A stretch of 64,000 nucleotides of DNA from Buchnera aphidicola (Periphyllus lyropictus). GTDB lineage: Bacteria; Pseudomonadota; Gammaproteobacteria; Enterobacterales; Enterobacteriaceae. The position numbers and the translations under genes were made by a program. Shown here in pieces: positions 1-64,000 of the stretch. The stretch spans positions 372,001-436,000 of the forward strand of contig NZ_CP097457.1 of the NCBI RefSeq assembly GCF_024029895.1, written 5' to 3'. The notes under the pieces were generated by a model. That model was not told where the DNA came from and ran no database searches. It worked only from the letters and a program-made list of their open reading frames with translations. Each line of letters opens with the position of its first letter. The stretch's first letter is position 1.

Positions 1-447
1 TTAATTAATTAAATTTAAATATATTGTAAAAACAACTTCACATACTAAAAAATTTTTTACAAAAGCATATCCTTGAAATTTAAAAAAATTTTTTATACGA
101 TTTAAAAAAAATACTTTTATTTTTATTTTACTGTTTGGAAATACTAATCTTTTAAATTTAGCTTTTTTTATATAAGTTAAATATTGTAAATTCTTTTGTA
201 AACAAATTTTTGAAATACTTTTTCCGATTAAAATTCCAGAAGATTGCATAATAGATTCAAGAATTAATACACCAGGAAAAATTGATTTTTTTGGGAAATG
301 ACCTAAAAAAAAAAAAAAATCAGAATGAACAAAAAACTCAGAAAATAAATAAGTATTTTTTTTAAATTTTTTTACTTTATCAACAAATAAAAATGGATCA
401 CGATGTGGAATAAAATTTAAAAAATAAGGAAATTTTAAAACACTCAT
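1..447 (-). CDS. fabZ: 3-hydroxyacyl-ACP dehydratase FabZ
   Basis: Dehydrates (3R)-hydroxyacyl-ACP to trans-2-enoyl-ACP in the type II fatty acid elongation cycle (cytoplasm). The 148-residue protein shows the PHRDPFLFVD stretch near residues 14-23 and the hot-dog-fold active-site helix GHFPKKSIFPGVLILES, with the family's catalytic His at 50 and Glu at 64. Length is normal for the family (E. coli about 151). The stop is the first three bases of the window, so the gene is complete. It lies downstream of bamA on the same strand but behind a strong hairpin, so it probably has its own expression. In E. coli skp and lpxD separate bamA from fabZ; here they are adjacent, which implies that those genes were deleted. 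Confidence 0.93.
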   Translation of the reverse strand: MSVLKFPYFLNFIPHRDPFLFVDKVKKFKKNTYLFSEFFVHSDFFFFLGHFPKKSIFPGVLILESIMQSSGILIGKSISKICLQKNLQYLTYIKKAKFKRLVFPNSKIKIKVFFLNRIKNFFKFQGYAFVKNFLVCEVVFTIYLNLIN

Positions 448-486
448 ATAACACCAATAATTAAAAAAATATTTAAATAAAAATAT

Positions 487-529
487 AAAAATTCATCTTA
501 TTTAAATAAAAAAAACAAGATGAATTTTT
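487..529 (-). terminator. intrinsic terminator after bamA
   Basis: A perfect 13-bp inverted repeat, 487-499 against 517-529, with a 17-base loop. On the minus strand it begins with A residues and ends in a T run, the layout of a factor-independent terminator. It sits just past the bamA stop codon and before fabZ. Confidence 0.7.
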
Positions 530-556
530 TAAATATATATAATTTTAAAAAAATAA

Positions 557-3085
557 TTAATTTCCAAAATTTACTTGAAATGTTTGTGTACTATCATTCA
601 TATGTGATCCTGAAGGACTAGAATATGAAAAAGAAATCATACCAAAAGGAGAATGCCATAATAAAGATACACCTGAAGAACAATAAAATTTTAAATTTTT
701 TAACATTGAAAAATTTTCAATATTTGTACTTAAAAAATTATTTTTCCATACATTTCCAAAATCAAAAAAACTTGAAACTCTAAAATTTTTTAAAAAATTA
801 TGTCTTCCATATGGAATTTTTGAAATAAGATCTATATTTGTTACAGAAATCAAATTTCCTTTAGATAAATTATTTTTATTTAAATTTTTTGATTTATTAT
901 CATCAACATTTTTTTTATTATCAACAGATGAACTCATAAAATTTAAAAAATTATTTGGAAGTATCTTTGAAACATTTTCTGCATTAAAACCTCTAACAAA
1001 ACAATTTTTATTAAAATGAAAATTATCAACATTAAGTTCATTTAATTTATTTCCATTTAAAAACATACAACCTAAATAAGAATGAAACATAACTGATAAC
1101 ATAGAATCTATTTTAATTATTGGATAATATTTCTTAACATCAAAAGAAAATTTTAAATAATTTTTTTGTTTAATAGGAAATACAGAATTCATAGAAATAT
1201 TTACATTTGTACCTTTATTAGGAAAAATATGATTATCTAATTTTTTAAAAGATAAAAAATTATTAATATATAAATTTCTTATTGTTTTTCCAGAAATAAT
1301 AGAGTTGTTTTTAGTACCAAAATTTTCTATAAAATCAGAAATTCTATTTATAAAATTTTCTTTTTTAGAAATATATTTATCATTTAAAAATCCTAAAGAA
1401 GAACTAAAAAAACCATATTTTAAAAAAGGAAATTCACAAGAACCTTCTATTCCATAACGAATACTTTTATTATCACTAAAATACTTATTAAAATTAAAAG
1501 CACTATTAAAAATATTATATGTTCTTTCACAAAAATTTTTTAAAAAATTATTTTTAATATTATTTTTAAAATCATTATCATGATTTTTTATATTTAAAAA
1601 TAATGACTCTTTTAAAAGAGTATTTGAATTAGTAAAAAACGGATTTTTATAAATAATTTTAAAAAAAAATTCATCTAAAGATTTAGAAAAATTAATTGAT
1701 AAATTATTACCTACTTTTAAAAAATGGTTTTTATTAAAAATTAAATTATATTTAACTTGATTATTATGAGTGAATCCTGCTCCAAAATGAAAAGTATGAT
1801 CTTTTCTTTCTTTAACATGATAAATCATGTCAAAATAATGAACATTATTTCTTACAGTAGGAACAAATTCAATATTTATATTATTAAAAAAATTTGTTTT
1901 TTTTAAAAATTTTAAATCTTTATTAACAAAAAAATTATTTAAAATTTTATTTTCTTTTTGAAGAAATTTATCTATGAAAAAATTTTTTGTAATTTTTTTA
2001 TTACCTTTAAAAAAAATATTATCTATTACAAATTGATCTTTTTTAGTTATATCAATTAAAAATTTAATAGTTTTTAATTCTTGATCAATAACAGGTTCAA
2101 AAATAATTTCAGAGTTAAAATAACCATTTTTTGACAAAATTTTCTGAATTTTATTATTTAATTTTATAAGATGATCAATATTATATACACTATTAAATTT
2201 TACATATGATGAAAAATCAAAATCTTTTAATAAAGTAAAATTTTTATCTTTTAAAGATACGTCAGAAATAGTATATTTATTTCCTTCATATATTTTTAAA
2301 ATAACATCAACATGTTTTTTATGATGAAAATAATTTAAATTAGTATCGATTATATCAAAATTTATATATCCTTGAGTATTATAAAAATGATATAAAGTTT
2401 TTAAATCTTCTTGTAAATCTTTAATATCATATTTTTTTTCCATAAAATTATCTAATAAAGATGTTTTTTTATTAAAATTAAATAAAGAAAAAATTTCTTT
2501 TGAAGAAAATTTTTTATTACCTACGATATATAAATTATCAATTTTAGTAGATTTATTTTCATGAATAATTATTTCTAATTGTTCTAAATTATTTTTTTTA
2601 ATATTTTTTTTAAATATAATTTTTACATTATTTTTTAAAACATTTGAATAATATTCAAAAATTTTATCTTTAAATACAGCTATATTTTTTTCATCAAAAA
2701 AAGAATTTTCATAAATATTTGAAGCTTGTAAAATTTCTTTAATAGAATTATCATCTATAAATCTATTACCATAAAAACGTAATTTTGATAAAATAGGAAA
2801 TTCTTCTAGCAAGAAAGTAATTTTATCATCTGATCGAGAAACCTGTACTTTTTTAAATTTCTTATTAGAATAAAAGTTTTTTATACTATCTTGTATATCT
2901 TGTTTTGAACAATATTCATTTTCAGAAAAAGTTAAACAACTTAAAGCTTCTTTTTTAGAAACGTTATGCAAACCTTGAATTTCTATATTTTTAAATAAAA
3001 AATTATCACAAGCATAAGAAAAATCTGTATTAAAAATTAATAAAAATATAAAAAATAAATTTCTTAATCTTATTTGATTATACAT
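557..3085 (-). CDS. bamA: outer-membrane assembly factor BamA
   Basis: Core of the BAM complex that folds beta-barrel proteins into the outer membrane. The 842-residue protein starts with a hydrophobic signal sequence (about residues 7-25, probable cleavage after FSYA). A long periplasmic part consistent with repeated POTRA domains follows (from about 30 to 420), then a C-terminal 16-strand barrel domain. The family's VRGF motif is present as FVRGFNAENV in the barrel. It is slightly longer than E. coli BamA (810), with a low-complexity N/K-rich insertion near residues 725-745. Oddity: the C-terminus is FQVNFGN, two residues short of the E. coli FQFNIGKTW end, so the usual terminal aromatic residue of the beta-signal is missing. 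Confidence 0.95.
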   Translation of the reverse strand: MYNQIRLRNLFFIFLLIFNTDFSYACDNFLFKNIEIQGLHNVSKKEALSCLTFSENEYCSKQDIQDSIKNFYSNKKFKKVQVSRSDDKITFLLEEFPILSKLRFYGNRFIDDNSIKEILQASNIYENSFFDEKNIAVFKDKIFEYYSNVLKNNVKIIFKKNIKKNNLEQLEIIIHENKSTKIDNLYIVGNKKFSSKEIFSLFNFNKKTSLLDNFMEKKYDIKDLQEDLKTLYHFYNTQGYINFDIIDTNLNYFHHKKHVDVILKIYEGNKYTISDVSLKDKNFTLLKDFDFSSYVKFNSVYNIDHLIKLNNKIQKILSKNGYFNSEIIFEPVIDQELKTIKFLIDITKKDQFVIDNIFFKGNKKITKNFFIDKFLQKENKILNNFFVNKDLKFLKKTNFFNNINIEFVPTVRNNVHYFDMIYHVKERKDHTFHFGAGFTHNNQVKYNLIFNKNHFLKVGNNLSINFSKSLDEFFFKIIYKNPFFTNSNTLLKESLFLNIKNHDNDFKNNIKNNFLKNFCERTYNIFNSAFNFNKYFSDNKSIRYGIEGSCEFPFLKYGFFSSSLGFLNDKYISKKENFINRISDFIENFGTKNNSIISGKTIRNLYINNFLSFKKLDNHIFPNKGTNVNISMNSVFPIKQKNYLKFSFDVKKYYPIIKIDSMLSVMFHSYLGCMFLNGNKLNELNVDNFHFNKNCFVRGFNAENVSKILPNNFLNFMSSSVDNKKNVDDNKSKNLNKNNLSKGNLISVTNIDLISKIPYGRHNFLKNFRVSSFFDFGNVWKNNFLSTNIENFSMLKNLKFYCSSGVSLLWHSPFGMISFSYSSPSGSHMNDSTQTFQVNFGN

Positions 3086-3497
3086 TTTTTTAAAGAAAAC
3101 CTCGTTAATAATAAATTTAATTTTAAAAAATATAAGATAATTTTTAAAAAATATAAACTTTTTATGAATATAAAAAAAAATTTTTTAAATCTTATACATT
3201 ATTAAATTTTTTAAAAAAACATAATAATAAATATTGTACAATAAATAGTATTTTTTACAAATTTTAATTTTAAATTTTTAAAAAAAAATTTAAAAATATT
3301 TTTATTTTTTATTTTTATATTATCTATTTTTTAATTTTATTAAATAAATATAAATTTAGAAATTTATTTATAATTAAAAAAAAAGAAAATAAAAAAAAAA
3401 AAAAATAAAATACATTATCTATTCTAAAAAAATAATGTATTTTATAAAATATTTAATTAAATCTATATTCATAAAAAACATTTTTTTATTGAATTTT
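3086..3497. other. gene-free interval, probable deletion site
   Basis: 412 bases between bamA and frr, nearly all A/T, with no open frame that I recognise. In E. coli and the Buchnera genomes I recall, dxr and uppS (and in E. coli also cdsA and rseP) lie here. I could not recognise any remnant of them. The only structured element is the hairpin at 3407-3443 next to frr. Confidence 0.6.
3407..3443 (-). terminator. intrinsic terminator of the rpsB-tsf-pyrH-frr cluster
   Basis: A perfect 12-bp stem, 3407-3418 with 3432-3443, and a 13-base loop. Read on the minus strand it is followed by about 15 T residues (the A run at 3391-3405). It lies 55 bases after the frr stop codon and would end transcripts from rpsB through frr. 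Confidence 0.75.
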
Positions 3498-4055
3498 TTA
3501 AAAATTTAATAATTCTTTTTTTTTTAATTGTAATAAACTATCAATTTTTTTAATATAAGAATTAGTTAATAACTGAATATCATATTTATGTTTTTTTTTT
3601 TCATTTTTTCCTATATTTATGTCTTTTGAAATTTTTTTTACTTCATCATTTGCCTTTCTTCTAACTAATCTAATACAAATTTTACTTTTTTCTGAACTTT
3701 CATGAACTATTTTAATTAAATTTTTTCTTCTTTCTTCTGTTAATTGAGGTATTGGAACTCTAATTATTTCATCAGAAATAATTGGATTTAATCCTAAATT
3801 AGAACTAATAATAGATTTTTCTATATTTTTATTTGAATTTTTATCAAAAGAATGAACTCTTAAAGTTCTAGAATCTTCTATAGTAATATTAGAAATAGTT
3901 CCTAAAGAAACTTTTTTATTATAATATTCTACAGGTAAATCTTTTAATAAATCTGGAGAAGCTCTTCCTGTTCTTAAACGATTAATAGATAAAATAAAAT
4001 TATTTACACATATTTTCATTTTCTTTTTAGTTTTTTCTATAATATTTTTTATCAT
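3498..4055 (-). CDS. frr: ribosome recycling factor
   Basis: Splits post-termination ribosomes together with EF-G. The 185-residue length equals that of E. coli RRF. The conserved RTGRASPDLL segment is at 28-37, and the second conserved helix VPIPQLTEERRKNL is at 101-114, followed by the basic RLVRRKANDEVKK stretch near 130. It is the last gene of the rpsB-tsf-pyrH-frr cluster and precedes a strong terminator. Confidence 0.97.
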   Translation of the reverse strand: MIKNIIEKTKKKMKICVNNFILSINRLRTGRASPDLLKDLPVEYYNKKVSLGTISNITIEDSRTLRVHSFDKNSNKNIEKSIISSNLGLNPIISDEIIRVPIPQLTEERRKNLIKIVHESSEKSKICIRLVRRKANDEVKKISKDINIGKNEKKKHKYDIQLLTNSYIKKIDSLLQLKKKELLNF

Positions 4056-4156
4056 TTTAAACTCTACTTTTTTTTAGAAAAAATATTAAAATTTTTTAAT
4101 ATAAACTTTTAAAAATTTTCTTAAATAATTAATTCTCTAATTTATAAAAGTATTTT

Positions 4157-4885
4157 TTAATTAATTAAAGTTCCTTCACTAACTCCAGTAATTATTCTAT
4201 ATAACGCTCCAGGTTTATTTATATTAAAAACACATATTGGTAATTTATAATCTCTTGCTAATGAAAATGCAGATAAATCCATAATTTTTAATTCTTTCTT
4301 TAATACTTCTTTATAGCTTAATTTAGAATATAAAATAGCATTATTATTTTTTTTTGGATCGGATGTATAAACACCATCTACTAAAGTTCCCTTTAAAACA
4401 ATATCAGCATGAACTTCAATCGCTCTTAAACAAGCTGCAGAATCTGTAGTAAAAAATGGATTTCCTATTCCAGCAGAAAAAATTACAACTATTTTTTTTG
4501 ATAACAAATTAATCGCTCTACTCCAATTATAAATTTCACAAATTCCATTTAATGGAATAGCTGACATCAATTCAGTTTTAATATTCATTTTATTCATAGA
4601 ATTATTAATCGCTAAACCATTTATAACTGTAGAAAGCATACCAATATGATCTGAAACTACTCGGTTAATTCCCATTTTTTGAAGTTGACTACCTCGAAAT
4701 AAATTTCCTGCACCTATTACAATACCTAATTCAATATTCAAATCAATAATTCTTTTTATTTCTTTAGATAAAAAATCTAAAGATTTAATATGAATTTTAG
4801 AACTTCCATTAATATCAATTAATGATTCTCCACTTAATTTTAATAATACTCTAGTATACTTAATTGAATTCTTAACTTTGTTCAT
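4157..4885 (-). CDS. pyrH: uridylate kinase
   Basis: Phosphorylates UMP to UDP, which feeds RNA synthesis. The 242-residue amino-acid-kinase fold shows LKLSGESL at 15-22, the glycine-rich GAGNLFRG at 58-65 and the [15 protein letters not shown] nucleotide-site segment near 137-151. Length matches E. coli (241). It lies between tsf and frr as in other gammaproteobacteria, with about 100-base spacers on both sides, so the cluster is looser than in E. coli. Confidence 0.97.
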
Positions 4886-5005
4886 ATATAAAAACCTATA
4901 ATACCAATATTTTATAAATAATAAATATATAAAAAATTATACTTAAAAAAATTTACTTCAAAATTATAAAACATTATAAAAAATTATAAAAATTAATTTA
5001 ATAAT

Positions 5006-5803
5006 TTATATTATTAATTCACCAACTTCAAAACGAGCAAAATTATTTAATTTAATACTATTTTCTAATAAATATTGTTCAACCGTTTTTTTTGGATCGA
5101 TTACAAAAGATTGTTTAATAAGAGATATTTCACTAATAAATTTATTCATTCTTCCAATAACGATTTTTTTTGCTATAGAAATTGATTTTCCAGTTTGTAA
5201 AGAACGAGATAACTGAATTTTTTTTTCTTTAGATATAATATCTTTAGGGATATTTTCAGGATTTAAATATAAAGGTTTTTTTGCTGCTATATGCATGGAA
5301 ATATATTTTATTAAATTATTATCATTTGAATTACTTTTTAATAAAACACCAATTTTAGAACGATGTATATATGAATGTATAAATTCTCCAGAAATTATTA
5401 AAAATTTAGAAATATTAATATTCTCTCCGAAAATTGAAATTAAATTTAAACGCTTAGATTCAAATAAATCTCTTAAAATATTAATATCTGTAATTTTTTT
5501 TAATAAAGATTGTAAAACAATTTCATTTCCAAATTTAATAAAATTTTTATCTTTTTCAACAAAATCTGTTTCACAATTTAATTCTAACATTGCTCCTATA
5601 TTATTTTTTATTTTAATAAAAATAGATCCCTGCAAAGTTTTTCTAGAAATTTTATTTAATGCTTTAGCTTTTCCTTTTTCTCTTAAATAATCAATAGAAT
5701 AATTCAAATTATTTTTATTTTTTAATAATGCTTTCTTACAATCTAATATTCCAACTCCAGTTATTGATCTTAACTTTTTTATCAAATCAGTTAAAATTAT
5801 CAT
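5006..5803 (-). CDS. tsf: elongation factor Ts
   Basis: Nucleotide-exchange factor for EF-Tu. The N-terminal UBA-like domain carries TGVGILDCKKAL at about 15-26, and the ELNCETDFV signature follows near residue 80. I place the start at the ATG whose first base is 5803, because the product then begins MIILTDLIKKLR like the E. coli protein and an AAGG ribosome-binding site lies about 7 bases upstream. The in-frame ATG 15 bases earlier would include that site. The result is 265 residues against 283 in E. coli, so the C-terminal half is slightly shortened. Confidence 0.95.
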   Translation of the reverse strand: MIILTDLIKKLRSITGVGILDCKKALLKNKNNLNYSIDYLREKGKAKALNKISRKTLQGSIFIKIKNNIGAMLELNCETDFVEKDKNFIKFGNEIVLQSLLKKITDINILRDLFESKRLNLISIFGENINISKFLIISGEFIHSYIHRSKIGVLLKSNSNDNNLIKYISMHIAAKKPLYLNPENIPKDIISKEKKIQLSRSLQTGKSISIAKKIVIGRMNKFISEISLIKQSFVIDPKKTVEQYLLENSIKLNNFARFEVGELII

Positions 5804-5965
5804 AAAATACCTTTTCATATAAAATAAATTTAAAAGAAAAAGAAAAAAAATTTCTTAAAAATAAAAAATTAAAAAAGAAAATAAAAGTTTTTAAAAAAAT
5901 TTTTATTTAAGAATAAATTAGAAAAAAATTATAAAAAATAATAATTAAATAATTATAGTTTAAAA

Positions 5966-6652
5966 CTAAAAAAATTTTTTCTTTTCTTTAATAACAGAAA
6001 CAATTGTATTTAAATAAAAACTTACAGATCTGATAGCGTCATCGTTACCAGGAATAATATAATTAATTCCATCAGGATTAGAATTAGTATCTACAATAGA
6101 AAATACAGGAATATTTAAATTATTCGCCTCTTTAATTGCAATGTGTTCATAATCAGCATCAATAACAAATAAACAATCTGGAATACCTCCCATATTTTTT
6201 ATTCCACCTAAACTATTTTCTAACTTAGATAATTTTCTAGAACGAATTAAACCTTCTTTTTTTGTAAGTTTTTTAAACGTTCCATCCTGAGATTGAATTT
6301 CTAAAGCTTTTAAATATTGTATAGATTGTCTTACTGTTTTCCAATTAGTTAACATTCCTCCTAACCAACGATGATTTACATAATATTGATTACAAAGCAA
6401 AGCAGATTTTTTTATTAATAAACTTGCTGCTTTTTTTGTTCCTACAAATAATATTTTTCCTCTTTTTGAATGAATTTTTTTTAATTCAAATAAAGCACTT
6501 TTAAACATAGGTAAAGTTTTTTCTAAATTTATAATATGAATTTTATTATGTGAACCAAAAATAAACGGTTTCATTTTAGGATTCCAATATCGTGTTTGAT
6601 GACCAAAATGAACACCTGCTTTTAGCATTTCTTTCATAGAAATATTTATCAT
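5966..6652 (-). CDS. rpsB: 30S ribosomal protein S2
   Basis: Small-subunit protein that binds at the head-body junction of 16S rRNA. The 228-residue sequence starts with [16 protein letters not shown] near residue 5, followed by the [11 protein letters not shown] segment. Other family blocks include [13 protein letters not shown] near 92 and the [11 protein letters not shown] block. E. coli S2 is 241 residues; the loss is at the C-terminus, which ends in a short lysine-rich tail. It is first in the rpsB-tsf-pyrH-frr cluster and divergent from map. Confidence 0.97.
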
Positions 6653-6886
6653 TTTAACCCTTAATATTTAAATAAATAAATTTTATAGTTTTTTAAAAAA
6701 TTTCAAAAAATAATGTCTATAACTTTTTATATATTATATATATTTAATTTATTTAAAATACATTTTTGAAAAATATATTTTTTTAATATTAAATTTCAAA
6801 TATATATATATTATAATTAACTAAAAAATTTAAAATAAATAAAAAATTTTAAAAAATTTAAAAAAAATAAAATAAAGGAATAAAAA

Positions 6887-7657
6887 ATGATAATTATAAA
6901 AAATAAATTTGACATTAAAAAAATGATTGAAGTTGGAAAATTAACAGCAAACGTTTTAGATATGATAAAAAAATATATTGTTCCAGGAATTAATACAAAT
7001 GAAATTAATGATATATGTCAAGATTATATTGTAAAAAAACAAAAATTAATATCAGCATGTTTAGGATACAAAGGTTATCCAAAATCTACATGTATTTCTG
7101 TAAATGACGTTGTATGTCATGGAATTCCAAATAAAAAAACTATATTAAAAAAAGGAGATATTTTAAATATTGATATTTCATTAATAAAAGATGGATATTT
7201 TGGAGATTCTTCTAAAATGTTTATAGTTGAAAAATGCTCTAATATAGCTAAAAAACTATGTCAAATAACTTTAAAAAGTTTATACTCAGCCATTAAAATA
7301 ATTAAACCTGGAATAAGGATAGGAAAAATAGGAAAAGTAATTGAAAAAATAGCAAAAAAAAATAGATTTTCAGTTGTTCGAGAATATTGCGGACATGGAA
7401 TTGGAAAAAATTTTCATGAAAAACCTTACATTTTACATTATAAAAGTAAAAATAAAGGAATATATTTAAAAGAAGGAATGATATTTACTATTGAACCTAT
7501 GATTAATGTAGGAAAAAGAAACATATTTTGTGATAAAGATAAATGGACAGTAAGAACAAAAGATAAAAGTTTATCTGCACAATATGAACACACAATATTA
7601 GTAACAAAAAATGGATATAAAGTATTAACACTAAGAAAAAATGAAAAAATAAAATAA
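6887..7657 (+). CDS. map: methionine aminopeptidase
   Basis: Removes the initiator methionine from new proteins. The 256-residue pita-bread enzyme has all five metal ligands expected for the family: Asp96, Asp107, His170, Glu203 and Glu234, plus His78 of the substrate site. The ATG has an AAGGA ribosome-binding site 8 bases upstream. It is divergent from rpsB, as in E. coli, and is followed by dapD after 58 bases. Confidence 0.97.
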
Positions 7658-7715
7658 AATATTAAAAAACATAAAAATATATAAAATAAAAATTATTTTA
7701 ATAAAGAGAAAAAAA

Positions 7716-8540
7716 ATGAAAGAAATAAAAAAAATTATAAAAATAGCATTTGAAAATAAAAATAAAAAAGAATTTAATAAAAATGATAAAAAAATAATTG
7801 ATAGCATAAAATTAATTATTAATATGTTAAATGAAGGAAAAATAAGAGTTTCTGAAAAAATTAATAATATTTGGATTACTCATCAATGGATAAAAAAAGC
7901 TATATTATTATTTTTATATCTAAAAAAAAATAAAATATTTAATGGAAATTTCAATATGTACTATGACAAAATTCCATTAAAATATAAAAATTATAATGAA
8001 AAAAAATTTAAAAAAGAAAAAATTAGAACAGTTCCTAATTCAATTGTTCGATATGGATCATATATTGAAAAAAATACAATTTTAATGCCTTGTTTTATAA
8101 ACATAGGAGCTTATATTGGAAATAATAGTATGATTGATACATGGTCTACAATAGGATCTTGCGCGCAAATTGGAAAAAACGTTCATATATCTGGAGGGGT
8201 AGGAATAGGAGGAGTTTTAGAACCATTACAAAACAATCCAACAATTATTGAAGATAATTGTTTTATAGGAGCTCGATCTGAAATTGTAGAAGGTGTAATA
8301 ATAGAAAAAGGATCAGTAATATCTATGGGTGTATTTATTGGAAAAAGTACAAAAATTTATGACCGAACAAAAGATAAAATATATTATGGAAGAGTACCAA
8401 AAAATTCTGTAGTCGTACCTGGAAATCTTTTTTCAAAAAATAAAAAATATAGTTTATATAGTGCAATAATTGTTAAAAAAGTAGATTCTAAAACTTTAAA
8501 AAAAGTAGAAATTAATAACCTACTTAGAAATTCTGATTAA
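7716..8540 (+). CDS. dapD: tetrahydrodipicolinate N-succinyltransferase
   Basis: Transfers succinyl from succinyl-CoA to tetrahydrodipicolinate in the lysine/diaminopimelate pathway. The 274-residue length equals that of E. coli DapD. The C-terminal half is a left-handed beta-helix of hexapeptide repeats, with the signature blocks [19 protein letters not shown] and [12 protein letters not shown]. Since the mur genes are missing from their usual place in this window, the pathway here more likely supplies lysine for the host and the symbiont than diaminopimelate for peptidoglycan; that is inference. Confidence 0.96.
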
Positions 8541-8569
8541 ATATTATTTATATTTATAAAAATTTATTA

Positions 8570-8648
8570 TTTTTTACCGCCCAAAAAAAAAAAAAAATAA
8601 AAATCAAAAAAATAGAAAATAGAAAAATGGGCGGAAAAATATTTTTTT
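8570..8648 (+). terminator. GC-rich terminator after dapD
   Basis: CCGCCCA at 8577-8583 pairs with TGGGCGG at 8628-8634. The stem extends by five or six A-T pairs past a single bulged A at 8576 (T run 8570-8575, A run 8635-8639). A T run follows at 8642-8648 on the plus strand, which fits termination of dapD. The loop is long (44 bases) and almost pure A. This is by far the most GC-rich intergenic motif in the window. The reverse direction (degP) lacks a T run. Confidence 0.6.
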
Positions 8649-8650
8649 AA

Positions 8651-10153
8651 CTAAATAGTAAAAAAATATATTTTATTTTTTCTCATTACCTCTAATACAA
8701 CATAATTTTTGTTAAGAGATAAAGATTTTTTAAAATCATAAATATTAGCAACTTTATGAAAATTTACTCCAATAATAATATCATTAACTCTTAATCCTAA
8801 CATATGAGAATAACTATTAGGTAAAAAACTATTTACTATTATTCCTTTAACTTTTGGACAAAATAATTTTTCCTTTTTCTTATTATTTAATTTATTTTTT
8901 AATTTTTTTCTATCATAAATTGAAAATATTGAATTACTTAATTTATAATGTAAATGCCCACCATAATAAAAAATTTTTTTCTTACCACCTAATCTTACTT
9001 TTATATTTAAAAATTTAAAATTTCTATATAATTGAAAAGACATCACATCATTTTTAAAATGTGTACTTAATTCTACTTTTAAAAAAGTAGAATTTAAAAT
9101 AGGAATATTAGATAAAGAAACTAAAATATCTCCTGGTTTTAAACCAAATTTTTCTGCAGAAGAACCTTTTTCTACGGAATTAATTAATACTCCTTTATCA
9201 TAAGGAATTTTAAAAGATTTAAAATTTTCTGATTCAAAATCAGAAAATTTTATACCTAATTTACCTAAATTTAAATTACCAAATTTTAATATTTGAGAAG
9301 AAAAACGATAAACCGAATTACTTGGAATAGAAAAACCAATTCCAATATTTCCGCTATAATCATTATCACCAGATAAAATAGATGCATTAATTCCTATTAA
9401 TTCACCATTTAAATTAACTAAAGGACCCCCTGAATTTCCATGATTAATAGCAGCATCAGTTTGAATATAATTATCGAAATAATTATCTTCATGAATTATT
9501 CTATGTAATGCTGAAACTATACCTATAGAAACAGAATTTTTTAAATTATAAGGACTTCCAATGGCAACACAATAATCTCCTACATTAACATCGTTAGAAT
9601 TAGCTATTTTTATAGAAGATAAATTTTTAGAATTAATTAAACGTAACATAGCTAAATCCATTTTTTTACTTTCTCCAACAATTTTAGCTAAATACTCTCT
9701 TCCGTCTGTTAAAATTACTATTATTCTGTCTGCATTACTAATAACATGATAATTAGTTATTACATAAGCATTATCAGAATCAACAATTACTCCAGATCCT
9801 AATTTTTTCATTTTATTAGAACTTATAGAATAATTTTTATTAATTTTATCAATACCTTTAACATCAATAAAGTTATTAAATTCAGAAACATTTTTATTAT
9901 TTAAAATATCTGTATTATTAATATTAAATAAATAATTATAATAATATCCATGATATTCAAGATGATATTCAGTTAATACTCGAACTACAGAGGGCATAAT
10001 TTTTTTTAGCATAGGAGATAAATTTAAATTATCAGATTTAAAACTTTTTTCTAAATCAAAAAAACCTTTACACTCAGCTACTTTAGAAGAAATTATACTT
10101 ATAAAGAATAAAATAGCTATAACCCAAAATTTTAAAGAATATTTTTTTTTCAT
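8651..10153 (-). CDS. degP: periplasmic serine protease/chaperone DegP (HtrA)
   Basis: Degrades or holds misfolded envelope proteins. The 500-residue protein begins with a signal sequence (about 1-28). The trypsin-like domain carries the catalytic triad His136 (TNYHVIS), Asp166 (KMDLAML) and Ser241 (GNSGGPL). Two PDZ-like regions follow, at about 290-380 and 430-495; the second is degenerate. It is somewhat longer than E. coli DegP (474 with signal) because of an N/K-rich insert near 75-112, in the region of the regulatory LA loop. DegQ is an alternative name, but Buchnera genomes keep the degP locus beside dapD. Confidence 0.94.
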   Translation of the reverse strand: MKKKYSLKFWVIAILFFISIISSKVAECKGFFDLEKSFKSDNLNLSPMLKKIMPSVVRVLTEYHLEYHGYYYNYLFNINNTDILNNKNVSEFNNFIDVKGIDKINKNYSISSNKMKKLGSGVIVDSDNAYVITNYHVISNADRIIVILTDGREYLAKIVGESKKMDLAMLRLINSKNLSSIKIANSNDVNVGDYCVAIGSPYNLKNSVSIGIVSALHRIIHEDNYFDNYIQTDAAINHGNSGGPLVNLNGELIGINASILSGDNDYSGNIGIGFSIPSNSVYRFSSQILKFGNLNLGKLGIKFSDFESENFKSFKIPYDKGVLINSVEKGSSAEKFGLKPGDILVSLSNIPILNSTFLKVELSTHFKNDVMSFQLYRNFKFLNIKVRLGGKKKIFYYGGHLHYKLSNSIFSIYDRKKLKNKLNNKKKEKLFCPKVKGIIVNSFLPNSYSHMLGLRVNDIIIGVNFHKVANIYDFKKSLSLNKNYVVLEVMRKNKIYFFTI

Positions 10154-10668
10154 ATATTTCTCAAAAAATTAAACTATATTTATATTTCATATATTTTTAT
10201 TAAAAAATTTTAATAAAAATATAAATTTTTGTATAAAAATTGTTGAATAAAAAATTAAAAAGATTTATTAAAAAAAAATTCTTATAATATAATTTAAAAA
10301 TACTTTCTTAATTTTTTTTAAAATTTTTAATTTAATTATTAATTTTATTTGAAAAAAATTATCCAATCAAATTATTAAAAAATAAATTAAATACATAATT
10401 TAATAAAAAATAAAAAATTTTATATTTAAAAAATTAATTTTATTTATTTATTATATATTATATATAATAAATTTTAATTTATATTTCAAAATAATTCTAA
10501 TGAAAATAAATAAAAGATTAATTTTAAATAAAATAAAAAAATTTAATTTATTAAATATTTAAATAATAAGTTATTATATAAAAAAATAAAATTTTATAAA
10601 ATTAAAATTAAAAAAAAATATCTTTAAAATTAATTTAAAAAAAACTATAAAATATTAGAGAATAAAGT
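10154..10668. other. gene-free interval upstream of degP and ilvI
   Basis: 515 bases, almost all A/T, between the divergent degP and ilvI genes. It must hold both promoters, and TATAAT-like strings occur (for example 10283-10288), but in this composition none can be singled out. I see no gene remnant. A 20-codon ATG frame at about 10500 is no better than chance. Confidence 0.5.
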
Positions 10669-12387
10669 ATGAAAATGTTTTCTGGAGCTGAAATGGTTGT
10701 AAAATCATTAATTGATCAAGGAGTAAAACATATTTTTGGATATCCTGGAGGATCAGTATTAGAAATATATGATGTTCTAAATAAAATGAAAAAAAAAATT
10801 CAACATATTTTAGTTAGACATGAACAAGCAGCTACACATATGGCAGATGGATACTCAAGATCAACAGGAAAAGTAGGTGTAGTATTAGTGACTTCAGGAC
10901 CAGGAGCAACAAACGCAATTACTGGTATTGCAACAGCTCATATGGATTCTATTCCTATGATTATTCTTTCAGGACAAGTAGATTCAAAATTAATTGGATA
11001 TGATTCGTTTCAAGAATGCGACATGATAGGAATTTCTAGATCTATTGTAAAACATAGTTTCTTAATAAAAAAGACTCAAGACATACCTTTAATAATAAAA
11101 AAAGCTTTTTGGATAACTTCTACAGGAAGACCAGGACCAGTTGTAATAGATTTACCAAAAAATATTTTAACTCCAAATAAAAAAAAACCTTATATCTGGC
11201 CTAAATATATTCATATTCCTTCTTATAAGCCTTATAAAAAAGTTAAAAAAAATTTAATTAAAAAAGCTTTCAAAAAAATATATAAATCAAAAAAACCAAT
11301 AATATATATTGGAGGAGGTATAATTAATTCTAATAGTCATAAAGAAATAAAATTTTTTGCTGAAAAATTAAATATTCCTGTTACAACTTCTTTAATGGGA
11401 TTAGGAGGATTTCCAGGAACACATAAACAAAATTTAGGAATGTTAGGAATGCATGGAACATATACAGCAAATATGAGCATTCATAATTCTGATTTAATTC
11501 TTGCTTTAGGTGTAAGATTTGATGATAGAACTACAAATAATGTAAAAAAATATTGTCCAAATTCTAAAATTATACATGTAGATATAGATCCAACTTCTAT
11601 TTCTAAAACTATTTTAGCAAATTTATCAATTATTGGTGATTTAAAAATAATTTTAAAAAAAATGAATAAAATTTTAATAAAAAAAAAAATTACTTATTCA
11701 AATAAAAAATTAAAAAATTGGTGGAAAAAAATTTTAAAATGGAAAAATAAAAATATACTAAAAAATGAAAAAAAAACAAAAAAAATAAAATCTAAAAATG
11801 TAATTCAAATAATTAAAAAATTAACTAAAGGAAAATTTTATATTACATCTGATGTAGGTCAACACCAAATGTTTACTGCATTATATTATTTATTTGATAA
11901 ACCTAGAAGATGGATTAATTCAGGAGGATTAGGAACTATGGGATTTGGATTTCCTGCAGCTTTAGGAGTAAAAATTGCATTACCAAAAAAAAATATAATT
12001 TGTATTACTGGTGATGGAAGTATTCAAATGAATATTCAAGAATTATCTACAGCTATGCAATATAAATTACCTATAATAATAATAAATTTAAACAATAGTG
12101 CTTTAGGAATGGTTAAACAATGGCAAGATATAATATATTCAGGAAGACATTCAAATTCATATATGAAATCTCTTCCTAACTTTATTAAATTAGTTGAATC
12201 TTATGGACATATAGGAATAAAAATAAAAAAAAAAGAAGAACTAAAAAAAAAAATAAAAAAAGCTTTATTTTATTTATCAAAAAAAAAACTTGTATTTGTG
12301 GATATTATAATTGATCAATCTGAACATGTTTATCCTATGCAAATAAAAGGAGGAGGAATGAATGATATGCAATTTAAAAAAAAATAA
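10669..12387 (+). CDS. ilvI: acetolactate synthase III large (catalytic) subunit
   Basis: Thiamine-diphosphate enzyme that makes acetolactate or acetohydroxybutyrate, the first common step to valine, leucine and isoleucine. The 572 residues match the length of E. coli IlvI (574). The catalytic Glu52 lies in [13 protein letters not shown]. The ThDP/metal motif starts GDGS at 448-451 and continues to NLNN. The [14 protein letters not shown] FAD-region block is also present. The C-terminus [10 protein letters not shown] is conserved and overlaps the start of ilvH. Confidence 0.97.
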
Positions 12388-12619
12388 AAAAAAAAATATT
12401 CTATCTATTTTATTAGAAAATGAATATGATTCTTTATTTAAAGTAATAGGAGTATTTTCCCAAAGAGGATATAATATAAAAAGTATGACTATGAATCCAA
12501 CAAAAAAAAAAAATTTATTATGTATTATAATAAAAACTATAGGAACAAAAAAATATATAAAAAAAATTATTCAACAATTGAAAAAATTAATTAATGTATA
12601 TAAAATTAAAAAAATTTAA
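12362..12619 (+). CDS. ilvH: acetolactate synthase III regulatory subunit, ACT domain only
   Basis: Small subunit that activates IlvI and in E. coli mediates valine feedback. It overlaps ilvI by 26 bases and has a strong AGGAGGAGG ribosome-binding site. The protein starts with a lysine-rich leader, then the conserved [18 protein letters not shown] and [10 protein letters not shown] blocks of the N-terminal ACT domain. It stops at residue 85, whereas E. coli IlvH has 163. The entire C-terminal domain is missing and I find no clear frame-shifted copy downstream. The size resembles the single-ACT subunit IlvM. It could be functional and valine-insensitive, or a decaying gene. Confidence 0.9.
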
Positions 12620-12891
12620 AAAAATATATTATTATAGAAATATTTCTAATAAATATTTTAAATAAAAAAATTTAAAAATTTTAAAAAAAAAAAAAAAAAT
12701 GGAAAAAAATATATTAAATTATAAAAAAAAAATATATTATAAAACTTTAAAAAACAAAAATAAAATTAATAAATTTGTAAAAAAAAATAAAAACTAAGAA
12801 AGATAATAGAAATTTAGAGATTAAAAAAAATTAAAATATCTAAAAAATAAAAATTCTTATAAATCATTATTAAAAAATTATAAATATAAAA

Positions 12892-13815
12892 ATGCATATT
12901 CCAGTACTACTTAAAAAATCAATTAAATCTTTAAAAATAAAAAAAAATGGAATTTATATAGATACAACATTTGGATTTGGGGGACATAGTAAAGAAATTT
13001 TAAAAAAAATAAATAATTATGGAAAATTATATTCAATTGACAGAGATCCATTTTCTATAAAAATAGCAAAAAAAATAAAAGATAAAAGATTTAAAATTAT
13101 ACATGGATTATTTTCAAATATTAAAAAATATTGTAAAAAATATAATATTTTAAAAAAAGTTAATGGGATAATTATGGATTTAGGAATGTCTTCTATGCAA
13201 TTAAATAATAAAAATAGAGGTTTTTCTTATAAAAAAAACGGTCCACTAGATATGAGAATGAATCAAAAAAATGGAATTTCAGCATCAGAATGGTTAATTA
13301 AAACAAAAGAAAAAAAATTATCTTATATATTAAAAAAATATGGAGAAGAAAGATATCATAAAAAAATTGCTTTTAATATCATTAAAAATATGAAAAAAAA
13401 ACCTATCAAAAAAACATGTCAACTTTCTAAAATAATATTAAATTCTACTCCATATTATAAAATAAGTTCTGCAAAAAAAACTTTTCAAGCTATTAGAATT
13501 AAAATTAATAACGAATTAAAAGAACTAAAAAAATTTTTAAAAAAAGTATTAAATGTTTTAGCTCCAAAAGGTAGATTATCCATTATTAGTTTTCATTCTT
13601 TAGAAGATAGAATAGTAAAAAAATTTATGTTTAATTATAGTAGAAAATTTCCAAATTTGCCAAGTTCTATTCCATTAACAGAAAAAGAACTAAAAAAAAT
13701 TAATCAAAAAAAAAAGAAAATAAAAATTTTTAAAAAAATTATACCCGATAAAAAAGAAATTTTAAAAAATTACCGATCTAGAAGTGCAATATTAAGAACT
13801 TTAAAATTAAAATAA
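12892..13815 (+). CDS. rsmH: 16S rRNA m4C1402 methyltransferase RsmH
   Basis: SAM-dependent N4 methylation of cytosine 1402 in 16S rRNA (also called MraW). The 307 residues start MHIPVLLKKS and carry the SAM-site block YIDTTFGFGGHSKEIL at about 23-38. GIIMDLGMSSMQL follows, then the C-terminal SIISFHSLEDRIVKKF motif. It lies at the position of the first genes of the dcw cluster. The following genes of that cluster (ftsL to ftsQ) are gone, so it stands directly before ftsA. Confidence 0.96.
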   Translation: MHIPVLLKKSIKSLKIKKNGIYIDTTFGFGGHSKEILKKINNYGKLYSIDRDPFSIKIAKKIKDKRFKIIHGLFSNIKKYCKKYNILKKVNGIIMDLGMSSMQLNNKNRGFSYKKNGPLDMRMNQKNGISASEWLIKTKEKKLSYILKKYGEERYHKKIAFNIIKNMKKKPIKKTCQLSKIILNSTPYYKISSAKKTFQAIRIKINNELKELKKFLKKVLNVLAPKGRLSIISFHSLEDRIVKKFMFNYSRKFPNLPSSIPLTEKELKKINQKKKKIKIFKKIIPDKKEILKNYRSRSAILRTLKLK

Positions 13816-13825
13816 AAATTTTTAA

Positions 13826-13939
13826 ATGTATTTAAAAAAAATTCATATATTTAAATTTAAAAAAAACATAATTAATAAAATTAGTGATATACAAAATAAA
13901 ATAAAAAGTTCTTATTATTATAATGAAAATTTGAGTTAA
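13826..13939 (+). other. short open frame at the site of the lost mur/fts genes
   Basis: A 37-codon ATG frame beginning MYLKKIHIFKFKK fills most of the 139 bases between rsmH and ftsA. I do not recognise it. By position it could be the fused ends of two deleted dcw-cluster genes (for example ftsL and ftsQ), but no residue pattern supports that, and open frames of this length are common in A-rich DNA. Confidence 0.15.
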
Positions 13940-13954
13940 CAATGAGCTAAAATA

Positions 13955-15217
13955 ATGATAAATTGTACAAACAAAAAACTTATAGTTGGTTTAGAAATTG
14001 GAACCACAAAAGTTGCTTCTTTAGTAGGAGAAGTTTTTCCAAATGGAGAAATTAATGTACTTGGATTAGGAAATTGTCCTTCTAAGGGAATAAATAAAGG
14101 TGATATTAATGATTTAGAATCAATTATTAAATGCATAAAAAAATCTATTAAACAAGCTGAAGATATGTCTAATCATAAAATATATGCAATTAATTTAGCC
14201 TTTTCTAATCAATATATTAATTATAAAAACGAAATTGGAATGGTTTCAATTAATAAAGAAGAAATTACAAAAAAAGATATAAAAAAAGTAATAAAAACAG
14301 CAAAATCTGTTAGAATTAATGATAAATTTCATATTTTACATATTGTTCCACAAGAATATATTATTGATGAAAAAAAAGGAATTGAAAATCCATTAGGATT
14401 ATCAGGAATAAGAATGCAAGCAAAAGTGCATTTAATAACTTCTAATTATAATATAGAAAAAAATATCATTAAAGCAGTAAAAAGATGTAAGTTAAGAGTA
14501 GATAAAATAGTATTTTCAGGATTAGCATCAGGAAAAGCTGTTTTAACAGAAGAAGAAAAAAAACTAGGTGTATGTATGATTGATATAGGAGGAGGAACAA
14601 TTGATGTTTTAATATATATTGAAGGATCCCTTCAACATAGCCAGGTTATACCTTATGCAGGAGATATTATTACTAACGATATATCATATGCTTTCTCTAC
14701 TCCTACATCTGATGCTGAATATTTAAAAGTAAAATATGGATGTGCTTCAAGTTTTTTACAAGATAATTTAAATCATATTAAAATTACAAAATCAACTAAT
14801 AATGAATCAAAAATATTAAATCAAGAAAAATTAACAGAAGTAATTGAATTAAGATGTTTAGAACTTTTAGAAATAGTAAATAATCAAATTTTAAACTTAC
14901 AAAAAAAACTTAAAAAAAAAGGTCGTAAATATCGTTTAAATAGCGGAATAGTCTTAACTGGAGGAGTATCAAAAACAAAATTCTTTACTGATTGCGCTGA
15001 AAGAATATTTCAAATGCAAGTTCGAATTGGATGTGCTAGAAATATCACTGGATTAATTAATCATGTAAAAACTCCTGAATATTCTACTGTAATCGGATTA
15101 TTACATTTTAAAAATAAAAATACATCAAAAAAAAATGAGATTTTTTGTAAAAAAAAGAACTGGTTATATTCAATTAACCGTTGGTTTAATATATATAAAA
15201 TATTAAAATTAAAATAA
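13955..15217 (+). CDS. ftsA: cell division protein FtsA
   Basis: Actin-like ATPase that tethers FtsZ to the inner membrane. The 420-residue length equals that of E. coli FtsA. Visible are the phosphate-1 loop VGLEIGTTKVASLVGEV near 10-26, the second phosphate motif CMIDIGGGTIDV near 207 and the adenosine-site GIVLTGG. The C-terminus keeps an amphipathic membrane-binding helix of the type WLYSINRWFNIYKILKLK. It is followed by ftsZ after 54 bases, so the pair probably forms one transcript. Confidence 0.97.
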   Translation: MINCTNKKLIVGLEIGTTKVASLVGEVFPNGEINVLGLGNCPSKGINKGDINDLESIIKCIKKSIKQAEDMSNHKIYAINLAFSNQYINYKNEIGMVSINKEEITKKDIKKVIKTAKSVRINDKFHILHIVPQEYIIDEKKGIENPLGLSGIRMQAKVHLITSNYNIEKNIIKAVKRCKLRVDKIVFSGLASGKAVLTEEEKKLGVCMIDIGGGTIDVLIYIEGSLQHSQVIPYAGDIITNDISYAFSTPTSDAEYLKVKYGCASSFLQDNLNHIKITKSTNNESKILNQEKLTEVIELRCLELLEIVNNQILNLQKKLKKKGRKYRLNSGIVLTGGVSKTKFFTDCAERIFQMQVRIGCARNITGLINHVKTPEYSTVIGLLHFKNKNTSKKNEIFCKKKNWLYSINRWFNIYKILKLK

Positions 15218-15271
15218 ATATTTAAATTATAAGAAAAAATTTTTATAAATCATCAATCGGAGAATATTTAC

Positions 15272-16420
15272 ATGTTTGAACCAGTAGAAGTAAGTAGCGA
15301 TGCAGTTATTAAAGTTATAGGAATTGGTGGAGGAGGTGGTAATGCTGTTGAACATATGGTAAAAGAAAAAATTGAAGGAGTAGAATTTTTTGCAATAAAT
15401 ACTGATGCTCAAGCATTAAAAAAAATAGAAGTTAACCAAATTATTCAAATTGGAACAAACGTTACAAAAGGATTAGGAGCAGGAGCAAATCCTGAAATTG
15501 GAAAAACTTCAGCTGAAGAAGATAAAGAACTTCTTAAAACAGCTTTAGAAGGTTCAGATATGATTTTTATCGCTGCAGGAATGGGTGGAGGAACAGGTAC
15601 TGGAGCAGCTCCTGTAGTAGCTGAAGTTGCAAAATCGTTAGGAATATTAACAGTAGCTGTAGTCACTAAACCTTTTCATTTTGAAGGTAAAAAAAGAATG
15701 TTATGTGCTGATCAAGGAATTTTAGAATTATCAAAATATGTAGATTCTTTAATAATCATTCCAAATGATAAATTATTAAAAGTACTAAACAGAGGAATTT
15801 CTTTACTTGATGCTTTTAGTGCAGCTAATAATGTATTAAAAGGAGCAGTACAAGGTATTGCAGAATTAATTACTCGTCCAGGATTGATGAATGTAGATTT
15901 TGCTGATGTTAGAACAGTAATGTCAGAAATGGGATATTCAATGATGGGAACAGGAATTTCTTCTGGAGAAAATAGATCAGAAGAAGCTGCAGAAATAGCT
16001 ATTTCCAGCCCTTTATTAGAAGATGTGGATTTATCAGGAGCAAAAGGAGTATTAGTAAATATTACAGCCGGAATGAACTTAAGATTAGATGAATTTGAAA
16101 TAGTTGGAAACACAATTAGAGAATTTTCTTCTGATAATGCTACTGTAGTAATTGGAACATCTTTAGATCCAGATATGAATGATGAATTAAGAGTTACAGT
16201 AGTTGCTACAGGAATAGGATTAGAAAAACAAATAGAAATAAATTCAAATAATAAAAATAAACCAATAAAAAATATACTGAATGATTATCGATATAAAAGA
16301 AATCATTCATTAAGTTTTTCAAAAAAAAAAGTAAATAAAACATATCAAAATAAAGAAAAAAATAAATTTAAAAAAGAAAAATCATATTTAGATATTCCAA
16401 CATTTTTAAGAAAAAAATAG
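15272..16420 (+). CDS. ftsZ: cell division GTPase FtsZ
   Basis: Tubulin-like ring-forming GTPase. The tubulin signature GGGTGTG is at 105-111 and the T7 catalytic loop [11 protein letters not shown] is near 207. The conserved C-terminal tail [10 protein letters not shown], which binds FtsA, is intact at the end of a lysine/asparagine-rich linker. Length 382 against 383 in E. coli. Its codons include more G and C than its neighbours, as expected for a strongly constrained protein. An AATCGGAG ribosome-binding site precedes the ATG. Confidence 0.98.
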
Positions 16421-16600
16421 TATTTTATAATATAAATTATTTAATAAAATAATATATTTATAAATTTAAATAATAATTTTCTTAATACTTTTAAAAAATA
16501 AAATTTTTTAAAATATATTATTTGATTTAATAAATTTTATAAAAAATTCAAAAAAAAATCAAATATTTATATAATTAAAAATTTTTAAAGGTTTAAAAAA

Positions 16601-16945
16601 ATGGAAAATAATTTTAAATATAAATTTAAATTAACTAAATCCGCTATTAATAAAATAAAAAAATTAATAAATAAAAAAAAAAACAAAAAAAAAAAATTTA
16701 GAATATACGTTACAGGAGGAGGATGTAGCGGATTTCAATATGGATTTAAATTTGAAAAAAAAAATAAATTACATGACGTAATTATAAAAAATAAAAAAAT
16801 AAAAATTATAATCGATCCGATTAGTATTCAATATTTAAAAGGAGGAAAAGTAGATTATATAGAAAATCTAAACGGATCTAAATTTATTATTAAAAATCCT
16901 AATGCAAAATCAACATGTAGTTGTGGAGCATCATTTAATACATAA
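16601..16945 (+). CDS. erpA: A-type iron-sulfur cluster carrier ErpA
   Basis: Delivers Fe-S clusters to apo-proteins, including respiratory enzymes such as the NADH dehydrogenase encoded at the right of this window. The 114-residue length equals that of E. coli ErpA. The three cluster-binding cysteines stand at 42 (GGCSGF), 106 and 108 (CSCG), the same positions as in E. coli. The central part is lysine-rich. It is convergent to lpd. Confidence 0.95.
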   Translation: MENNFKYKFKLTKSAINKIKKLINKKKNKKKKFRIYVTGGGCSGFQYGFKFEKKNKLHDVIIKNKKIKIIIDPISIQYLKGGKVDYIENLNGSKFIIKNPNAKSTCSCGASFNT

Positions 16946-17148
16946 AAATTAAATATAAAAAATTAACATATAAAAAATAAAAAAAAAGTGAAAAAAAATT
17001 ATAAATTTATAAAAAATAAAATTTTTTTAAATATTTAAATTAAAAAATAAAAAATTTAAAAAATATTATTTTTTAATAAAAATTAAATATAAATAATTTA
17101 GAAAAAAATTTTTATTTAATTTAGAAAATTATATTTATATTAATAATC

Positions 17149-17187
17149 TTTGATGTTATGTATAATTTATTAATTCATAACATCAAA
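17149..17187. terminator. hairpin between convergent erpA and lpd
   Basis: A perfect 12-bp inverted repeat: TTTGATGTTATG at 17149-17160 and its complement at 17176-17187, with a 15-base loop. It lies 18 bases past the lpd stop and about 200 past erpA. Neither side has a long T run outside the stem, so it may act as an RNA 3'-end stabiliser or a weak terminator, mainly for the aceEF-lpd transcript. Confidence 0.5.
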
Positions 17188-17204
17188 AAATAAAAAATTA
17201 TTAT

Positions 17205-18614
17205 TTAAAAATTTAATAAATCAGTAATTGTTCTATCAACAATTTTCGATGCAGAATTAATAGATTCATATAAAGTTGGATGTGCATGCATAGTTAAAGA
17301 AATATCAGTAACATCACATCCCATTTCTATAGCTAAAGAAATTTCTCCTAATAATTCTCCAGCGCTTCTTCCAACTACTGATCCTCCAATAATTTTTTTT
17401 GTAGTTTTATTATATATTAATTTTGTCATACCTACAGAAGAATTAGAAACAGCAGCTCGACCTAAAGCGCTCCAAGGAAAAACTGATACTAAATATTCAA
17501 TATTTTTTAATTTTGCTTCTTTTTCAGTTATTCCAACCCAAGCAACTTCAGGATCTGTATAACAAATATTTGGTATTATTGTTGTATCAAAATAATGATT
17601 TTTTCCAGATATTACTTCTGCAGCAAGATGTCCTTCATAAATTCCTTTATGAGCTAACATAGGATTACCTGAAACATCTCCAATAGAAAATATATTTTTT
17701 ATATTTGTTCGACATTGATTATCTGTTAAAATAAAATTTTTTCTATCTAAATTAAGATCTATATTATGTAAATTTAAAGAACTAACGTTAGGAGAACGCC
17801 CTATAGAAATTAAAATTACATCATATTTAAATTTTTTTAACTGATCTTTAATTTTTATTTGAACACAAAGATTTTTTTTTGAAAAATCTATATTTTCTAC
17901 ACAAGCATTTAAAATTAAATTAAATTTGTTTTTAATAGAATTTATAAAAAATGAACTAACATCTATATCTAATGTTGGAAAAATAGAACTAGAATTTTCT
18001 ATAACATCTACATTAGAACCTAAAGCACTATAAACAGTAGCCATTTCTAAACCTATTACACCTCCTCCAATTATTAACATTTTATTAGGAATAAAAGGAA
18101 TATTTAATGCATCTGTAGAATACCAAATTCTTTTATCATTTGATTTAATACAAGGAAATTTAATAGGACTAGAACCTGATGCAATTACAGCATTTTCAAA
18201 ATTTATTTCAAAAGAATCATTATTTGAAGATAACATTTTTATTTTTTTTTTATTAATAAAAGATGCTTTTCCATGTAAAACTTTTACTTTTCTTTTTTTT
18301 GCTAAAATATTTAAACCAGAATTCATTTTTAAAATTATATCTTTTTTCCAAGAATGAATTTTATTTATATTAAATTTTGGTTTATTAGTAAAAATATCTA
18401 ATTTAAAAAATTCTTTATATTCTTCTAATACTTTTGAAAAATGCAATAAAGCTTTTGAAGGAATACACCCAACATTTAAACAAACACCACCTAAAACTAA
18501 ATTTTTTTCAATTAAAACAGTTTTTATTCCTAAATCTGAAGCTCTAAAAGCAGCTGAATAACCAGCTGGACCTCCACCTATTACAACTAAACTCGTACTA
18601 ATAAATTTATTCAT
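17205..18614 (-). CDS. lpd: dihydrolipoamide dehydrogenase (E3)
   Basis: FAD enzyme that reoxidises lipoyl groups of the pyruvate (and 2-oxoglutarate) dehydrogenase complex and makes NADH. I start at the ATG with first base 18614 (469 residues). An upstream in-frame TTG overlaps the likely GGAT ribosome-binding site and would add only four residues. The FAD motif VVIGGGPAGYSAAF, the redox pair Cys45/Cys50 in GGVCLNVGCIPSK, the NAD-site IGGGVIGLEMA and the C-terminal catalytic HAHPTLYES are present. It is the third gene of aceE-aceF-lpd. Confidence 0.96.
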   Translation of the reverse strand: MNKFISTSLVVIGGGPAGYSAAFRASDLGIKTVLIEKNLVLGGVCLNVGCIPSKALLHFSKVLEEYKEFFKLDIFTNKPKFNINKIHSWKKDIILKMNSGLNILAKKRKVKVLHGKASFINKKKIKMLSSNNDSFEINFENAVIASGSSPIKFPCIKSNDKRIWYSTDALNIPFIPNKMLIIGGGVIGLEMATVYSALGSNVDVIENSSSIFPTLDIDVSSFFINSIKNKFNLILNACVENIDFSKKNLCVQIKIKDQLKKFKYDVILISIGRSPNVSSLNLHNIDLNLDRKNFILTDNQCRTNIKNIFSIGDVSGNPMLAHKGIYEGHLAAEVISGKNHYFDTTIIPNICYTDPEVAWVGITEKEAKLKNIEYLVSVFPWSALGRAAVSNSSVGMTKLIYNKTTKKIIGGSVVGRSAGELLGEISLAIEMGCDVTDISLTMHAHPTLYESINSASKIVDRTITDLLNF

Positions 18615-18675
18615 ATTAATATCCAAAATTTAAAATTATAAATCAGTACTTGTTAAAAAATTTAAAAAATATTAT

Positions 18676-19929
18676 TTATATAATTATTTTATAAAAATTT
18701 GATAAATTCTCATTTAAATTTTTTATAAAAATTGCTCCATCAACTCCATTAATTACTCTATGATCATAAGATAAAGATAAAGGTAGTAATAATCTTGGAA
18801 CAAAACGATCTTTTTTCCAAATTGGTTCTATTTTTGATCTAGAAACTCCTAATATTGAAACTTCAGGACAATTTATTATAGGAGTAAATTCATTTCCTCC
18901 AAAACCTCCAAGGTTAGATATAGTAAAACTTCCTTGAGTCATTTCGTTTAACTTTAATTTATTTTTTTGAGATTTTTTTGATAAATAAATAATTTCATTA
19001 GAAATTTCTGAAATAGATTTTTTATTTGCATTTTTTATTACAGGAACTATAATACCATTCTTAGTATTTACTGCTATTCCTATATTTATTTCTTTATTAA
19101 CAATAATTCTATCTTTTTTAGGATGTAGATAGCTATTAAATTTAGAAAATTTTAACAAATTTTTTGAAACAGCTTTAATAATAAATGTTAATAAAGTTAA
19201 TTTAATACCTAAATCAACACAATTCTTATTTATTTTTTGTCTAAAATTTTCTAATTTTGTAATATCTACTTTTTCAAATTGAGTAATATGAGGAACTTCA
19301 TTCCAATTTCTAATAAAACTTTTATTGGAAAATTGTTGAATTTTACTTAAAAAAATTACTTCTGATTTTTTATCAATAAAATTTTTATTTAATTCTGTTT
19401 TATCTTTGATTAAAAAATCTTTTTTTTTAATATTATTTTTAATATTTTTATTTAATTTTTCTAAATAATTTTTTACGTCTTCTTTTAAAATTCTATTTTT
19501 TCTTCCAGTACCTTTAATTTTTTCAATAGAAATATTAAATTTTCTACATAATCTTTTAACTGAAGGTGATGAATGAAAAAAAGAAGATATATTATTAAAT
19601 TTTTCTTTCTCTTTAGAAAATTTTATTTTTTCTTTATTTTTTTTAATATCAAATGAATCTATTAAATCATTTTTATTATTTTTCTCATTTAAATTAATAT
19701 CAGTTTTTAAAGTTAAAATAGAAGAATTATACTTAACTATATCTCCTTTTTTAACATGAATGCTATTAACTATACCTTTTTCTGGAGATGGAATTTCTAT
19801 AGAAGCTTTTTCTCCTTCAACAACAATTAATCCTTGTTCTATTGAAATTTTATCATTTATTTTTACTAAAACTTCTATCACCTCTGCTTGATCTATACCA
19901 ATATCAGGAACTTTTATACTAATATTCAT
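18676..19929 (-). CDS. aceF: pyruvate dehydrogenase E2, dihydrolipoamide acetyltransferase
   Basis: Core of the pyruvate dehydrogenase complex, transferring acetyl to CoA. Domains in order: one lipoyl domain (1-76, lipoylated Lys41 in GEKASIEIP), a lysine-rich linker, the peripheral subunit-binding domain (about 119-155, SPSVKRLCRKFN), then the catalytic domain to residue 417 with the active-site histidine in SYDHRVINGVDG (His390). E. coli AceF has three lipoyl domains and 630 residues; a single domain, as here, is known in Buchnera. It starts 9 bases after aceE. Confidence 0.96.
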   Translation of the reverse strand: MNISIKVPDIGIDQAEVIEVLVKINDKISIEQGLIVVEGEKASIEIPSPEKGIVNSIHVKKGDIVKYNSSILTLKTDINLNEKNNKNDLIDSFDIKKNKEKIKFSKEKEKFNNISSFFHSSPSVKRLCRKFNISIEKIKGTGRKNRILKEDVKNYLEKLNKNIKNNIKKKDFLIKDKTELNKNFIDKKSEVIFLSKIQQFSNKSFIRNWNEVPHITQFEKVDITKLENFRQKINKNCVDLGIKLTLLTFIIKAVSKNLLKFSKFNSYLHPKKDRIIVNKEINIGIAVNTKNGIIVPVIKNANKKSISEISNEIIYLSKKSQKNKLKLNEMTQGSFTISNLGGFGGNEFTPIINCPEVSILGVSRSKIEPIWKKDRFVPRLLLPLSLSYDHRVINGVDGAIFIKNLNENLSNFYKIII

Positions 19930-19938
19930 TTTATGCTC

Positions 19939-22608
19939 CTATACTAAACGAGGATTTATTTTATTTATATCAATATTAAATTCTTTTATAGCATCTAGAA
20001 CTAATTTCACATCTATTTTTCCACATTTAGCTAAATTTCCTAATGCTGATATTACAATATAATATTCATTAATTTCAAAATAGCCACGAAGATTTTCTCT
20101 ACTATCTGAACGTCCATATCCATCTGTTCCTAAAACACTATAAAATTCAGAAGGAATATATTTTCTTAATTGTTCAGCGTATAACTTCATATAATCTGTA
20201 GAAGCAACAACAGGATCAGAATTCATAATAGAAGAAACATATGGAATTTTAGGATTTTTTGAAGGATTTAACATATTCCAACGATCACAATCTTGACCTT
20301 CTCGTGCTAATTCAGTAAATGAAGTAACACTATATACATTAGAACCAATTTTATATTTTTCAAACAAAATATTTGCTGCTTTCCTTACAATTTTTAATAT
20401 AGCTCCAGAACCTAATAATTGAACATTTGCTATTTTTCCAGGAAAATTTTCTAATTTATATATACCTTTACAAATTCCTTCTTCTGAATTTTTTACTAAT
20501 TTTGGCATATAATAATTTTCATTAGTAACAGTAATATAATAATAAATATTTTCTTGTTTTTTTCCATACATTCTTTTTAATCCATTTTGGATAATAACAG
20601 CTAATTCATAAGAATATGCAGGATCATAAGAAACACAATTTGGAATTGTAGAAGAAAAAATATGACTATGTCCATCTTCATGTTGTAATCCTTCTCCATT
20701 TAAAGTAGTTCTTCCAGATGTTCCACCAATCAAAAATCCTCTAGCTTGTTGATCTCCAGCTGCCCATAATAAATCTCCAATTCTTTGAAAACCAAAAATA
20801 GAATAATAAATATAAAAAGGTATCATTGGAAAATCATTTGTACTATAAGATGTAGCAGCAGCTAACCAAGATGAAGCGGCTCCTAACTCATTAATTCCTT
20901 CTTGTAATATCTGTCCATTTTTTTCTTCTTTATAATAAGATAATAAATCTTTATCTTGAGGTATATAATTTTGTCCATATGTATTATATATTCCAACTTT
21001 TCTAAACAATCCTTCCATTCCAAAAGTTCTAGCTTCATCTGCAATAATTGGAACAATTCTTTTATTTAAATTTTTATTATTTAATAATATATATAAAATT
21101 CTTACAAAAGCAATTGTAGTAGAAATATTTTTTTTTTGTTCTATTAAAAGAGAACTAAAATCTTTTAATTCAGGAATAGATAAATTTTCTGAAAAATTTT
21201 TTCTTCTTTCTGGAACATATCCTCCTAATTTTTTTCTTTGATTATGTATATAATTATATTCAGGAGAATTTTTTAAAAAATATACATAAGGTAAATTATT
21301 TAAATCTTTATTAGAAATAGAAATTTTTAATTTATCTTTAATATATTTAATATCTTCCATACTAATATTTTTAACTTGATGAGCAATATTTTTTCCTACA
21401 ACATTTTTTCCCATTCCATAACCTTTAATAGTATGAAAAAATATTACAACTGGTTTATTTTTTATAGTATGAGCTCTTCTAAAAGCAGAATAAATTTTAT
21501 TAAAATCATGACCTCCTTTATTTAAATTAAATATTTCATCATCTGTCATATTTTTTACTAACTTTAAAGTTTCTGGATATTTTCCAAAAAAATTTTTTCT
21601 AATATATGCTCCATCTTTAGATGTAAAAGTTTGATAATCTCCATCTAAAGTTTCATTCATTAATTTAATTAATTTTCCACTAAAATCTTCTTTTAACAAT
21701 TTATCCCATTTATTTCCCCAAATAACTTTAATCGTTTCCCATCCAGAACCACGAAAAAAACTTTCTAATTCATTAATAATTTTTCCATTTCCCATAACAG
21801 GACCATCTAATCTTTGCAAATTACAATTAATTACAAAAATTAAATTATCTAATTTTTCACGAGCAGCAATATTAACTGCCCCTTTAGATTCAGGTTCATC
21901 CATCTCTCCATCACCTAAAAAAACATATATTTTTCTATGATTAGTATTTTTTAACTCTCTATTATGTAAATATTTTAAAAATTTAGCTTGATAAATAGAA
22001 CAAATTGAACTCAGACCCATAGAAACAGTAGGAAATTGCCAAAAATTAGGCATTAATTTAGGATGAGGATAAGATGGTAATCCTTTTTCATAAATTTCTT
22101 GTCTAAAATTATTTATTTGTTGTTCAGATAATCTTCCTTCTAAAAAAGCTCTTGAATAAATTCCTGGAGAAATATGTCCTTGAAAATAAATAATATCTCC
22201 CAAAATTGAAGAATTATTAGCTTTAAAAAAATGATTAAAACAAATTTCATAAATTAATGAAGAAGATTGAAAAGATGATAAATGACCACCTAAATCTAAT
22301 TTTTTTTTAGAAGCTCTTAAAACCATCATTATTGCATTCCAACGTACCGCTGAAGCAATTTTCTTTTCTAATTTTATATTTCCTGGATAAAAATATTCTT
22401 CTTTTTTAGGAATTGTATTAATATAATTAGTAATTAATTTTTTATTAAAAAATAAAGAACCAATTTTTTTATATTTTTTTAATATTTTATTAATTAAAAA
22501 TATTCCTCTTTTATTTCCATCTTGTTGTATTACAGATTCTATAGAATCTAACCAATCTTTTGTTTCTATAGGATCTATATCAACATCCGTATAATTATTT
22601 TTAGACAT
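19939..22608 (-). CDS. aceE: pyruvate dehydrogenase E1 component
   Basis: Homodimeric thiamine-diphosphate enzyme that decarboxylates pyruvate and acetylates the lipoyl group of AceF. I choose the ATG with first base 22608 (889 residues; E. coli 887), because the product then begins MSKNNYTDVDIDPIETKDWL like E. coli, and the GGAG of an upstream in-frame ATG serves as its ribosome-binding site. The ThDP motif GDGEMDEPE...NCNLQ is near 230, and the GTSGRTTLNGEGLQHEDGHS block is intact. First gene of aceE-aceF-lpd. Confidence 0.97.
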   Translation of the reverse strand: MSKNNYTDVDIDPIETKDWLDSIESVIQQDGNKRGIFLINKILKKYKKIGSLFFNKKLITNYINTIPKKEEYFYPGNIKLEKKIASAVRWNAIMMVLRASKKKLDLGGHLSSFQSSSLIYEICFNHFFKANNSSILGDIIYFQGHISPGIYSRAFLEGRLSEQQINNFRQEIYEKGLPSYPHPKLMPNFWQFPTVSMGLSSICSIYQAKFLKYLHNRELKNTNHRKIYVFLGDGEMDEPESKGAVNIAAREKLDNLIFVINCNLQRLDGPVMGNGKIINELESFFRGSGWETIKVIWGNKWDKLLKEDFSGKLIKLMNETLDGDYQTFTSKDGAYIRKNFFGKYPETLKLVKNMTDDEIFNLNKGGHDFNKIYSAFRRAHTIKNKPVVIFFHTIKGYGMGKNVVGKNIAHQVKNISMEDIKYIKDKLKISISNKDLNNLPYVYFLKNSPEYNYIHNQRKKLGGYVPERRKNFSENLSIPELKDFSSLLIEQKKNISTTIAFVRILYILLNNKNLNKRIVPIIADEARTFGMEGLFRKVGIYNTYGQNYIPQDKDLLSYYKEEKNGQILQEGINELGAASSWLAAATSYSTNDFPMIPFYIYYSIFGFQRIGDLLWAAGDQQARGFLIGGTSGRTTLNGEGLQHEDGHSHIFSSTIPNCVSYDPAYSYELAVIIQNGLKRMYGKKQENIYYYITVTNENYYMPKLVKNSEEGICKGIYKLENFPGKIANVQLLGSGAILKIVRKAANILFEKYKIGSNVYSVTSFTELAREGQDCDRWNMLNPSKNPKIPYVSSIMNSDPVVASTDYMKLYAEQLRKYIPSEFYSVLGTDGYGRSDSRENLRGYFEINEYYIVISALGNLAKCGKIDVKLVLDAIKEFNIDINKINPRLV

Positions 22609-22776
22609 AGGATACTCCATTTTATTTAATGATAAAAATTTATTATATCTGACAAAAATTTTTATTTTTTTTTAAAAATTTATTTAATTTTTATTAAAAA
22701 ATAAATTTAAATATATTATTATTCAAATTATAAATTAAAAAGTATAAAAATTTTATATAAAAAATTTTAAAAAAAA

Positions 22777-25506
22777 TTAATAATCTAATTTTTTATGACA
22801 ATTTTTATATTTTTTTCCAGAAAAACAATAACATTTATCATTATCTAAAATTTGCTTCGGTTTATTAAATTCTTTAGAATAATTATATTTAATCTCTGGA
22901 TTTTTTAAAATAGATTTTTTAAATTTTTTAAAAAATTTTCCATGAATAGAAAATTTATAATTAGAATCTTGACTTCCATATGGATTAAACTGTGATAAAT
23001 TAATTCTACTTAATTCTAATATTACTTCATATTTTAAAGACTCTAACATATCTGAAAAAATAATAAAAGATTCACGATTATATTCTAATTTTGGATCTTT
23101 TTGAGCATATCCTCTTAGATGTATTCCTTGTCTTAAATATTCCATATCAGATAAATGTTCTTTCCAAAAAAAATCTAATTTTTTTAACATAATTGCTTTC
23201 TCTATATTTCTCATATTTGTAGAGCCAATTAATTTCTCTTTAATAAAATAATTCATTCTAAATTTTTTTAATACTAAATCTAAAATATCTAAATCTTTAT
23301 ATTTTTTAATATCTTTAAATACATTTTTAAAACTAATTTTAATTTTAAATTTTTTTAAAAGTTCTTTTTGTAAATTAAATAAACTTTTTTTATTTATAAA
23401 ATAATTTTTCTTTTTAGAAAATTTTCTAATAACAAATAAAAAAACATCTTTAGATATAGTAGTAATAGTATTATGAATATCATTTTTGTTAATTAATATA
23501 TTTCTTTGTTTATAAATAACTTTTCTTTGTTTATTAATAACATCATCATATTCTAATAATTGTTTTCTAATATCGAAATTTCTATTTTCTACTTTTTTTT
23601 GAGCATTAAATATAGCTTTATTTACCCATGAACTTTCAATAGATTGTCCTTTTTTCATTCCAAAAGCTCGCATAATATTAATAATTTTTTCTGAAGCGAA
23701 AATTCTCATTAAATCATCTTCCATTGATAAATAAAATCTAGATGAACCACAATCACCTTGTCTTCCAGATCTACCTCTTAACTGATTATCAATTCTTCTA
23801 GATTCATGTCTTTCTGTTCCAATAACATGTAAACCTCCTGCTTTTAATACCATTTTATTATTTTTTTTCCATTTTTTTTTCTTTAAATTATATTTTTTAA
23901 GCATTTTTTTCTTTATTTTTTTTTCTAAATGATTAAAATTTTTATTTTCAAAATATCCTCCTAATATAATATCAGTTCCTCGACCAGCCATATTAGTAGC
24001 AATTGTAACAGCTCCTAATTTACCTGCCTGAGAAATTATTTTAGCTTCTTTTTTATGAAATTTAGCATTTAAAACATTATGTTTAATTCCTAAATTCTTT
24101 AAATAACTTGAAATAATCTCTGATTTTTCTATAGAAATAGTTCCTACTAAAACTGGTTTTTTAGAAACATAACAATCTTTAATATCTTTAATAATAGAAG
24201 AAATTTTTTCTTTTTCTGTTAAATAAACTAAATCTGAAAAATCTTCACGTATCATTAAACGATTAGTAGGTATTACAACAGTATCTAAATTATATATTGT
24301 TCTAAATTCATATGATTCAGTTTCTGCAGTTCCAGTCATTCCTGATAATTTTTTATATAATCGAAAATAATTTTGAAAAGTAATTGAAGCTAATGTTTTA
24401 TTTTCATTTTTAATTAAAACTTTTTCTTTTGCTTCAATTGCTTGATGTAAACCATCTGACCATCTTCTACCCAAAGTTATTCTTCCAGTATGTTCATCTA
24501 CAATAACTATTTCTTTATTTTTTACTAAATAATCAACATCTCTAATAAATAATTTATGTGCTCTTAAAGAAGAAATAACATGATGCAATAATTTTATATT
24601 TTTTGAAGAATATAAAGATTCTTTTTTTTTTAAAATATTGTTTTTAACTAAAATATTTTCTATTTTTATAAGTCCTTTTTCTGTTAAATATACTTGTTTA
24701 ATTTTTTCGTCTAAAAAAAAATCTCCATTTCCTGAAAAATCTTCTGTATCTTCTTTTTCTTGTTGTTTTAATAAAGGAACAATTTTATTAATTTTAAAGT
24801 ATAAATTAGAACAATCTTTCTCTTCTCCTGAAATAACTAAAGGAGTTCTCGATTCATCAATTAAAATAGAATCTACTTCATCGATTAATGCATAATTTAA
24901 TCCTCTTTGAACTTGATCATTTTTTGATAAAACCATATTGTCTCTTAAATAATCAAATCCAAATTCATAATTTGTACCATAAGTAATATCTGCTAAATAA
25001 GCTTTTTTTTTTAAAGAATGAGATAATTCAGACAAATTTAAACCAACTGTTAATCCTAAAAATTCAAATAATAATTTATTTTTTTCTGAATCTCGTTTAG
25101 CTAAATAATCATTCATAGTAATAATATGAACACCTTTACCTTGTAAAGAATTTAAATATACAGGAAGTGTAGAAGTTAATGTTTTTCCTTCACCAGTTTT
25201 CATTTCTGCTATACATCGATTATTTAAAACAATTCCTCCTAATATCTGAACATCAAAATGACGCATTCCAAAAACTCTTTTACTAGCTTCTCTTACTGTA
25301 GCATAAGCTTCTACTAACAAATTTTTTAAAGTTTCTTTATTTTTCAAACGTCTGATAAAAATTTGTGTATTTTCTTTAAGTTTTTGATCAGAAAAATTTT
25401 TATATTTACTTTCTAATATATTAATTTTATCTACAGTAACATTTAATTTATTTAATATTTTATCATTTCTACTTCCAAATATTTTTTTCAAAAAATTAAA
25501 AAACAT
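22777..25506 (-). CDS. secA: preprotein translocase ATPase SecA
   Basis: ATPase motor that pushes preproteins through SecYEG. The 909 residues include Walker [12 protein letters not shown] at about 102-112, Walker [18 protein letters not shown] near 206 and the [12 protein letters not shown] helicase motif. The C-terminal zinc finger [13 protein letters not shown] binds SecB and lipids in the family. The ATG has a GAAGGA ribosome-binding site. The middle helical scaffold carries long lysine runs that match A tracts in the DNA. Confidence 0.97.
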
Positions 25507-25789
25507 ATATCCTTCTCTTTTATAAAAGTTTTATATTATATACAAAAAATCATTAAATTAACTAAAAATATTAAATAAAATATAAATAATAATATTTTAT
25601 TTAAAAAAATAAACTTATAAAAAATATTTCTTAAATACTAATTTTAATAAAAATAAATATTTTTTAAATAAAAAAATTATTTTTTAACAAAAATATTTAT
25701 ATAAAAAATATATTTTTAATATATAAAATATTATATTTTTAATAAAATTTTTTTAAAAATTAAAAACTTTAAAAAAATATAATAATTTA

Positions 25790-26545
25790 TTAAATATTAA
25801 AATGCTTAGGATATTTTATAGAAAACAAATATAAACCATTAGCTAAAACAGTAGGACCTGCAAAATTTCTATTTTTTAAATTTAAAACATTTAATAACCA
25901 TGATTTTTTTTTCTTATTCTTTCCTATTTCAATTAAACAACCAACAATATTTCTAACCATTTTATATAAAAAAGAATTAGCTGTAATTTCAACTATAACA
26001 AAATATTTTTTTTTTCTATATACATTTAAATTTATTATATTTCTCCAAGCAGTAAAAGATTGACAACCAGAAGCTCTAAAAGAAGAAAAATCATGTTCTC
26101 CTAATAAAATTTGTCCAGAATTATGCATTTTTTTTTCATTTAAATTAAAAAAAACATTATTTACTCTATTATTTAATAATGCAGATCGAATAAAATTATT
26201 ATATATAATATAACGATAACTTCTAGAAATAGCTGAATAACGAGCATGAAAATCATGTGAAATATATTTTATCCAAATTATAGAAATATCTTTTGGTAAT
26301 AAACTATTTATACCTATTATCCAAGATCTTCTTTTTCTAAAAGAATAAGTTGTAAAATGTATTACTTGATTATAAGCATGAACTCCAGAATCTGTTCTTC
26401 CTGCACAAAAAATATAAACTTTGTGATTAGCTATTTTAGATATTGCCTCCTCTAACTTATTTTTAATTGAAAAATTTTTTATTTGACTTTCCCATCCATA
26501 ATATCTACTTCCATTATATTCAATTCCACATACTATTTTAAACAT
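25790..26545 (-). CDS. truA: tRNA pseudouridine synthase A
   Basis: Converts uridines 38-40 of the tRNA anticodon arm to pseudouridine. The 251-residue sequence begins FKIVCGIEYNGSRYYGWE and contains the catalytic aspartate at 52 in AGRTDSGVHAYNQV. The C-terminal block FLYKMVRNIVGCLIEIG is the family's RNA-binding signature. E. coli TruA is 270 residues. In the Buchnera genomes I recall, can and mrcB lie between truA and secA; here the spacer is only 283 bases without a gene. Confidence 0.95.
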   Translation of the reverse strand: MFKIVCGIEYNGSRYYGWESQIKNFSIKNKLEEAISKIANHKVYIFCAGRTDSGVHAYNQVIHFTTYSFRKRRSWIIGINSLLPKDISIIWIKYISHDFHARYSAISRSYRYIIYNNFIRSALLNNRVNNVFFNLNEKKMHNSGQILLGEHDFSSFRASGCQSFTAWRNIINLNVYRKKKYFVIVEITANSFLYKMVRNIVGCLIEIGKNKKKKSWLLNVLNLKNRNFAGPTVLANGLYLFSIKYPKHFNI

Positions 26546-26816
26546 ATATAAATCCTTTTTAAAAAAATATTTAAAATTTTTTCTAATACATAAATTTAAT
26601 TAAAAAACATTTATATATTATATAATTAAATTTTAAATATAAAAAATAAAAAAGATTTTAAATAAAATAAAATAAAAAAAAACAATAAAAAAAATTTATA
26701 GAAAATTATTTAATTTCATATTATAAATAATCTAATGTATATTATAAAATTTACAAACTAACTGCTATTTTTTTTAATTTAATCTATTTTTTAAAATATA
26801 TTAAGGAAAATATTTC

Positions 26817-27266
26817 ATGAAAAAAAAAAATATCAAAAAATCTTCTTTAAGTATACTTTCAATTGCAGGAGTAAATTCATATAAAAAAAAAAAAAATGAA
26901 AAATATATGAATTCTAAACAAATAAATCATTTTACTATAATATTAGAAACATGGAAAAAACAATTAAATAAAAATAAAATTAATATATATGATATATCAA
27001 AAAAATCTTCTAACTTTCCTGATCCAATCGATCGAGCAGTTCAAGAAGAAGAATTTAATTTAGAATTAAGAAATCGAGAAAGAGAAAATACATTAATTAA
27101 AAAAATAAATATTACTTTAAAAAAAATTCAAGAAAAAGAATTTGGATATTGTTCATTTTGTGGAGTGGAAATAGGAATAAAAAGATTAGAAGCCAGACCT
27201 ACTGCTGATCTTTGTATTGATTGTAAAACACTAGAAGAAATAAGAGAAAAACAAATACTTATATAA
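26817..27266 (+). CDS. dksA: RNA polymerase-binding transcription factor DksA
   Basis: Binds the RNA polymerase secondary channel and, in E. coli, amplifies ppGpp control. The 149 residues align end to end with E. coli DksA (151). They include the coiled-coil tip [12 protein letters not shown] (the DxxDxA motif) and the four-cysteine zinc finger CSFC...CIDC near the C-terminus. An AAGGA ribosome-binding site lies about 10 bases before the ATG. One of the few transcription regulators in this window. Confidence 0.97.
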
Positions 27267-27404
27267 AAAATAAAATAATTAAAAATAGAAAAATTTTTTT
27301 CTCTGATATTTTATTATATAAAATAAATTTCTTTATAAAAAATAAAAAATCAATACAAAAAATATATTTTTATACATAAAATACTTCACTATAAATAAAT
27401 AAAT

Positions 27405-28574
27405 ATGATAATAATTCCTAAAAAAAAACATAATATATCTAGAAAAAAAATTAGCAAAAATGCTATTAAAATATTATTTAGATTAAATAAATCAGGTTAT
27501 CAAGCATATCTTGTAGGAGGAAGTGTAAGAGATTTAATTATAGGAAATCAACCAAAAGATTTTGATTTAGTAACAAATGCAACTCCATTAGAAATACAAA
27601 AACTATTTAAAAATTGCAGATTAATTGGAAAAAGATTTCAAATTGCACATATTATATTTAAAAAAGAAACTATAGAAGTATCTACTTTTAGAGGTCACCA
27701 TTTTAATAAAAAAAATATATGTAAAAAATATAAAAAAAAAAAATTTGGAATATTATTAAGAGATAATATATTTGGAGAAATAGAAGAAGATGCAGAGAGA
27801 AGAGATCTTACTATAAATACTCTATATTTAAATATAATAGATTTAAGTATAAGAGATTATGTAGGTGGAGTTAAAGATATAAAAAAAAAAATTATAAGAT
27901 TAATTGGAAATCCCGAACAAAGATATAGAGAAGATCCAGTAAGAATGTTAAGAGTAATTCGTTTTTCTGTTCAATTAAAAATGAATATAGAAAAAAAAAC
28001 AGCTTTAGCTATTCCAAAATTAGCAAAATTAATTTCTCATATTCCATCAGCTAGATTATACAATGAATTAAATAAGTTATTACAATCAGGATTTGGATAT
28101 AAAACATATAAAAAATTAAAAAAATTTTATTTATTAAAAAGAATTTTTCCTTTTCCATTTTTATATCATAATAAAAAAATAAATATTTTAATACATACAT
28201 TAATGATAAATGTATTAAAAGAAAATGATAAAAGATTTAAAAAAAAAAAACCCATAAATTTATCATTTTTATGGTCTTCAATATTATTATATCCTTATAT
28301 ATTTAATACTTTAAAAATCAAAAAGGAAAAAAAAATAAATCATAAAGAAGCTTCACATTTATCACTAAAAATAATTTTAAAAAAAGCATCATTTATATTA
28401 TCTATACCTAAACAAATTATGTATTCAGTTAAAGAAATTTTAAAAATAATAAATATATTAATATATAATAAAAAAAAAATTGTTAAAAAACAAAAAAAAA
28501 ATAAACAATTTTTAGAAGCATATAATTTATATATAATTAAAAAAAATAGAAAAAATAAAAAAAAAAAAAAATAA
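27405..28574 (+). CDS. pcnB: poly(A) polymerase I
   Basis: Adds poly(A) tails to RNA 3' ends, which promotes decay. The nucleotidyltransferase signature GGSVRDLIIGNQPKDFD places the catalytic aspartates at 52 and 54. The RRDLTINTLYLN block and REDPVRMLRVIRF follow. At 389 residues it is shorter than E. coli PcnB (465); the C-terminal arm is replaced by a lysine-rich end encoded by a run of about 14 A just before the stop. A tRNA CCA-adding enzyme is the main alternative, since the families are close. The dksA-pcnB order supports pcnB. Confidence 0.9.
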   Translation: MIIIPKKKHNISRKKISKNAIKILFRLNKSGYQAYLVGGSVRDLIIGNQPKDFDLVTNATPLEIQKLFKNCRLIGKRFQIAHIIFKKETIEVSTFRGHHFNKKNICKKYKKKKFGILLRDNIFGEIEEDAERRDLTINTLYLNIIDLSIRDYVGGVKDIKKKIIRLIGNPEQRYREDPVRMLRVIRFSVQLKMNIEKKTALAIPKLAKLISHIPSARLYNELNKLLQSGFGYKTYKKLKKFYLLKRIFPFPFLYHNKKINILIHTLMINVLKENDKRFKKKKPINLSFLWSSILLYPYIFNTLKIKKEKKINHKEASHLSLKIILKKASFILSIPKQIMYSVKEILKIINILIYNKKKIVKKQKKNKQFLEAYNLYIIKKNRKNKKKKK

Positions 28575-28724
28575 AAAATAATAAAATTTTACTTAATTAT
28601 AAAAAAACTTTTTATATTTAAAAAAAATAATAATTTAAAAAATTTCAAAAATAAATAAATATAATTTAAAAATAAATTAAAATTTTTAAGTAAAAAATAA
28701 AAAATTTTTATTATTTTTAAATAA

Positions 28725-29264
28725 TTATTTTTTAATAGGTATAACTTTTCCAATATAAGGTAAATTACGATAACATTGAGCATAATCAATTCCATATCCA
28801 ACAACAAATTCATTAGATATAGAAAAACCTATATAATCTACCGTTATATTAACTTCTCTACATTCTGATTTATCTAATAATGTACAAATAGAAATAGATT
28901 TTGGATTTCTTAATTTTAAAATATCTAAAACTTTACTTAAAGTATGACCAGAATCAATAATATCTTCTATAATTAAAACATTTTTATTATTAATATCTTC
29001 ATCTAAATCCTTTAAAATTTTTACATCAAAATTAGAAAACATACTATTTCTATAACTAGAAGTAGTCATAAAATCTACTTCATGATCAATTTTAATTTCT
29101 CTACATAAATCAGCAATAAAAATAAAAGAACCTCTTAATAAACCTACTAAAATCATTTTATTAGAATCGTTTTTATAATTTTTAGTAATTTGTATACCTA
29201 ATTCTTTAACTCTATTACGTAATTCAATAGAAGAAAAAATCATTTTTACAGTATATTTAATCAT
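28725..29264 (-). CDS. hpt: hypoxanthine phosphoribosyltransferase
   Basis: Salvages hypoxanthine to IMP using PRPP (made by the prs product encoded further right). The 179 residues follow E. coli Hpt (178) closely: the [17 protein letters not shown] block, then [12 protein letters not shown], the PRPP-binding [15 protein letters not shown] near 97-111 and the C-terminal [21 protein letters not shown]. It is convergent to pcnB. Confidence 0.97.
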
Positions 29265-29602
29265 TATTTTTTATTAAATTTAATAGTAAGAAAATGTCTA
29301 CCTTTTAATATATACAATCTTATTTTAAAATTGTAAAAAATACTATTAAAAACTTTAATTTAAAATATTTAAAAACATACAAAATAAATTCTATATATTA
29401 AAATATACAATTTTAATTAAAATATTTATTAAAATTAAAAAAATTTTATCTGACTAAAAAAATTATTTAAAAAAATATAAAAAATTAATTTATATATATA
29501 AAATTTATATAAAATATATAATATTTTGATTAGTTTTTAAAAACATTTATTATAATAAAATATTAAAATTTTAAAAATATAGATTTAGGAGAACCTTAAA
29601 AA
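29265..29602. other. gene-free interval upstream of hpt and thrA
   Basis: 338 bases between the divergent hpt and thrA genes, with no recognisable gene. I see no threonine/isoleucine-rich leader peptide and no attenuator hairpin of the E. coli thrL type before thrA. A candidate promoter for thrA is listed separately. Confidence 0.5.
29526..29556 (+). promoter_or_regulatory. possible sigma-70 promoter of thrABC
   Basis: TTGATT at 29526-29531 and TATAAT at 29551-29556, with a 19-base spacer, 47 bases before the thrA start. The spacer is longer than optimal, and TATAAT strings are common at this base composition. An AGGAGA ribosome-binding site follows at 29587-29592. Confidence 0.3.
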
Positions 29603-32065
29603 ATGATAAACGTTTTAAAATTTGGCGGAACTTCATTAAAAAATTCAAAAACAATTTTTTCTGTTTCTAAAATAATTCAAGAAAAATGTAAAAAAAATAA
29701 AATTGCAGTAGTTTTATCTGCGCCAGCTAAAATTACAAATTATTTAGAAAAATTAATAAAAATAGCGATAAATAAAAAAAGATATGAAAAAAAAATTTTA
29801 TACATAAAAAAAAAATTTTATAAAATAATTAAAAAAATATATAAAAAAAATAAAAAATTTAATTTTTTTAAAACAAAAAAAAAAATTGATAAAGAAATAA
29901 ATTTTATTCAAAAAAATTTAAAAAGTATATATATTTTAAATCAATGTCCTGATAATACATTTGCAAAAATTATTTCTCGAGGAGAAATATTATCTACTTA
30001 TATTATGAAAAATATTTTAATCTCAAAAAAATATAATGTAGACATAATTAATCCAGTTAAAAATATTATTACTTTTGGAAAAATTCTTGATTCATATGTA
30101 AATATTCCACTTTCAAATAAAAATTTAAAAAAAATAAAAATAAAAAAAAATTCTATTATTTTAATGCCAGGTTTTATTGCAGGAGATAAAAAAAAAAAAA
30201 CAGTATTATTAGGAAGAAACGGATCAGATTATTCAGCAGCAATATTATCTGCTTGTTTTAAAGCTAAAGTTTGTGAAATATGGACAGATGTAGATGGAAT
30301 TCTTACTTGTGACCCAAAAATTGTTTCTAATCCAAAAATAATAAAAAAAATTTCATATCAAAATATAACTGAATTATCTAATTTAGGAGCTAAAGTATTA
30401 CATCATAAAACAATTAAACCACTACAAAAATTTAATATCCCATGTCATATTAAAAATACATTTAATAAAAATAAAAAAGGAACAGAAATATTAGATCTAA
30501 ATAAAAAATCAAAAAAAAAATATCATGCTAGTGTAACTTATATAAAAAACATATGTATGTTTTTAATAAAAATTAAAAAAAAAGAAAATATCAAAAAAAT
30601 TCAAAAAATATTAATTAAATCAATAAAATTTCAAAATATTTTTATTTTTTCATTAATTCATTTTATAAATCAAAATTCCATAAAATTTTATTGTAAAAAA
30701 AAATATAAAAAAATAATAAAAAAAATAATACAAAAAAAAATTTTCAAATCAAAAAATGAATTTAAAAAATATATTATAATAAAAAAAAAATTATCTATAA
30801 TATCTGTTATTAAATATAAAATCACAAAACAAAAAAAATTAATAAATAAAATAAAAAAATCATTATATAACTCTAATATTAAAACATTTTTATTTAATAA
30901 TAATATATCAAAAAATTCTATTTCAATAATTTTAAAATCTAAACATATAAAAATTGGAATCAAATTAATACATAAAATTATTATAAATAAAAAAAAAATA
31001 ATTGAAATTTTTTTATTAGGAATTGGTGGAATAGGAAAAACTTTATTAAATCAAATATCATTAGAAAAATCCAATTTAAAAAAATTAAATATAACAATAA
31101 ATATTTGTTTAATATCAAATTCTAATAAAATACTTTTTAATGAAAATAAAATTTCAATAAAAAATTGGAAAAAAGATTTCCAAAAAATTAAAAAAAAATA
31201 TGAAGAAAAAGATTTAATAAAAACCATAAACAAAATAACAGAAAAAAACTATTATATAAATCCAGTAATTATTGATTGTACATCTAGTAAAAAAATTTCT
31301 CATCAATATTATAACTATATAAAAAATGGATTTCATATAGTAACTCCTAATAAAAAATTTAATACAAGAAACACTAATCATTATAAAAAAATTAGAAAAA
31401 TAGCTAAAAATAAAGAAAAGAATTTTTTTTATGAAACAAACGTTGGAGGAGGTCTTCCAATAATACAAACTATAAAAAACTTAAAAAATACAGGAGATAA
31501 ATTAATTTCTTTTAAAGGAATACTTTCAGGATCATTATCATATATTTTTGGAAAATTAGAACAAGGAATTTCTTTTTCAGAAGCTATAAAAAAAGCTAAA
31601 AATAAAGGATTAACAGAACCTGATCCAAGAGATGATTTATCTGGATTAGATGTAGCAAGAAAATTATTAATAATTGCTCGTGAATTTGGATACCAATTAG
31701 AATTAAAAAATATCATTATAAAAAATATTCTTCCTGAACCAATTAATAAAAAAATAAGCATAAAAAAATTTCTAAAAAAAATAGAAGATTATAATAAATA
31801 TTTTTATAAAAAAGTATCATCAGCTAAAATTAATAATAAAAAAATTAAATTTATAGGAAAAATTAATAAAAATGGAATTTGTTCAATAAAAATTTCTAAA
31901 ATCCATAAAAATGATCCATTATATGGAATAAAAAATGGAGAAAACGCGCTATCTTTTTATAGTAAATATTATCACCCAATGCCTCTAGTAATAAGAGGAT
32001 ACGGAGCAGGAAAAGAAGTTACTGCATCAGGAGTATTTTCTGACCTATTAAAAATAGTATTATAA
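29603..32065 (+). CDS. thrA: bifunctional aspartokinase / homoserine dehydrogenase I
   Basis: First and third steps of the aspartate-to-threonine pathway. The 820-residue length equals that of E. coli ThrA. The N-terminal kinase domain starts with KFGGTSL at 6-12 and includes LGRNGSDYSAA near 204. A lysine-rich middle region (about 310-465) corresponds to the ACT regulatory part and looks eroded. The homoserine dehydrogenase domain starts with LGIGGIGKT near 472 and has GGGLPIIQTIKNL and DPRDDLSGLDVARKLLI. It is followed by thrB after a 12-base spacer. Confidence 0.96.
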   Translation: MINVLKFGGTSLKNSKTIFSVSKIIQEKCKKNKIAVVLSAPAKITNYLEKLIKIAINKKRYEKKILYIKKKFYKIIKKIYKKNKKFNFFKTKKKIDKEINFIQKNLKSIYILNQCPDNTFAKIISRGEILSTYIMKNILISKKYNVDIINPVKNIITFGKILDSYVNIPLSNKNLKKIKIKKNSIILMPGFIAGDKKKKTVLLGRNGSDYSAAILSACFKAKVCEIWTDVDGILTCDPKIVSNPKIIKKISYQNITELSNLGAKVLHHKTIKPLQKFNIPCHIKNTFNKNKKGTEILDLNKKSKKKYHASVTYIKNICMFLIKIKKKENIKKIQKILIKSIKFQNIFIFSLIHFINQNSIKFYCKKKYKKIIKKIIQKKIFKSKNEFKKYIIIKKKLSIISVIKYKITKQKKLINKIKKSLYNSNIKTFLFNNNISKNSISIILKSKHIKIGIKLIHKIIINKKKIIEIFLLGIGGIGKTLLNQISLEKSNLKKLNITINICLISNSNKILFNENKISIKNWKKDFQKIKKKYEEKDLIKTINKITEKNYYINPVIIDCTSSKKISHQYYNYIKNGFHIVTPNKKFNTRNTNHYKKIRKIAKNKEKNFFYETNVGGGLPIIQTIKNLKNTGDKLISFKGILSGSLSYIFGKLEQGISFSEAIKKAKNKGLTEPDPRDDLSGLDVARKLLIIAREFGYQLELKNIIIKNILPEPINKKISIKKFLKKIEDYNKYFYKKVSSAKINNKKIKFIGKINKNGICSIKISKIHKNDPLYGIKNGENALSFYSKYYHPMPLVIRGYGAGKEVTASGVFSDLLKIVL

Positions 32066-32077
32066 TTGGAGTACAAA

Positions 32078-33028
32078 ATGATTAAAGTGTATGCGCCTGC
32101 TTCTATCGGAAATTTAGGAGTAGGATTTGATATTTTAGGAGCAGCAATTCATCCAATCAAAAAAAATTTTTTAGGTGATTTAGTAAAAATTAAAAAATCA
32201 AATGAATTTAAATTAATAAATAAAGGAAAATTTTCTAAAGAACTTCCGAAATATTATAAAAAAAATATAGTTTGGAAAGCTTGGTCATTATTTTGTAAAA
32301 AAATAAAAATAAAAAAAAATATTCATTTAACTCTTGAAAAAAATCTTCCTATTGGTTCTGGATTAGGTTCAAGCGCATGTTCTATTGTAGCAACATTAGT
32401 TGCATTGAATATATTTTTTAATAATCCATTGAATAAAGAAGAACTTTTAAAATTAATGGGAATATTAGAAAAAAAAATATCTGGAGAAATACATTATGAT
32501 AATGTAGCACCATCATATTTAGGAGGAATTCAATTAATATTAGATAAAAAAAGAAATATTTCTCAAAAAATACCTTTTTTTAAAGATTGGTTTTGGGTTA
32601 TAGCTTGGCCTGGAACTAAATTATCTACTGCTCTATCAAGATCAGTTTTACCAAAAAAATATAGTAGAAAAATATGTATTAAACATAGTAAAAATTTATC
32701 ACGTTTTATACATGCTTCATATACTAACCAATCTGATTTAGCAGCAAATTCCATTAAAGATGTAATTGCAGAACCTTATAGGAAAAAATTTTTAAAAAAT
32801 TTCTCTAAACATAAAAAAAGAATAAAAAAAATAGGATCTATTGCTTATGGAATATCCGGATCTGGACCTACTATATTTTCTATTTGTAAAAATAAAAAAA
32901 ACGCAAAAAAAATAAAAGATTATTTTTTAAAAAATTATATTCAAACAAAAAAAGGGTTTTCTCATATTTGTAAAATAGATTTTATTGGAGCAAGACAAAT
33001 TAGGACAAAAAATAATGAAACTATATAA
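32078..33028 (+). CDS. thrB: homoserine kinase
   Basis: GHMP-family kinase, homoserine to O-phosphohomoserine. I start at the ATG at 32078 (316 residues; E. coli 310). The product then begins [21 protein letters not shown] like E. coli, with TGGAG six bases upstream. An in-frame TTG at 32066 would be an artefact. The ATP-loop [13 protein letters not shown] lies at about 90-102. Its last 14 bases overlap thrC, indicating translational coupling. Confidence 0.96.
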
Positions 33029-34307
33029 CTTAAAAAATAAAAACGAAAAAGTAAGTTTTTCTAAAGCTGTAAAATTAGGATTAGGAAAAAAACAAGGGTT
33101 ATTTTTTCCTTCAAAATTACCAATTATTCCTAAAAAAAAAATAAAATCATTATTAAAAAAAAATTTTATTAATAGAAGTCAAAAAATACTATCTTTATTT
33201 ATAGGATCAGAAATAAAAAAAAAAAAAATTGATTCAAGCGTAAAATCAGCATTTTCATTTATTAAACCTAAATTAATTAATTTAAAAAATAATATTTCCT
33301 GTTGTGAATTATTTCATGGTCCAACATTAGCATTTAAAGATTATGGAGCTAGATTTATGGCTCAAATCTTGTCACATTTAAATAAAAAAAATAAATCGAT
33401 AACTATATTAACTGCTACTTCTGGAGATACAGGAGCTGCAGTAGCTCATGCTTTTTATAAAATGAAAAATATAAGAGTGATAATATTATATCCAAAAGGA
33501 AAAATTAGCAAAATACAAAAAAAACTATTTTGTACTTTAGGAAAAAATATTATAACAATAGCTATTGATGGAAGTTTTGATGAATGTCAAAAACTAGTAA
33601 AAAAATCTTTTAATGACAAAGAAATAAAAAAAAAAACACAATTAAACTCAGCTAATTCAATAAATATAAGTCGTTTATTTGCTCAAATATGCTATTTTTT
33701 TGAAATATTTTCTTTAACTTCAAAAATAAATAAAAAAAAAATAGTTATATCTATACCATGTGGTAATTTTGGAAATTTAACAGCTGGTTTATTAGCAAAA
33801 TCTATGGGATTACCTATACATAAATTTATATTAGCAACAAATTCTAACGATACTGTTCCTAGATTTATGAAAACTGGAATATGGAATCCTTATAAAACTA
33901 TTTCAACTATTTCTAATGCAATGGATATTAGCAGACCAAATAATTGGCCTAGAGTAATAGAAATTTTCAATAGAAAAAAATGGAATATTAAAAAATTAGG
34001 ATATGGAAGTGTATCTGAAAATAAAACCAAAAAAAATATAAAAAATCTATATGAAAAATTCAATTATATATCTGAACCTCATGCTTCAGTAGCATATACA
34101 TTATTAAAAAAACAAATAAAAAAAGAAGAATATGGAATTTTTTTAGGAACCGCTCATCCAGTAAAATTTAAAGAAACAGTAGAAAAAACTCTAAAAATAA
34201 AACTAGAAATTCCAAAATCTATATCTAATTTTTTTAATTTAAAAGAATTATCTTATAGTATTAAACCTAATTTTCATAAACTAAAAAAAATTATATTAAA
34301 TCAATAA
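33015..34307 (+). CDS. thrC: threonine synthase
   Basis: PLP enzyme that converts O-phosphohomoserine to threonine. I start at the ATG at 33015, giving [19 protein letters not shown] as in E. coli, with an AGGA site 8 bases upstream inside thrB. An upstream in-frame ATG would add ten residues without homology. The PLP lysine is Lys108 in [14 protein letters not shown], and [16 protein letters not shown] follows. 430 residues against 428 in E. coli. Last gene of thrABC. Confidence 0.96.
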
Positions 34308-34315
34308 AATTATAC

Positions 34316-34341
34316 TTAGAGAGGTAAAAAATCCTCTCTAA
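34316..34341. terminator. hairpin between convergent thrC and ychF
   Basis: A perfect 9-bp stem, TTAGAGAGG at 34316-34324 with 34333-34341, and an 8-base loop, placed 9 bases after the thrC stop and 6 bases before the ychF stop. It could serve both genes, though neither side has a long T run. Confidence 0.55.
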
Positions 34342-34346
34342 AAAAT

Positions 34347-35396
34347 TTATACATTAAATAGAAAGTGAATAATATCTCCATCTTTTACTATATAATTTTT
34401 TCCTTCTAATCTTAACTTTCCTGCTTTTTTTACATTATTTTCTGATTTATATTTTATAAAATCAAAATAATTAATAACTTTAGCTCTAATAAAACCTCTT
34501 CCAAAATCACTATGTATAATGTTTGCTGTCTCTACACTATTAGAACCTTTTATAAAAGGCCAAGCTTTTATTTCTTTCTTTCCAACAGTAAAAAAAGTTT
34601 CTAAATTTAAAATTTTATAAATTGAATTAATAATTTCAGAAAATAAAAATAATTCAGAATTTTTATTTTTAAAAGATACTTTAAATTTTTTTGGATCAAT
34701 AAATTTTATAATATTTTTTTTTAAGAAATTTTTTAAATCATTTAAAAGTGTCTTATTTTCTTGAAAAGTATTAAAATTAACTAGAAAAATAGTAGGTTTA
34801 AATGTTAAAAACTTAAATTCTTTCATCAAACATTTTTCTTGATGTGAAAATTTTACTGTTCTTAATAAAATAAAATTTTTTAAATTAAAAATACATTTTT
34901 CTAATAAATTTTTTTTTTCTAAAAAATTTTCCTTATTAATATTTTTTGAATTTTTTATTAAAATAAGTTGTTTTTCACAAAATTCTATATCAGAAAATAT
35001 TAATTCTGTATTAATAATTTCTATATCATCAATAGGATCAATTTTATTATTAACATGTAAAATTTTCTCATCATAAAAACATCTTACAACATGAATTAAA
35101 GCATCAACTTCTCTAATTTGACTTAAAAAATTATTTCCTAAACCTTCACCTTTAGATGCACCTTTTACCAATCCAGCAATATCAACAATTTTAACTGTAG
35201 CTGAAATTAATTTATCAGGACAAACAATTTCTTTTAATTTAAATAATCTATCATCATAAACAGACGCAAAACCTACATTAGGTTTAATAGTGCAAAAAGG
35301 GAAATTCAAAGATGGAACTTTTAATTTAGTAAAAATATTAAATATAGTCGATTTTCCAACATTTGGTAACCCAATAATTCCACATTTAACACTCAT
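34347..35396 (-). CDS. ychF: redox-regulated ATPase YchF (OLA1 family)
   Basis: Obg-related NTPase that prefers ATP and binds ribosomes. The 349 residues (E. coli 363) contain GLPNVGKST at 9-17 and the G3 region DIAGLVKGASKGEGLGN. The C-terminal TGS-like domain ends GKNYIVKDGDIIHFLFNV. The middle coiled-coil part is lysine-rich. The ychF-pth pair is conserved in gammaproteobacteria; pth follows upstream on the same strand. Confidence 0.96.
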   Translation of the reverse strand: MSVKCGIIGLPNVGKSTIFNIFTKLKVPSLNFPFCTIKPNVGFASVYDDRLFKLKEIVCPDKLISATVKIVDIAGLVKGASKGEGLGNNFLSQIREVDALIHVVRCFYDEKILHVNNKIDPIDDIEIINTELIFSDIEFCEKQLILIKNSKNINKENFLEKKNLLEKCIFNLKNFILLRTVKFSHQEKCLMKEFKFLTFKPTIFLVNFNTFQENKTLLNDLKNFLKKNIIKFIDPKKFKVSFKNKNSELFLFSEIINSIYKILNLETFFTVGKKEIKAWPFIKGSNSVETANIIHSDFGRGFIRAKVINYFDFIKYKSENNVKKAGKLRLEGKNYIVKDGDIIHFLFNV

Positions 35397-35499
35397 ATTT
35401 AACCTTATTAAAATTTATTATTTTCTCTAAAAAATAATTTTTTTATTAAAAAATAAATTTAAAAAAAATAATAATTTTTTTAATTTTATAAAAAATATT

Positions 35500-36039
35500 T
35501 TAAAAATTATTAACAAATAATTTATTTATAGAACAACGAATAGAACTAAAAATTTTTTTTTTATCTAAATTAGTAGGTTTTGACAAAACAAAATCAGAAA
35601 TATCTTTTTTATTATTTGGACGTCCAATACCTATTGATAAACGTTTATAAACAGTTTTTTTTTTAAATTTTCCAATAATATTCTTTAAACCTTTATGACC
35701 ATTACTTCCATACCCATTTCTTAATTTTATTATTCCTGGAAGTAAATCTAATTCGTCATGAATAATAAACATTTCTTCTAATTTAATACTATAAAAATTA
35801 GCTATCTTTAAAACAGATAAACCATTTATATTCATAAAAACATTTGGAATAAATAAAAAAATTTTTTTATTTAAATAAAAAAAATAACTATAATATCCTA
35901 AAAATTTAGTTTTTTTTTTTAATTTTAAATTAAATAAATTTGCTAATTCTAAAACATACCAAGAACCTACATTATGACGAGTATTTCGATATTTAGATAA
36001 AGGATTTCCTAAACCAATAATTATTTTTATTTTATTCAA
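35500..36039 (-). CDS. pth: peptidyl-tRNA hydrolase
   Basis: Releases peptides from tRNA dropped off by ribosomes. The 179 residues start MNKIKIIIGLGNPLSKYRN, the family start, but the start codon is TTG (first base 36039), with an AGGGAT ribosome-binding site about 8 bases upstream. No ATG fits. The catalytic histidine is His22 in TRHNVGSW, and the IIHDELDLLPG block is present. It is about 15 residues shorter than E. coli at the C-terminus. Confidence 0.94.
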   Translation of the reverse strand: MNKIKIIIGLGNPLSKYRNTRHNVGSWYVLELANLFNLKLKKKTKFLGYYSYFFYLNKKIFLFIPNVFMNINGLSVLKIANFYSIKLEEMFIIHDELDLLPGIIKLRNGYGSNGHKGLKNIIGKFKKKTVYKRLSIGIGRPNNKKDISDFVLSKPTNLDKKKIFSSIRCSINKLFVNNF

Positions 36040-36110
36040 TGAAAATTATCCCTAAAAAAATCAACAAAACTAATAAAAAATTACATAAAAAATTACAACA
36101 AATTATAATA

Positions 36111-36168
36111 AAATTTTTTATAAAAATTTATAAAAAGTAAACAAATTTTTTATAAAAATTTATAAAAA
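36111..36168. repeat. 26-base direct repeat, two copies
   Basis: The same 26-base A/T string occurs at 36111-36136 and 36143-36168 (period 32) in the spacer between sodA and pth. It probably arose by slippage or tandem duplication. Parts of each copy are self-complementary. Confidence 0.6.
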
Positions 36169-36206
36169 ATTAATGAAATAAAAAAATCAATAAAATAAAA
36201 ATTTAA

Positions 36207-36818
36207 TTATTTTAAATATAATTTAGAAACTTTATCCCAATTAATAACATTAAAAAAAGATTTTACATATTCTAATTTTCTATTATTATATTTTAAATAA
36301 TAAGCATGTTCCCATAAATCTAATCCAATAATAGGTTTTCCAAAACTACGAACAAAATTTTTTCCCATTAAAGGATTATCTTGATTTGAAGTAGTAGTAA
36401 TAAATAAATTATTTTTTGATTTTACTAACCACACCCAACCTGATCCAAAATGATTCATTGCAAATTGAACAAAACTTTCTTTAAATTTTTCTATACTTAA
36501 AAAATTTTTTTCAATAGATTCTTTTAATTTTCCTTTTAAAATAGTATTTTTTTTTAAAATTTTCCAAAAAAAACTATGATTAATATGTCCTCCTAAATTA
36601 TTTCTTAAAATAGTTTGATATTTTAAAGAAACAAAACGTAAAGAAGATAATAATTCTTTTATTGTATAATCTGAATATTTAATTTTTAATAAAACTCTAT
36701 TTAAATTATCAATATAAGTTTGATGATGTTTAAGATGATGTAACTTCATAGTTTCTTTATCAAAAAAAGGTTCTAAATCACTATATTTATAATCTAAATG
36801 TGGTAATTTATAAATCAT
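36207..36818 (-). CDS. sodA: superoxide dismutase, manganese type
   Basis: Converts superoxide to hydrogen peroxide and oxygen. The 203 residues keep all four metal ligands: His27, His81, Asp167 (GLDLWEHAYY) and His171. GGHINHSFFW and Gln146 in NQDNPLMG point to the manganese rather than the iron type. An AGGAG site lies 9 bases before the ATG. The peroxide product would be removed by the peroxiredoxin encoded at 40475. Confidence 0.95.
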   Translation of the reverse strand: MIYKLPHLDYKYSDLEPFFDKETMKLHHLKHHQTYIDNLNRVLLKIKYSDYTIKELLSSLRFVSLKYQTILRNNLGGHINHSFFWKILKKNTILKGKLKESIEKNFLSIEKFKESFVQFAMNHFGSGWVWLVKSKNNLFITTTSNQDNPLMGKNFVRSFGKPIIGLDLWEHAYYLKYNNRKLEYVKSFFNVINWDKVSKLYLK

Positions 36819-37091
36819 AATTTTAAACTCCTATTTCATAAAAAATTTATAAAATAAAATATATAATATAAAAAATGTATTAGAAAATTTGGATTTTTTA
36901 ATAAATTTATTTGAATTATTCTTAACATAAATAAATTAATATGTTAATTTTTAATTAAAAAATAAAAAAAAAAATTTGTATATATTTTTTAATATTACTA
37001 TATAATATAAAAAATTTTTAAAAAAATAATATTTATAAATTAAAAATTTTTAGTTTATATCATATTAAAATATTTAAATAATGGAATTATA

Positions 37092-37736
37092 ATGCATATA
37101 AAAAAAAATGAAAACTTATTAAGTAATAGATTTAGAACTTTTTATCCAGTAGTAATTGATGTAGAAACTGCTGGATTTAATCCTATTACTGATGCACTTT
37201 TAGAAATTGCAGTAATTACATTAACTATGAATAAAAAAGGATGGCTGAAAACAGAAAAAAAAATACATTTTCATATTAAACCATTTCAAGGATCTTTAAT
37301 AAAAAAAGAAGCGTTATTATTTAATAAAATTGATCCATTTAATCCTTTAAGAGGAGCTGTTAGTGAAAAAGAAGCATTTAAAGAAATTTTTTCTATAATT
37401 TATAAAGGAATCAAAAAATACGATTGTAGTAAAGGAATAATCGTTGCTCATAATGCAAATTTTGATCATAATTTTATTATGGCAGCTTCACAAAGAATTC
37501 AATCAAAAAATAATCCATTTCATCCATTTGCAACTTTTGATACAGCTACTTTAAGTGGACTAGCTGTAGGTCAGACAGTTCTTTCTAAAGCTTGTAGAGC
37601 AATAGGACTATCTTTTGACAATAATCAAGCACATTCAGCTTTATATGATACCTTACAAACAGCAAATTTATTCTGTAAAATTATTAATAGATGGAAAAAA
37701 TTAGGTGGATGGCCGATTTATAAAAGAAATATATAA
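37092..37736 (+). CDS. rnt: ribonuclease T
   Basis: 3'-5' exonuclease of the DEDDh family that trims tRNA and other stable RNA ends. The 214 residues (E. coli 215) show exonuclease motif I IDVETAGF (Asp23, Glu25), motif [12 protein letters not shown] and motif III HSALYDT. It should mature the 3' ends of tRNAs and of the tmRNA encoded nearby. Confidence 0.96.
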
Positions 37737-37777
37737 TAAATAATATATAAAAATTATATATTTATTTCTAATAAATT

Positions 37778-37812
37778 TAAGATATGATATAAAAAATATA
37801 CATCACATCTTA
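37778..37812. terminator. hairpin between convergent rnt and grxD
   Basis: An 11-bp stem with one A-C mismatch (37778-37788 with 37802-37812) and a 13-base loop, in the 102-base gap between the two stop codons. Plausible bidirectional terminator. Confidence 0.4.
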
Positions 37813-37838
37813 ATAAAAAATTTAAAAAAAATATTAAA

Positions 37839-38162
37839 TTAATTTTTTCTATTTAATTCAAATTTAATTATTTTTTTTAATTTACCACTCTCGAACATTT
37901 CTTCCATAATATCACTTCCACCTATTAATTTTCCAGAAACCCATAATTGAGGAAATGTTGGCCAATTAGAAAAAATTGGTAATTCTTTTCTAATATCTGG
38001 ATTTTGTAAAACATCAACATATGAAAATTTTACTTTTAAAGAAAATAAAATATTTATAGCTTTTGAAGAAAATCCACAATTTGGAAAATTTGGAGAACCT
38101 TTCATATAAATTAAAATAGGATTATTTTTAATTTGACTTTTAATTTTTTTTATAACACCCAT
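37839..38162 (-). CDS. grxD: monothiol glutaredoxin Grx4
   Basis: CGFS-type glutaredoxin that binds and transfers [2Fe-2S] clusters. The 107 residues (E. coli 115) carry the active-site CGFS at 29-32 and the glutathione-site block NWPTFPQLWVSGKLIGGSDI. AGAGGA precedes the ATG. Together with erpA and the Fe-S subunits NuoI and NuoG in this window, it indicates retained cluster biogenesis. Confidence 0.96.
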   Translation of the reverse strand: MGVIKKIKSQIKNNPILIYMKGSPNFPNCGFSSKAINILFSLKVKFSYVDVLQNPDIRKELPIFSNWPTFPQLWVSGKLIGGSDIMEEMFESGKLKKIIKFELNRKN

Positions 38163-38238
38163 AAAATCCTCTAAAATATATAAAACTTTTAAAATAAATG
38201 TTATTTTAAAAAAATTTTGTAATATTACAATATCATAT

Positions 38239-38258
38239 TATAATGATATATTATAAAC
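38239..38258 (+). promoter_or_regulatory. candidate -10 elements for ssrA
   Basis: TATAAT at 38239-38244 and TATAAA at 38253-38258 lie 55-75 bases before the mature tmRNA 5' end, with a 20-base A run in between. No clear -35 element stands out. Divergent from grxD. Confidence 0.3.
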
Positions 38259-38313
38259 AAATTAAAATTTATAAAATATAAAAAAAAAAAAAAAAAAAAA
38301 GAAAAAAATTCAA

Positions 38314-38690
38314 GGGGTTGATTTTGGATTTGACAAAATTTTATAATACTAATTCGCATGACGAGGTTCGGTTTGCCTCGATAAAAAACCGAAAATAAAA
38401 TATCTGCAAAAAATAAACAGGAATATGCTTTAGCAGCTTAAAAAACTGATTTAAAGCCCATTTAAATCTTATTGTTTTCTCTTACAAATTAAGATTATCT
38501 AAAATGGTCATAAAAATTAGAGATCGCATATCAGTAACGTTTTTTTACTAATATGTTAAAAAAATAAAACTCAGTTTCTTAAATAGGTCTTTAATAAAAA
38601 GAAGCTTAAAAAAAATACATAAAAGACTAATCATGTAGTGTTTTAGTAAAATTAAAATTTTGGACGCGGGTTCAAATCCCGCCAACTCCA
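38314..38690 (+). ncRNA. ssrA: tmRNA (ribosome rescue RNA)
   Basis: The tRNA-like ends are clear: 5' GGGGTTG at 38314-38320 pairs over seven bases with CAACTCC at 38683-38689, with the discriminator A at 38690. The T-arm GCGGGTTCAAATCCCGC precedes it at 38666-38682, and the 5' region has the tmRNA-typical GATTTTGGATTTGAC. The tag frame runs from the resume codon GCA at 38406 to TAA at 38441 and encodes AKNKQEYALAA, close to the ANNKQNYALAA tag I recall for Buchnera. The CCA end is not encoded. About 377 nucleotides. The interior is much richer in G and C than the flanks. Confidence 0.96.
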
Positions 38691-38745
38691 AAAATTATAG
38701 AAAAAATAAATTAAAAAAATCTTAAAATATTAAAAAAAAAAAAAC

Positions 38746-38776
38746 TTATAAAAATATTTTTTTATAAAATTTTTTT
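38746..38776 (+). terminator. candidate ssrA terminator
   Basis: A 9-bp A/T stem (38746-38754 with 38759-38767), a four-base loop and then seven T residues (38770-38776), about 55 bases past the mature tmRNA end. The stem has no G-C pair, so it would be weak. Confidence 0.35.
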
Positions 38777-39173
38777 AAAATTTATAAAAAATTAATTTTT
38801 TTATTTTAAAAAAATAAAAAAAAAAATAAAACTTATATTTCCTCTTAAAAAATTAATTTATATTACTTTAATAAAAATTTAATAAAATATTTAATAAAAT
38901 AAAAAGATTTTTATAATTATTAATAAATTAATTATTAAATTCTTATAAATATTATTATTTTAAAAAAAAATTAATTTCTTTATTTCTTTATTTTTTTAAA
39001 AAAATGAAAATATCTCTTAAATTAATAATAAAATTTTTAGAAATTAACTTTTATATTTAAAAATACTATAAAATAAATAAAAATTTTTTATGAAAAATCT
39101 TAGGAAAAAAAATGGAAAAATCAATAAAAAAAAAGATAAAAAAAAGAAAATAAAAAACAAATAAAAAAAATAA
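38777..39173. other. gene-free A/T stretch before the grpE relic
   Basis: About 400 bases with no recognisable gene. Near its end, an AGGA motif and an ATG at 39112 open a 13-codon frame (MEKSIKKKIKKRK) that could be the remains of a grpE start, but it is in another reading frame from the grpE-like part and has stops in between. Confidence 0.4.
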
Positions 39174-39584
39174 AAAAACAAGAAAAAAAAATATTTAAAT
39201 ACCTTAAATAAAATATATAATGTTAACAATTCAATTTCTAAAATTAAAAAAAATATTAAAGAAATTCCATTAAGAACTTTAGCTTATATAGAAAATATAA
39301 AAAAAGAATATTACAAAAAATTTAATAAAATAAAAAGAGAAAAAAAAAAATTCTTCTTTGAAAAAATATTAAATGTATTAACAAATATTAATAAATTAAT
39401 TTCTAAAATATCAAAATTAAACTTTAAAGATAATCCTAAATTTCAAGGAATATTTTTAATTCAAAAAAATTTTTTAGAATTTTTAAAAAAAAATAAAATA
39501 AAAATAAATAAAAAAAAAAAAAAAAATAGAAAAATAAAAAAAAAAAAAAAAAGATTATTTTTATATATTTTAAAAAATTTATAA
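39174..39584 (+). pseudogene. grpE: decayed grpE (Hsp70 nucleotide exchange factor)
   Basis: An open frame without any ATG. Its translation contains LRTLAYIENIKKEYYKKF, which matches the long-helix part of GrpE (E. coli LRVKAEMENLRRRTELDI), followed by FFFEKILNVLTNINKLI (E. coli FALEKFINELLPVIDSL) and a weaker match up to about residue 95. After that the sequence is lysine repeats from A tracts and ends at TAA 39582. The C-terminal beta domain that contacts DnaK, including its GY and R-IRPA motifs, is absent. The upstream part has stops in all frames among poly(A) runs. Position beside ung fits the Buchnera grpE1 locus as I recall it. Function is unlikely unless slippage restores a start. Confidence 0.75.
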
Positions 39585-39585
39585 A

Positions 39586-39615
39586 AAATGGCTTAAAATT
39601 AAATTAAAGCCATTT
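39586..39615 (-). terminator. intrinsic terminator after ung
   Basis: A perfect 9-bp stem, AAATGGCTT at 39586-39594 with AAGCCATTT at 39607-39615, and a 12-base loop. On the minus strand the stem ends in a run of six T. It starts 31 bases past the ung stop codon. Confidence 0.65.
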
Positions 39616-39646
39616 ATCTAAAAAAAATTAGGTTTTTTTTAAAAAA

Positions 39647-40312
39647 TTATTTTGTACTCCAATTTATTATTTTTTTATTTTGTTTTACAAGTATTTTGTT
39701 TGTTTTAGAAAAATGTTTACACCCAAAAAAACTTCTATAAGCAGATAATGGAGATGGATGAGAAGAAGTTAATATATAATTTTTATTTTTATTAATTAAA
39801 ATACTTTTTTTTTTAGCATACTTACCCCATAATAAAAAAACTACTCCAGAATGATATAAATTAATTAAAGAAATCACATAATCTGTAATTTTTTCCCAAC
39901 CATATTTTATATGAGAACCTGGTTTATTTTCAGAAACCGTTAATATTGAATTTAATAAAAAAACACCTTGTTTAGACCAATTTTCTAAACATCCAGAATT
40001 TATTTTAATGTTTTCTTTAATATCAGATTTAATTTCTTTAAATATATTTCTTAAAGAGGGAGGATAAGAAACTCCTCTTTTTACAGAAAAAGACAAACCA
40101 TGAGCTTGATTTTTTTTAAAATATGGATCTTGTCCCAATATTACAACTTTAATATCTTTAAATTTAGTTAAAAAAAAAGCATGAAAAACATTTTCTTTTT
40201 TTGGAAAAATATTTTTAAAAATTCTTTTTTTATTTATTTTTTTAACTATTTCTAAAATTTTATATTTTTTTTTTTTTAATAAATTTTTCCAAGTAAATAA
40301 CATTTTATTCAT
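39647..40312 (-). CDS. ung: uracil-DNA glycosylase
   Basis: Removes uracil from DNA, counteracting cytosine deamination. The 221 residues contain the water-activating GQDPY (Asp62 in VVILGQDPYF), then PPSLRNIFKEI, GVFLLNSILTV and the HPSPLSAYRSFFGCKHF block with His185. It is slightly shorter than E. coli Ung (229) at the C-terminus. One of the few DNA repair genes in the window. Confidence 0.97.
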   Translation of the reverse strand: MNKMLFTWKNLLKKKKYKILEIVKKINKKRIFKNIFPKKENVFHAFFLTKFKDIKVVILGQDPYFKKNQAHGLSFSVKRGVSYPPSLRNIFKEIKSDIKENIKINSGCLENWSKQGVFLLNSILTVSENKPGSHIKYGWEKITDYVISLINLYHSGVVFLLWGKYAKKKSILINKNKNYILTSSHPSPLSAYRSFFGCKHFSKTNKILVKQNKKIINWSTK

Positions 40313-40474
40313 ATAAATCTCTAATTAAATTTAAAAAATTTATAATAATAAAAAATTAAAATAAAATAATATATAAATAATAAATAAAGTATTATAATAT
40401 AAAATTTTATTAAATTATAAAATATTAAATTTTTAAATTAAAAAAATTATTATTAATATAAAAGGATAAAAAAT

Positions 40475-41077
40475 ATGACTTTAGTTGCTCAATTAGCTCC
40501 AGATTTTTCAACATCAGCAGTTTTAAAAAACGAAAAAATAATTGATAATTTTAATTTTAAAAAATATATATTTAAAAAAAAAGCTATTTTATTTTTTTGG
40601 CCTATGGATTTTACATTTGTTTGTCCATCAGAAATAATCGCTTTTAATAAATGTTATGAAGAACTAAAAAAAAGAAAAGTAAAATTAGTAGGTGTATCCT
40701 GTGATTCAGTTTTTGTTCATTTAGCATGGCAAAAAACTAAATATAAAAATGGAGGTATTGGACCAATAAAATATGTAATGGCTTCAGATATTAAAAGAAA
40801 AATTCAAAAATCTTATAATATTGAACATCCTAATTTAGGAGTAGCTTTAAGAGCATCATTTTTAATTGACGAAAACGGATTTATAAAACATGAAGTAATT
40901 AATGATCTACCTTATGGAAGAAACATTCAAGAAATGATAAGAATGATAGATGCATTAGATTTATACAAAAAAACAGGAAAAGTATGCCCTGCAAATTGGA
41001 CTATTAAAAAAAATAGCATAACACCAAATCATAAAGGAATCTCAAAATATTTATCTAAAAATATAAAAAAAATATAA
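40475..41077 (+). CDS. ahpC: 2-Cys peroxiredoxin (AhpC/TSA family)
   Basis: Thiol peroxidase that reduces hydrogen peroxide and organic peroxides. The 200 residues show the peroxidatic Cys50 in MDFTFVCPSE, a GGIGP motif near 93-97 and the resolving Cys171 in GKVCPANW, so it is a typical 2-Cys enzyme. Length and motifs fit the Prx1/TSA branch better than E. coli AhpC; Buchnera annotations use the name tsaA. AAAGGA lies 8 bases before the ATG. It is followed by a long hairpin. Confidence 0.93.
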   Translation: MTLVAQLAPDFSTSAVLKNEKIIDNFNFKKYIFKKKAILFFWPMDFTFVCPSEIIAFNKCYEELKKRKVKLVGVSCDSVFVHLAWQKTKYKNGGIGPIKYVMASDIKRKIQKSYNIEHPNLGVALRASFLIDENGFIKHEVINDLPYGRNIQEMIRMIDALDLYKKTGKVCPANWTIKKNSITPNHKGISKYLSKNIKKI

Positions 41078-41088
41078 TTTAAAAAAAA

Positions 41089-41148
41089 TTTATATTCGAT
41101 TAATTAAATTTAATAATTTATATTTAAATAAAACTAATCGAATATAAA
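41089..41148. terminator. long hairpin after ahpC
   Basis: A perfect 14-bp inverted repeat, TTTATATTCGATTA at 41089-41102 and its complement at 41135-41148, with a 32-base loop, starting 11 bases after the ahpC stop. It lies between convergent genes and could end transcription or protect RNA in both directions. Confidence 0.6.
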
Positions 41149-41246
41149 AAATTAATTTTAATAATTTATTTTTATTAAAAAATTTTTAAAAAATTAATTT
41201 AATATTTTTCAAAAAAAAAAAATTAAAAATTTTAAAATTATTATTT

Positions 41247-42137
41247 TTAATAATAATCATCTGAAAAAAATTCATCATTTTCAGTTTCAAAACTTTCATC
41301 CGAAACATCATCATAATTTGAATTTTCATTATCAGAACTAGAAATATATGAGTTTTTATCTGAATTTTCATCAATATTTAAAGAATTTTTATTATCTAAT
41401 AAATCATTATTTGAATCTAATTCACTATTTTCATTAGAAGAAACATTAGAATCAGAAGAATTATTATCAAGATCATTATTTTTAATATCTTCAATATTAT
41501 TTTTAGAATCATTTTCTTTAACAAAAGAACTTGATTTTAAATTATTATTATTTAAATATAAATCATTTTCATTAAAATCTTTTGAACGATTAATAGAAGG
41601 AAAATCCGAATTAGAATTAAATAAATTATCTTCAGGTTTATGTTTATGAAATAAATTAGTTAACATATTTCCAACTACTACTCCTCCTGCTACTCCAACT
41701 GCAGTTTGTAAAGCATTTCCTAAAAAACTACTCCCTGAAGAAATTATATTTGAATAATCACTACCAAATGAAGATTCATATTTTCTATTTATATTTAAAG
41801 GTATATTTTTTTTTAGATTTATAGATGAACTATTTTTTTTTATAGATGGAGTAGTGTATTTTTCTAATAAACCAGATAAAAAACTTTTTTTATTAGATTG
41901 AGAAAAACTATTTTTTTCAATTAATTTTTCTAAATCTTCAATATTTTTATGTAATTTTTGGATAGCTACTTCCTGAACCAAAATTATTTGAATCATGTAA
42001 TAAACAGAATTAGGTTGATTTAATAAACATTCTTTAATAAATTTTTCTGCTTTTTCATCTCTCAATGAAGATTTTTTTTCTGCATTTTTTAATCTTTTAA
42101 ATAACGATTTAATTAATTTCTTTTCTTTATTTTCCAT
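41247..42137 (-). CDS. DUF2076 family protein with acidic tail
   Basis: Function unknown. The N-terminal part (about 1-80) resembles DUF2076 proteins: KKLIKSLFKRLKNAEKKSS, then NSVYYMIQIILVQEVAIQKL and a short coiled coil. A glycine/alanine-rich helical segment, LGNALQTAVGVAGGVVVGNML (about 137-157), also typical of the family, could insert into or lie on a membrane. From about residue 165 to 296 the chain is low-complexity Asn/Ser/Asp/Glu and strongly acidic, ending in DEFFSDDYY. I recall a homologue at this locus, between gyrA and the peroxiredoxin gene, in other Buchnera genomes. Confidence 0.85.
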   Translation of the reverse strand: MENKEKKLIKSLFKRLKNAEKKSSLRDEKAEKFIKECLLNQPNSVYYMIQIILVQEVAIQKLHKNIEDLEKLIEKNSFSQSNKKSFLSGLLEKYTTPSIKKNSSSINLKKNIPLNINRKYESSFGSDYSNIISSGSSFLGNALQTAVGVAGGVVVGNMLTNLFHKHKPEDNLFNSNSDFPSINRSKDFNENDLYLNNNNLKSSSFVKENDSKNNIEDIKNNDLDNNSSDSNVSSNENSELDSNNDLLDNKNSLNIDENSDKNSYISSSDNENSNYDDVSDESFETENDEFFSDDYY

Positions 42138-42362
42138 AAATTCCTTTAAAAAATTTTATTTAATATAAATATAAAAAAAATTAGTTACTTTATTAAATAT
42201 TAAAACAAATAAAAATAATAGTAAAATTCTACTTAAAATTATTTAAAAAAAAACATTAAAAAAATTATATTTTTTCTAAAATTCACCGAATCATTTCAAT
42301 ATGTTATATTATTAATATATAAAAAAAAAAAATCAATATTATTTTAAAAGAGAAGTAAAAAA

Positions 42363-44867
42363 ATGGAAAAATTTGCTCGAGAAATTACAAAAATAAAAAT
42401 AGAAAAAGAACTTAAAAATTCTTATTTAGATTATGCTATGTCAGTAATAATAGGAAGAGCTTTACCTGATGTAAGAGATGGTTTAAAACCTGTACATAGA
42501 AGAATACTATTTGCTATGCATGTACTAAATAATAGATGGAATAAACCATATAAAAAATCTGCAAGAATTGTAGGTGATGTAATTGGAAAATATCATCCTC
42601 ATGGAGATACAGCAGTATATGATTCTATTGTAAGAATGGCTCAATTTTTTTCATTAAGATATATGTTAATTGATGGACAAGGAAATTTTGGATCAATTGA
42701 TGGAGATTCTCCTGCAGCAATGAGATATACTGAAATAAAAATGTCTAAAATAGCACATACTTTATTAAATGACTTAGATAAAAATACAGTAAAATTTGTT
42801 AAAAATTACGATGGATCAGAAAAAATACCAGAAATTCTACCTGCAGAAATTCCAAATTTATTAATTAACGGATCATCAGGAATTGCTGTTGGAATGGCTA
42901 CAAATATTCCTCCGCATAACTTATGTGAAACAATCGATGCATGTTTAAAATACATAAAAAATCCAGAAATTAGCATAAAAAATTTAATGAAATATCTTCC
43001 TGGTCCAGATTTTCCAACATTTGGAATTATTAATGGAAAATCAGGAATTAAAGAAGCATATGAAACTGGAAAAGGAAAAATATATTTAAGAGCACGTGTA
43101 AAAATAGAAAATAATTCAAATAACAAAAAAAAATCAATAATAATATATCAACTACCTTATCAAACTAATAAATCTAAATTATTAGAAAAAATTGCTTTAT
43201 TAGTAAAAGAAAAAAAAATAGAAGGAATTTCTGCTTTAAGAGATGAGAGTGATAAAGATGGAATGAGAATAGTTATAGAAATTAAAAAAGAATCTATTTC
43301 TGAAATTATTCTTAATAAATTATATTCATTAACATCTTTACAAACTTCTTTTGGGATAAATATGGTTGCATTATATCAAGGTCAACCAAAATTAATGAAT
43401 TTAAAAGAAATATTAAATTCTTTTATTTCACATAGAAAAGACATAGTAACAAAAAGATGTATATTTAATTATAAAAAATATAAAAAAAAAAGTAATTTAT
43501 TAGAAGGATTAACAATTGCTTTAAAAAATATAGATAAAATAATTTTATGTATAAAAAATTCTAAAAATACAAAACAAGCAAAAAAAATACTATTGTCTAA
43601 AAAATGGAAAACAAATTCTTTTGTTAAAAAATTATTACAAAATAAATTAAAAAAAAATAATAAATTAGAAAAATATACTTTTTCTAAAGAACAAGTTAGA
43701 AAAATATTAAATACAAAATTACATAAATTAACTACTTTAGAATATAAAAAAATAATTTTTGAATATAAAAATTTAATAAAAAATATTTCTTATTTAAAAA
43801 AAATATTAACAAATAAATTTAAAATGATTGAGCTTATAAAAAAAGAACTAAAAATAATTAAAAAAAAATTTGGTGATGAAAGGAAAACAGAAATTACAGA
43901 TAAAACTTGTGATATTGCTATTAAAGATATGATAACGTCAGAAAATGTAGTTGTTACTTTATCACGTTCGGGATATGTAAAATATCAACCAATAACAGAA
44001 TATGAAGCTCAAAAAAGAGGAGGAAAAGGAAAATATGCAGCTAAAATGAAATCTAAAGATTATATTGAAAATTTAATTGTAGCAAATACTCATGATACAA
44101 TATTATGTTTTTCTAGCAAAGGAATTATTTATTGGATGAAAGTATATCAATTACCAGAATCTAGTCGTCATTCTAGAGGAAAACCAATAGTAAATTTATT
44201 ACCATTAAGTTTAAAAGAAAGAATTACAGCTATTTTACCATTAAAAGAATATAAAAAAAAAAATAATATATTTATGGCTACTGCTTTAGGAATTGTTAAA
44301 AAAACTTCTCTAAAAGCATTCAAAAATCCTAGAAATAAAGGAATAATTGCATTAAATTTAAAAAAAAATGATGAATTAATTGGAGTTTCTTTAACTAATG
44401 GAAAAAATAATATTATGTTATTTACATCAAAAGGAAAAGTAGTTCAATTTTCAGAAAAACATGTTCGATCAATGGGAAGAAACGCAACAGGAGTAAGAGG
44501 AATAAAAATAGATAAAAAAGATAAAGTTGTATCTTTAATAATACCTAAAAAAAATGGAGAAATATTAGTAATTACTCAAAAAGGATACGGAAAAAGAACT
44601 AATATTAAAGAATTTCCTATAAAATCTAGATCTACAAAAGGAGTAATATCTATAAAAATAACAAAAAAAAATTTATCTGTTGTAAAAGCAATTCAAGTAA
44701 ATGAAAATAATCAAATAATGATTATTACTAATGCTGGAAAACTAGTAAGAACAAGAGTATCAGAAATAAATATTTTAAAAAGAAATACTCAAGGGGTAAT
44801 TTTAATTAGAATGTTTAAAAAAGAAAAAGTAGTTGGATTACAAAAAATTAAAGAAAAATTAATATAA
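42363..44867 (+). CDS. gyrA: DNA gyrase subunit A
   Basis: Breaks and rejoins DNA during negative supercoiling. The 834 residues have the catalytic Tyr122 in AAMRYTEIK. The quinolone-resistance region reads [15 protein letters not shown], so residue 83 is Thr where E. coli has Ser, and Asp87 is kept. The GyrA box, QRRGGKG in E. coli, is QKRGGKGK here, followed by the six-bladed C-terminal domain. E. coli GyrA has 875 residues; the acidic C-terminal tail that regulates wrapping is missing. Confidence 0.97.
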
Positions 44868-44882
44868 AAAAACAAAAAATAA

Positions 44883-44990
44883 TTATATGAAACTATATCT
44901 ACTTTTAAAATTTCTTTACCTAAACCAATTATATACGGAGTAAAAAATCCTAAAAAAATTAGGTTTTTTTTATGTATTAATAAAATATAA
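44883..44990 (+). pseudogene. nrdA: fragment of nrdA (ribonucleotide reductase large subunit)
   Basis: Begins 13 bases after the gyrA stop with no start codon. The translation reads LYETISTFKISLPKPIIYGVKNP, and over 18 residues STFKISLPKPIIYGVKNP matches E. coli NrdA STFKISLPTPIMSGVRTP. This is an internal piece (about residue 200 of the E. coli protein); homology fades where the active-site cysteine would follow. It ends at TAA 44988. Nothing else of the roughly 2.3-kb gene is recognisable. The gyrA terminator lies inside it. Confidence 0.8.
44942..44971 (+). terminator. intrinsic terminator after gyrA
   Basis: CCTAA at 44949-44953 pairs with TTAGG at 44959-44963. Six A (44942-44947) pair with the T run at 44964-44971 across one bulged T, and the loop is five A. 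A compact, T-tailed hairpin 75 bases past the gyrA stop, located within the nrdA relic. Confidence 0.6.
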
Positions 44991-45351
44991 TGATAATTTA
45001 AATTTAACTAATTCTATTTAAAATTCTATTATAAAACATATTTAAAAAAGAGTTAGAATTAAAATAAATAAAATAAATATAATAAATATAAAAATAATTG
45101 AAAGTTTTATAAAAAGTAGAAAAAAATTTCATAAAATATATATACACTTTTTATAAATATTTTAAAAAAACTATTAAATAATTTTTTTAATAATTAACAA
45201 AAAAAAATTAATTTATTTAATATTCCTAATTTATATTAATATTTTTTTAATTAAAAAAAAAAAAAAAAAAAAATAGAAAAATAAAAAAAAGATATTAAAA
45301 ATTAATAAAAAATAAAAAAAAACCTTATAATTTTTTTAATAATTAACAAAA
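44991..45351. other. decayed interval between nrdA and nrdB relics
   Basis: 361 bases of A/T sequence where most of nrdA and the first two thirds of nrdB would have been. I recognise no homology. It holds one copy and the start of a second copy of a 32-33-base direct repeat, and a run of more than 20 A. Confidence 0.5.
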
Positions 45352-45358
45352 AAAATTA
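45178..45358. repeat. 32-33-base direct repeat flanking decayed DNA
   Basis: The string at 45178-45210 recurs at 45327-45358, differing only by one A in a poly(A) run. The copies are 149 bases apart. The second copy touches the recognisable nrdB remnant. Confidence 0.6.
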
Positions 45359-45591
45359 GATAAAAATATTTATTTAAAAATAAATTAATACTAGGTTTAA
45401 ATAAAGAAATTTTATATTAATAAATTAAATATATAAATAATATTCAAATAAAAACTATAAATTTTAAATCATACTTTAAAGTTTTTTTTAATCCTATTCC
45501 TTGGATTAATTCTTAGTTAATTTAAGATAATTTTTAAGTTACTCCTTAAGAAATGGAAAATACTTCTTATTCAATTAGACAAATTAATTTA
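45352..45591 (+). pseudogene. nrdB: C-terminal remnant of nrdB (ribonucleotide reductase small subunit)
   Basis: One reading frame aligns without gaps to the C-terminal part of E. coli NrdB: YLFKNKLILGLNKEIL against YLFRDGSMIGLNKDIL, then FNPIPWINS against SNPIPWINT, and ENTSYSIRQI against EVSSYLVGQI. The frame is interrupted by stop codons at 45361, 45418, 45421, 45514, 45523, 45535 and 45547. Where E. coli residues can be compared, several stops fit single transitions (Trp TGG to TAG; Gln CAA to TAA). There is no start, and the iron-binding N-terminal domains are gone. It ends in a run of about 21 A. Confidence 0.85.
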
Positions 45592-45743
45592 AAAAAAAAA
45601 AAAAAAAAAAAATATAAAATACAGAATTTAAAAAATTTAAATTATAAAAAAAAACATGAAATCAATTTATTTTATTCAAAAATATCTAGTAATATAATCA
45701 TTAAACTATATCCTATAAAATTAAACATTTAAAAAATATTTTA

Positions 45744-47879
45744 TTACTTTATCATATCAGATTGAATTGCTGTTAAAGAAATAGTATATAAAATATCTTG
45801 TATAGATGCTCCTCTAGAAAGATCATTTACTGGTTTTTTTAAACCTTGAACAATAGGACCTATAGAAATAATTGAACTATTTCTTTGTACAGCTTTATAA
45901 GTTATATTTCCACTATTTAAATCAGGAAAAATAAATACATTCGCGTTTCCAAAAAGTTTAGAATTAACACATTTTGTTAATGAAACTTCTATATCAGTTG
46001 CTGCGTCATACTGTATAGGACCTTCTATAATTAAATCAGGACATTTTTTATGAACTAATTCTGTAGCTTTTTTGATTTTTTCAACCATTAATCCTGATCC
46101 AGAATCATTAGTAGAATATGATAACATTGCTATTCTTGGATCAATTCCAAAATTTCTTGCAGATTCAGAAGATTGTATAGCAATTTCAGATAAATCAAAC
46201 GCATTAGGATTAGGATTAATAGCACAATCTCCATATATAAGAACTTTATCTGGAAATAACATAAAAAAAATTGAAGAAATTAAATTTGTTTCTTTTTTCA
46301 TTTTTATTAATTTTAAAGCAGGTCTAATAACATCAGCAGTAGTATTAATAATTCCAGCAACTACTCCATCATATTTATTATTATGAATTAATAAAAGCAT
46401 AGATAATGCAATATTATTTTTTTTTAAAATATCTTTACATTCAATTAAAGAAAGATAATTATAAACTTCTCTAAAATAATTAATATATTTTTTTCTTAAA
46501 TAATCAGGATTAATAACTATTATTTCTTTAGGTAATGAAAAACCTAAAACTAAAGATTTTCTTTTAATTTTTTTAATATCACCTAATAATACACAATTAC
46601 ATAAATTTAATTTAAAACATAAATAAGCAGCTTGAATAATTTTTTCATTTTCTCCTTCTGGTAAAATAATAGTTTTTTTTTTTTTTATTAATTTATTTTT
46701 TATTTGATATAAAAATTGATAAGAACATAAATCATTATTCTTTTTATTTTTATTTAAAAAAAATGAATATATTTTATCAGAAAGAAAAGAAAAATTTACT
46801 TTTTTTATTAATTTTTTTTTATTTTTTTTATTATTTATCATACTTATTTTATTTAAAAAATAAAATAAATTTTTATATTTTTCTTTTAAAAAAAATATTG
46901 AAACTCCTAATTTTTTTAAATTAAAATATAAATCACTTTGAAGAAAATCTATAAAATTATTTCCTAAAATCAAGATAGAAAACAAAATATTATTATTTTT
47001 TATAAATTTATTAATATTTTTCAAAATTAATTTATTAGATAAATTAATAATTAATAATGTTTCTTTTTTTAAATCACTAATAATATCTAAAAAATTATTT
47101 GAACAAAAAAGAATTAATTTAAAACATATATCTTTAATATCAGCTAAATAAATAACTTCTATTTTTAATTTTTTTAAAAAAATACTTCTTTTTAATGAAA
47201 TATTTTTTTTAAAAGAACAAATACCTAGTATTGGAATTTTTTGATATTCTATTAAATTAAAAGAAAAATTATTATTTTTTTTTAAAGAATTGTGTGAAGA
47301 ATTAGATAAAAAAAATTTATTAAACAAATTAAAACTATCAAAATTAATATTATTTAAAAAATTAATTATTAATCCAGAATTTTTAAAACGATTAAATATC
47401 ATAAAATATTTTTTTATAATATGTATTTTATAATTTAAATCTTTAATAAAATTATTATCTGGAGTAATTATAAAAAAAATTTCAGCATCTAAAATTCTTG
47501 CTATATCTAAATTTAATTGATTAAAAAAATCCATAGAAATATCTTTATTATAAGAAATTCCTTCAATTAATGAAAATTCATTAAAATTATTTTTATAATA
47601 TCTATTAAAAATTTTTTCTAAAAAATCAGAATAAATTTTAGAATTTAAAAAATAATTAAAATTTTTTATACAAACAGAAGGTATAATATTTATTAAATTA
47701 AATTTTTTTTTTAAATAAGAAAAATAATCTTCTGATTTATATATAGAATTTTTTTTTATAAAAGGATGAAAAAAATTTAAATTTATATTTTTTTTTTTTA
47801 AAATATTTAATAAACCTAATGAAACAGAATTTAAACTTTTATTTTTTCCTATTGGAATTAACATAATTGTACGAGACAT
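45744..47879 (-). CDS. pta: phosphate acetyltransferase
   Basis: Interconverts acetyl-CoA and acetyl phosphate, feeding AckA for ATP. At 711 residues it is the long E. coli type (714). The N-terminal P-loop-like domain (about 1-220) and the middle DRTGG-type domain (to about 350) are much eroded, with runs of Asn, Lys, Phe and Ile. The catalytic domain (about 390-711) is well kept, with LPEGENEKIIQAA, YDGVVAGIINTTADVIRPAL, ARNFGIDPRIAMLSYSTNDSGSG and GPIQYDAATD. It shares a transcript direction with ackA, 54 bases downstream. Confidence 0.95.
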   Translation of the reverse strand: MSRTIMLIPIGKNKSLNSVSLGLLNILKKKNINLNFFHPFIKKNSIYKSEDYFSYLKKKFNLINIIPSVCIKNFNYFLNSKIYSDFLEKIFNRYYKNNFNEFSLIEGISYNKDISMDFFNQLNLDIARILDAEIFFIITPDNNFIKDLNYKIHIIKKYFMIFNRFKNSGLIINFLNNINFDSFNLFNKFFLSNSSHNSLKKNNNFSFNLIEYQKIPILGICSFKKNISLKRSIFLKKLKIEVIYLADIKDICFKLILFCSNNFLDIISDLKKETLLIINLSNKLILKNINKFIKNNNILFSILILGNNFIDFLQSDLYFNLKKLGVSIFFLKEKYKNLFYFLNKISMINNKKNKKKLIKKVNFSFLSDKIYSFFLNKNKKNNDLCSYQFLYQIKNKLIKKKKTIILPEGENEKIIQAAYLCFKLNLCNCVLLGDIKKIKRKSLVLGFSLPKEIIVINPDYLRKKYINYFREVYNYLSLIECKDILKKNNIALSMLLLIHNNKYDGVVAGIINTTADVIRPALKLIKMKKETNLISSIFFMLFPDKVLIYGDCAINPNPNAFDLSEIAIQSSESARNFGIDPRIAMLSYSTNDSGSGLMVEKIKKATELVHKKCPDLIIEGPIQYDAATDIEVSLTKCVNSKLFGNANVFIFPDLNSGNITYKAVQRNSSIISIGPIVQGLKKPVNDLSRGASIQDILYTISLTAIQSDMIK

Positions 47880-47933
47880 AAATTTCCTATAAAAACTTTT
47901 TTTATTTTTTAAAAAAATGTTGATAAAAATTCA

Positions 47934-49136
47934 TTAATAAATTAATTTTTTTGTTTCAATAGCAATAAATAATTCTTCTTTAGTTGGTATTACTAATATA
48001 TTACGAGAATTTTTTTTATTAATAAAATAATTTTTATTTTTTTTAATTGAAATATTTAATTTTTTATCTATAAAAAAACCAATTAATTCTAATTTTGAAA
48101 CAACAGATTTCCTTATTAATGAAGAATTTTCACCAATTCCACCAGTAAAAATTAATGCATCTAACCTACCTTTCATCAATGAACTATAAGCGCTAATATA
48201 CTTTGCTAAACGATGACAAAAAATATCTATAGAAAGTTTTGCTTTTTTATTATTTTTATAATTTTTTTCAGAATAACGACAATCACTACTTTTTTCAGTT
48301 AATCCTAATAAACCAGATTTTTTTGTTAAAATTTCTTCAATATCATCTAATTTTATTCCTAATTTTTTATACATAAAAAATATTATTGCAGGATCTAAAT
48401 CTCCACTTCTGGTACCCATTACTAAACCTTCTAAAGGAGTTAATCCCATTGAAGTATCAATAGATTTTCCATTTCTAATTGCTGTAATAGAAGAACCATT
48501 TCCTAAATGACAACTAATTAAATTTAAAGAACTTTTATTTTTTTTTAAGATTTTTTGTGATTTTTTAACAATATAATTATGACTGATTCCATGAGCTCCA
48601 TATCTACGAATTTTATATTTTTTATAAAATTTATAAGGAATAGCATAAAGATAAGAACTTTTTGGTAAGGAAGAATGAAACGATGTATCAAAAACAGCTA
48701 CGTTTTTAAATTTTAAATGAGGAAAAAATTTGTAAGAAATTTGAATACCAATTAAATTAGAAGGATTATGTAAAGGAGCAAAAATTGAAGCTTTTTTTAT
48801 TTTTTTAATAATATTATGATTAATTATCGATGATTTATTTAAATTTTCTCCACCATGTACTACTCTATGACCAATTCCATAAATTTTTGAATAATAATTA
48901 TGAAAATTTTTTTTAATAAAATTTAAAACAAAATTTAATGCATTATGATGATCAGAATAATTTGGTAAAATTTTTTTATAATTTTTAGAATTTACATTTA
49001 TATTTACAATAGGATTAATTAAAAATAAACACTCAACACATCCAAAAACAAAAGTTTTTTTTAAAATAGGATCTATAATAGAAAATTTCAAAGAAGAACT
49101 TCCGCAATTTAAAACTAAAATTAATTTTTTTAACAT
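47934..49136 (-). CDS. ackA: acetate kinase
   Basis: Makes ATP and acetate from acetyl phosphate. I start at the ATG with first base 49136 (400 residues, the E. coli length). A GTG nine bases upstream overlaps the AGGTG ribosome-binding site and is unlikely. Motifs: VLNCGSSSLKF near 6-16, GHRVVHGG, FDTSFHSSLP, RRYGAHGISH and the C-terminal ALIFTGGIGENS. With pta and the pyruvate dehydrogenase genes it gives substrate-level ATP from pyruvate. Confidence 0.96.
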   Translation of the reverse strand: MLKKLILVLNCGSSSLKFSIIDPILKKTFVFGCVECLFLINPIVNINVNSKNYKKILPNYSDHHNALNFVLNFIKKNFHNYYSKIYGIGHRVVHGGENLNKSSIINHNIIKKIKKASIFAPLHNPSNLIGIQISYKFFPHLKFKNVAVFDTSFHSSLPKSSYLYAIPYKFYKKYKIRRYGAHGISHNYIVKKSQKILKKNKSSLNLISCHLGNGSSITAIRNGKSIDTSMGLTPLEGLVMGTRSGDLDPAIIFFMYKKLGIKLDDIEEILTKKSGLLGLTEKSSDCRYSEKNYKNNKKAKLSIDIFCHRLAKYISAYSSLMKGRLDALIFTGGIGENSSLIRKSVVSKLELIGFFIDKKLNISIKKNKNYFINKKNSRNILVIPTKEELFIAIETKKLIY

Positions 49137-49220
49137 TATTAACACCTAAAAATTAAAAAGAAAATTTTAAATTATTAAATCTTAAATTATTTTTAAAGTA
49201 AATAATAAAAATTTAAAAAA

Positions 49221-50030
49221 TTAATGAAAAATATGAAACTCTTTTGAAATAGATTCAATTTTTAATTTAATTATATCACTTATTGGATCATTCGGACAAT
49301 TCTTAATAAAATAAGATAAATCTTTTATAGCTACATTATAACATTTTAATTGTGCGTAAATTAATCCTCTATCTCTAATTTCATAAGGATCTTTAGGTGA
49401 AATTTTTAATAATATATTACTTACTTTTAAAGCTAATTCTACTTTTTTTTCTTCCATTAAAGAAGATTTTAAAGAATTTAAAAATTTTTTTAAAACATCT
49501 TGATAATTAGCTTTTTTTAAATATTTATCATACAATAATGCACTAGAATTGAAATTACCTTTTAACCACAAACTTAATAAACGAATACTTAAAAAATTTC
49601 CATTGTTCGGATCTATAAATAAAACTTTTTTATTAGAAATTTTTATTTTTAAAATAATTTGAGTAGGAAAAACTACTAATTTAAGAGGAATTTTTAATTT
49701 TTTTGAAAAAAATAATAAAATTATTCCTAAAGAAAAAGAAATACCTTTTTTACTTTCTATAACTTTATCTAACCATAAAGAATCTGTAATATTATATTTT
49801 CCATCCATTTCTCTAAATTTCCATTTATAATAAAAAAATTTTAATAATTTTTTTAATTTATTTTTCATGTCTTTTTCAAAATTAATTTCTTTTCGTATTT
49901 CTTTTAATTTAGATTTTAAATTAAATAATATAGATTTTTTAGGAAAATTTTTTTTTATTTTTTTTAAACAAGAAATAATTACTTCTAAAATTGTTGTTTT
50001 AGAAAAATCAATATTATAAAAACATTTCAT
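49221..50030 (-). CDS. sirB1: SirB1 (YchA) family protein
   Basis: Transglutaminase-like plus TPR family protein of unclear function. The 269-residue length equals that of E. coli YchA/SirB1. The C-terminal half is strikingly conserved, with DPYEIRDRGLIYAQLKCYN followed by VAIKDLSYFIKNCPNDPISD. The N-terminal half keeps DSLWLDKVIESKKGISFSLG and VVFPTQIILKI. It lies next to prmC and prfA as in E. coli, where this locus is hemA-prfA-prmC-sirB2-sirB1. Its retention in a small genome suggests a useful but unknown role, possibly linked to release-factor or ribosome biology. Confidence 0.92.
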   Translation of the reverse strand: MKCFYNIDFSKTTILEVIISCLKKIKKNFPKKSILFNLKSKLKEIRKEINFEKDMKNKLKKLLKFFYYKWKFREMDGKYNITDSLWLDKVIESKKGISFSLGIILLFFSKKLKIPLKLVVFPTQIILKIKISNKKVLFIDPNNGNFLSIRLLSLWLKGNFNSSALLYDKYLKKANYQDVLKKFLNSLKSSLMEEKKVELALKVSNILLKISPKDPYEIRDRGLIYAQLKCYNVAIKDLSYFIKNCPNDPISDIIKLKIESISKEFHIFH

Positions 50031-50100
50031 ATTTTTACCAAAATAAAGTATTTATATATTTAAAATTACATAATTTATATAAAAATTTTATAAAAATAAG

Positions 50101-50931
50101 TTATAAGAATTGCCCTATAGTAATTCTATATAAATTATTATAATCACAATATGTTTTAATATTAATATAACAATATTTTTTAAATAATTTATAAACTATA
50201 CATTTTTGATTATAACTATGTTCAATAAATAACCATCCATTTTTTTTTAAATATTTTCTAGAATTTTTTATGATATAAATTATATCAAATAAGCCATTTT
50301 TTTTAGAAACTAAAGAAGTAAATGGTTCAAAAACTAAATTTTTTTTAAGAAAATAATATTCTTTATTACTAATATATGGAGGATTACTAACAATCATATT
50401 ATATTTTTTTTTATTAATTTTAGAAAACCAATTACTACAAAAAAATTTTATATTTTTAACATTTAATTTTATAGAATTATATTTAGCTATTTTAATAATT
50501 TCTTCTGAATAATCAATTCCTGTAACAAAACAATTTTTTTTATTATATGCAATTGATATTGCAAGATTTCCACATCCAGTACCTAAATCTAAAATATTCC
50601 AAATATTATTTTTGATTTTTTTTAAAGATATTTCAACTAATAATTCACTGTCAGGTCTAGGAATTAAAGTTTTTCTTGAAACAAAAAAACTTAAAGACCA
50701 AAATTCTTTTTTATTAATTATATAAGCTAAAGGTTCTCCAAGAAATCTTCTTTTAAGACAAAAATTTAAATTATTAATTTGTTTTTTTGTTAAACAATAA
50801 TCATCAAAACAAATAATCCAACTTCTAGGTTTATTTAAGATAAAACTTAATAACACTTCTATATCTAATTTTGCATTATCAATCAAATTTAATTTTTTTA
50901 ATGCATAATTTGTCCATTTTTTAATATTCAT
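50101..50931 (-). CDS. prmC: release factor glutamine methyltransferase
   Basis: Methylates the glutamine of the GGQ motif in peptide release factors. The 276 residues (E. coli 277) show the SAM motif [16 protein letters not shown] near 112 and the catalytic NPPYIS near 185. Its ATG overlaps the TGA of prfA, its substrate, by four bases (50928-50931), so the two are translationally coupled. Confidence 0.96.
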
Positions 50932-52013
50932 AATTTAATTTCAGATAATTTAGCCATTTCACTAGCTTTATTTTCTCGTATTATTGGATCAATAAGAATA
51001 TCTAAATCCCCTTCTAAAATTTTATCTAACTTATACAAATTTAAATTAATTCTATGATCTGTTACCCTATTTTGAATAAAATTGTAAGTTCTATTTCGAT
51101 CAGAACGAAAACCACTTCCTAATAAATTTTTTTTTATAAAAGAATTTTCTTTATTTTTTTTAATAATTCTTTCGGAGTTAATTCGAGCTAAAAGAACTGA
51201 TAACGCTTTAGATTTGTTTTTATGTTGAGAACGTTCATCTTGACATTCTACTACAATTCCAGTGGGGATATGAGTAATTCTTATAGCTGAATCAGTTGTA
51301 TTAACATGTTGACCTCCTGCTCCTGAAGATCTAAACGTATCAATTTTTAAATCTTTGTTTTTAATTTTAATTTTTTTTTCTTTAGGTAATTCAGGCATAA
51401 CTGCTACAGTACAAGTAGAAGTATGAATTCTTCCTTGAGTTTCAGTTTTAGGAACTCTTTGAACTCTATGACCTCCAGATTCAAATTTAAAACGTCCAAA
51501 AGAACCTATTCCAATTACTTTCATAATAATTTCTTTAAATCCTCCAAATTCTCCTTTATGATAATGTATTAAATCTACTTTCCAATTTTTAAGTTCAGAA
51601 TAACGAACATACATTTTATATAAATCTCCAGAAAAAATAGAAGATTCATTTCCTCCTGTTGCTGCTCTAATTTCTATAAAACAATTTAAACGATCTTTTG
51701 GATCTAATGATAATAAAGATGAATATATTTTATTTTCTAATTTTTTTTTCTTATTTTTTAAAATTATTAAATCTTCTAAAGCTAATAAATAAATTTCTTT
51801 ATCTTTTAATAATTTTTTTGTTTTTTTTATATTTAATTTATTTTTTTTCCATTTTTTAAAAAAATAAACTGTATTTGAAATTTTTAAATATTCTTTAGAT
51901 ATTTTTAAAAAATATTTTCTATCATTAATAGTATTTTTTTTAGATAAAATATTTTCAATTTCTTTTGATCGACTCTCTAAATACTTTAATTTTTTTAATA
52001 TAGAAATTTTCAT
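50928..52013 (-). CDS. prfA: peptide chain release factor 1
   Basis: Recognises UAA and UAG stop codons and releases the peptide. The 361 residues (E. coli 360) keep the codon-reading PxT motif as PKT in [14 protein letters not shown]. The catalytic GGQ lies in [18 protein letters not shown] near residue 235. The N-terminal coiled domain is lysine-rich. It precedes prmC, which modifies the GGQ glutamine. In E. coli hemA lies upstream; here the upstream region is empty. Confidence 0.97.
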
Positions 52014-52360
52014 ACTTTATAAAAAACCTTTATTTTTAAATATAATTATAAAATTTTAATAATTTAATTAAAAAATAAAATTTTTAAAAAAATAATTCAA
52101 ATTAATAAATATATTTTTAAAAAATTAAATAAATATATTTAATTATAATTTAAAAAAAAATTGAATTAAACATTTTATTTTATTAGAAATAATATTATAA
52201 AAATTTATTAAAATAAATTTTTAAAAAAATTTAATTTTTTTATAAAATTAAAAATTTTTAATAAATACTTTAAATAATATTTAATTTTTAAAAATGATAT
52301 ATTATAATTTTTTATATATCAATAAATTTATAATATTTTCATAATAGGAAAAAAATTTAT
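52014..52360. other. gene-free interval between prfA and prs
   Basis: 347 bases of A/T sequence between divergent prfA and prs. In E. coli hemA, lolB and ispE lie here, and I recall ispE in larger Buchnera genomes. I recognise no remnant. Promoters for both directions must be present but cannot be singled out. Confidence 0.5.
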
Positions 52361-53311
52361 ATGAAATTATTTTGCGGAAATTCTGTACCAAAATTAACTA
52401 ATTGTATTGTTAAATTATTAAATTCTAATTTAGGAAATGCTACAGTTAGTAAATTTAGTGATGGAGAAATTAGTGTTCAAATTAATGAAAATGTAAGAGG
52501 AGGAGATATATTTATAATACAATCTATTTGTTCACCTTGTAATGATAATTTAATGGAATTAGTAGTTATGGTTGATGCTTTAAGAAGAGCTTCAGCTGGA
52601 AGAATTACATCAGTAATACCTTATTTTGGATACGCCAGACAAGATAGAAGAGTAAGATCTTCTAGAGTACCAATTACTGCTAAAATAGTTGCAGATTTTT
52701 TATCTAACGTAGGAATTGACAGAGTTCTTACAGTAGATCTACATTCTGAACAAATTCAAGGATTTTTTGATGTTCCAGTAGATAATGTATTTGGAAGTTC
52801 TATTTTATTAGAAGATATGAGAAAAAAAAAATTTATAAAACCAGTAATTGTATCTCCAGATATTGGAGGAGTTATTCGAGCTAGAGCAATAGCAAAACTT
52901 TTAAATGATATTGATATAGCAATAATAGATAAAAGAAGACCTAAATCTAATATATCTCAAGTTATGAACATTATTGGAGAAATAAAAAATAGAGATTGTA
53001 TATTAGTAGACGATATAATAGATACAGGAGGAACATTATGTAATGCTTCAAAAGCATTAAAAAAAAGAGGAGCAAATCGCGTATTTGCATACGCAACACA
53101 TCCAATATTATCAGGTAATGCACTGAAAAATATTAAAAAATCTAACTTAGACGAAATTATTGTATGTGATTCTATTCCATTATCTAAATACTCAAAAAAA
53201 TTAATTAATATTAGAACATTAACTTTAGCAAATATGTTAGCAGAAGCTATTAGAAGAATTAGTAATGAAGAATCAATTTCAGCTATGTTTGAATATTCTA
53301 TTAAAAAATAA
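52361..53311 (+). CDS. prs: ribose-phosphate pyrophosphokinase
   Basis: Makes PRPP from ribose 5-phosphate and ATP, the donor for nucleotide, histidine and tryptophan synthesis and for Hpt in this window. The 316 residues (E. coli 315) contain [27 protein letters not shown] and the PRPP-binding loop [16 protein letters not shown]. An AGGAA ribosome-binding site precedes the ATG. It is very highly conserved, with more G and C than its surroundings. Confidence 0.98.
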
Positions 53312-53345
53312 ATGAATTTTTATTTAAAGAAAAAAATTATTTTTT

Positions 53346-53831
53346 TTATTTCTTTTTTTTACTCATCTTATCAATATAAGCCATACCAAAAGCAGAAACA
53401 ACAAAAGTAAGATGAATTACTACACATACAATTATTTTATTATCTGAAATTTTTTCTGCTTCCATAAACAATCTTAATAAATGAACAGAAGAAATAGCTA
53501 CAATAGAAGAAGCAACTTTATTTTTTATAGAATTCACATCCATAGTACCCATCCAACCTAATCTTTTTTTAGTACCTTTAATATCCATTTTTGATATAAA
53601 ATTTTCATATCCAGAAAACATTACCATTACTAATAAACCACCTACTAAAGCAATATCAATTAAAGATAAAACTACTAAAACTAAACCAGATTCTGAAATT
53701 ATTAATATTTCAGGAAAAATATAAATTACTTCTTGAAAAAATTTTACAGTTAATAAAATAAAACCAAAAGATAAACCAATATAAACTGGAAACATAAACC
53801 ATCGAGATGCATATATTAATTTTTCAATCAT
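53346..53831 (-). CDS. yqhA: UPF0114 membrane protein YqhA
   Basis: Inner-membrane protein of unknown function. The 161 residues follow E. coli YqhA closely: [19 protein letters not shown] at the start, [23 protein letters not shown] in the middle, [20 protein letters not shown] near 105 and a last helix near 135-155. Four transmembrane segments are visible. Convergent to prs. Confidence 0.93.
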
Positions 53832-53869
53832 TTTAAATAGTTTTCCTTAATTATTTTTTTTTAAAAAAG

Positions 53870-54340
53870 TTAAAATATAAAAAAATTTAATATTTTATAT
53901 TGTAATTTATAAAAAATCATAATAAAAATAGAATCTTTTAAATAAATACTACTAATATTTATATGTAAAATTTCATTAAAAAACAAAATAAATAAAAAAA
54001 TTAAAAACATTGCTCTAAAAAATCCTAATATAAAACCTAATAAAAAATTATTTATTCCAAAAAAATATTTCTGTTTAAAAAAAATTTCAAATATAAACAA
54101 TAAAAAAAATTCTAAAAATAAAATTAATAAACAAACAGAAATAACATAACAAAAATTTTTTAAATAAAAATTATCTATAAAATAAAATTTAATTAACAAT
54201 AAATCATAAAAAGAATAAGCTAAATAAAATACAATAATTAAAGTAGATAAAGAAATTACTTCTCTAAAAAATCCTCTTTTTAAACCTATCGTAGTAGATG
54301 TAAAAATTATAAATAAAAAAAAATAATCAAATAAATTCAT
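53870..54340 (-). CDS. cvpA: CvpA family membrane protein
   Basis: Small membrane protein, known in E. coli as the colicin V production protein, with a role in envelope stress tolerance. The 156 residues have four hydrophobic helices, and the family's FFLFIIFTSTTIGLKRGFFREV start is recognisable (E. coli FSSLVSLIRGFVREAL). NNFLLGFILGFFRAMFL follows near 95. The rest is extremely rich in Phe, Ile and Leu, so only the topology is firm there. Position between prs and the nuo genes agrees with Buchnera. Confidence 0.85.
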   Translation of the reverse strand: MNLFDYFFLFIIFTSTTIGLKRGFFREVISLSTLIIVFYLAYSFYDLLLIKFYFIDNFYLKNFCYVISVCLLILFLEFFLLFIFEIFFKQKYFFGINNFLLGFILGFFRAMFLIFLFILFFNEILHINISSIYLKDSIFIMIFYKLQYKILNFFIF

Positions 54341-54783
54341 ATACTTTCCAAAAAAATATATTATTTTAATTAAAATTTAATAAAATAATAATCTAAAAAA
54401 CATATTTTTTTTAATAAAATTAATATATAATTTTTTTAATAAAATATAAATAAAAATTTTTTAATAAATTTTAATAAATTAAAAAATTTATATCTTTTAT
54501 TAATTTTTATTTTATTAAATCAAAATTTAATATTATCTTAAATAAAAATTTTTTTAATAAAAAATTTATACTTTATTAAATTTTTAAATTAAAAAATTAA
54601 ATTATCAAACTATAAAATAAAAAAGAAAAAAGAAAAAAATTTTATAAAAAAATATTTTTTTTTAAAATTTTTATAAATTTATAAAATAATTTAATAAATT
54701 AATAATTAAAATATACTTATTAAATATTTTTTATCAAAAATACCTAAAAAATATATTTTTATATAAAAAATAAACTTATTTTT
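54341..54783. other. gene-free interval between cvpA and nuoN
   Basis: 443 bases, almost pure A/T, with no recognisable gene on either strand. I recall folC at this place in larger Buchnera genomes; no motif of it is visible. Confidence 0.5.
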
Positions 54784-56235
54784 TTAAAAATATTTTAAAT
54801 ATTTTAAAAAGTTAGGAAACAAACCAAAAAAAATAATAAATAAAGAAATAAAAAAAATAAAAAGAGTTAAACTTAAATTAAAAATATTTTTTTTATAAAT
54901 ATTTTTTAAAAAATTACAATTTTTTTTATAAAAGAAAATTTTTATAAAATTTAAATAATAACAAAAACTTAAAACACTTCCAAAAATAATCATAGCACAA
55001 AAAATAAAATAATTATTTTCAATTAAATATTTTAATAAATAAAATTTACTAAAAAATCCTATTGTTAAAGGAACACCTATAGTAGAAAATAAAGAAATAA
55101 TCATAGAAATTGATAACAATGGATATTTCCAAAATATTCCTTCATATTCTTCAAAAAGATAAATATCTTGTTTCTTTGAAAAAATAGAAAATGCTGTAAT
55201 AACACCAAAAAGAACTAAACTATTTAAAAAATATCCTAAAAAATATATTTTTATAATTGAATTTAAAAAATAATTTTTATGTAATAAAATTAAAAAAATA
55301 ATTAAATGTCCAGCATTTGATATAACAGAATAACCAATTAATTTTTTAAAATTATTTTGAAAAAAAGCAACAGTATTACCTAAAAAAATAGATATAATAG
55401 AAATTATAACTAATACTGAATAAAAAAAATAAAAATTTTTAAAAGGAAGAAAAGAAAATAATTTTTCAAAAATACTTAACATGACTAACATAATAGAATT
55501 AGTAAAATATATTAAAATAAAAGAAGGGCTTCCTTCATAAATATCAGGAACCCAAGAAAAAAAAGGAAATACAGATAATTTAATTAAAATAGATATATAT
55601 AAAATTATAATTCCAATTAAAAAAATATTATTAGAAGAAACACTAGAAATTTGATTTAAAGATTTTAAAACAAAAATATCTAATGTTCCATAAGATAAAT
55701 AAATCAAAGATAAACCTAATAAAAACAAAATTAAAGAAAAACTAGAAATTATAAAATATTTAAAAGAAGATTCTAAATTTTTAGAACTTAATGAAGAAAA
55801 ATAACTCATTATTCCAATTAAAGGTAAAGATAATAATTCTATACCAACAAAAATAAAAAAAATATTAGTTGATAAAAATAATAAATATCCACCAATATTA
55901 GATATTAAAAGTAAAATATAAAACTCTTCTTTATTAATTTTTTTATTTTTAAAAAAAAAATAAGAAAAGATACAAGAAAACAAACTACTTAAAAAAAATA
56001 AAAATATATAAAAAAAATTAATTGATTGTAAATTTAATAAATATTTTAAATATATTAAAGGATTATTTTTTAAAAAATAAAAAGAAATGATAGATCCAAT
56101 TAATCCTGAAATTGTAACTAAAAATGAACATAATAAATTTCTTTTAAAAATAATAACAAATAAATTTAATACTATGGAAGTAACTAAAATTAATATAGGA
56201 GAAATAAAAAAAAATTGTTGAAATATAGGATTCAT
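54784..56235 (-). CDS. nuoN: NADH-quinone oxidoreductase subunit N
   Basis: Antiporter-like proton-pumping membrane subunit of complex I. The 483 residues form about 14 hydrophobic helices. Family blocks visible are the ELLSLPLIGIMSYFSS region, the KYFIISSFSLILFLLG region and IKLSVFPFFSWVPDIYEGSPSF, which contains the conserved broken-helix lysine region. Last gene of the nuo operon; an AAGG site precedes the ATG. Confidence 0.95.
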   Translation of the reverse strand: MNPIFQQFFFISPILILVTSIVLNLFVIIFKRNLLCSFLVTISGLIGSIISFYFLKNNPLIYLKYLLNLQSINFFYIFLFFLSSLFSCIFSYFFFKNKKINKEEFYILLLISNIGGYLLFLSTNIFFIFVGIELLSLPLIGIMSYFSSLSSKNLESSFKYFIISSFSLILFLLGLSLIYLSYGTLDIFVLKSLNQISSVSSNNIFLIGIIILYISILIKLSVFPFFSWVPDIYEGSPSFILIYFTNSIMLVMLSIFEKLFSFLPFKNFYFFYSVLVIISIISIFLGNTVAFFQNNFKKLIGYSVISNAGHLIIFLILLHKNYFLNSIIKIYFLGYFLNSLVLFGVITAFSIFSKKQDIYLFEEYEGIFWKYPLLSISMIISLFSTIGVPLTIGFFSKFYLLKYLIENNYFIFCAMIIFGSVLSFCYYLNFIKIFFYKKNCNFLKNIYKKNIFNLSLTLFIFFISLFIIFFGLFPNFLKYLKYF

Positions 56236-56248
56236 TATATAAATTACC

Positions 56249-57760
56249 TTAAATTAAAATAAAACAATATATTTCTTTACTGATATTTATAATAAAAGAA
56301 TGATCAATTTTAAATATAAAGTTTGGAAATAAACCAATAAATACTAATAAAAAAGAAAACAAAAATAAAATAAAAATTTCTAATTTAGAAATTTTATATT
56401 TAAATGAAGAAACAAAACATGATCCATAAAATATTTTATGATACATATTTAAAAAACATAAAGTAGAAAAAACTAATGCTATCATTGAAAAAGAAACAAT
56501 TATAGGATAATTATTAAAAGATCCTAATAACATTAAATATTCTCCAATAAAATTTCCAGTTCCAGGAATTCCTAAATTAGACATTAAAAAAAATAAAAAA
56601 AAACCAGGAACAAAATTCATTGTTTTCCATAAACCAGACATTTTTTTAAAATTATCAGTACCAAAATTTTTATATAATATATTTGTTAAAATAATTAAAG
56701 CTGAAGTCGATAAACTATAAGAAATCATTTGTATAATTATTCCATTATAAGCTAACAAATTTCCTGAATAAATCGCCAATAAAACAAAACCCATATGTGA
56801 AATAGAAGTATAAGCAATAATTTTTTTTATACTTTTTTGAAAAAAAGCTAAAAATATACTATAAAATATACAAAATAAACCTAAAAAATAAAAATATTCT
56901 GAATAAATTAATGAAGTATGATGAAATAAAACAACACAAAAACGAAGTAAACCATAAATAGATGTTTTAATAACAATTCCAATTAAATCTAATGATCCAA
57001 AAATAGGAGTATTTTTATGAAATTTAGGAAACCAACTATGAAAAGGAACTATTGGAACTTTAATAATAAAAGAAATAAAAAAACCAATCATTAAAAAAAG
57101 TTCTAATTTTTTATCTAAAACATTATTTTTAAGTAAATTATAATCAAAAGTCCATATATGATAAGTATTATGATAATTAATTACTAAACCTAATATAGAA
57201 ATTAATAAAATTAATCCAGATAATTGAGAATATATTAAATATTCATAATTAAAATTTAAATTTTTTTTAAAAGATATAGATTTTCTACCCCAAATTATCA
57301 TTATAAAATACATTGGAAAAACTATAATTTCCCAAAAAAGAAAAAATAAAAATAAATCTAAAGATAAAAAAATACCAATTGTATTAGAAATTAAAAACAT
57401 AATACAAAAATAAAAAAATCCTACATTATTAATTTTTTCATACCAAGATAATAAAATAGAAATGAAAGATAAAAAAAGAGTTAACAAAATCATTAACCAT
57501 GAAAATCCATCTATTCCAAAATGTATACTTATACCTAAATCAGAAATCCAAGTATGACAAAACTCTAAATTAAATAAATTTTTATTATTTTCATTCACTA
57601 AAAAAAATTTTTGTTTAAAAAAAATAAAAAAAAGCAAAAATAAATCAATAATTATAAAAAATAAAGAAACAAAACGAGGTATATTTTTTCCTAATTTTTC
57701 CGATTTCCAAGAAAGAATTCCCCCAATAAAAGGAAAAAAAATTAATAAACACAAAAACAT
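56249..57760 (-). CDS. nuoM: NADH-quinone oxidoreductase subunit M
   Basis: Second antiporter-like proton-pumping subunit of complex I. The 503 residues (E. coli 509) show FGIDGFSWLMILLTLFLS, the WEIIVFPMYFIMIIWG block with the key glutamate, KVPIVPFHSWFPKFHKNTPI and AYTSISHMGFVLLAIYSGN. It starts 47 bases after the nuoL stop and ends 13 bases before the nuoN start. Confidence 0.96.
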   Translation of the reverse strand: MFLCLLIFFPFIGGILSWKSEKLGKNIPRFVSLFFIIIDLFLLFFIFFKQKFFLVNENNKNLFNLEFCHTWISDLGISIHFGIDGFSWLMILLTLFLSFISILLSWYEKINNVGFFYFCIMFLISNTIGIFLSLDLFLFFLFWEIIVFPMYFIMIIWGRKSISFKKNLNFNYEYLIYSQLSGLILLISILGLVINYHNTYHIWTFDYNLLKNNVLDKKLELFLMIGFFISFIIKVPIVPFHSWFPKFHKNTPIFGSLDLIGIVIKTSIYGLLRFCVVLFHHTSLIYSEYFYFLGLFCIFYSIFLAFFQKSIKKIIAYTSISHMGFVLLAIYSGNLLAYNGIIIQMISYSLSTSALIILTNILYKNFGTDNFKKMSGLWKTMNFVPGFFLFFLMSNLGIPGTGNFIGEYLMLLGSFNNYPIIVSFSMIALVFSTLCFLNMYHKIFYGSCFVSSFKYKISKLEIFILFLFSFLLVFIGLFPNFIFKIDHSFIINISKEIYCFILI

Positions 57761-57807
57761 AATAAAAAATCCTATTTTAAAAAAAAAATATTAATTTTTT
57801 TAATAAA

Positions 57808-59640
57808 CTACATTAATAAGCATATTAAAATTGTTAAAGTACCAGTTAAAATAGATATAATATAAAAACGTAAATATCCATTATTAAAAGTTATAAAAAA
57901 ATTATTTAAATTCTTAAAAACACAAAAAGAAAGACGTGTAATTTTTTTTATATAATCAATAAAAAATAAACTTTTAATAAAATTAAATAAATTAATAAAA
58001 AATAATTTATATAAAAAATCTAAACCAAAATTTTTATCTAAAAATTTAAAAAAATAATAATAATTTTTATTATTTAAAATTTTAAATGAATTTTTTTTTT
58101 TTAATACAAAAAAATAATAAGATCCAAAAATTCCAATTAAAGATAAGAAAAATAAAAATACTTCTATTATATTTTTTTTGTTATTTGTAATATCTTTTAA
58201 AATAGATATATCTAATAAAGAAGAAAATAAAATTAATCCTAATATTGAAGATAATAAACACAAAATTATTAAAACAATATCATGAAAAAAATTTTTTACT
58301 GAATTCACTTTTAATGTACCGTTTCCATGAAAAATTAAAAATAAAATTCTAGATGAATATATTGAAGTAAAAAATACTCCAAAACAAGAAATTATAAAAA
58401 AATAAATATAACCTTTGTTAAAAGATTCAAAAATTATTGAACCTTTTGTATAAAAACTAGAAGTAAAATATGGAAATGATATTAAAGAAAAAATACCAAA
58501 TAAAAAACAAAAATATAAAAATGGTAATTTTTTTCTTAAACCACCCATTTTAGTAATATTTTTTTTATCATTACAAGAAAAAATCAACGAACCTGAAGAT
58601 AAAAACAATAAAGCTTTAAAAAAAGAATGCACAACTAAATGAGATAATACTATATCCCAAAATTTCATTCCTAAACCTAAAAACATATAACCAATTTGAC
58701 TCATCGTGGAATATGCTAAAATTTTTTTAATATCTTTTTCAAAGATAGCAGAAAAACTAGAAATTAAAATAGTAATAGATCCTAAAATTGAAACTAAATA
58801 AAGAATATGATCAGATAATTCAAATAAACTATGTATTCTTATAATTAAATATACTCCAGCTGTAATCATAGTAGCTGAATGTATTAATGCTGAAACTGGA
58901 GTAGGTCCTACCATTGCTTTTAATAACCAAGTTTGTAAAGGAAATTGAGCTGATTTAGAAATAGCTCCAATTAAAATAAATAAAGCAATTAATTCAAAAA
59001 CAGGTTCTTTATTTTTATAACTAAAATCATGAAAAAGTTCGTTTAATTTAAAAAAATCTAAAGTATGAAATTTAAAAAAAATCAGAAAAATAGCTAATAA
59101 TATAAATAAATCACCAATTTTAGTAATAATAAAAGCTTTCATAGCAGCTTTAATATTTTTCAAATCAGTATAATAAAAACCAATTAAAGAATATGAACAA
59201 AATCCAACTAATTCCCATGAAAAATACATTAATAATAAATTATTTGATAAAACTAATAAAATCATACTTGAAATAAATAAATTTGTATAAGCAAAAAATC
59301 TAGAAATATTAATTTTATAACTCATATACCATATAGAAAAAATATGTATTAAAAATCCAATCCCAGTTATTACTTGTAACATGTTTAAAGATAATTTATC
59401 AATATATAAACCAAAATTAACATGTAAATCTAAAACAGTCATCCAATTCCAAAATATTTTTGAAATATAAACTTTATTATTAAAATTATAAAAATAAAAA
59501 TAATTTACTAAAATAAAAGAAGAAAAAATAGGAAAAACACCTATTATTTTATAAAAAATATTAGAAAATTTTTTTTGAGAAAAAATTATTAATAAAAAAC
59601 TAAAAAAAGGTAAAAGAATAGTTAAAAATAACAAATTCAT
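57808..59640 (-). CDS. nuoL: NADH-quinone oxidoreductase subunit L
   Basis: Largest antiporter-like subunit of complex I, with the lateral helix at its C-terminus. The 610 residues (E. coli 613) include WELVGFCSYSLIGFYY with the conserved glutamate, KSAQFPLQTWLLKAMVGPTPVSALIHSA and AYSTMSQIGYMFLGLG. The C-terminal third, the lateral helix region, is rich in Phe, Asn and Lys and poorly conserved. Its ATG overlaps the nuoK TGA by four bases. Confidence 0.96.
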   Translation of the reverse strand: MNLLFLTILLPFFSFLLIIFSQKKFSNIFYKIIGVFPIFSSFILVNYFYFYNFNNKVYISKIFWNWMTVLDLHVNFGLYIDKLSLNMLQVITGIGFLIHIFSIWYMSYKINISRFFAYTNLFISSMILLVLSNNLLLMYFSWELVGFCSYSLIGFYYTDLKNIKAAMKAFIITKIGDLFILLAIFLIFFKFHTLDFFKLNELFHDFSYKNKEPVFELIALFILIGAISKSAQFPLQTWLLKAMVGPTPVSALIHSATMITAGVYLIIRIHSLFELSDHILYLVSILGSITILISSFSAIFEKDIKKILAYSTMSQIGYMFLGLGMKFWDIVLSHLVVHSFFKALLFLSSGSLIFSCNDKKNITKMGGLRKKLPFLYFCFLFGIFSLISFPYFTSSFYTKGSIIFESFNKGYIYFFIISCFGVFFTSIYSSRILFLIFHGNGTLKVNSVKNFFHDIVLIILCLLSSILGLILFSSLLDISILKDITNNKKNIIEVFLFFLSLIGIFGSYYFFVLKKKNSFKILNNKNYYYFFKFLDKNFGLDFLYKLFFINLFNFIKSLFFIDYIKKITRLSFCVFKNLNNFFITFNNGYLRFYIISILTGTLTILICLLM

Positions 59641-59939
59641 TTTTTCCTCTCACTTAAAAAATCAATATCTAAAGTTTTTTTATATTTATAAATATTAATT
59701 AAAAAAGATAAACCAATACTAGCTTCACAAGCTGCTATTGTAATAATAAAAATAAACATAACTTGACCATCTACTTGATTCCAATAATTTCCAATAAATA
59801 CTAAAGCTAAAGCTAAAGAATTAATCATAATTTCTAAACCTATTAAAACATACAATAAATTTTTTCTAATTATTATACATAATATTCCTAAAAAAAATAA
59901 TATTGTTGACAAAACTAAGCCATTTAAAATAGTAACCAA
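59637..59939 (-). CDS. nuoK: NADH-quinone oxidoreductase subunit K
   Basis: Small membrane subunit of complex I with three helices. Exactly 100 residues, like E. coli. The GLEIMINSLALAL segment carries the conserved membrane glutamate, and the second one is in ACEASIGLSFL. The start codon is TTG (first base 59939), with a near-perfect AGGAGGAAT ribosome-binding site just upstream; the product MVTILNGLVL aligns with E. coli MIPLQHGLIL from residue 1. It overlaps nuoL by four bases. Confidence 0.95.
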   Translation of the reverse strand: MVTILNGLVLSTILFFLGILCIIIRKNLLYVLIGLEIMINSLALALVFIGNYWNQVDGQVMFIFIITIAACEASIGLSFLINIYKYKKTLDIDFLSERKK

Positions 59940-59957
59940 AATTCCTCCTAAAAAAAA

Positions 59958-60458
59958 TTAAGATCGTATATTTTTTTTATTTATACATAAATGAAAAACT
60001 ATAATTAATGCTGATAATAAAAGTAAAGAAGAAACTTCTACAATCCCAATATATTTATTAAATAAAGTCAAACTAAGATTTTTTATATTAAAATAAAATG
60101 AACAAATTGTTCTATTATCTAAATTTAATAAAATTTTAAAAAATAAAAAAAAAATTATTATTAAACAAAAAAAAGAAATAAAAAAAGATGTCTTAGATTT
60201 TAATTTTCTTTCTTTAATTAAAAATTTTTTACCTAAATTTAACATCATAATTACAAAAATAAATAAAACCATTATAGCTCCAGCATAAATAATAGTCTCT
60301 AATGATCCTATTAAAAATGCTCCTATAGAAAAATATATACCTGAAATTGATAAAAAAGAAAGAATTAAAAATAATAAAGAATATATAGGATTATTTTGAA
60401 AAATTACTAAAATAGTAAACATAATTGAAAGAAAACTAAAAATTTCAAAAAAATTCAT
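59958..60458 (-). CDS. nuoJ: NADH-quinone oxidoreductase subunit J
   Basis: Membrane subunit of complex I with five helices. The 166 residues (E. coli 184) contain NPIYSLLFLILSFLSISGIYF and the conserved LETIIYAGAIMVLFIFVIMMLN that includes the pi-bulge region of helix 3. The C-terminal part is shortened. It lies between nuoI and nuoK with spacers of 12-18 bases. Confidence 0.95.
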   Translation of the reverse strand: MNFFEIFSFLSIMFTILVIFQNNPIYSLLFLILSFLSISGIYFSIGAFLIGSLETIIYAGAIMVLFIFVIMMLNLGKKFLIKERKLKSKTSFFISFFCLIIIFFLFFKILLNLDNRTICSFYFNIKNLSLTLFNKYIGIVEVSSLLLLSALIIVFHLCINKKNIRS

Positions 60459-60470
60459 TATAAAATTTTC

Positions 60471-61013
60471 CTAAGGTAAAAGACTTTTTAAATTAACAGT
60501 TTTATTTTTTTTTAATAAAGATTTATTTTTAGGATCTTTAATAGTAATACCTGAATATTTATAAAAATCGTAATCTGAATATTTTCCTGGTCCTGAAATT
60601 AATAAATCTTCTTTTTCATATATTAAATCTTTACGTTTATAATCAGCTAATTCAAAATCTGAAATTAATTGAATGGCAGAAGTAGGACAAGCTTCTTCAC
60701 ATAATCCACAAAATATACAACGTGAAAAATTTATTCTAAAAAATTTAGCTTTCCAACGATTATTTTTTAATGTTTTTTTTTGTAAAGATATACAACCTAC
60801 AGGACAAACAGATGAACATAAATTACATGCAACACAACGCTCTTTTCCATTTTTATTTCTAGTTAAAACAATTCTTCCTCGATATCTAGGAGTTAATTTA
60901 ACAGGAATTTCAGGATACAATTTAGTTTCACGTTTAGAAAAAGAATTCATAAAAACTAAAAATATACTATTTAATTGTGATATGACCATTTTAATTATTT
61001 TTTTTATAATCAT
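60471..61013 (-). CDS. nuoI: NADH-quinone oxidoreductase subunit I
   Basis: Peripheral-arm subunit that carries clusters N6a and N6b. I place the start at the ATG with first base 61013, which has AAGGAT seven bases upstream and gives 180 residues, the same as E. coli. A longer frame upstream would run into nuoH. Two four-cysteine motifs are intact: [15 protein letters not shown] and [15 protein letters not shown]. The C-terminus VNLKSLLP matches E. coli. Confidence 0.97.
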
Positions 61014-61027
61014 ATTAATCCTTATAT

Positions 61028-61999
61028 TTATAAGTATAAAACTAAAAAAGCAGTAAATAATAAATTTAATAATGCAATAGGAAAACAAACTAACCATCCA
61101 AAAATCATAACTCGATCATATCTTGGTCTTGGTAAAGAAGCTCTAATTAAAATAAACAAAAAAATAAAAAACAAAGATTTCAAAATAAACCAAAAAATAG
61201 ACACTGAATAAAAACCATAAAATCCTCCAAAAAATAATGTTGTTATTAAACATGACATTATAATAATAGAAATATATTCTCCTATAAAAAACATACCAAA
61301 TTTCATTCCAGAATATTCAATATGATAACCATCAGCAAGTTCTTGCTCAGATTCTGGTTGATCAAAAGGATGTCTATGACAAATAGCTAAAGAAGAAATA
61401 AAAAAAGTTAAAAATCCAAAAAATTGAGGAATAATATTCCATAAATGTGATTGATTAAAAGTAATTTCTAATAAACTAAATGAACCTGCTTTTACTACTG
61501 TTCCCATTACAGATAAACCCAAAAAAACTTCATAACTTAAAGTTTGAGCAGCAGCTCTCATAGCTCCTAAAAAAGAAAATTTATTATTACTCGACCATCC
61601 AGATAATAATATCGAATAAACAGATAAACTTGCCATCATTAAAAAAAATAAAATACCTATTTTAAAATCAATTATTTGCATATTTTTTGAAAAAGGAATA
61701 ATAACAGAAACTAATAAAATAGAACTAAAAGAAAGAATTGGAGCAATATTAAAAATAAATTTATGACTAAAATTAGGAGTCCAATCTTCTTTAAAAAATA
61801 TTTTTATCATATCAGCAAATAATTGCAAAGAACCAAAAAAACCTACTCTATTTGGACCATATCTATTTTGAAATAAAGCTAACAATCTTCTTTCAATTAC
61901 ACTTAACATTGCTCCAAAAACAACTATTGAAAAAAAAATTAAAAACGATTGAAATACATTAAATAATACATGAGTATTATAAGTAAATAAAAAATTCAT
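61028..61999 (-). CDS. nuoH: NADH-quinone oxidoreductase subunit H
   Basis: Membrane subunit that joins the two arms and forms part of the quinone site. The 323 residues (E. coli 325) show [20 protein letters not shown] at the equivalent of the RxGPNxVG loop, a conserved acidic segment [20 protein letters not shown] and [16 protein letters not shown] near the C-terminus. The first base lies next to the nuoG stop. Confidence 0.97.
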
Positions 62000-62000
62000 A

Positions 62001-64000
62001 TTATACTTCCTTTAAGTCTTTTATTTCTTTTCCAATAAGAAAAATAGAAGTTTTAAAATTTCCTATAGGTAAAGCTATTTGACCTAACGCTAAATGATTA
62101 GAATATTTTATATAAAAATTATATATTTCATTTAAACAAGTAAAAGAAACTCTACTTTTATTAGAAATTTTTAATTTTCTTGCATCTATTTTATTTATTA
62201 TCATATAATTTTTTTTATTTTTTTTTCTTATTATTTTAGAATATTGACTTAATTCTTCATTTTTGAATAATTTATAGTATGGAGTGATAAAAAATTTGTT
62301 TTTTATAATATAGTGTTTAAAAAAAATTTTAAAATAATTTAACTTACTTTTATTATTTACAAATTTTAAAATTTTTCCTGGATTTCCAGATAAAAGATTT
62401 CCATTTACCTCTTTCTGAAATTTATGCCATCCTTGAGAAGAATTCCATTGAGGAGACCATATAAAAGGTATACAAGAAGAAAATTTTTTATAAACTAAAC
62501 TTCCTTCCATTGAAAATGAAAACATTGTATCTGTATCTTTTATAGATTGAATTTCATGTACATCAATATCTGCACGAAGCGAAGTTCTTCCACTAGATCT
62601 ATGAGAAGAACGAGGAATTTTCTGACCAAAAACTTTAAATGAAGAATTAGGAGCAGATTTTTTTATATTTTTAAAAATAGGAAATTTATAAATACAAAAA
62701 TCTATCATATTATCTAAATTATTTATTAATAAAGAATTTTTATCTAATTTTGATTTAATAATATTTAAAAATTTCCAACTAGAAATAATAGAATTTTTTT
62801 TATTATAAAAGTTAATATCATATACTTGAAAAAATCTTTGAGCTCTTAATTCATAATTAACAAATGTTCCAGAACTTTCAAAAACATTCGTAACTGGAAT
62901 AACTAAATCTGCTTTTTTTACAGTTTTTGTTAATTGATGATCCAAAACAATAATTTTTTTAAATTTTTCTAAAATGAAATTTAAATATATTTTTGGAAAA
63001 GATAAAAACAAATCATTTTCTACAACAATTAAAGTAGAATTTTTTTTTTTTTTAACTTTCTTAAAAATCTTTTCTAAAGATTTTCCATTTAATATTTCTA
63101 AACCCATTGAATTAACTGTAGGAGTTAATAAAACTAAACCAACTTCTAAACCTAACTTTTTTAAATTATAAGCTATATTGTAAGATGATTTTATAATAGA
63201 TAAATTTCTAGAATGAGATCCAGAAACAATTAATATTTTTTTAGATTTTAATAAAATTTTTGATATATATAAAGATTTTTTTTTTAAATAATCATTTAAA
63301 TTATTAGAATGAGAATAATTTTTTATTAAATTTTCTGATATACAATATCCAAAATAAGCTTGATCTTCAGGATTAGCTTCATAAGAAAAATCTGAAATAT
63401 CTTCTAATTTTGTTTTATCAGTATTTGTAATAAATAAAAAATTTTTTTTAATTTTTTTAAAATTATTAATTGCAGATGTATGCCAATAAGGTAAATTATT
63501 AAAATTTAATAAATTTTTAGAAATTTTTTTTAATGCTTGACGAATAGACAAAGCTAACCTAGAAGATGTTTGTGTAATATCTTCACCTAAAATAAATATC
63601 GAATCATAACTCTCTACTTCTTTCAACGATGGAACTTTTATATTTCCTTTTTTTAATATTTTTAGAATTAAAGAAGTACATTTTTTGTCTATATCTATCA
63701 TTCCTGAAGAAAAATTATCTACTCCAACTAATTCTTGAAGAGCAACATTAGTCTCTATACTTGCTCGAGAAGAACCAATTCCAACGACTAATGAAGAATT
63801 TTGAATAATTTTAAAAAATTTTTTAATAGATTTAAATTTGTTGATATCCTGAAATTTATTATTATTTTTTTTATATAAATACTTTGGACGATTAGAAACA
63901 TTTGAATAACCATATCCAAAACGACCTAAATCACATAAAAAATAATTGTTAATATTTTTATGATATCTATTTTCAATTCTTCTAATTTTATTATATCTTT
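62001..64000 (-). CDS. nuoG: NADH-quinone oxidoreductase subunit G, 5' end outside the window
   Basis: Largest soluble subunit of complex I, related to molybdopterin oxidoreductases. The frame stays open to the right edge. The first complete codon in the window is at 63998 and the sequence enters at [15 protein letters not shown], about residue 240 of E. coli NuoG. So the [2Fe-2S]/[4Fe-4S] N-terminal domain lies outside and an internal ATG at 63701 is not the start. Visible blocks: [47 protein letters not shown] and the C-terminal [14 protein letters not shown]. 666 codons are present. Confidence 0.96.

Follow-up and report, generated by a model that had tools for sequence, protein, structure and literature searches.

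Does a run of in-frame stop codons in a symbiont genome mark a gene fragment that is still constrained, one that was inactivated very recently, or one that simply decays? This question is raised by positions 45352-45591 of the window, i.e., the whole stretch of 64,000 nucleotides analysed here (GC content, 18.7%), which corresponds to positions 372001-436000 of the genome of Buchnera aphidicola from Periphyllus lyropictus (456,890 bp in one contig; hereafter, G000). A sequence-only reading had recognised in this region the remains of nrdB, and had taken point mutations without frameshifts as a sign of recent inactivation or of some remaining constraint. Using 11 genomes of the genus (G000-G010, with G000 included), we compared the locus with its counterparts in relatives. 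It should be noted that Buchnera plasmids are outside the single contig of G000. We hold with high confidence that the locus is a dead, neutrally eroding nrdA-nrdB(-yfaE) operon between gyrA and pta, in a cell that lacks ribonucleotide reductase and to which the host cell or a co-symbiont would supply deoxynucleotides.

A frame that aligns to the C-terminus of NrdB without a gap is present as had been described; its homologous part comprises 75 codons (225 bp), i.e., codons 5 to 79 of the frame of about 80 codons that had been proposed. In a phmmer comparison with PDB chains, this remnant matched residues 288-362 of the 375-residue chain of E. coli NrdB (E=1.9e-16). Compared to the intact NrdB proteins of seven relatives in the genus, it has 42-45 identical residues over the 75 codons (55-59% identity, E from 4.2e-25 to 2.5e-27). 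A profile built from these seven proteins scored 80.2 bits in the gyrA-pta spacer, compared to at most 4.5 bits in 200 dinucleotide-shuffled versions of it; the reported stretch of this match extends upstream into badly aligned DNA. Residues 1-287 of NrdB were not reliably detected in the spacer by the profile search. A Pfam search with the 80-aa fragment returned no family at E<=1, and a search of the whole G000 genome with PF00268 missed the remnant, so that the evidence for it comes from direct comparison with NrdB. We found homology beyond chance, a location that matches that of intact nrdB in relatives, and a broken frame with most of the protein gone, as in a pseudogene. The match to NrdB means that the relic stands, and sequence comparison confirms the putative NrdB relic at 45352-45591 as real and rightly recognised.

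Very low GC content is known from these searches to inflate some weak matches, such as one in G005 at 193 kb (E=1.9e-4), and the remnant could accordingly be suspected of being a chance similarity in A/T-rich DNA, or a product of assembly error. The distance between 80.2 bits and the shuffle maximum, the PDB match, and the synteny with the intact operon of relatives all stand against chance, and homopolymer errors would not be expected to produce six stops by substitution or a shortened interval; we give this explanation practically no credence. The G005 match itself is located outside the gyrA-pta spacer, in overlap with an ORF of 187 aa, presumably tsaC; we read it as spurious as a relic. 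Two further weak NrdB matches, C5 in G004 and C4 in G002 (both E ~0.05), were set aside.

All seven stop codons noted previously are in the frame; six of them are inside the homologous part, and the seventh, at 45361, is one codon upstream of it, at residue 287 (Ala in six relatives, Ser in one), where the match has already faded. The proposal that several stops arose by single transitions from Trp or Gln codons holds for four of the six: those at 45418 (Gln in 7/7 relatives), 45535 and 45547 (both Gln), and 45514 (Trp). The stop at 45421 corresponds to Tyr and is a transversion. The stop at 45523 corresponds to Ser, and can be reached by a single transversion from TCA, the codon of two relatives, or by two changes from TCT, the codon of the other five.

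The remnant is one of several in the interval between gyrA and pta (Table).

Table. Features of the gyrA-pta interval and its flanks in G000 (window coordinates)
Feature	Position	Strand	Remarks
gyrA, upstream flank, intact	42363..44867	+	ORF of 834 aa; 72-86% identity across the 10 other genomes of the genus
nrdA remnant, NrdA profile positions 194-225	44877..44975	+	19.9 bits; maximum of 200 shuffles 5.2
T8 tract by the frame change in the nrdA remnant	44964..44971	+	adjoining frames end/start at 44975/44974
nrdA remnant, NrdA profile positions 226-285, next frame	44974..45162	+	20.4 bits; maximum of 200 shuffles 5.2
Uncertain additional nrdA trace, positions 349-405	45195..45353	+	score 1.2; 95% shuffle level -0.8, maximum 5.2
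A21 tract	45253..45273	+	shares second place in length among the A/T runs of the window with a run at 38280
nrdB remnant	45364..45588	+	aligns without a gap to NrdB residues 288-362; contains six stops
A22 tract	45591..45612	+	longest A/T run of the window; stands where the NrdB C-terminal tail is expected
Weak possible yfaE remnant, profile positions 62-88	45631..45711	+	score 3.4; 95% shuffle level 3.9
pta, downstream flank, intact	45744..47879	-	ORF of 711 aa; 40-54% identical in 10 other genus genomes

The spacer is 876 bp long, compared to 3,794-3,848 bp in the seven genomes with the intact operon, i.e., 77% of the length is gone. Only 9 bp separate the gyrA stop from NrdA position 194, and about 200 bp separate NrdA position 285 from NrdB residue 288; these short distances indicate at least two large deletions. 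Within nrdA, the frame changes beside the T8 tract, and we infer a slip in this tract as its origin, just as the mutational mechanism of each of the other indels is deduced from what is left. Thus, frameshift and deletion did act on the operon, and the gap-free nrdB remnant is its best surviving scrap; the argument from missing frameshifts to remaining constraint fails on these grounds, and on the fit of the neutral model described below. The remnant begins 90 bp downstream of the A21 tract and ends 2 bp upstream of the A22 tract, at the place where the seven intact relatives have 13 more residues. The yfaE trace is not significant by itself, and what speaks for it is its position, which is as expected.

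Two other features of the window were noted. A 34-nt direct repeat (85% identical; 45174-45207 and 45323-45356, 149 bp apart) closely precedes the nrdB remnant. About 950 bp (38694-39646), flanked by tmRNA and a gene for uracil-DNA glycosylase, have no listed ORF of 80 aa or more and contain A17 tracts at 39510 and 39536; this region is perhaps another gene ruin.

We then ask whether the surviving codons carry a trace of selection. At sites with a G or C that is invariant in the seven relatives, 20 of 42 are changed in the relic, compared to 4 of 107 invariant A/T sites. The GC content of the 225-bp remnant is 13.3%, and that of the same codons in the seven relatives is 23-28%. Differences from the consensus at the first, second and third codon positions number 19, 13 and 20 in the relic, compared to 2-11, 1-6 and 18-22 in functional lineages, each of which was compared to the other six. 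In a one-phase model, in which all substitutions of the relic are randomly placed on the consensus, 4.8 stops are expected and six are observed (P(>=6)=0.33); the expected amino acid identity is 36.8/75 and the observed identity is 44 (P=0.0015), which counts against a one-phase neutral reading. We attribute this excess of identity to third-position changes that preceded inactivation. In a two-phase model, which starts from real functional sequences and adds one neutral phase, the expected identity is 44.1/75, compared to the observed 44 (P(>=44)=0.56), and 3.8 stops are expected, compared to the observed six (pooled P(>=6)=0.15; 0.07 to 0.19 depending on the starting sequence), so that the observed number of stops is on the high side. 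The relic itself supplied the rates of the two-phase model (for A sites, of which 0/57 changed, one pseudocount was added), and the model is a consistency check only. The relic needs no constraint: neutral decay is compatible with both its identity and its stop count.

Conversely, the fragment might still be constrained if it yielded a short peptide, a product of read-through, or an RNA with a function. The 75 codons without an indel, and the identity above that expected in the one-phase model, are what such a constraint would predict. This interpretation is, however, very improbable, given the six in-frame stops, the loss of invariant G/C sites, and the compatibility of the two-phase neutral model with the data. 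Recoding of stop codons was considered and rejected: TAA and TAG end eight and two, respectively, of the ten genes checked, and serve as ordinary stops there. As to a functional RNA, the folding z-score of the remnant is -0.76, with 43 of 200 shuffles folding at least as well, and tmRNA is the only Rfam match in the window.

Neutral decay of the operon leaves the question of its age. A very recent inactivation, with mutations that have not yet been followed by indels, would account for a remnant of NrdB that is easily recognised and has an identity above that of the nrdA ruin of G001. It is nevertheless unlikely, considering the missing length of the interval, the frame change inside nrdA, and the drop in GC content; with nearly half of the invariant G/C sites changed, the inactivation can be called recent in a relative sense only. 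A date from length was tried and rejected. Buchnera pseudogenes have a mean half-life of 24 Myr (Gomez-Valero 2004, in a passage of PMC7067036 that quotes it), and the 23% of length left would correspond to about two half-lives. Such an estimate is too noisy, as the spacers of the sister genomes G001 and G002 retain 2,456 and 876 bp.

Across the genus, nrdA and nrdB are intact in the gyrA-pta interval of 7 of the 11 genomes, and in all seven, nrdB is followed by a small ORF of 86-92 aa, which we take to be yfaE from its place and cysteine pattern. Profile searches of the 11 genomes found no nrdA or nrdB match in G000, G001, G002 and G005. In the spacer of G001, each of the three forward frames has pieces of nrdA, the best of which scores 41.2 bits, compared to at most 0.7 for shuffles; a trace of yfaE (15.4) is also present, and nrdB is not clear. 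In that of G002, yfaE has left a relic of 30.0 bits, compared to at most 6.3 for shuffles. In the 373-bp spacer of G005, the nrdA, nrdB and yfaE profiles all score <=3.2 bits, which is within the shuffle range. Trees were built from three proteins, and from 20 of the 49 window ORFs tried, with G005 set as the outgroup. In both trees, G001 and G002 are sisters (support of 100) and fall in a clade with G006 and G007, in which the operon is intact (96 in the three-protein tree, 100/100 in the 20-ORF tree); G000 is outside this clade, and its own placement is poorly supported (52 and 99.1/57, respectively). These tree positions suggest that nrdAB was lost at least two times independently in the genus, in G000 and in the lineage of G001 and G002, provided that a lost operon cannot return in place. 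A third independent loss, in G005, is likely. G000 and G006 are apart in both trees.

Together with the decay of the locus, these observations point to the following course. The operon of class Ia ribonucleotide reductase, with its maintenance ferredoxin (yfaE, by position and cysteine pattern), was very probably inactivated in the lineage of the P. lyropictus Buchnera. Since then, G/C-to-A/T substitution, slippage in A/T tracts and large deletions have very probably worn the dead operon away in a neutral manner. The cell is left without ribonucleotide reductase, and would depend on the host cell or a co-symbiont for its deoxynucleotides.

The loss appears to extend to the whole genome: profile searches of the one-contig G000 assembly with PF00268, PF02867 and PF13597 (nrdB, nrdA and nrdD, respectively) returned no match, i.e., no reductase of class I, II or III was found. 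In a family sample of 149 genomes scored for a NrdB-family match, 140 have one, and the nine that do not, G000 included, are genomes of about 200-800 kb. The sequence-only reading had named dependence on host deoxynucleotides, or on another reductase, as the consequence of losing the class Ia enzyme. Without a reductase, deoxynucleotides would have to come from outside, and it is from this that we infer import, the imported form and its source.

The states of other nucleotide genes, which were scored by whole-gene profile searches in which decayed copies would not show, bear on the order of events. The thymidylate synthase gene thyA was found only in G008 and is absent from 10 of the 11 genomes, including six of the seven with nrdAB; thyX was found in none of the 11. 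This suggests that thymidine nucleotides may have been supplied from outside before nrdAB was lost. The tmk gene is above the cut-off in nine of the 11 genomes, G000 included, with a weak match below the cut-off in G001 and no match in G002, which suggests that G000 may still phosphorylate imported dTMP. A deoxynucleoside kinase (PF01712), searched for in G000, gave no match. deoB (TIGR01696) was found only in G005, G007 and G008; it is absent from G000 and from five of the seven genomes with nrdAB. Its loss is a frequent companion of reductase loss and not a defining one. The states of nrdAB and deoB agree in 5 of the 11 genomes and disagree in six (five with nrdAB and without deoB, and one with the reverse). 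A stepwise dependence would fit these states: thyA was lost first, nrdA-nrdB-yfaE then at least two times independently, and tmk only in the lineage of G001 and G002, so that import of thymidine nucleotides would predate and permit reductase loss, and reductase loss would not be what drives the loss of deoB. We offer this order tentatively, at slightly less than even chances. The window also contains a gene of the uracil-DNA glycosylase superfamily (PF03167; 39647-40312), which persists in a genome where thyA had no match.

Ribonucleotide reduction is nearly universal, and its loss therefore marks a deep dependence on the host. The wider value of the locus lies in what can be compared within one genus, where the operon is intact in some genomes, partly ruined in others and gone elsewhere, and where the thyA, tmk and deoB states cast doubt on the published coupling of deoB loss to loss of the reductase in Buchnera. 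Our literature search found no paper on this locus; it is weak evidence of absence, as most subscription journals were outside its coverage. In a term search, the main text of the P. lyropictus paper (PMC9317480) contained none of nrd, ribonucle and nucleotide.

The nrd locus of G000 is an ordinary case of gene loss, of a type already published for symbionts with shrinking genomes. What it may add is modest: independent losses, at least two in number, the disagreement between nrdAB and deoB, and the lack of thyA in six of the seven genomes that keep nrdAB. Buchnera pseudogenes in general drift from G/C to A/T, slip in homopolymers and are gradually deleted; the nrd relic fits this description, and we found no departure from it. 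According to passages of Arras et al. (PMC10121223), 24 of 74 Buchnera have no ribonucleotide reductase genes, and 22 of those also have no deoB; 48 of the 74 have both nrdAB and deoB, 22 have neither, and four are discordant. The same passages suggest that the loss of nrdAB or deoB often follows the loss of the other. Reductase loss is also known from Buchnera str. Cc, and the paper cites Perez-Brocal 2006 and Lundin 2009. Compared to the reductase-less Buchnera described there, G000 is the same: it has no reductase gene and, as in 22 of those 24, no deoB, and dependence on host deoxynucleotides would follow in both. The differences are that in G000 the ruin itself is mapped, and that the discordance between nrdAB and deoB is 6/11 in this genus, compared to 4/74 in those passages; this genus does not follow the published pattern of nrdAB-deoB co-loss.
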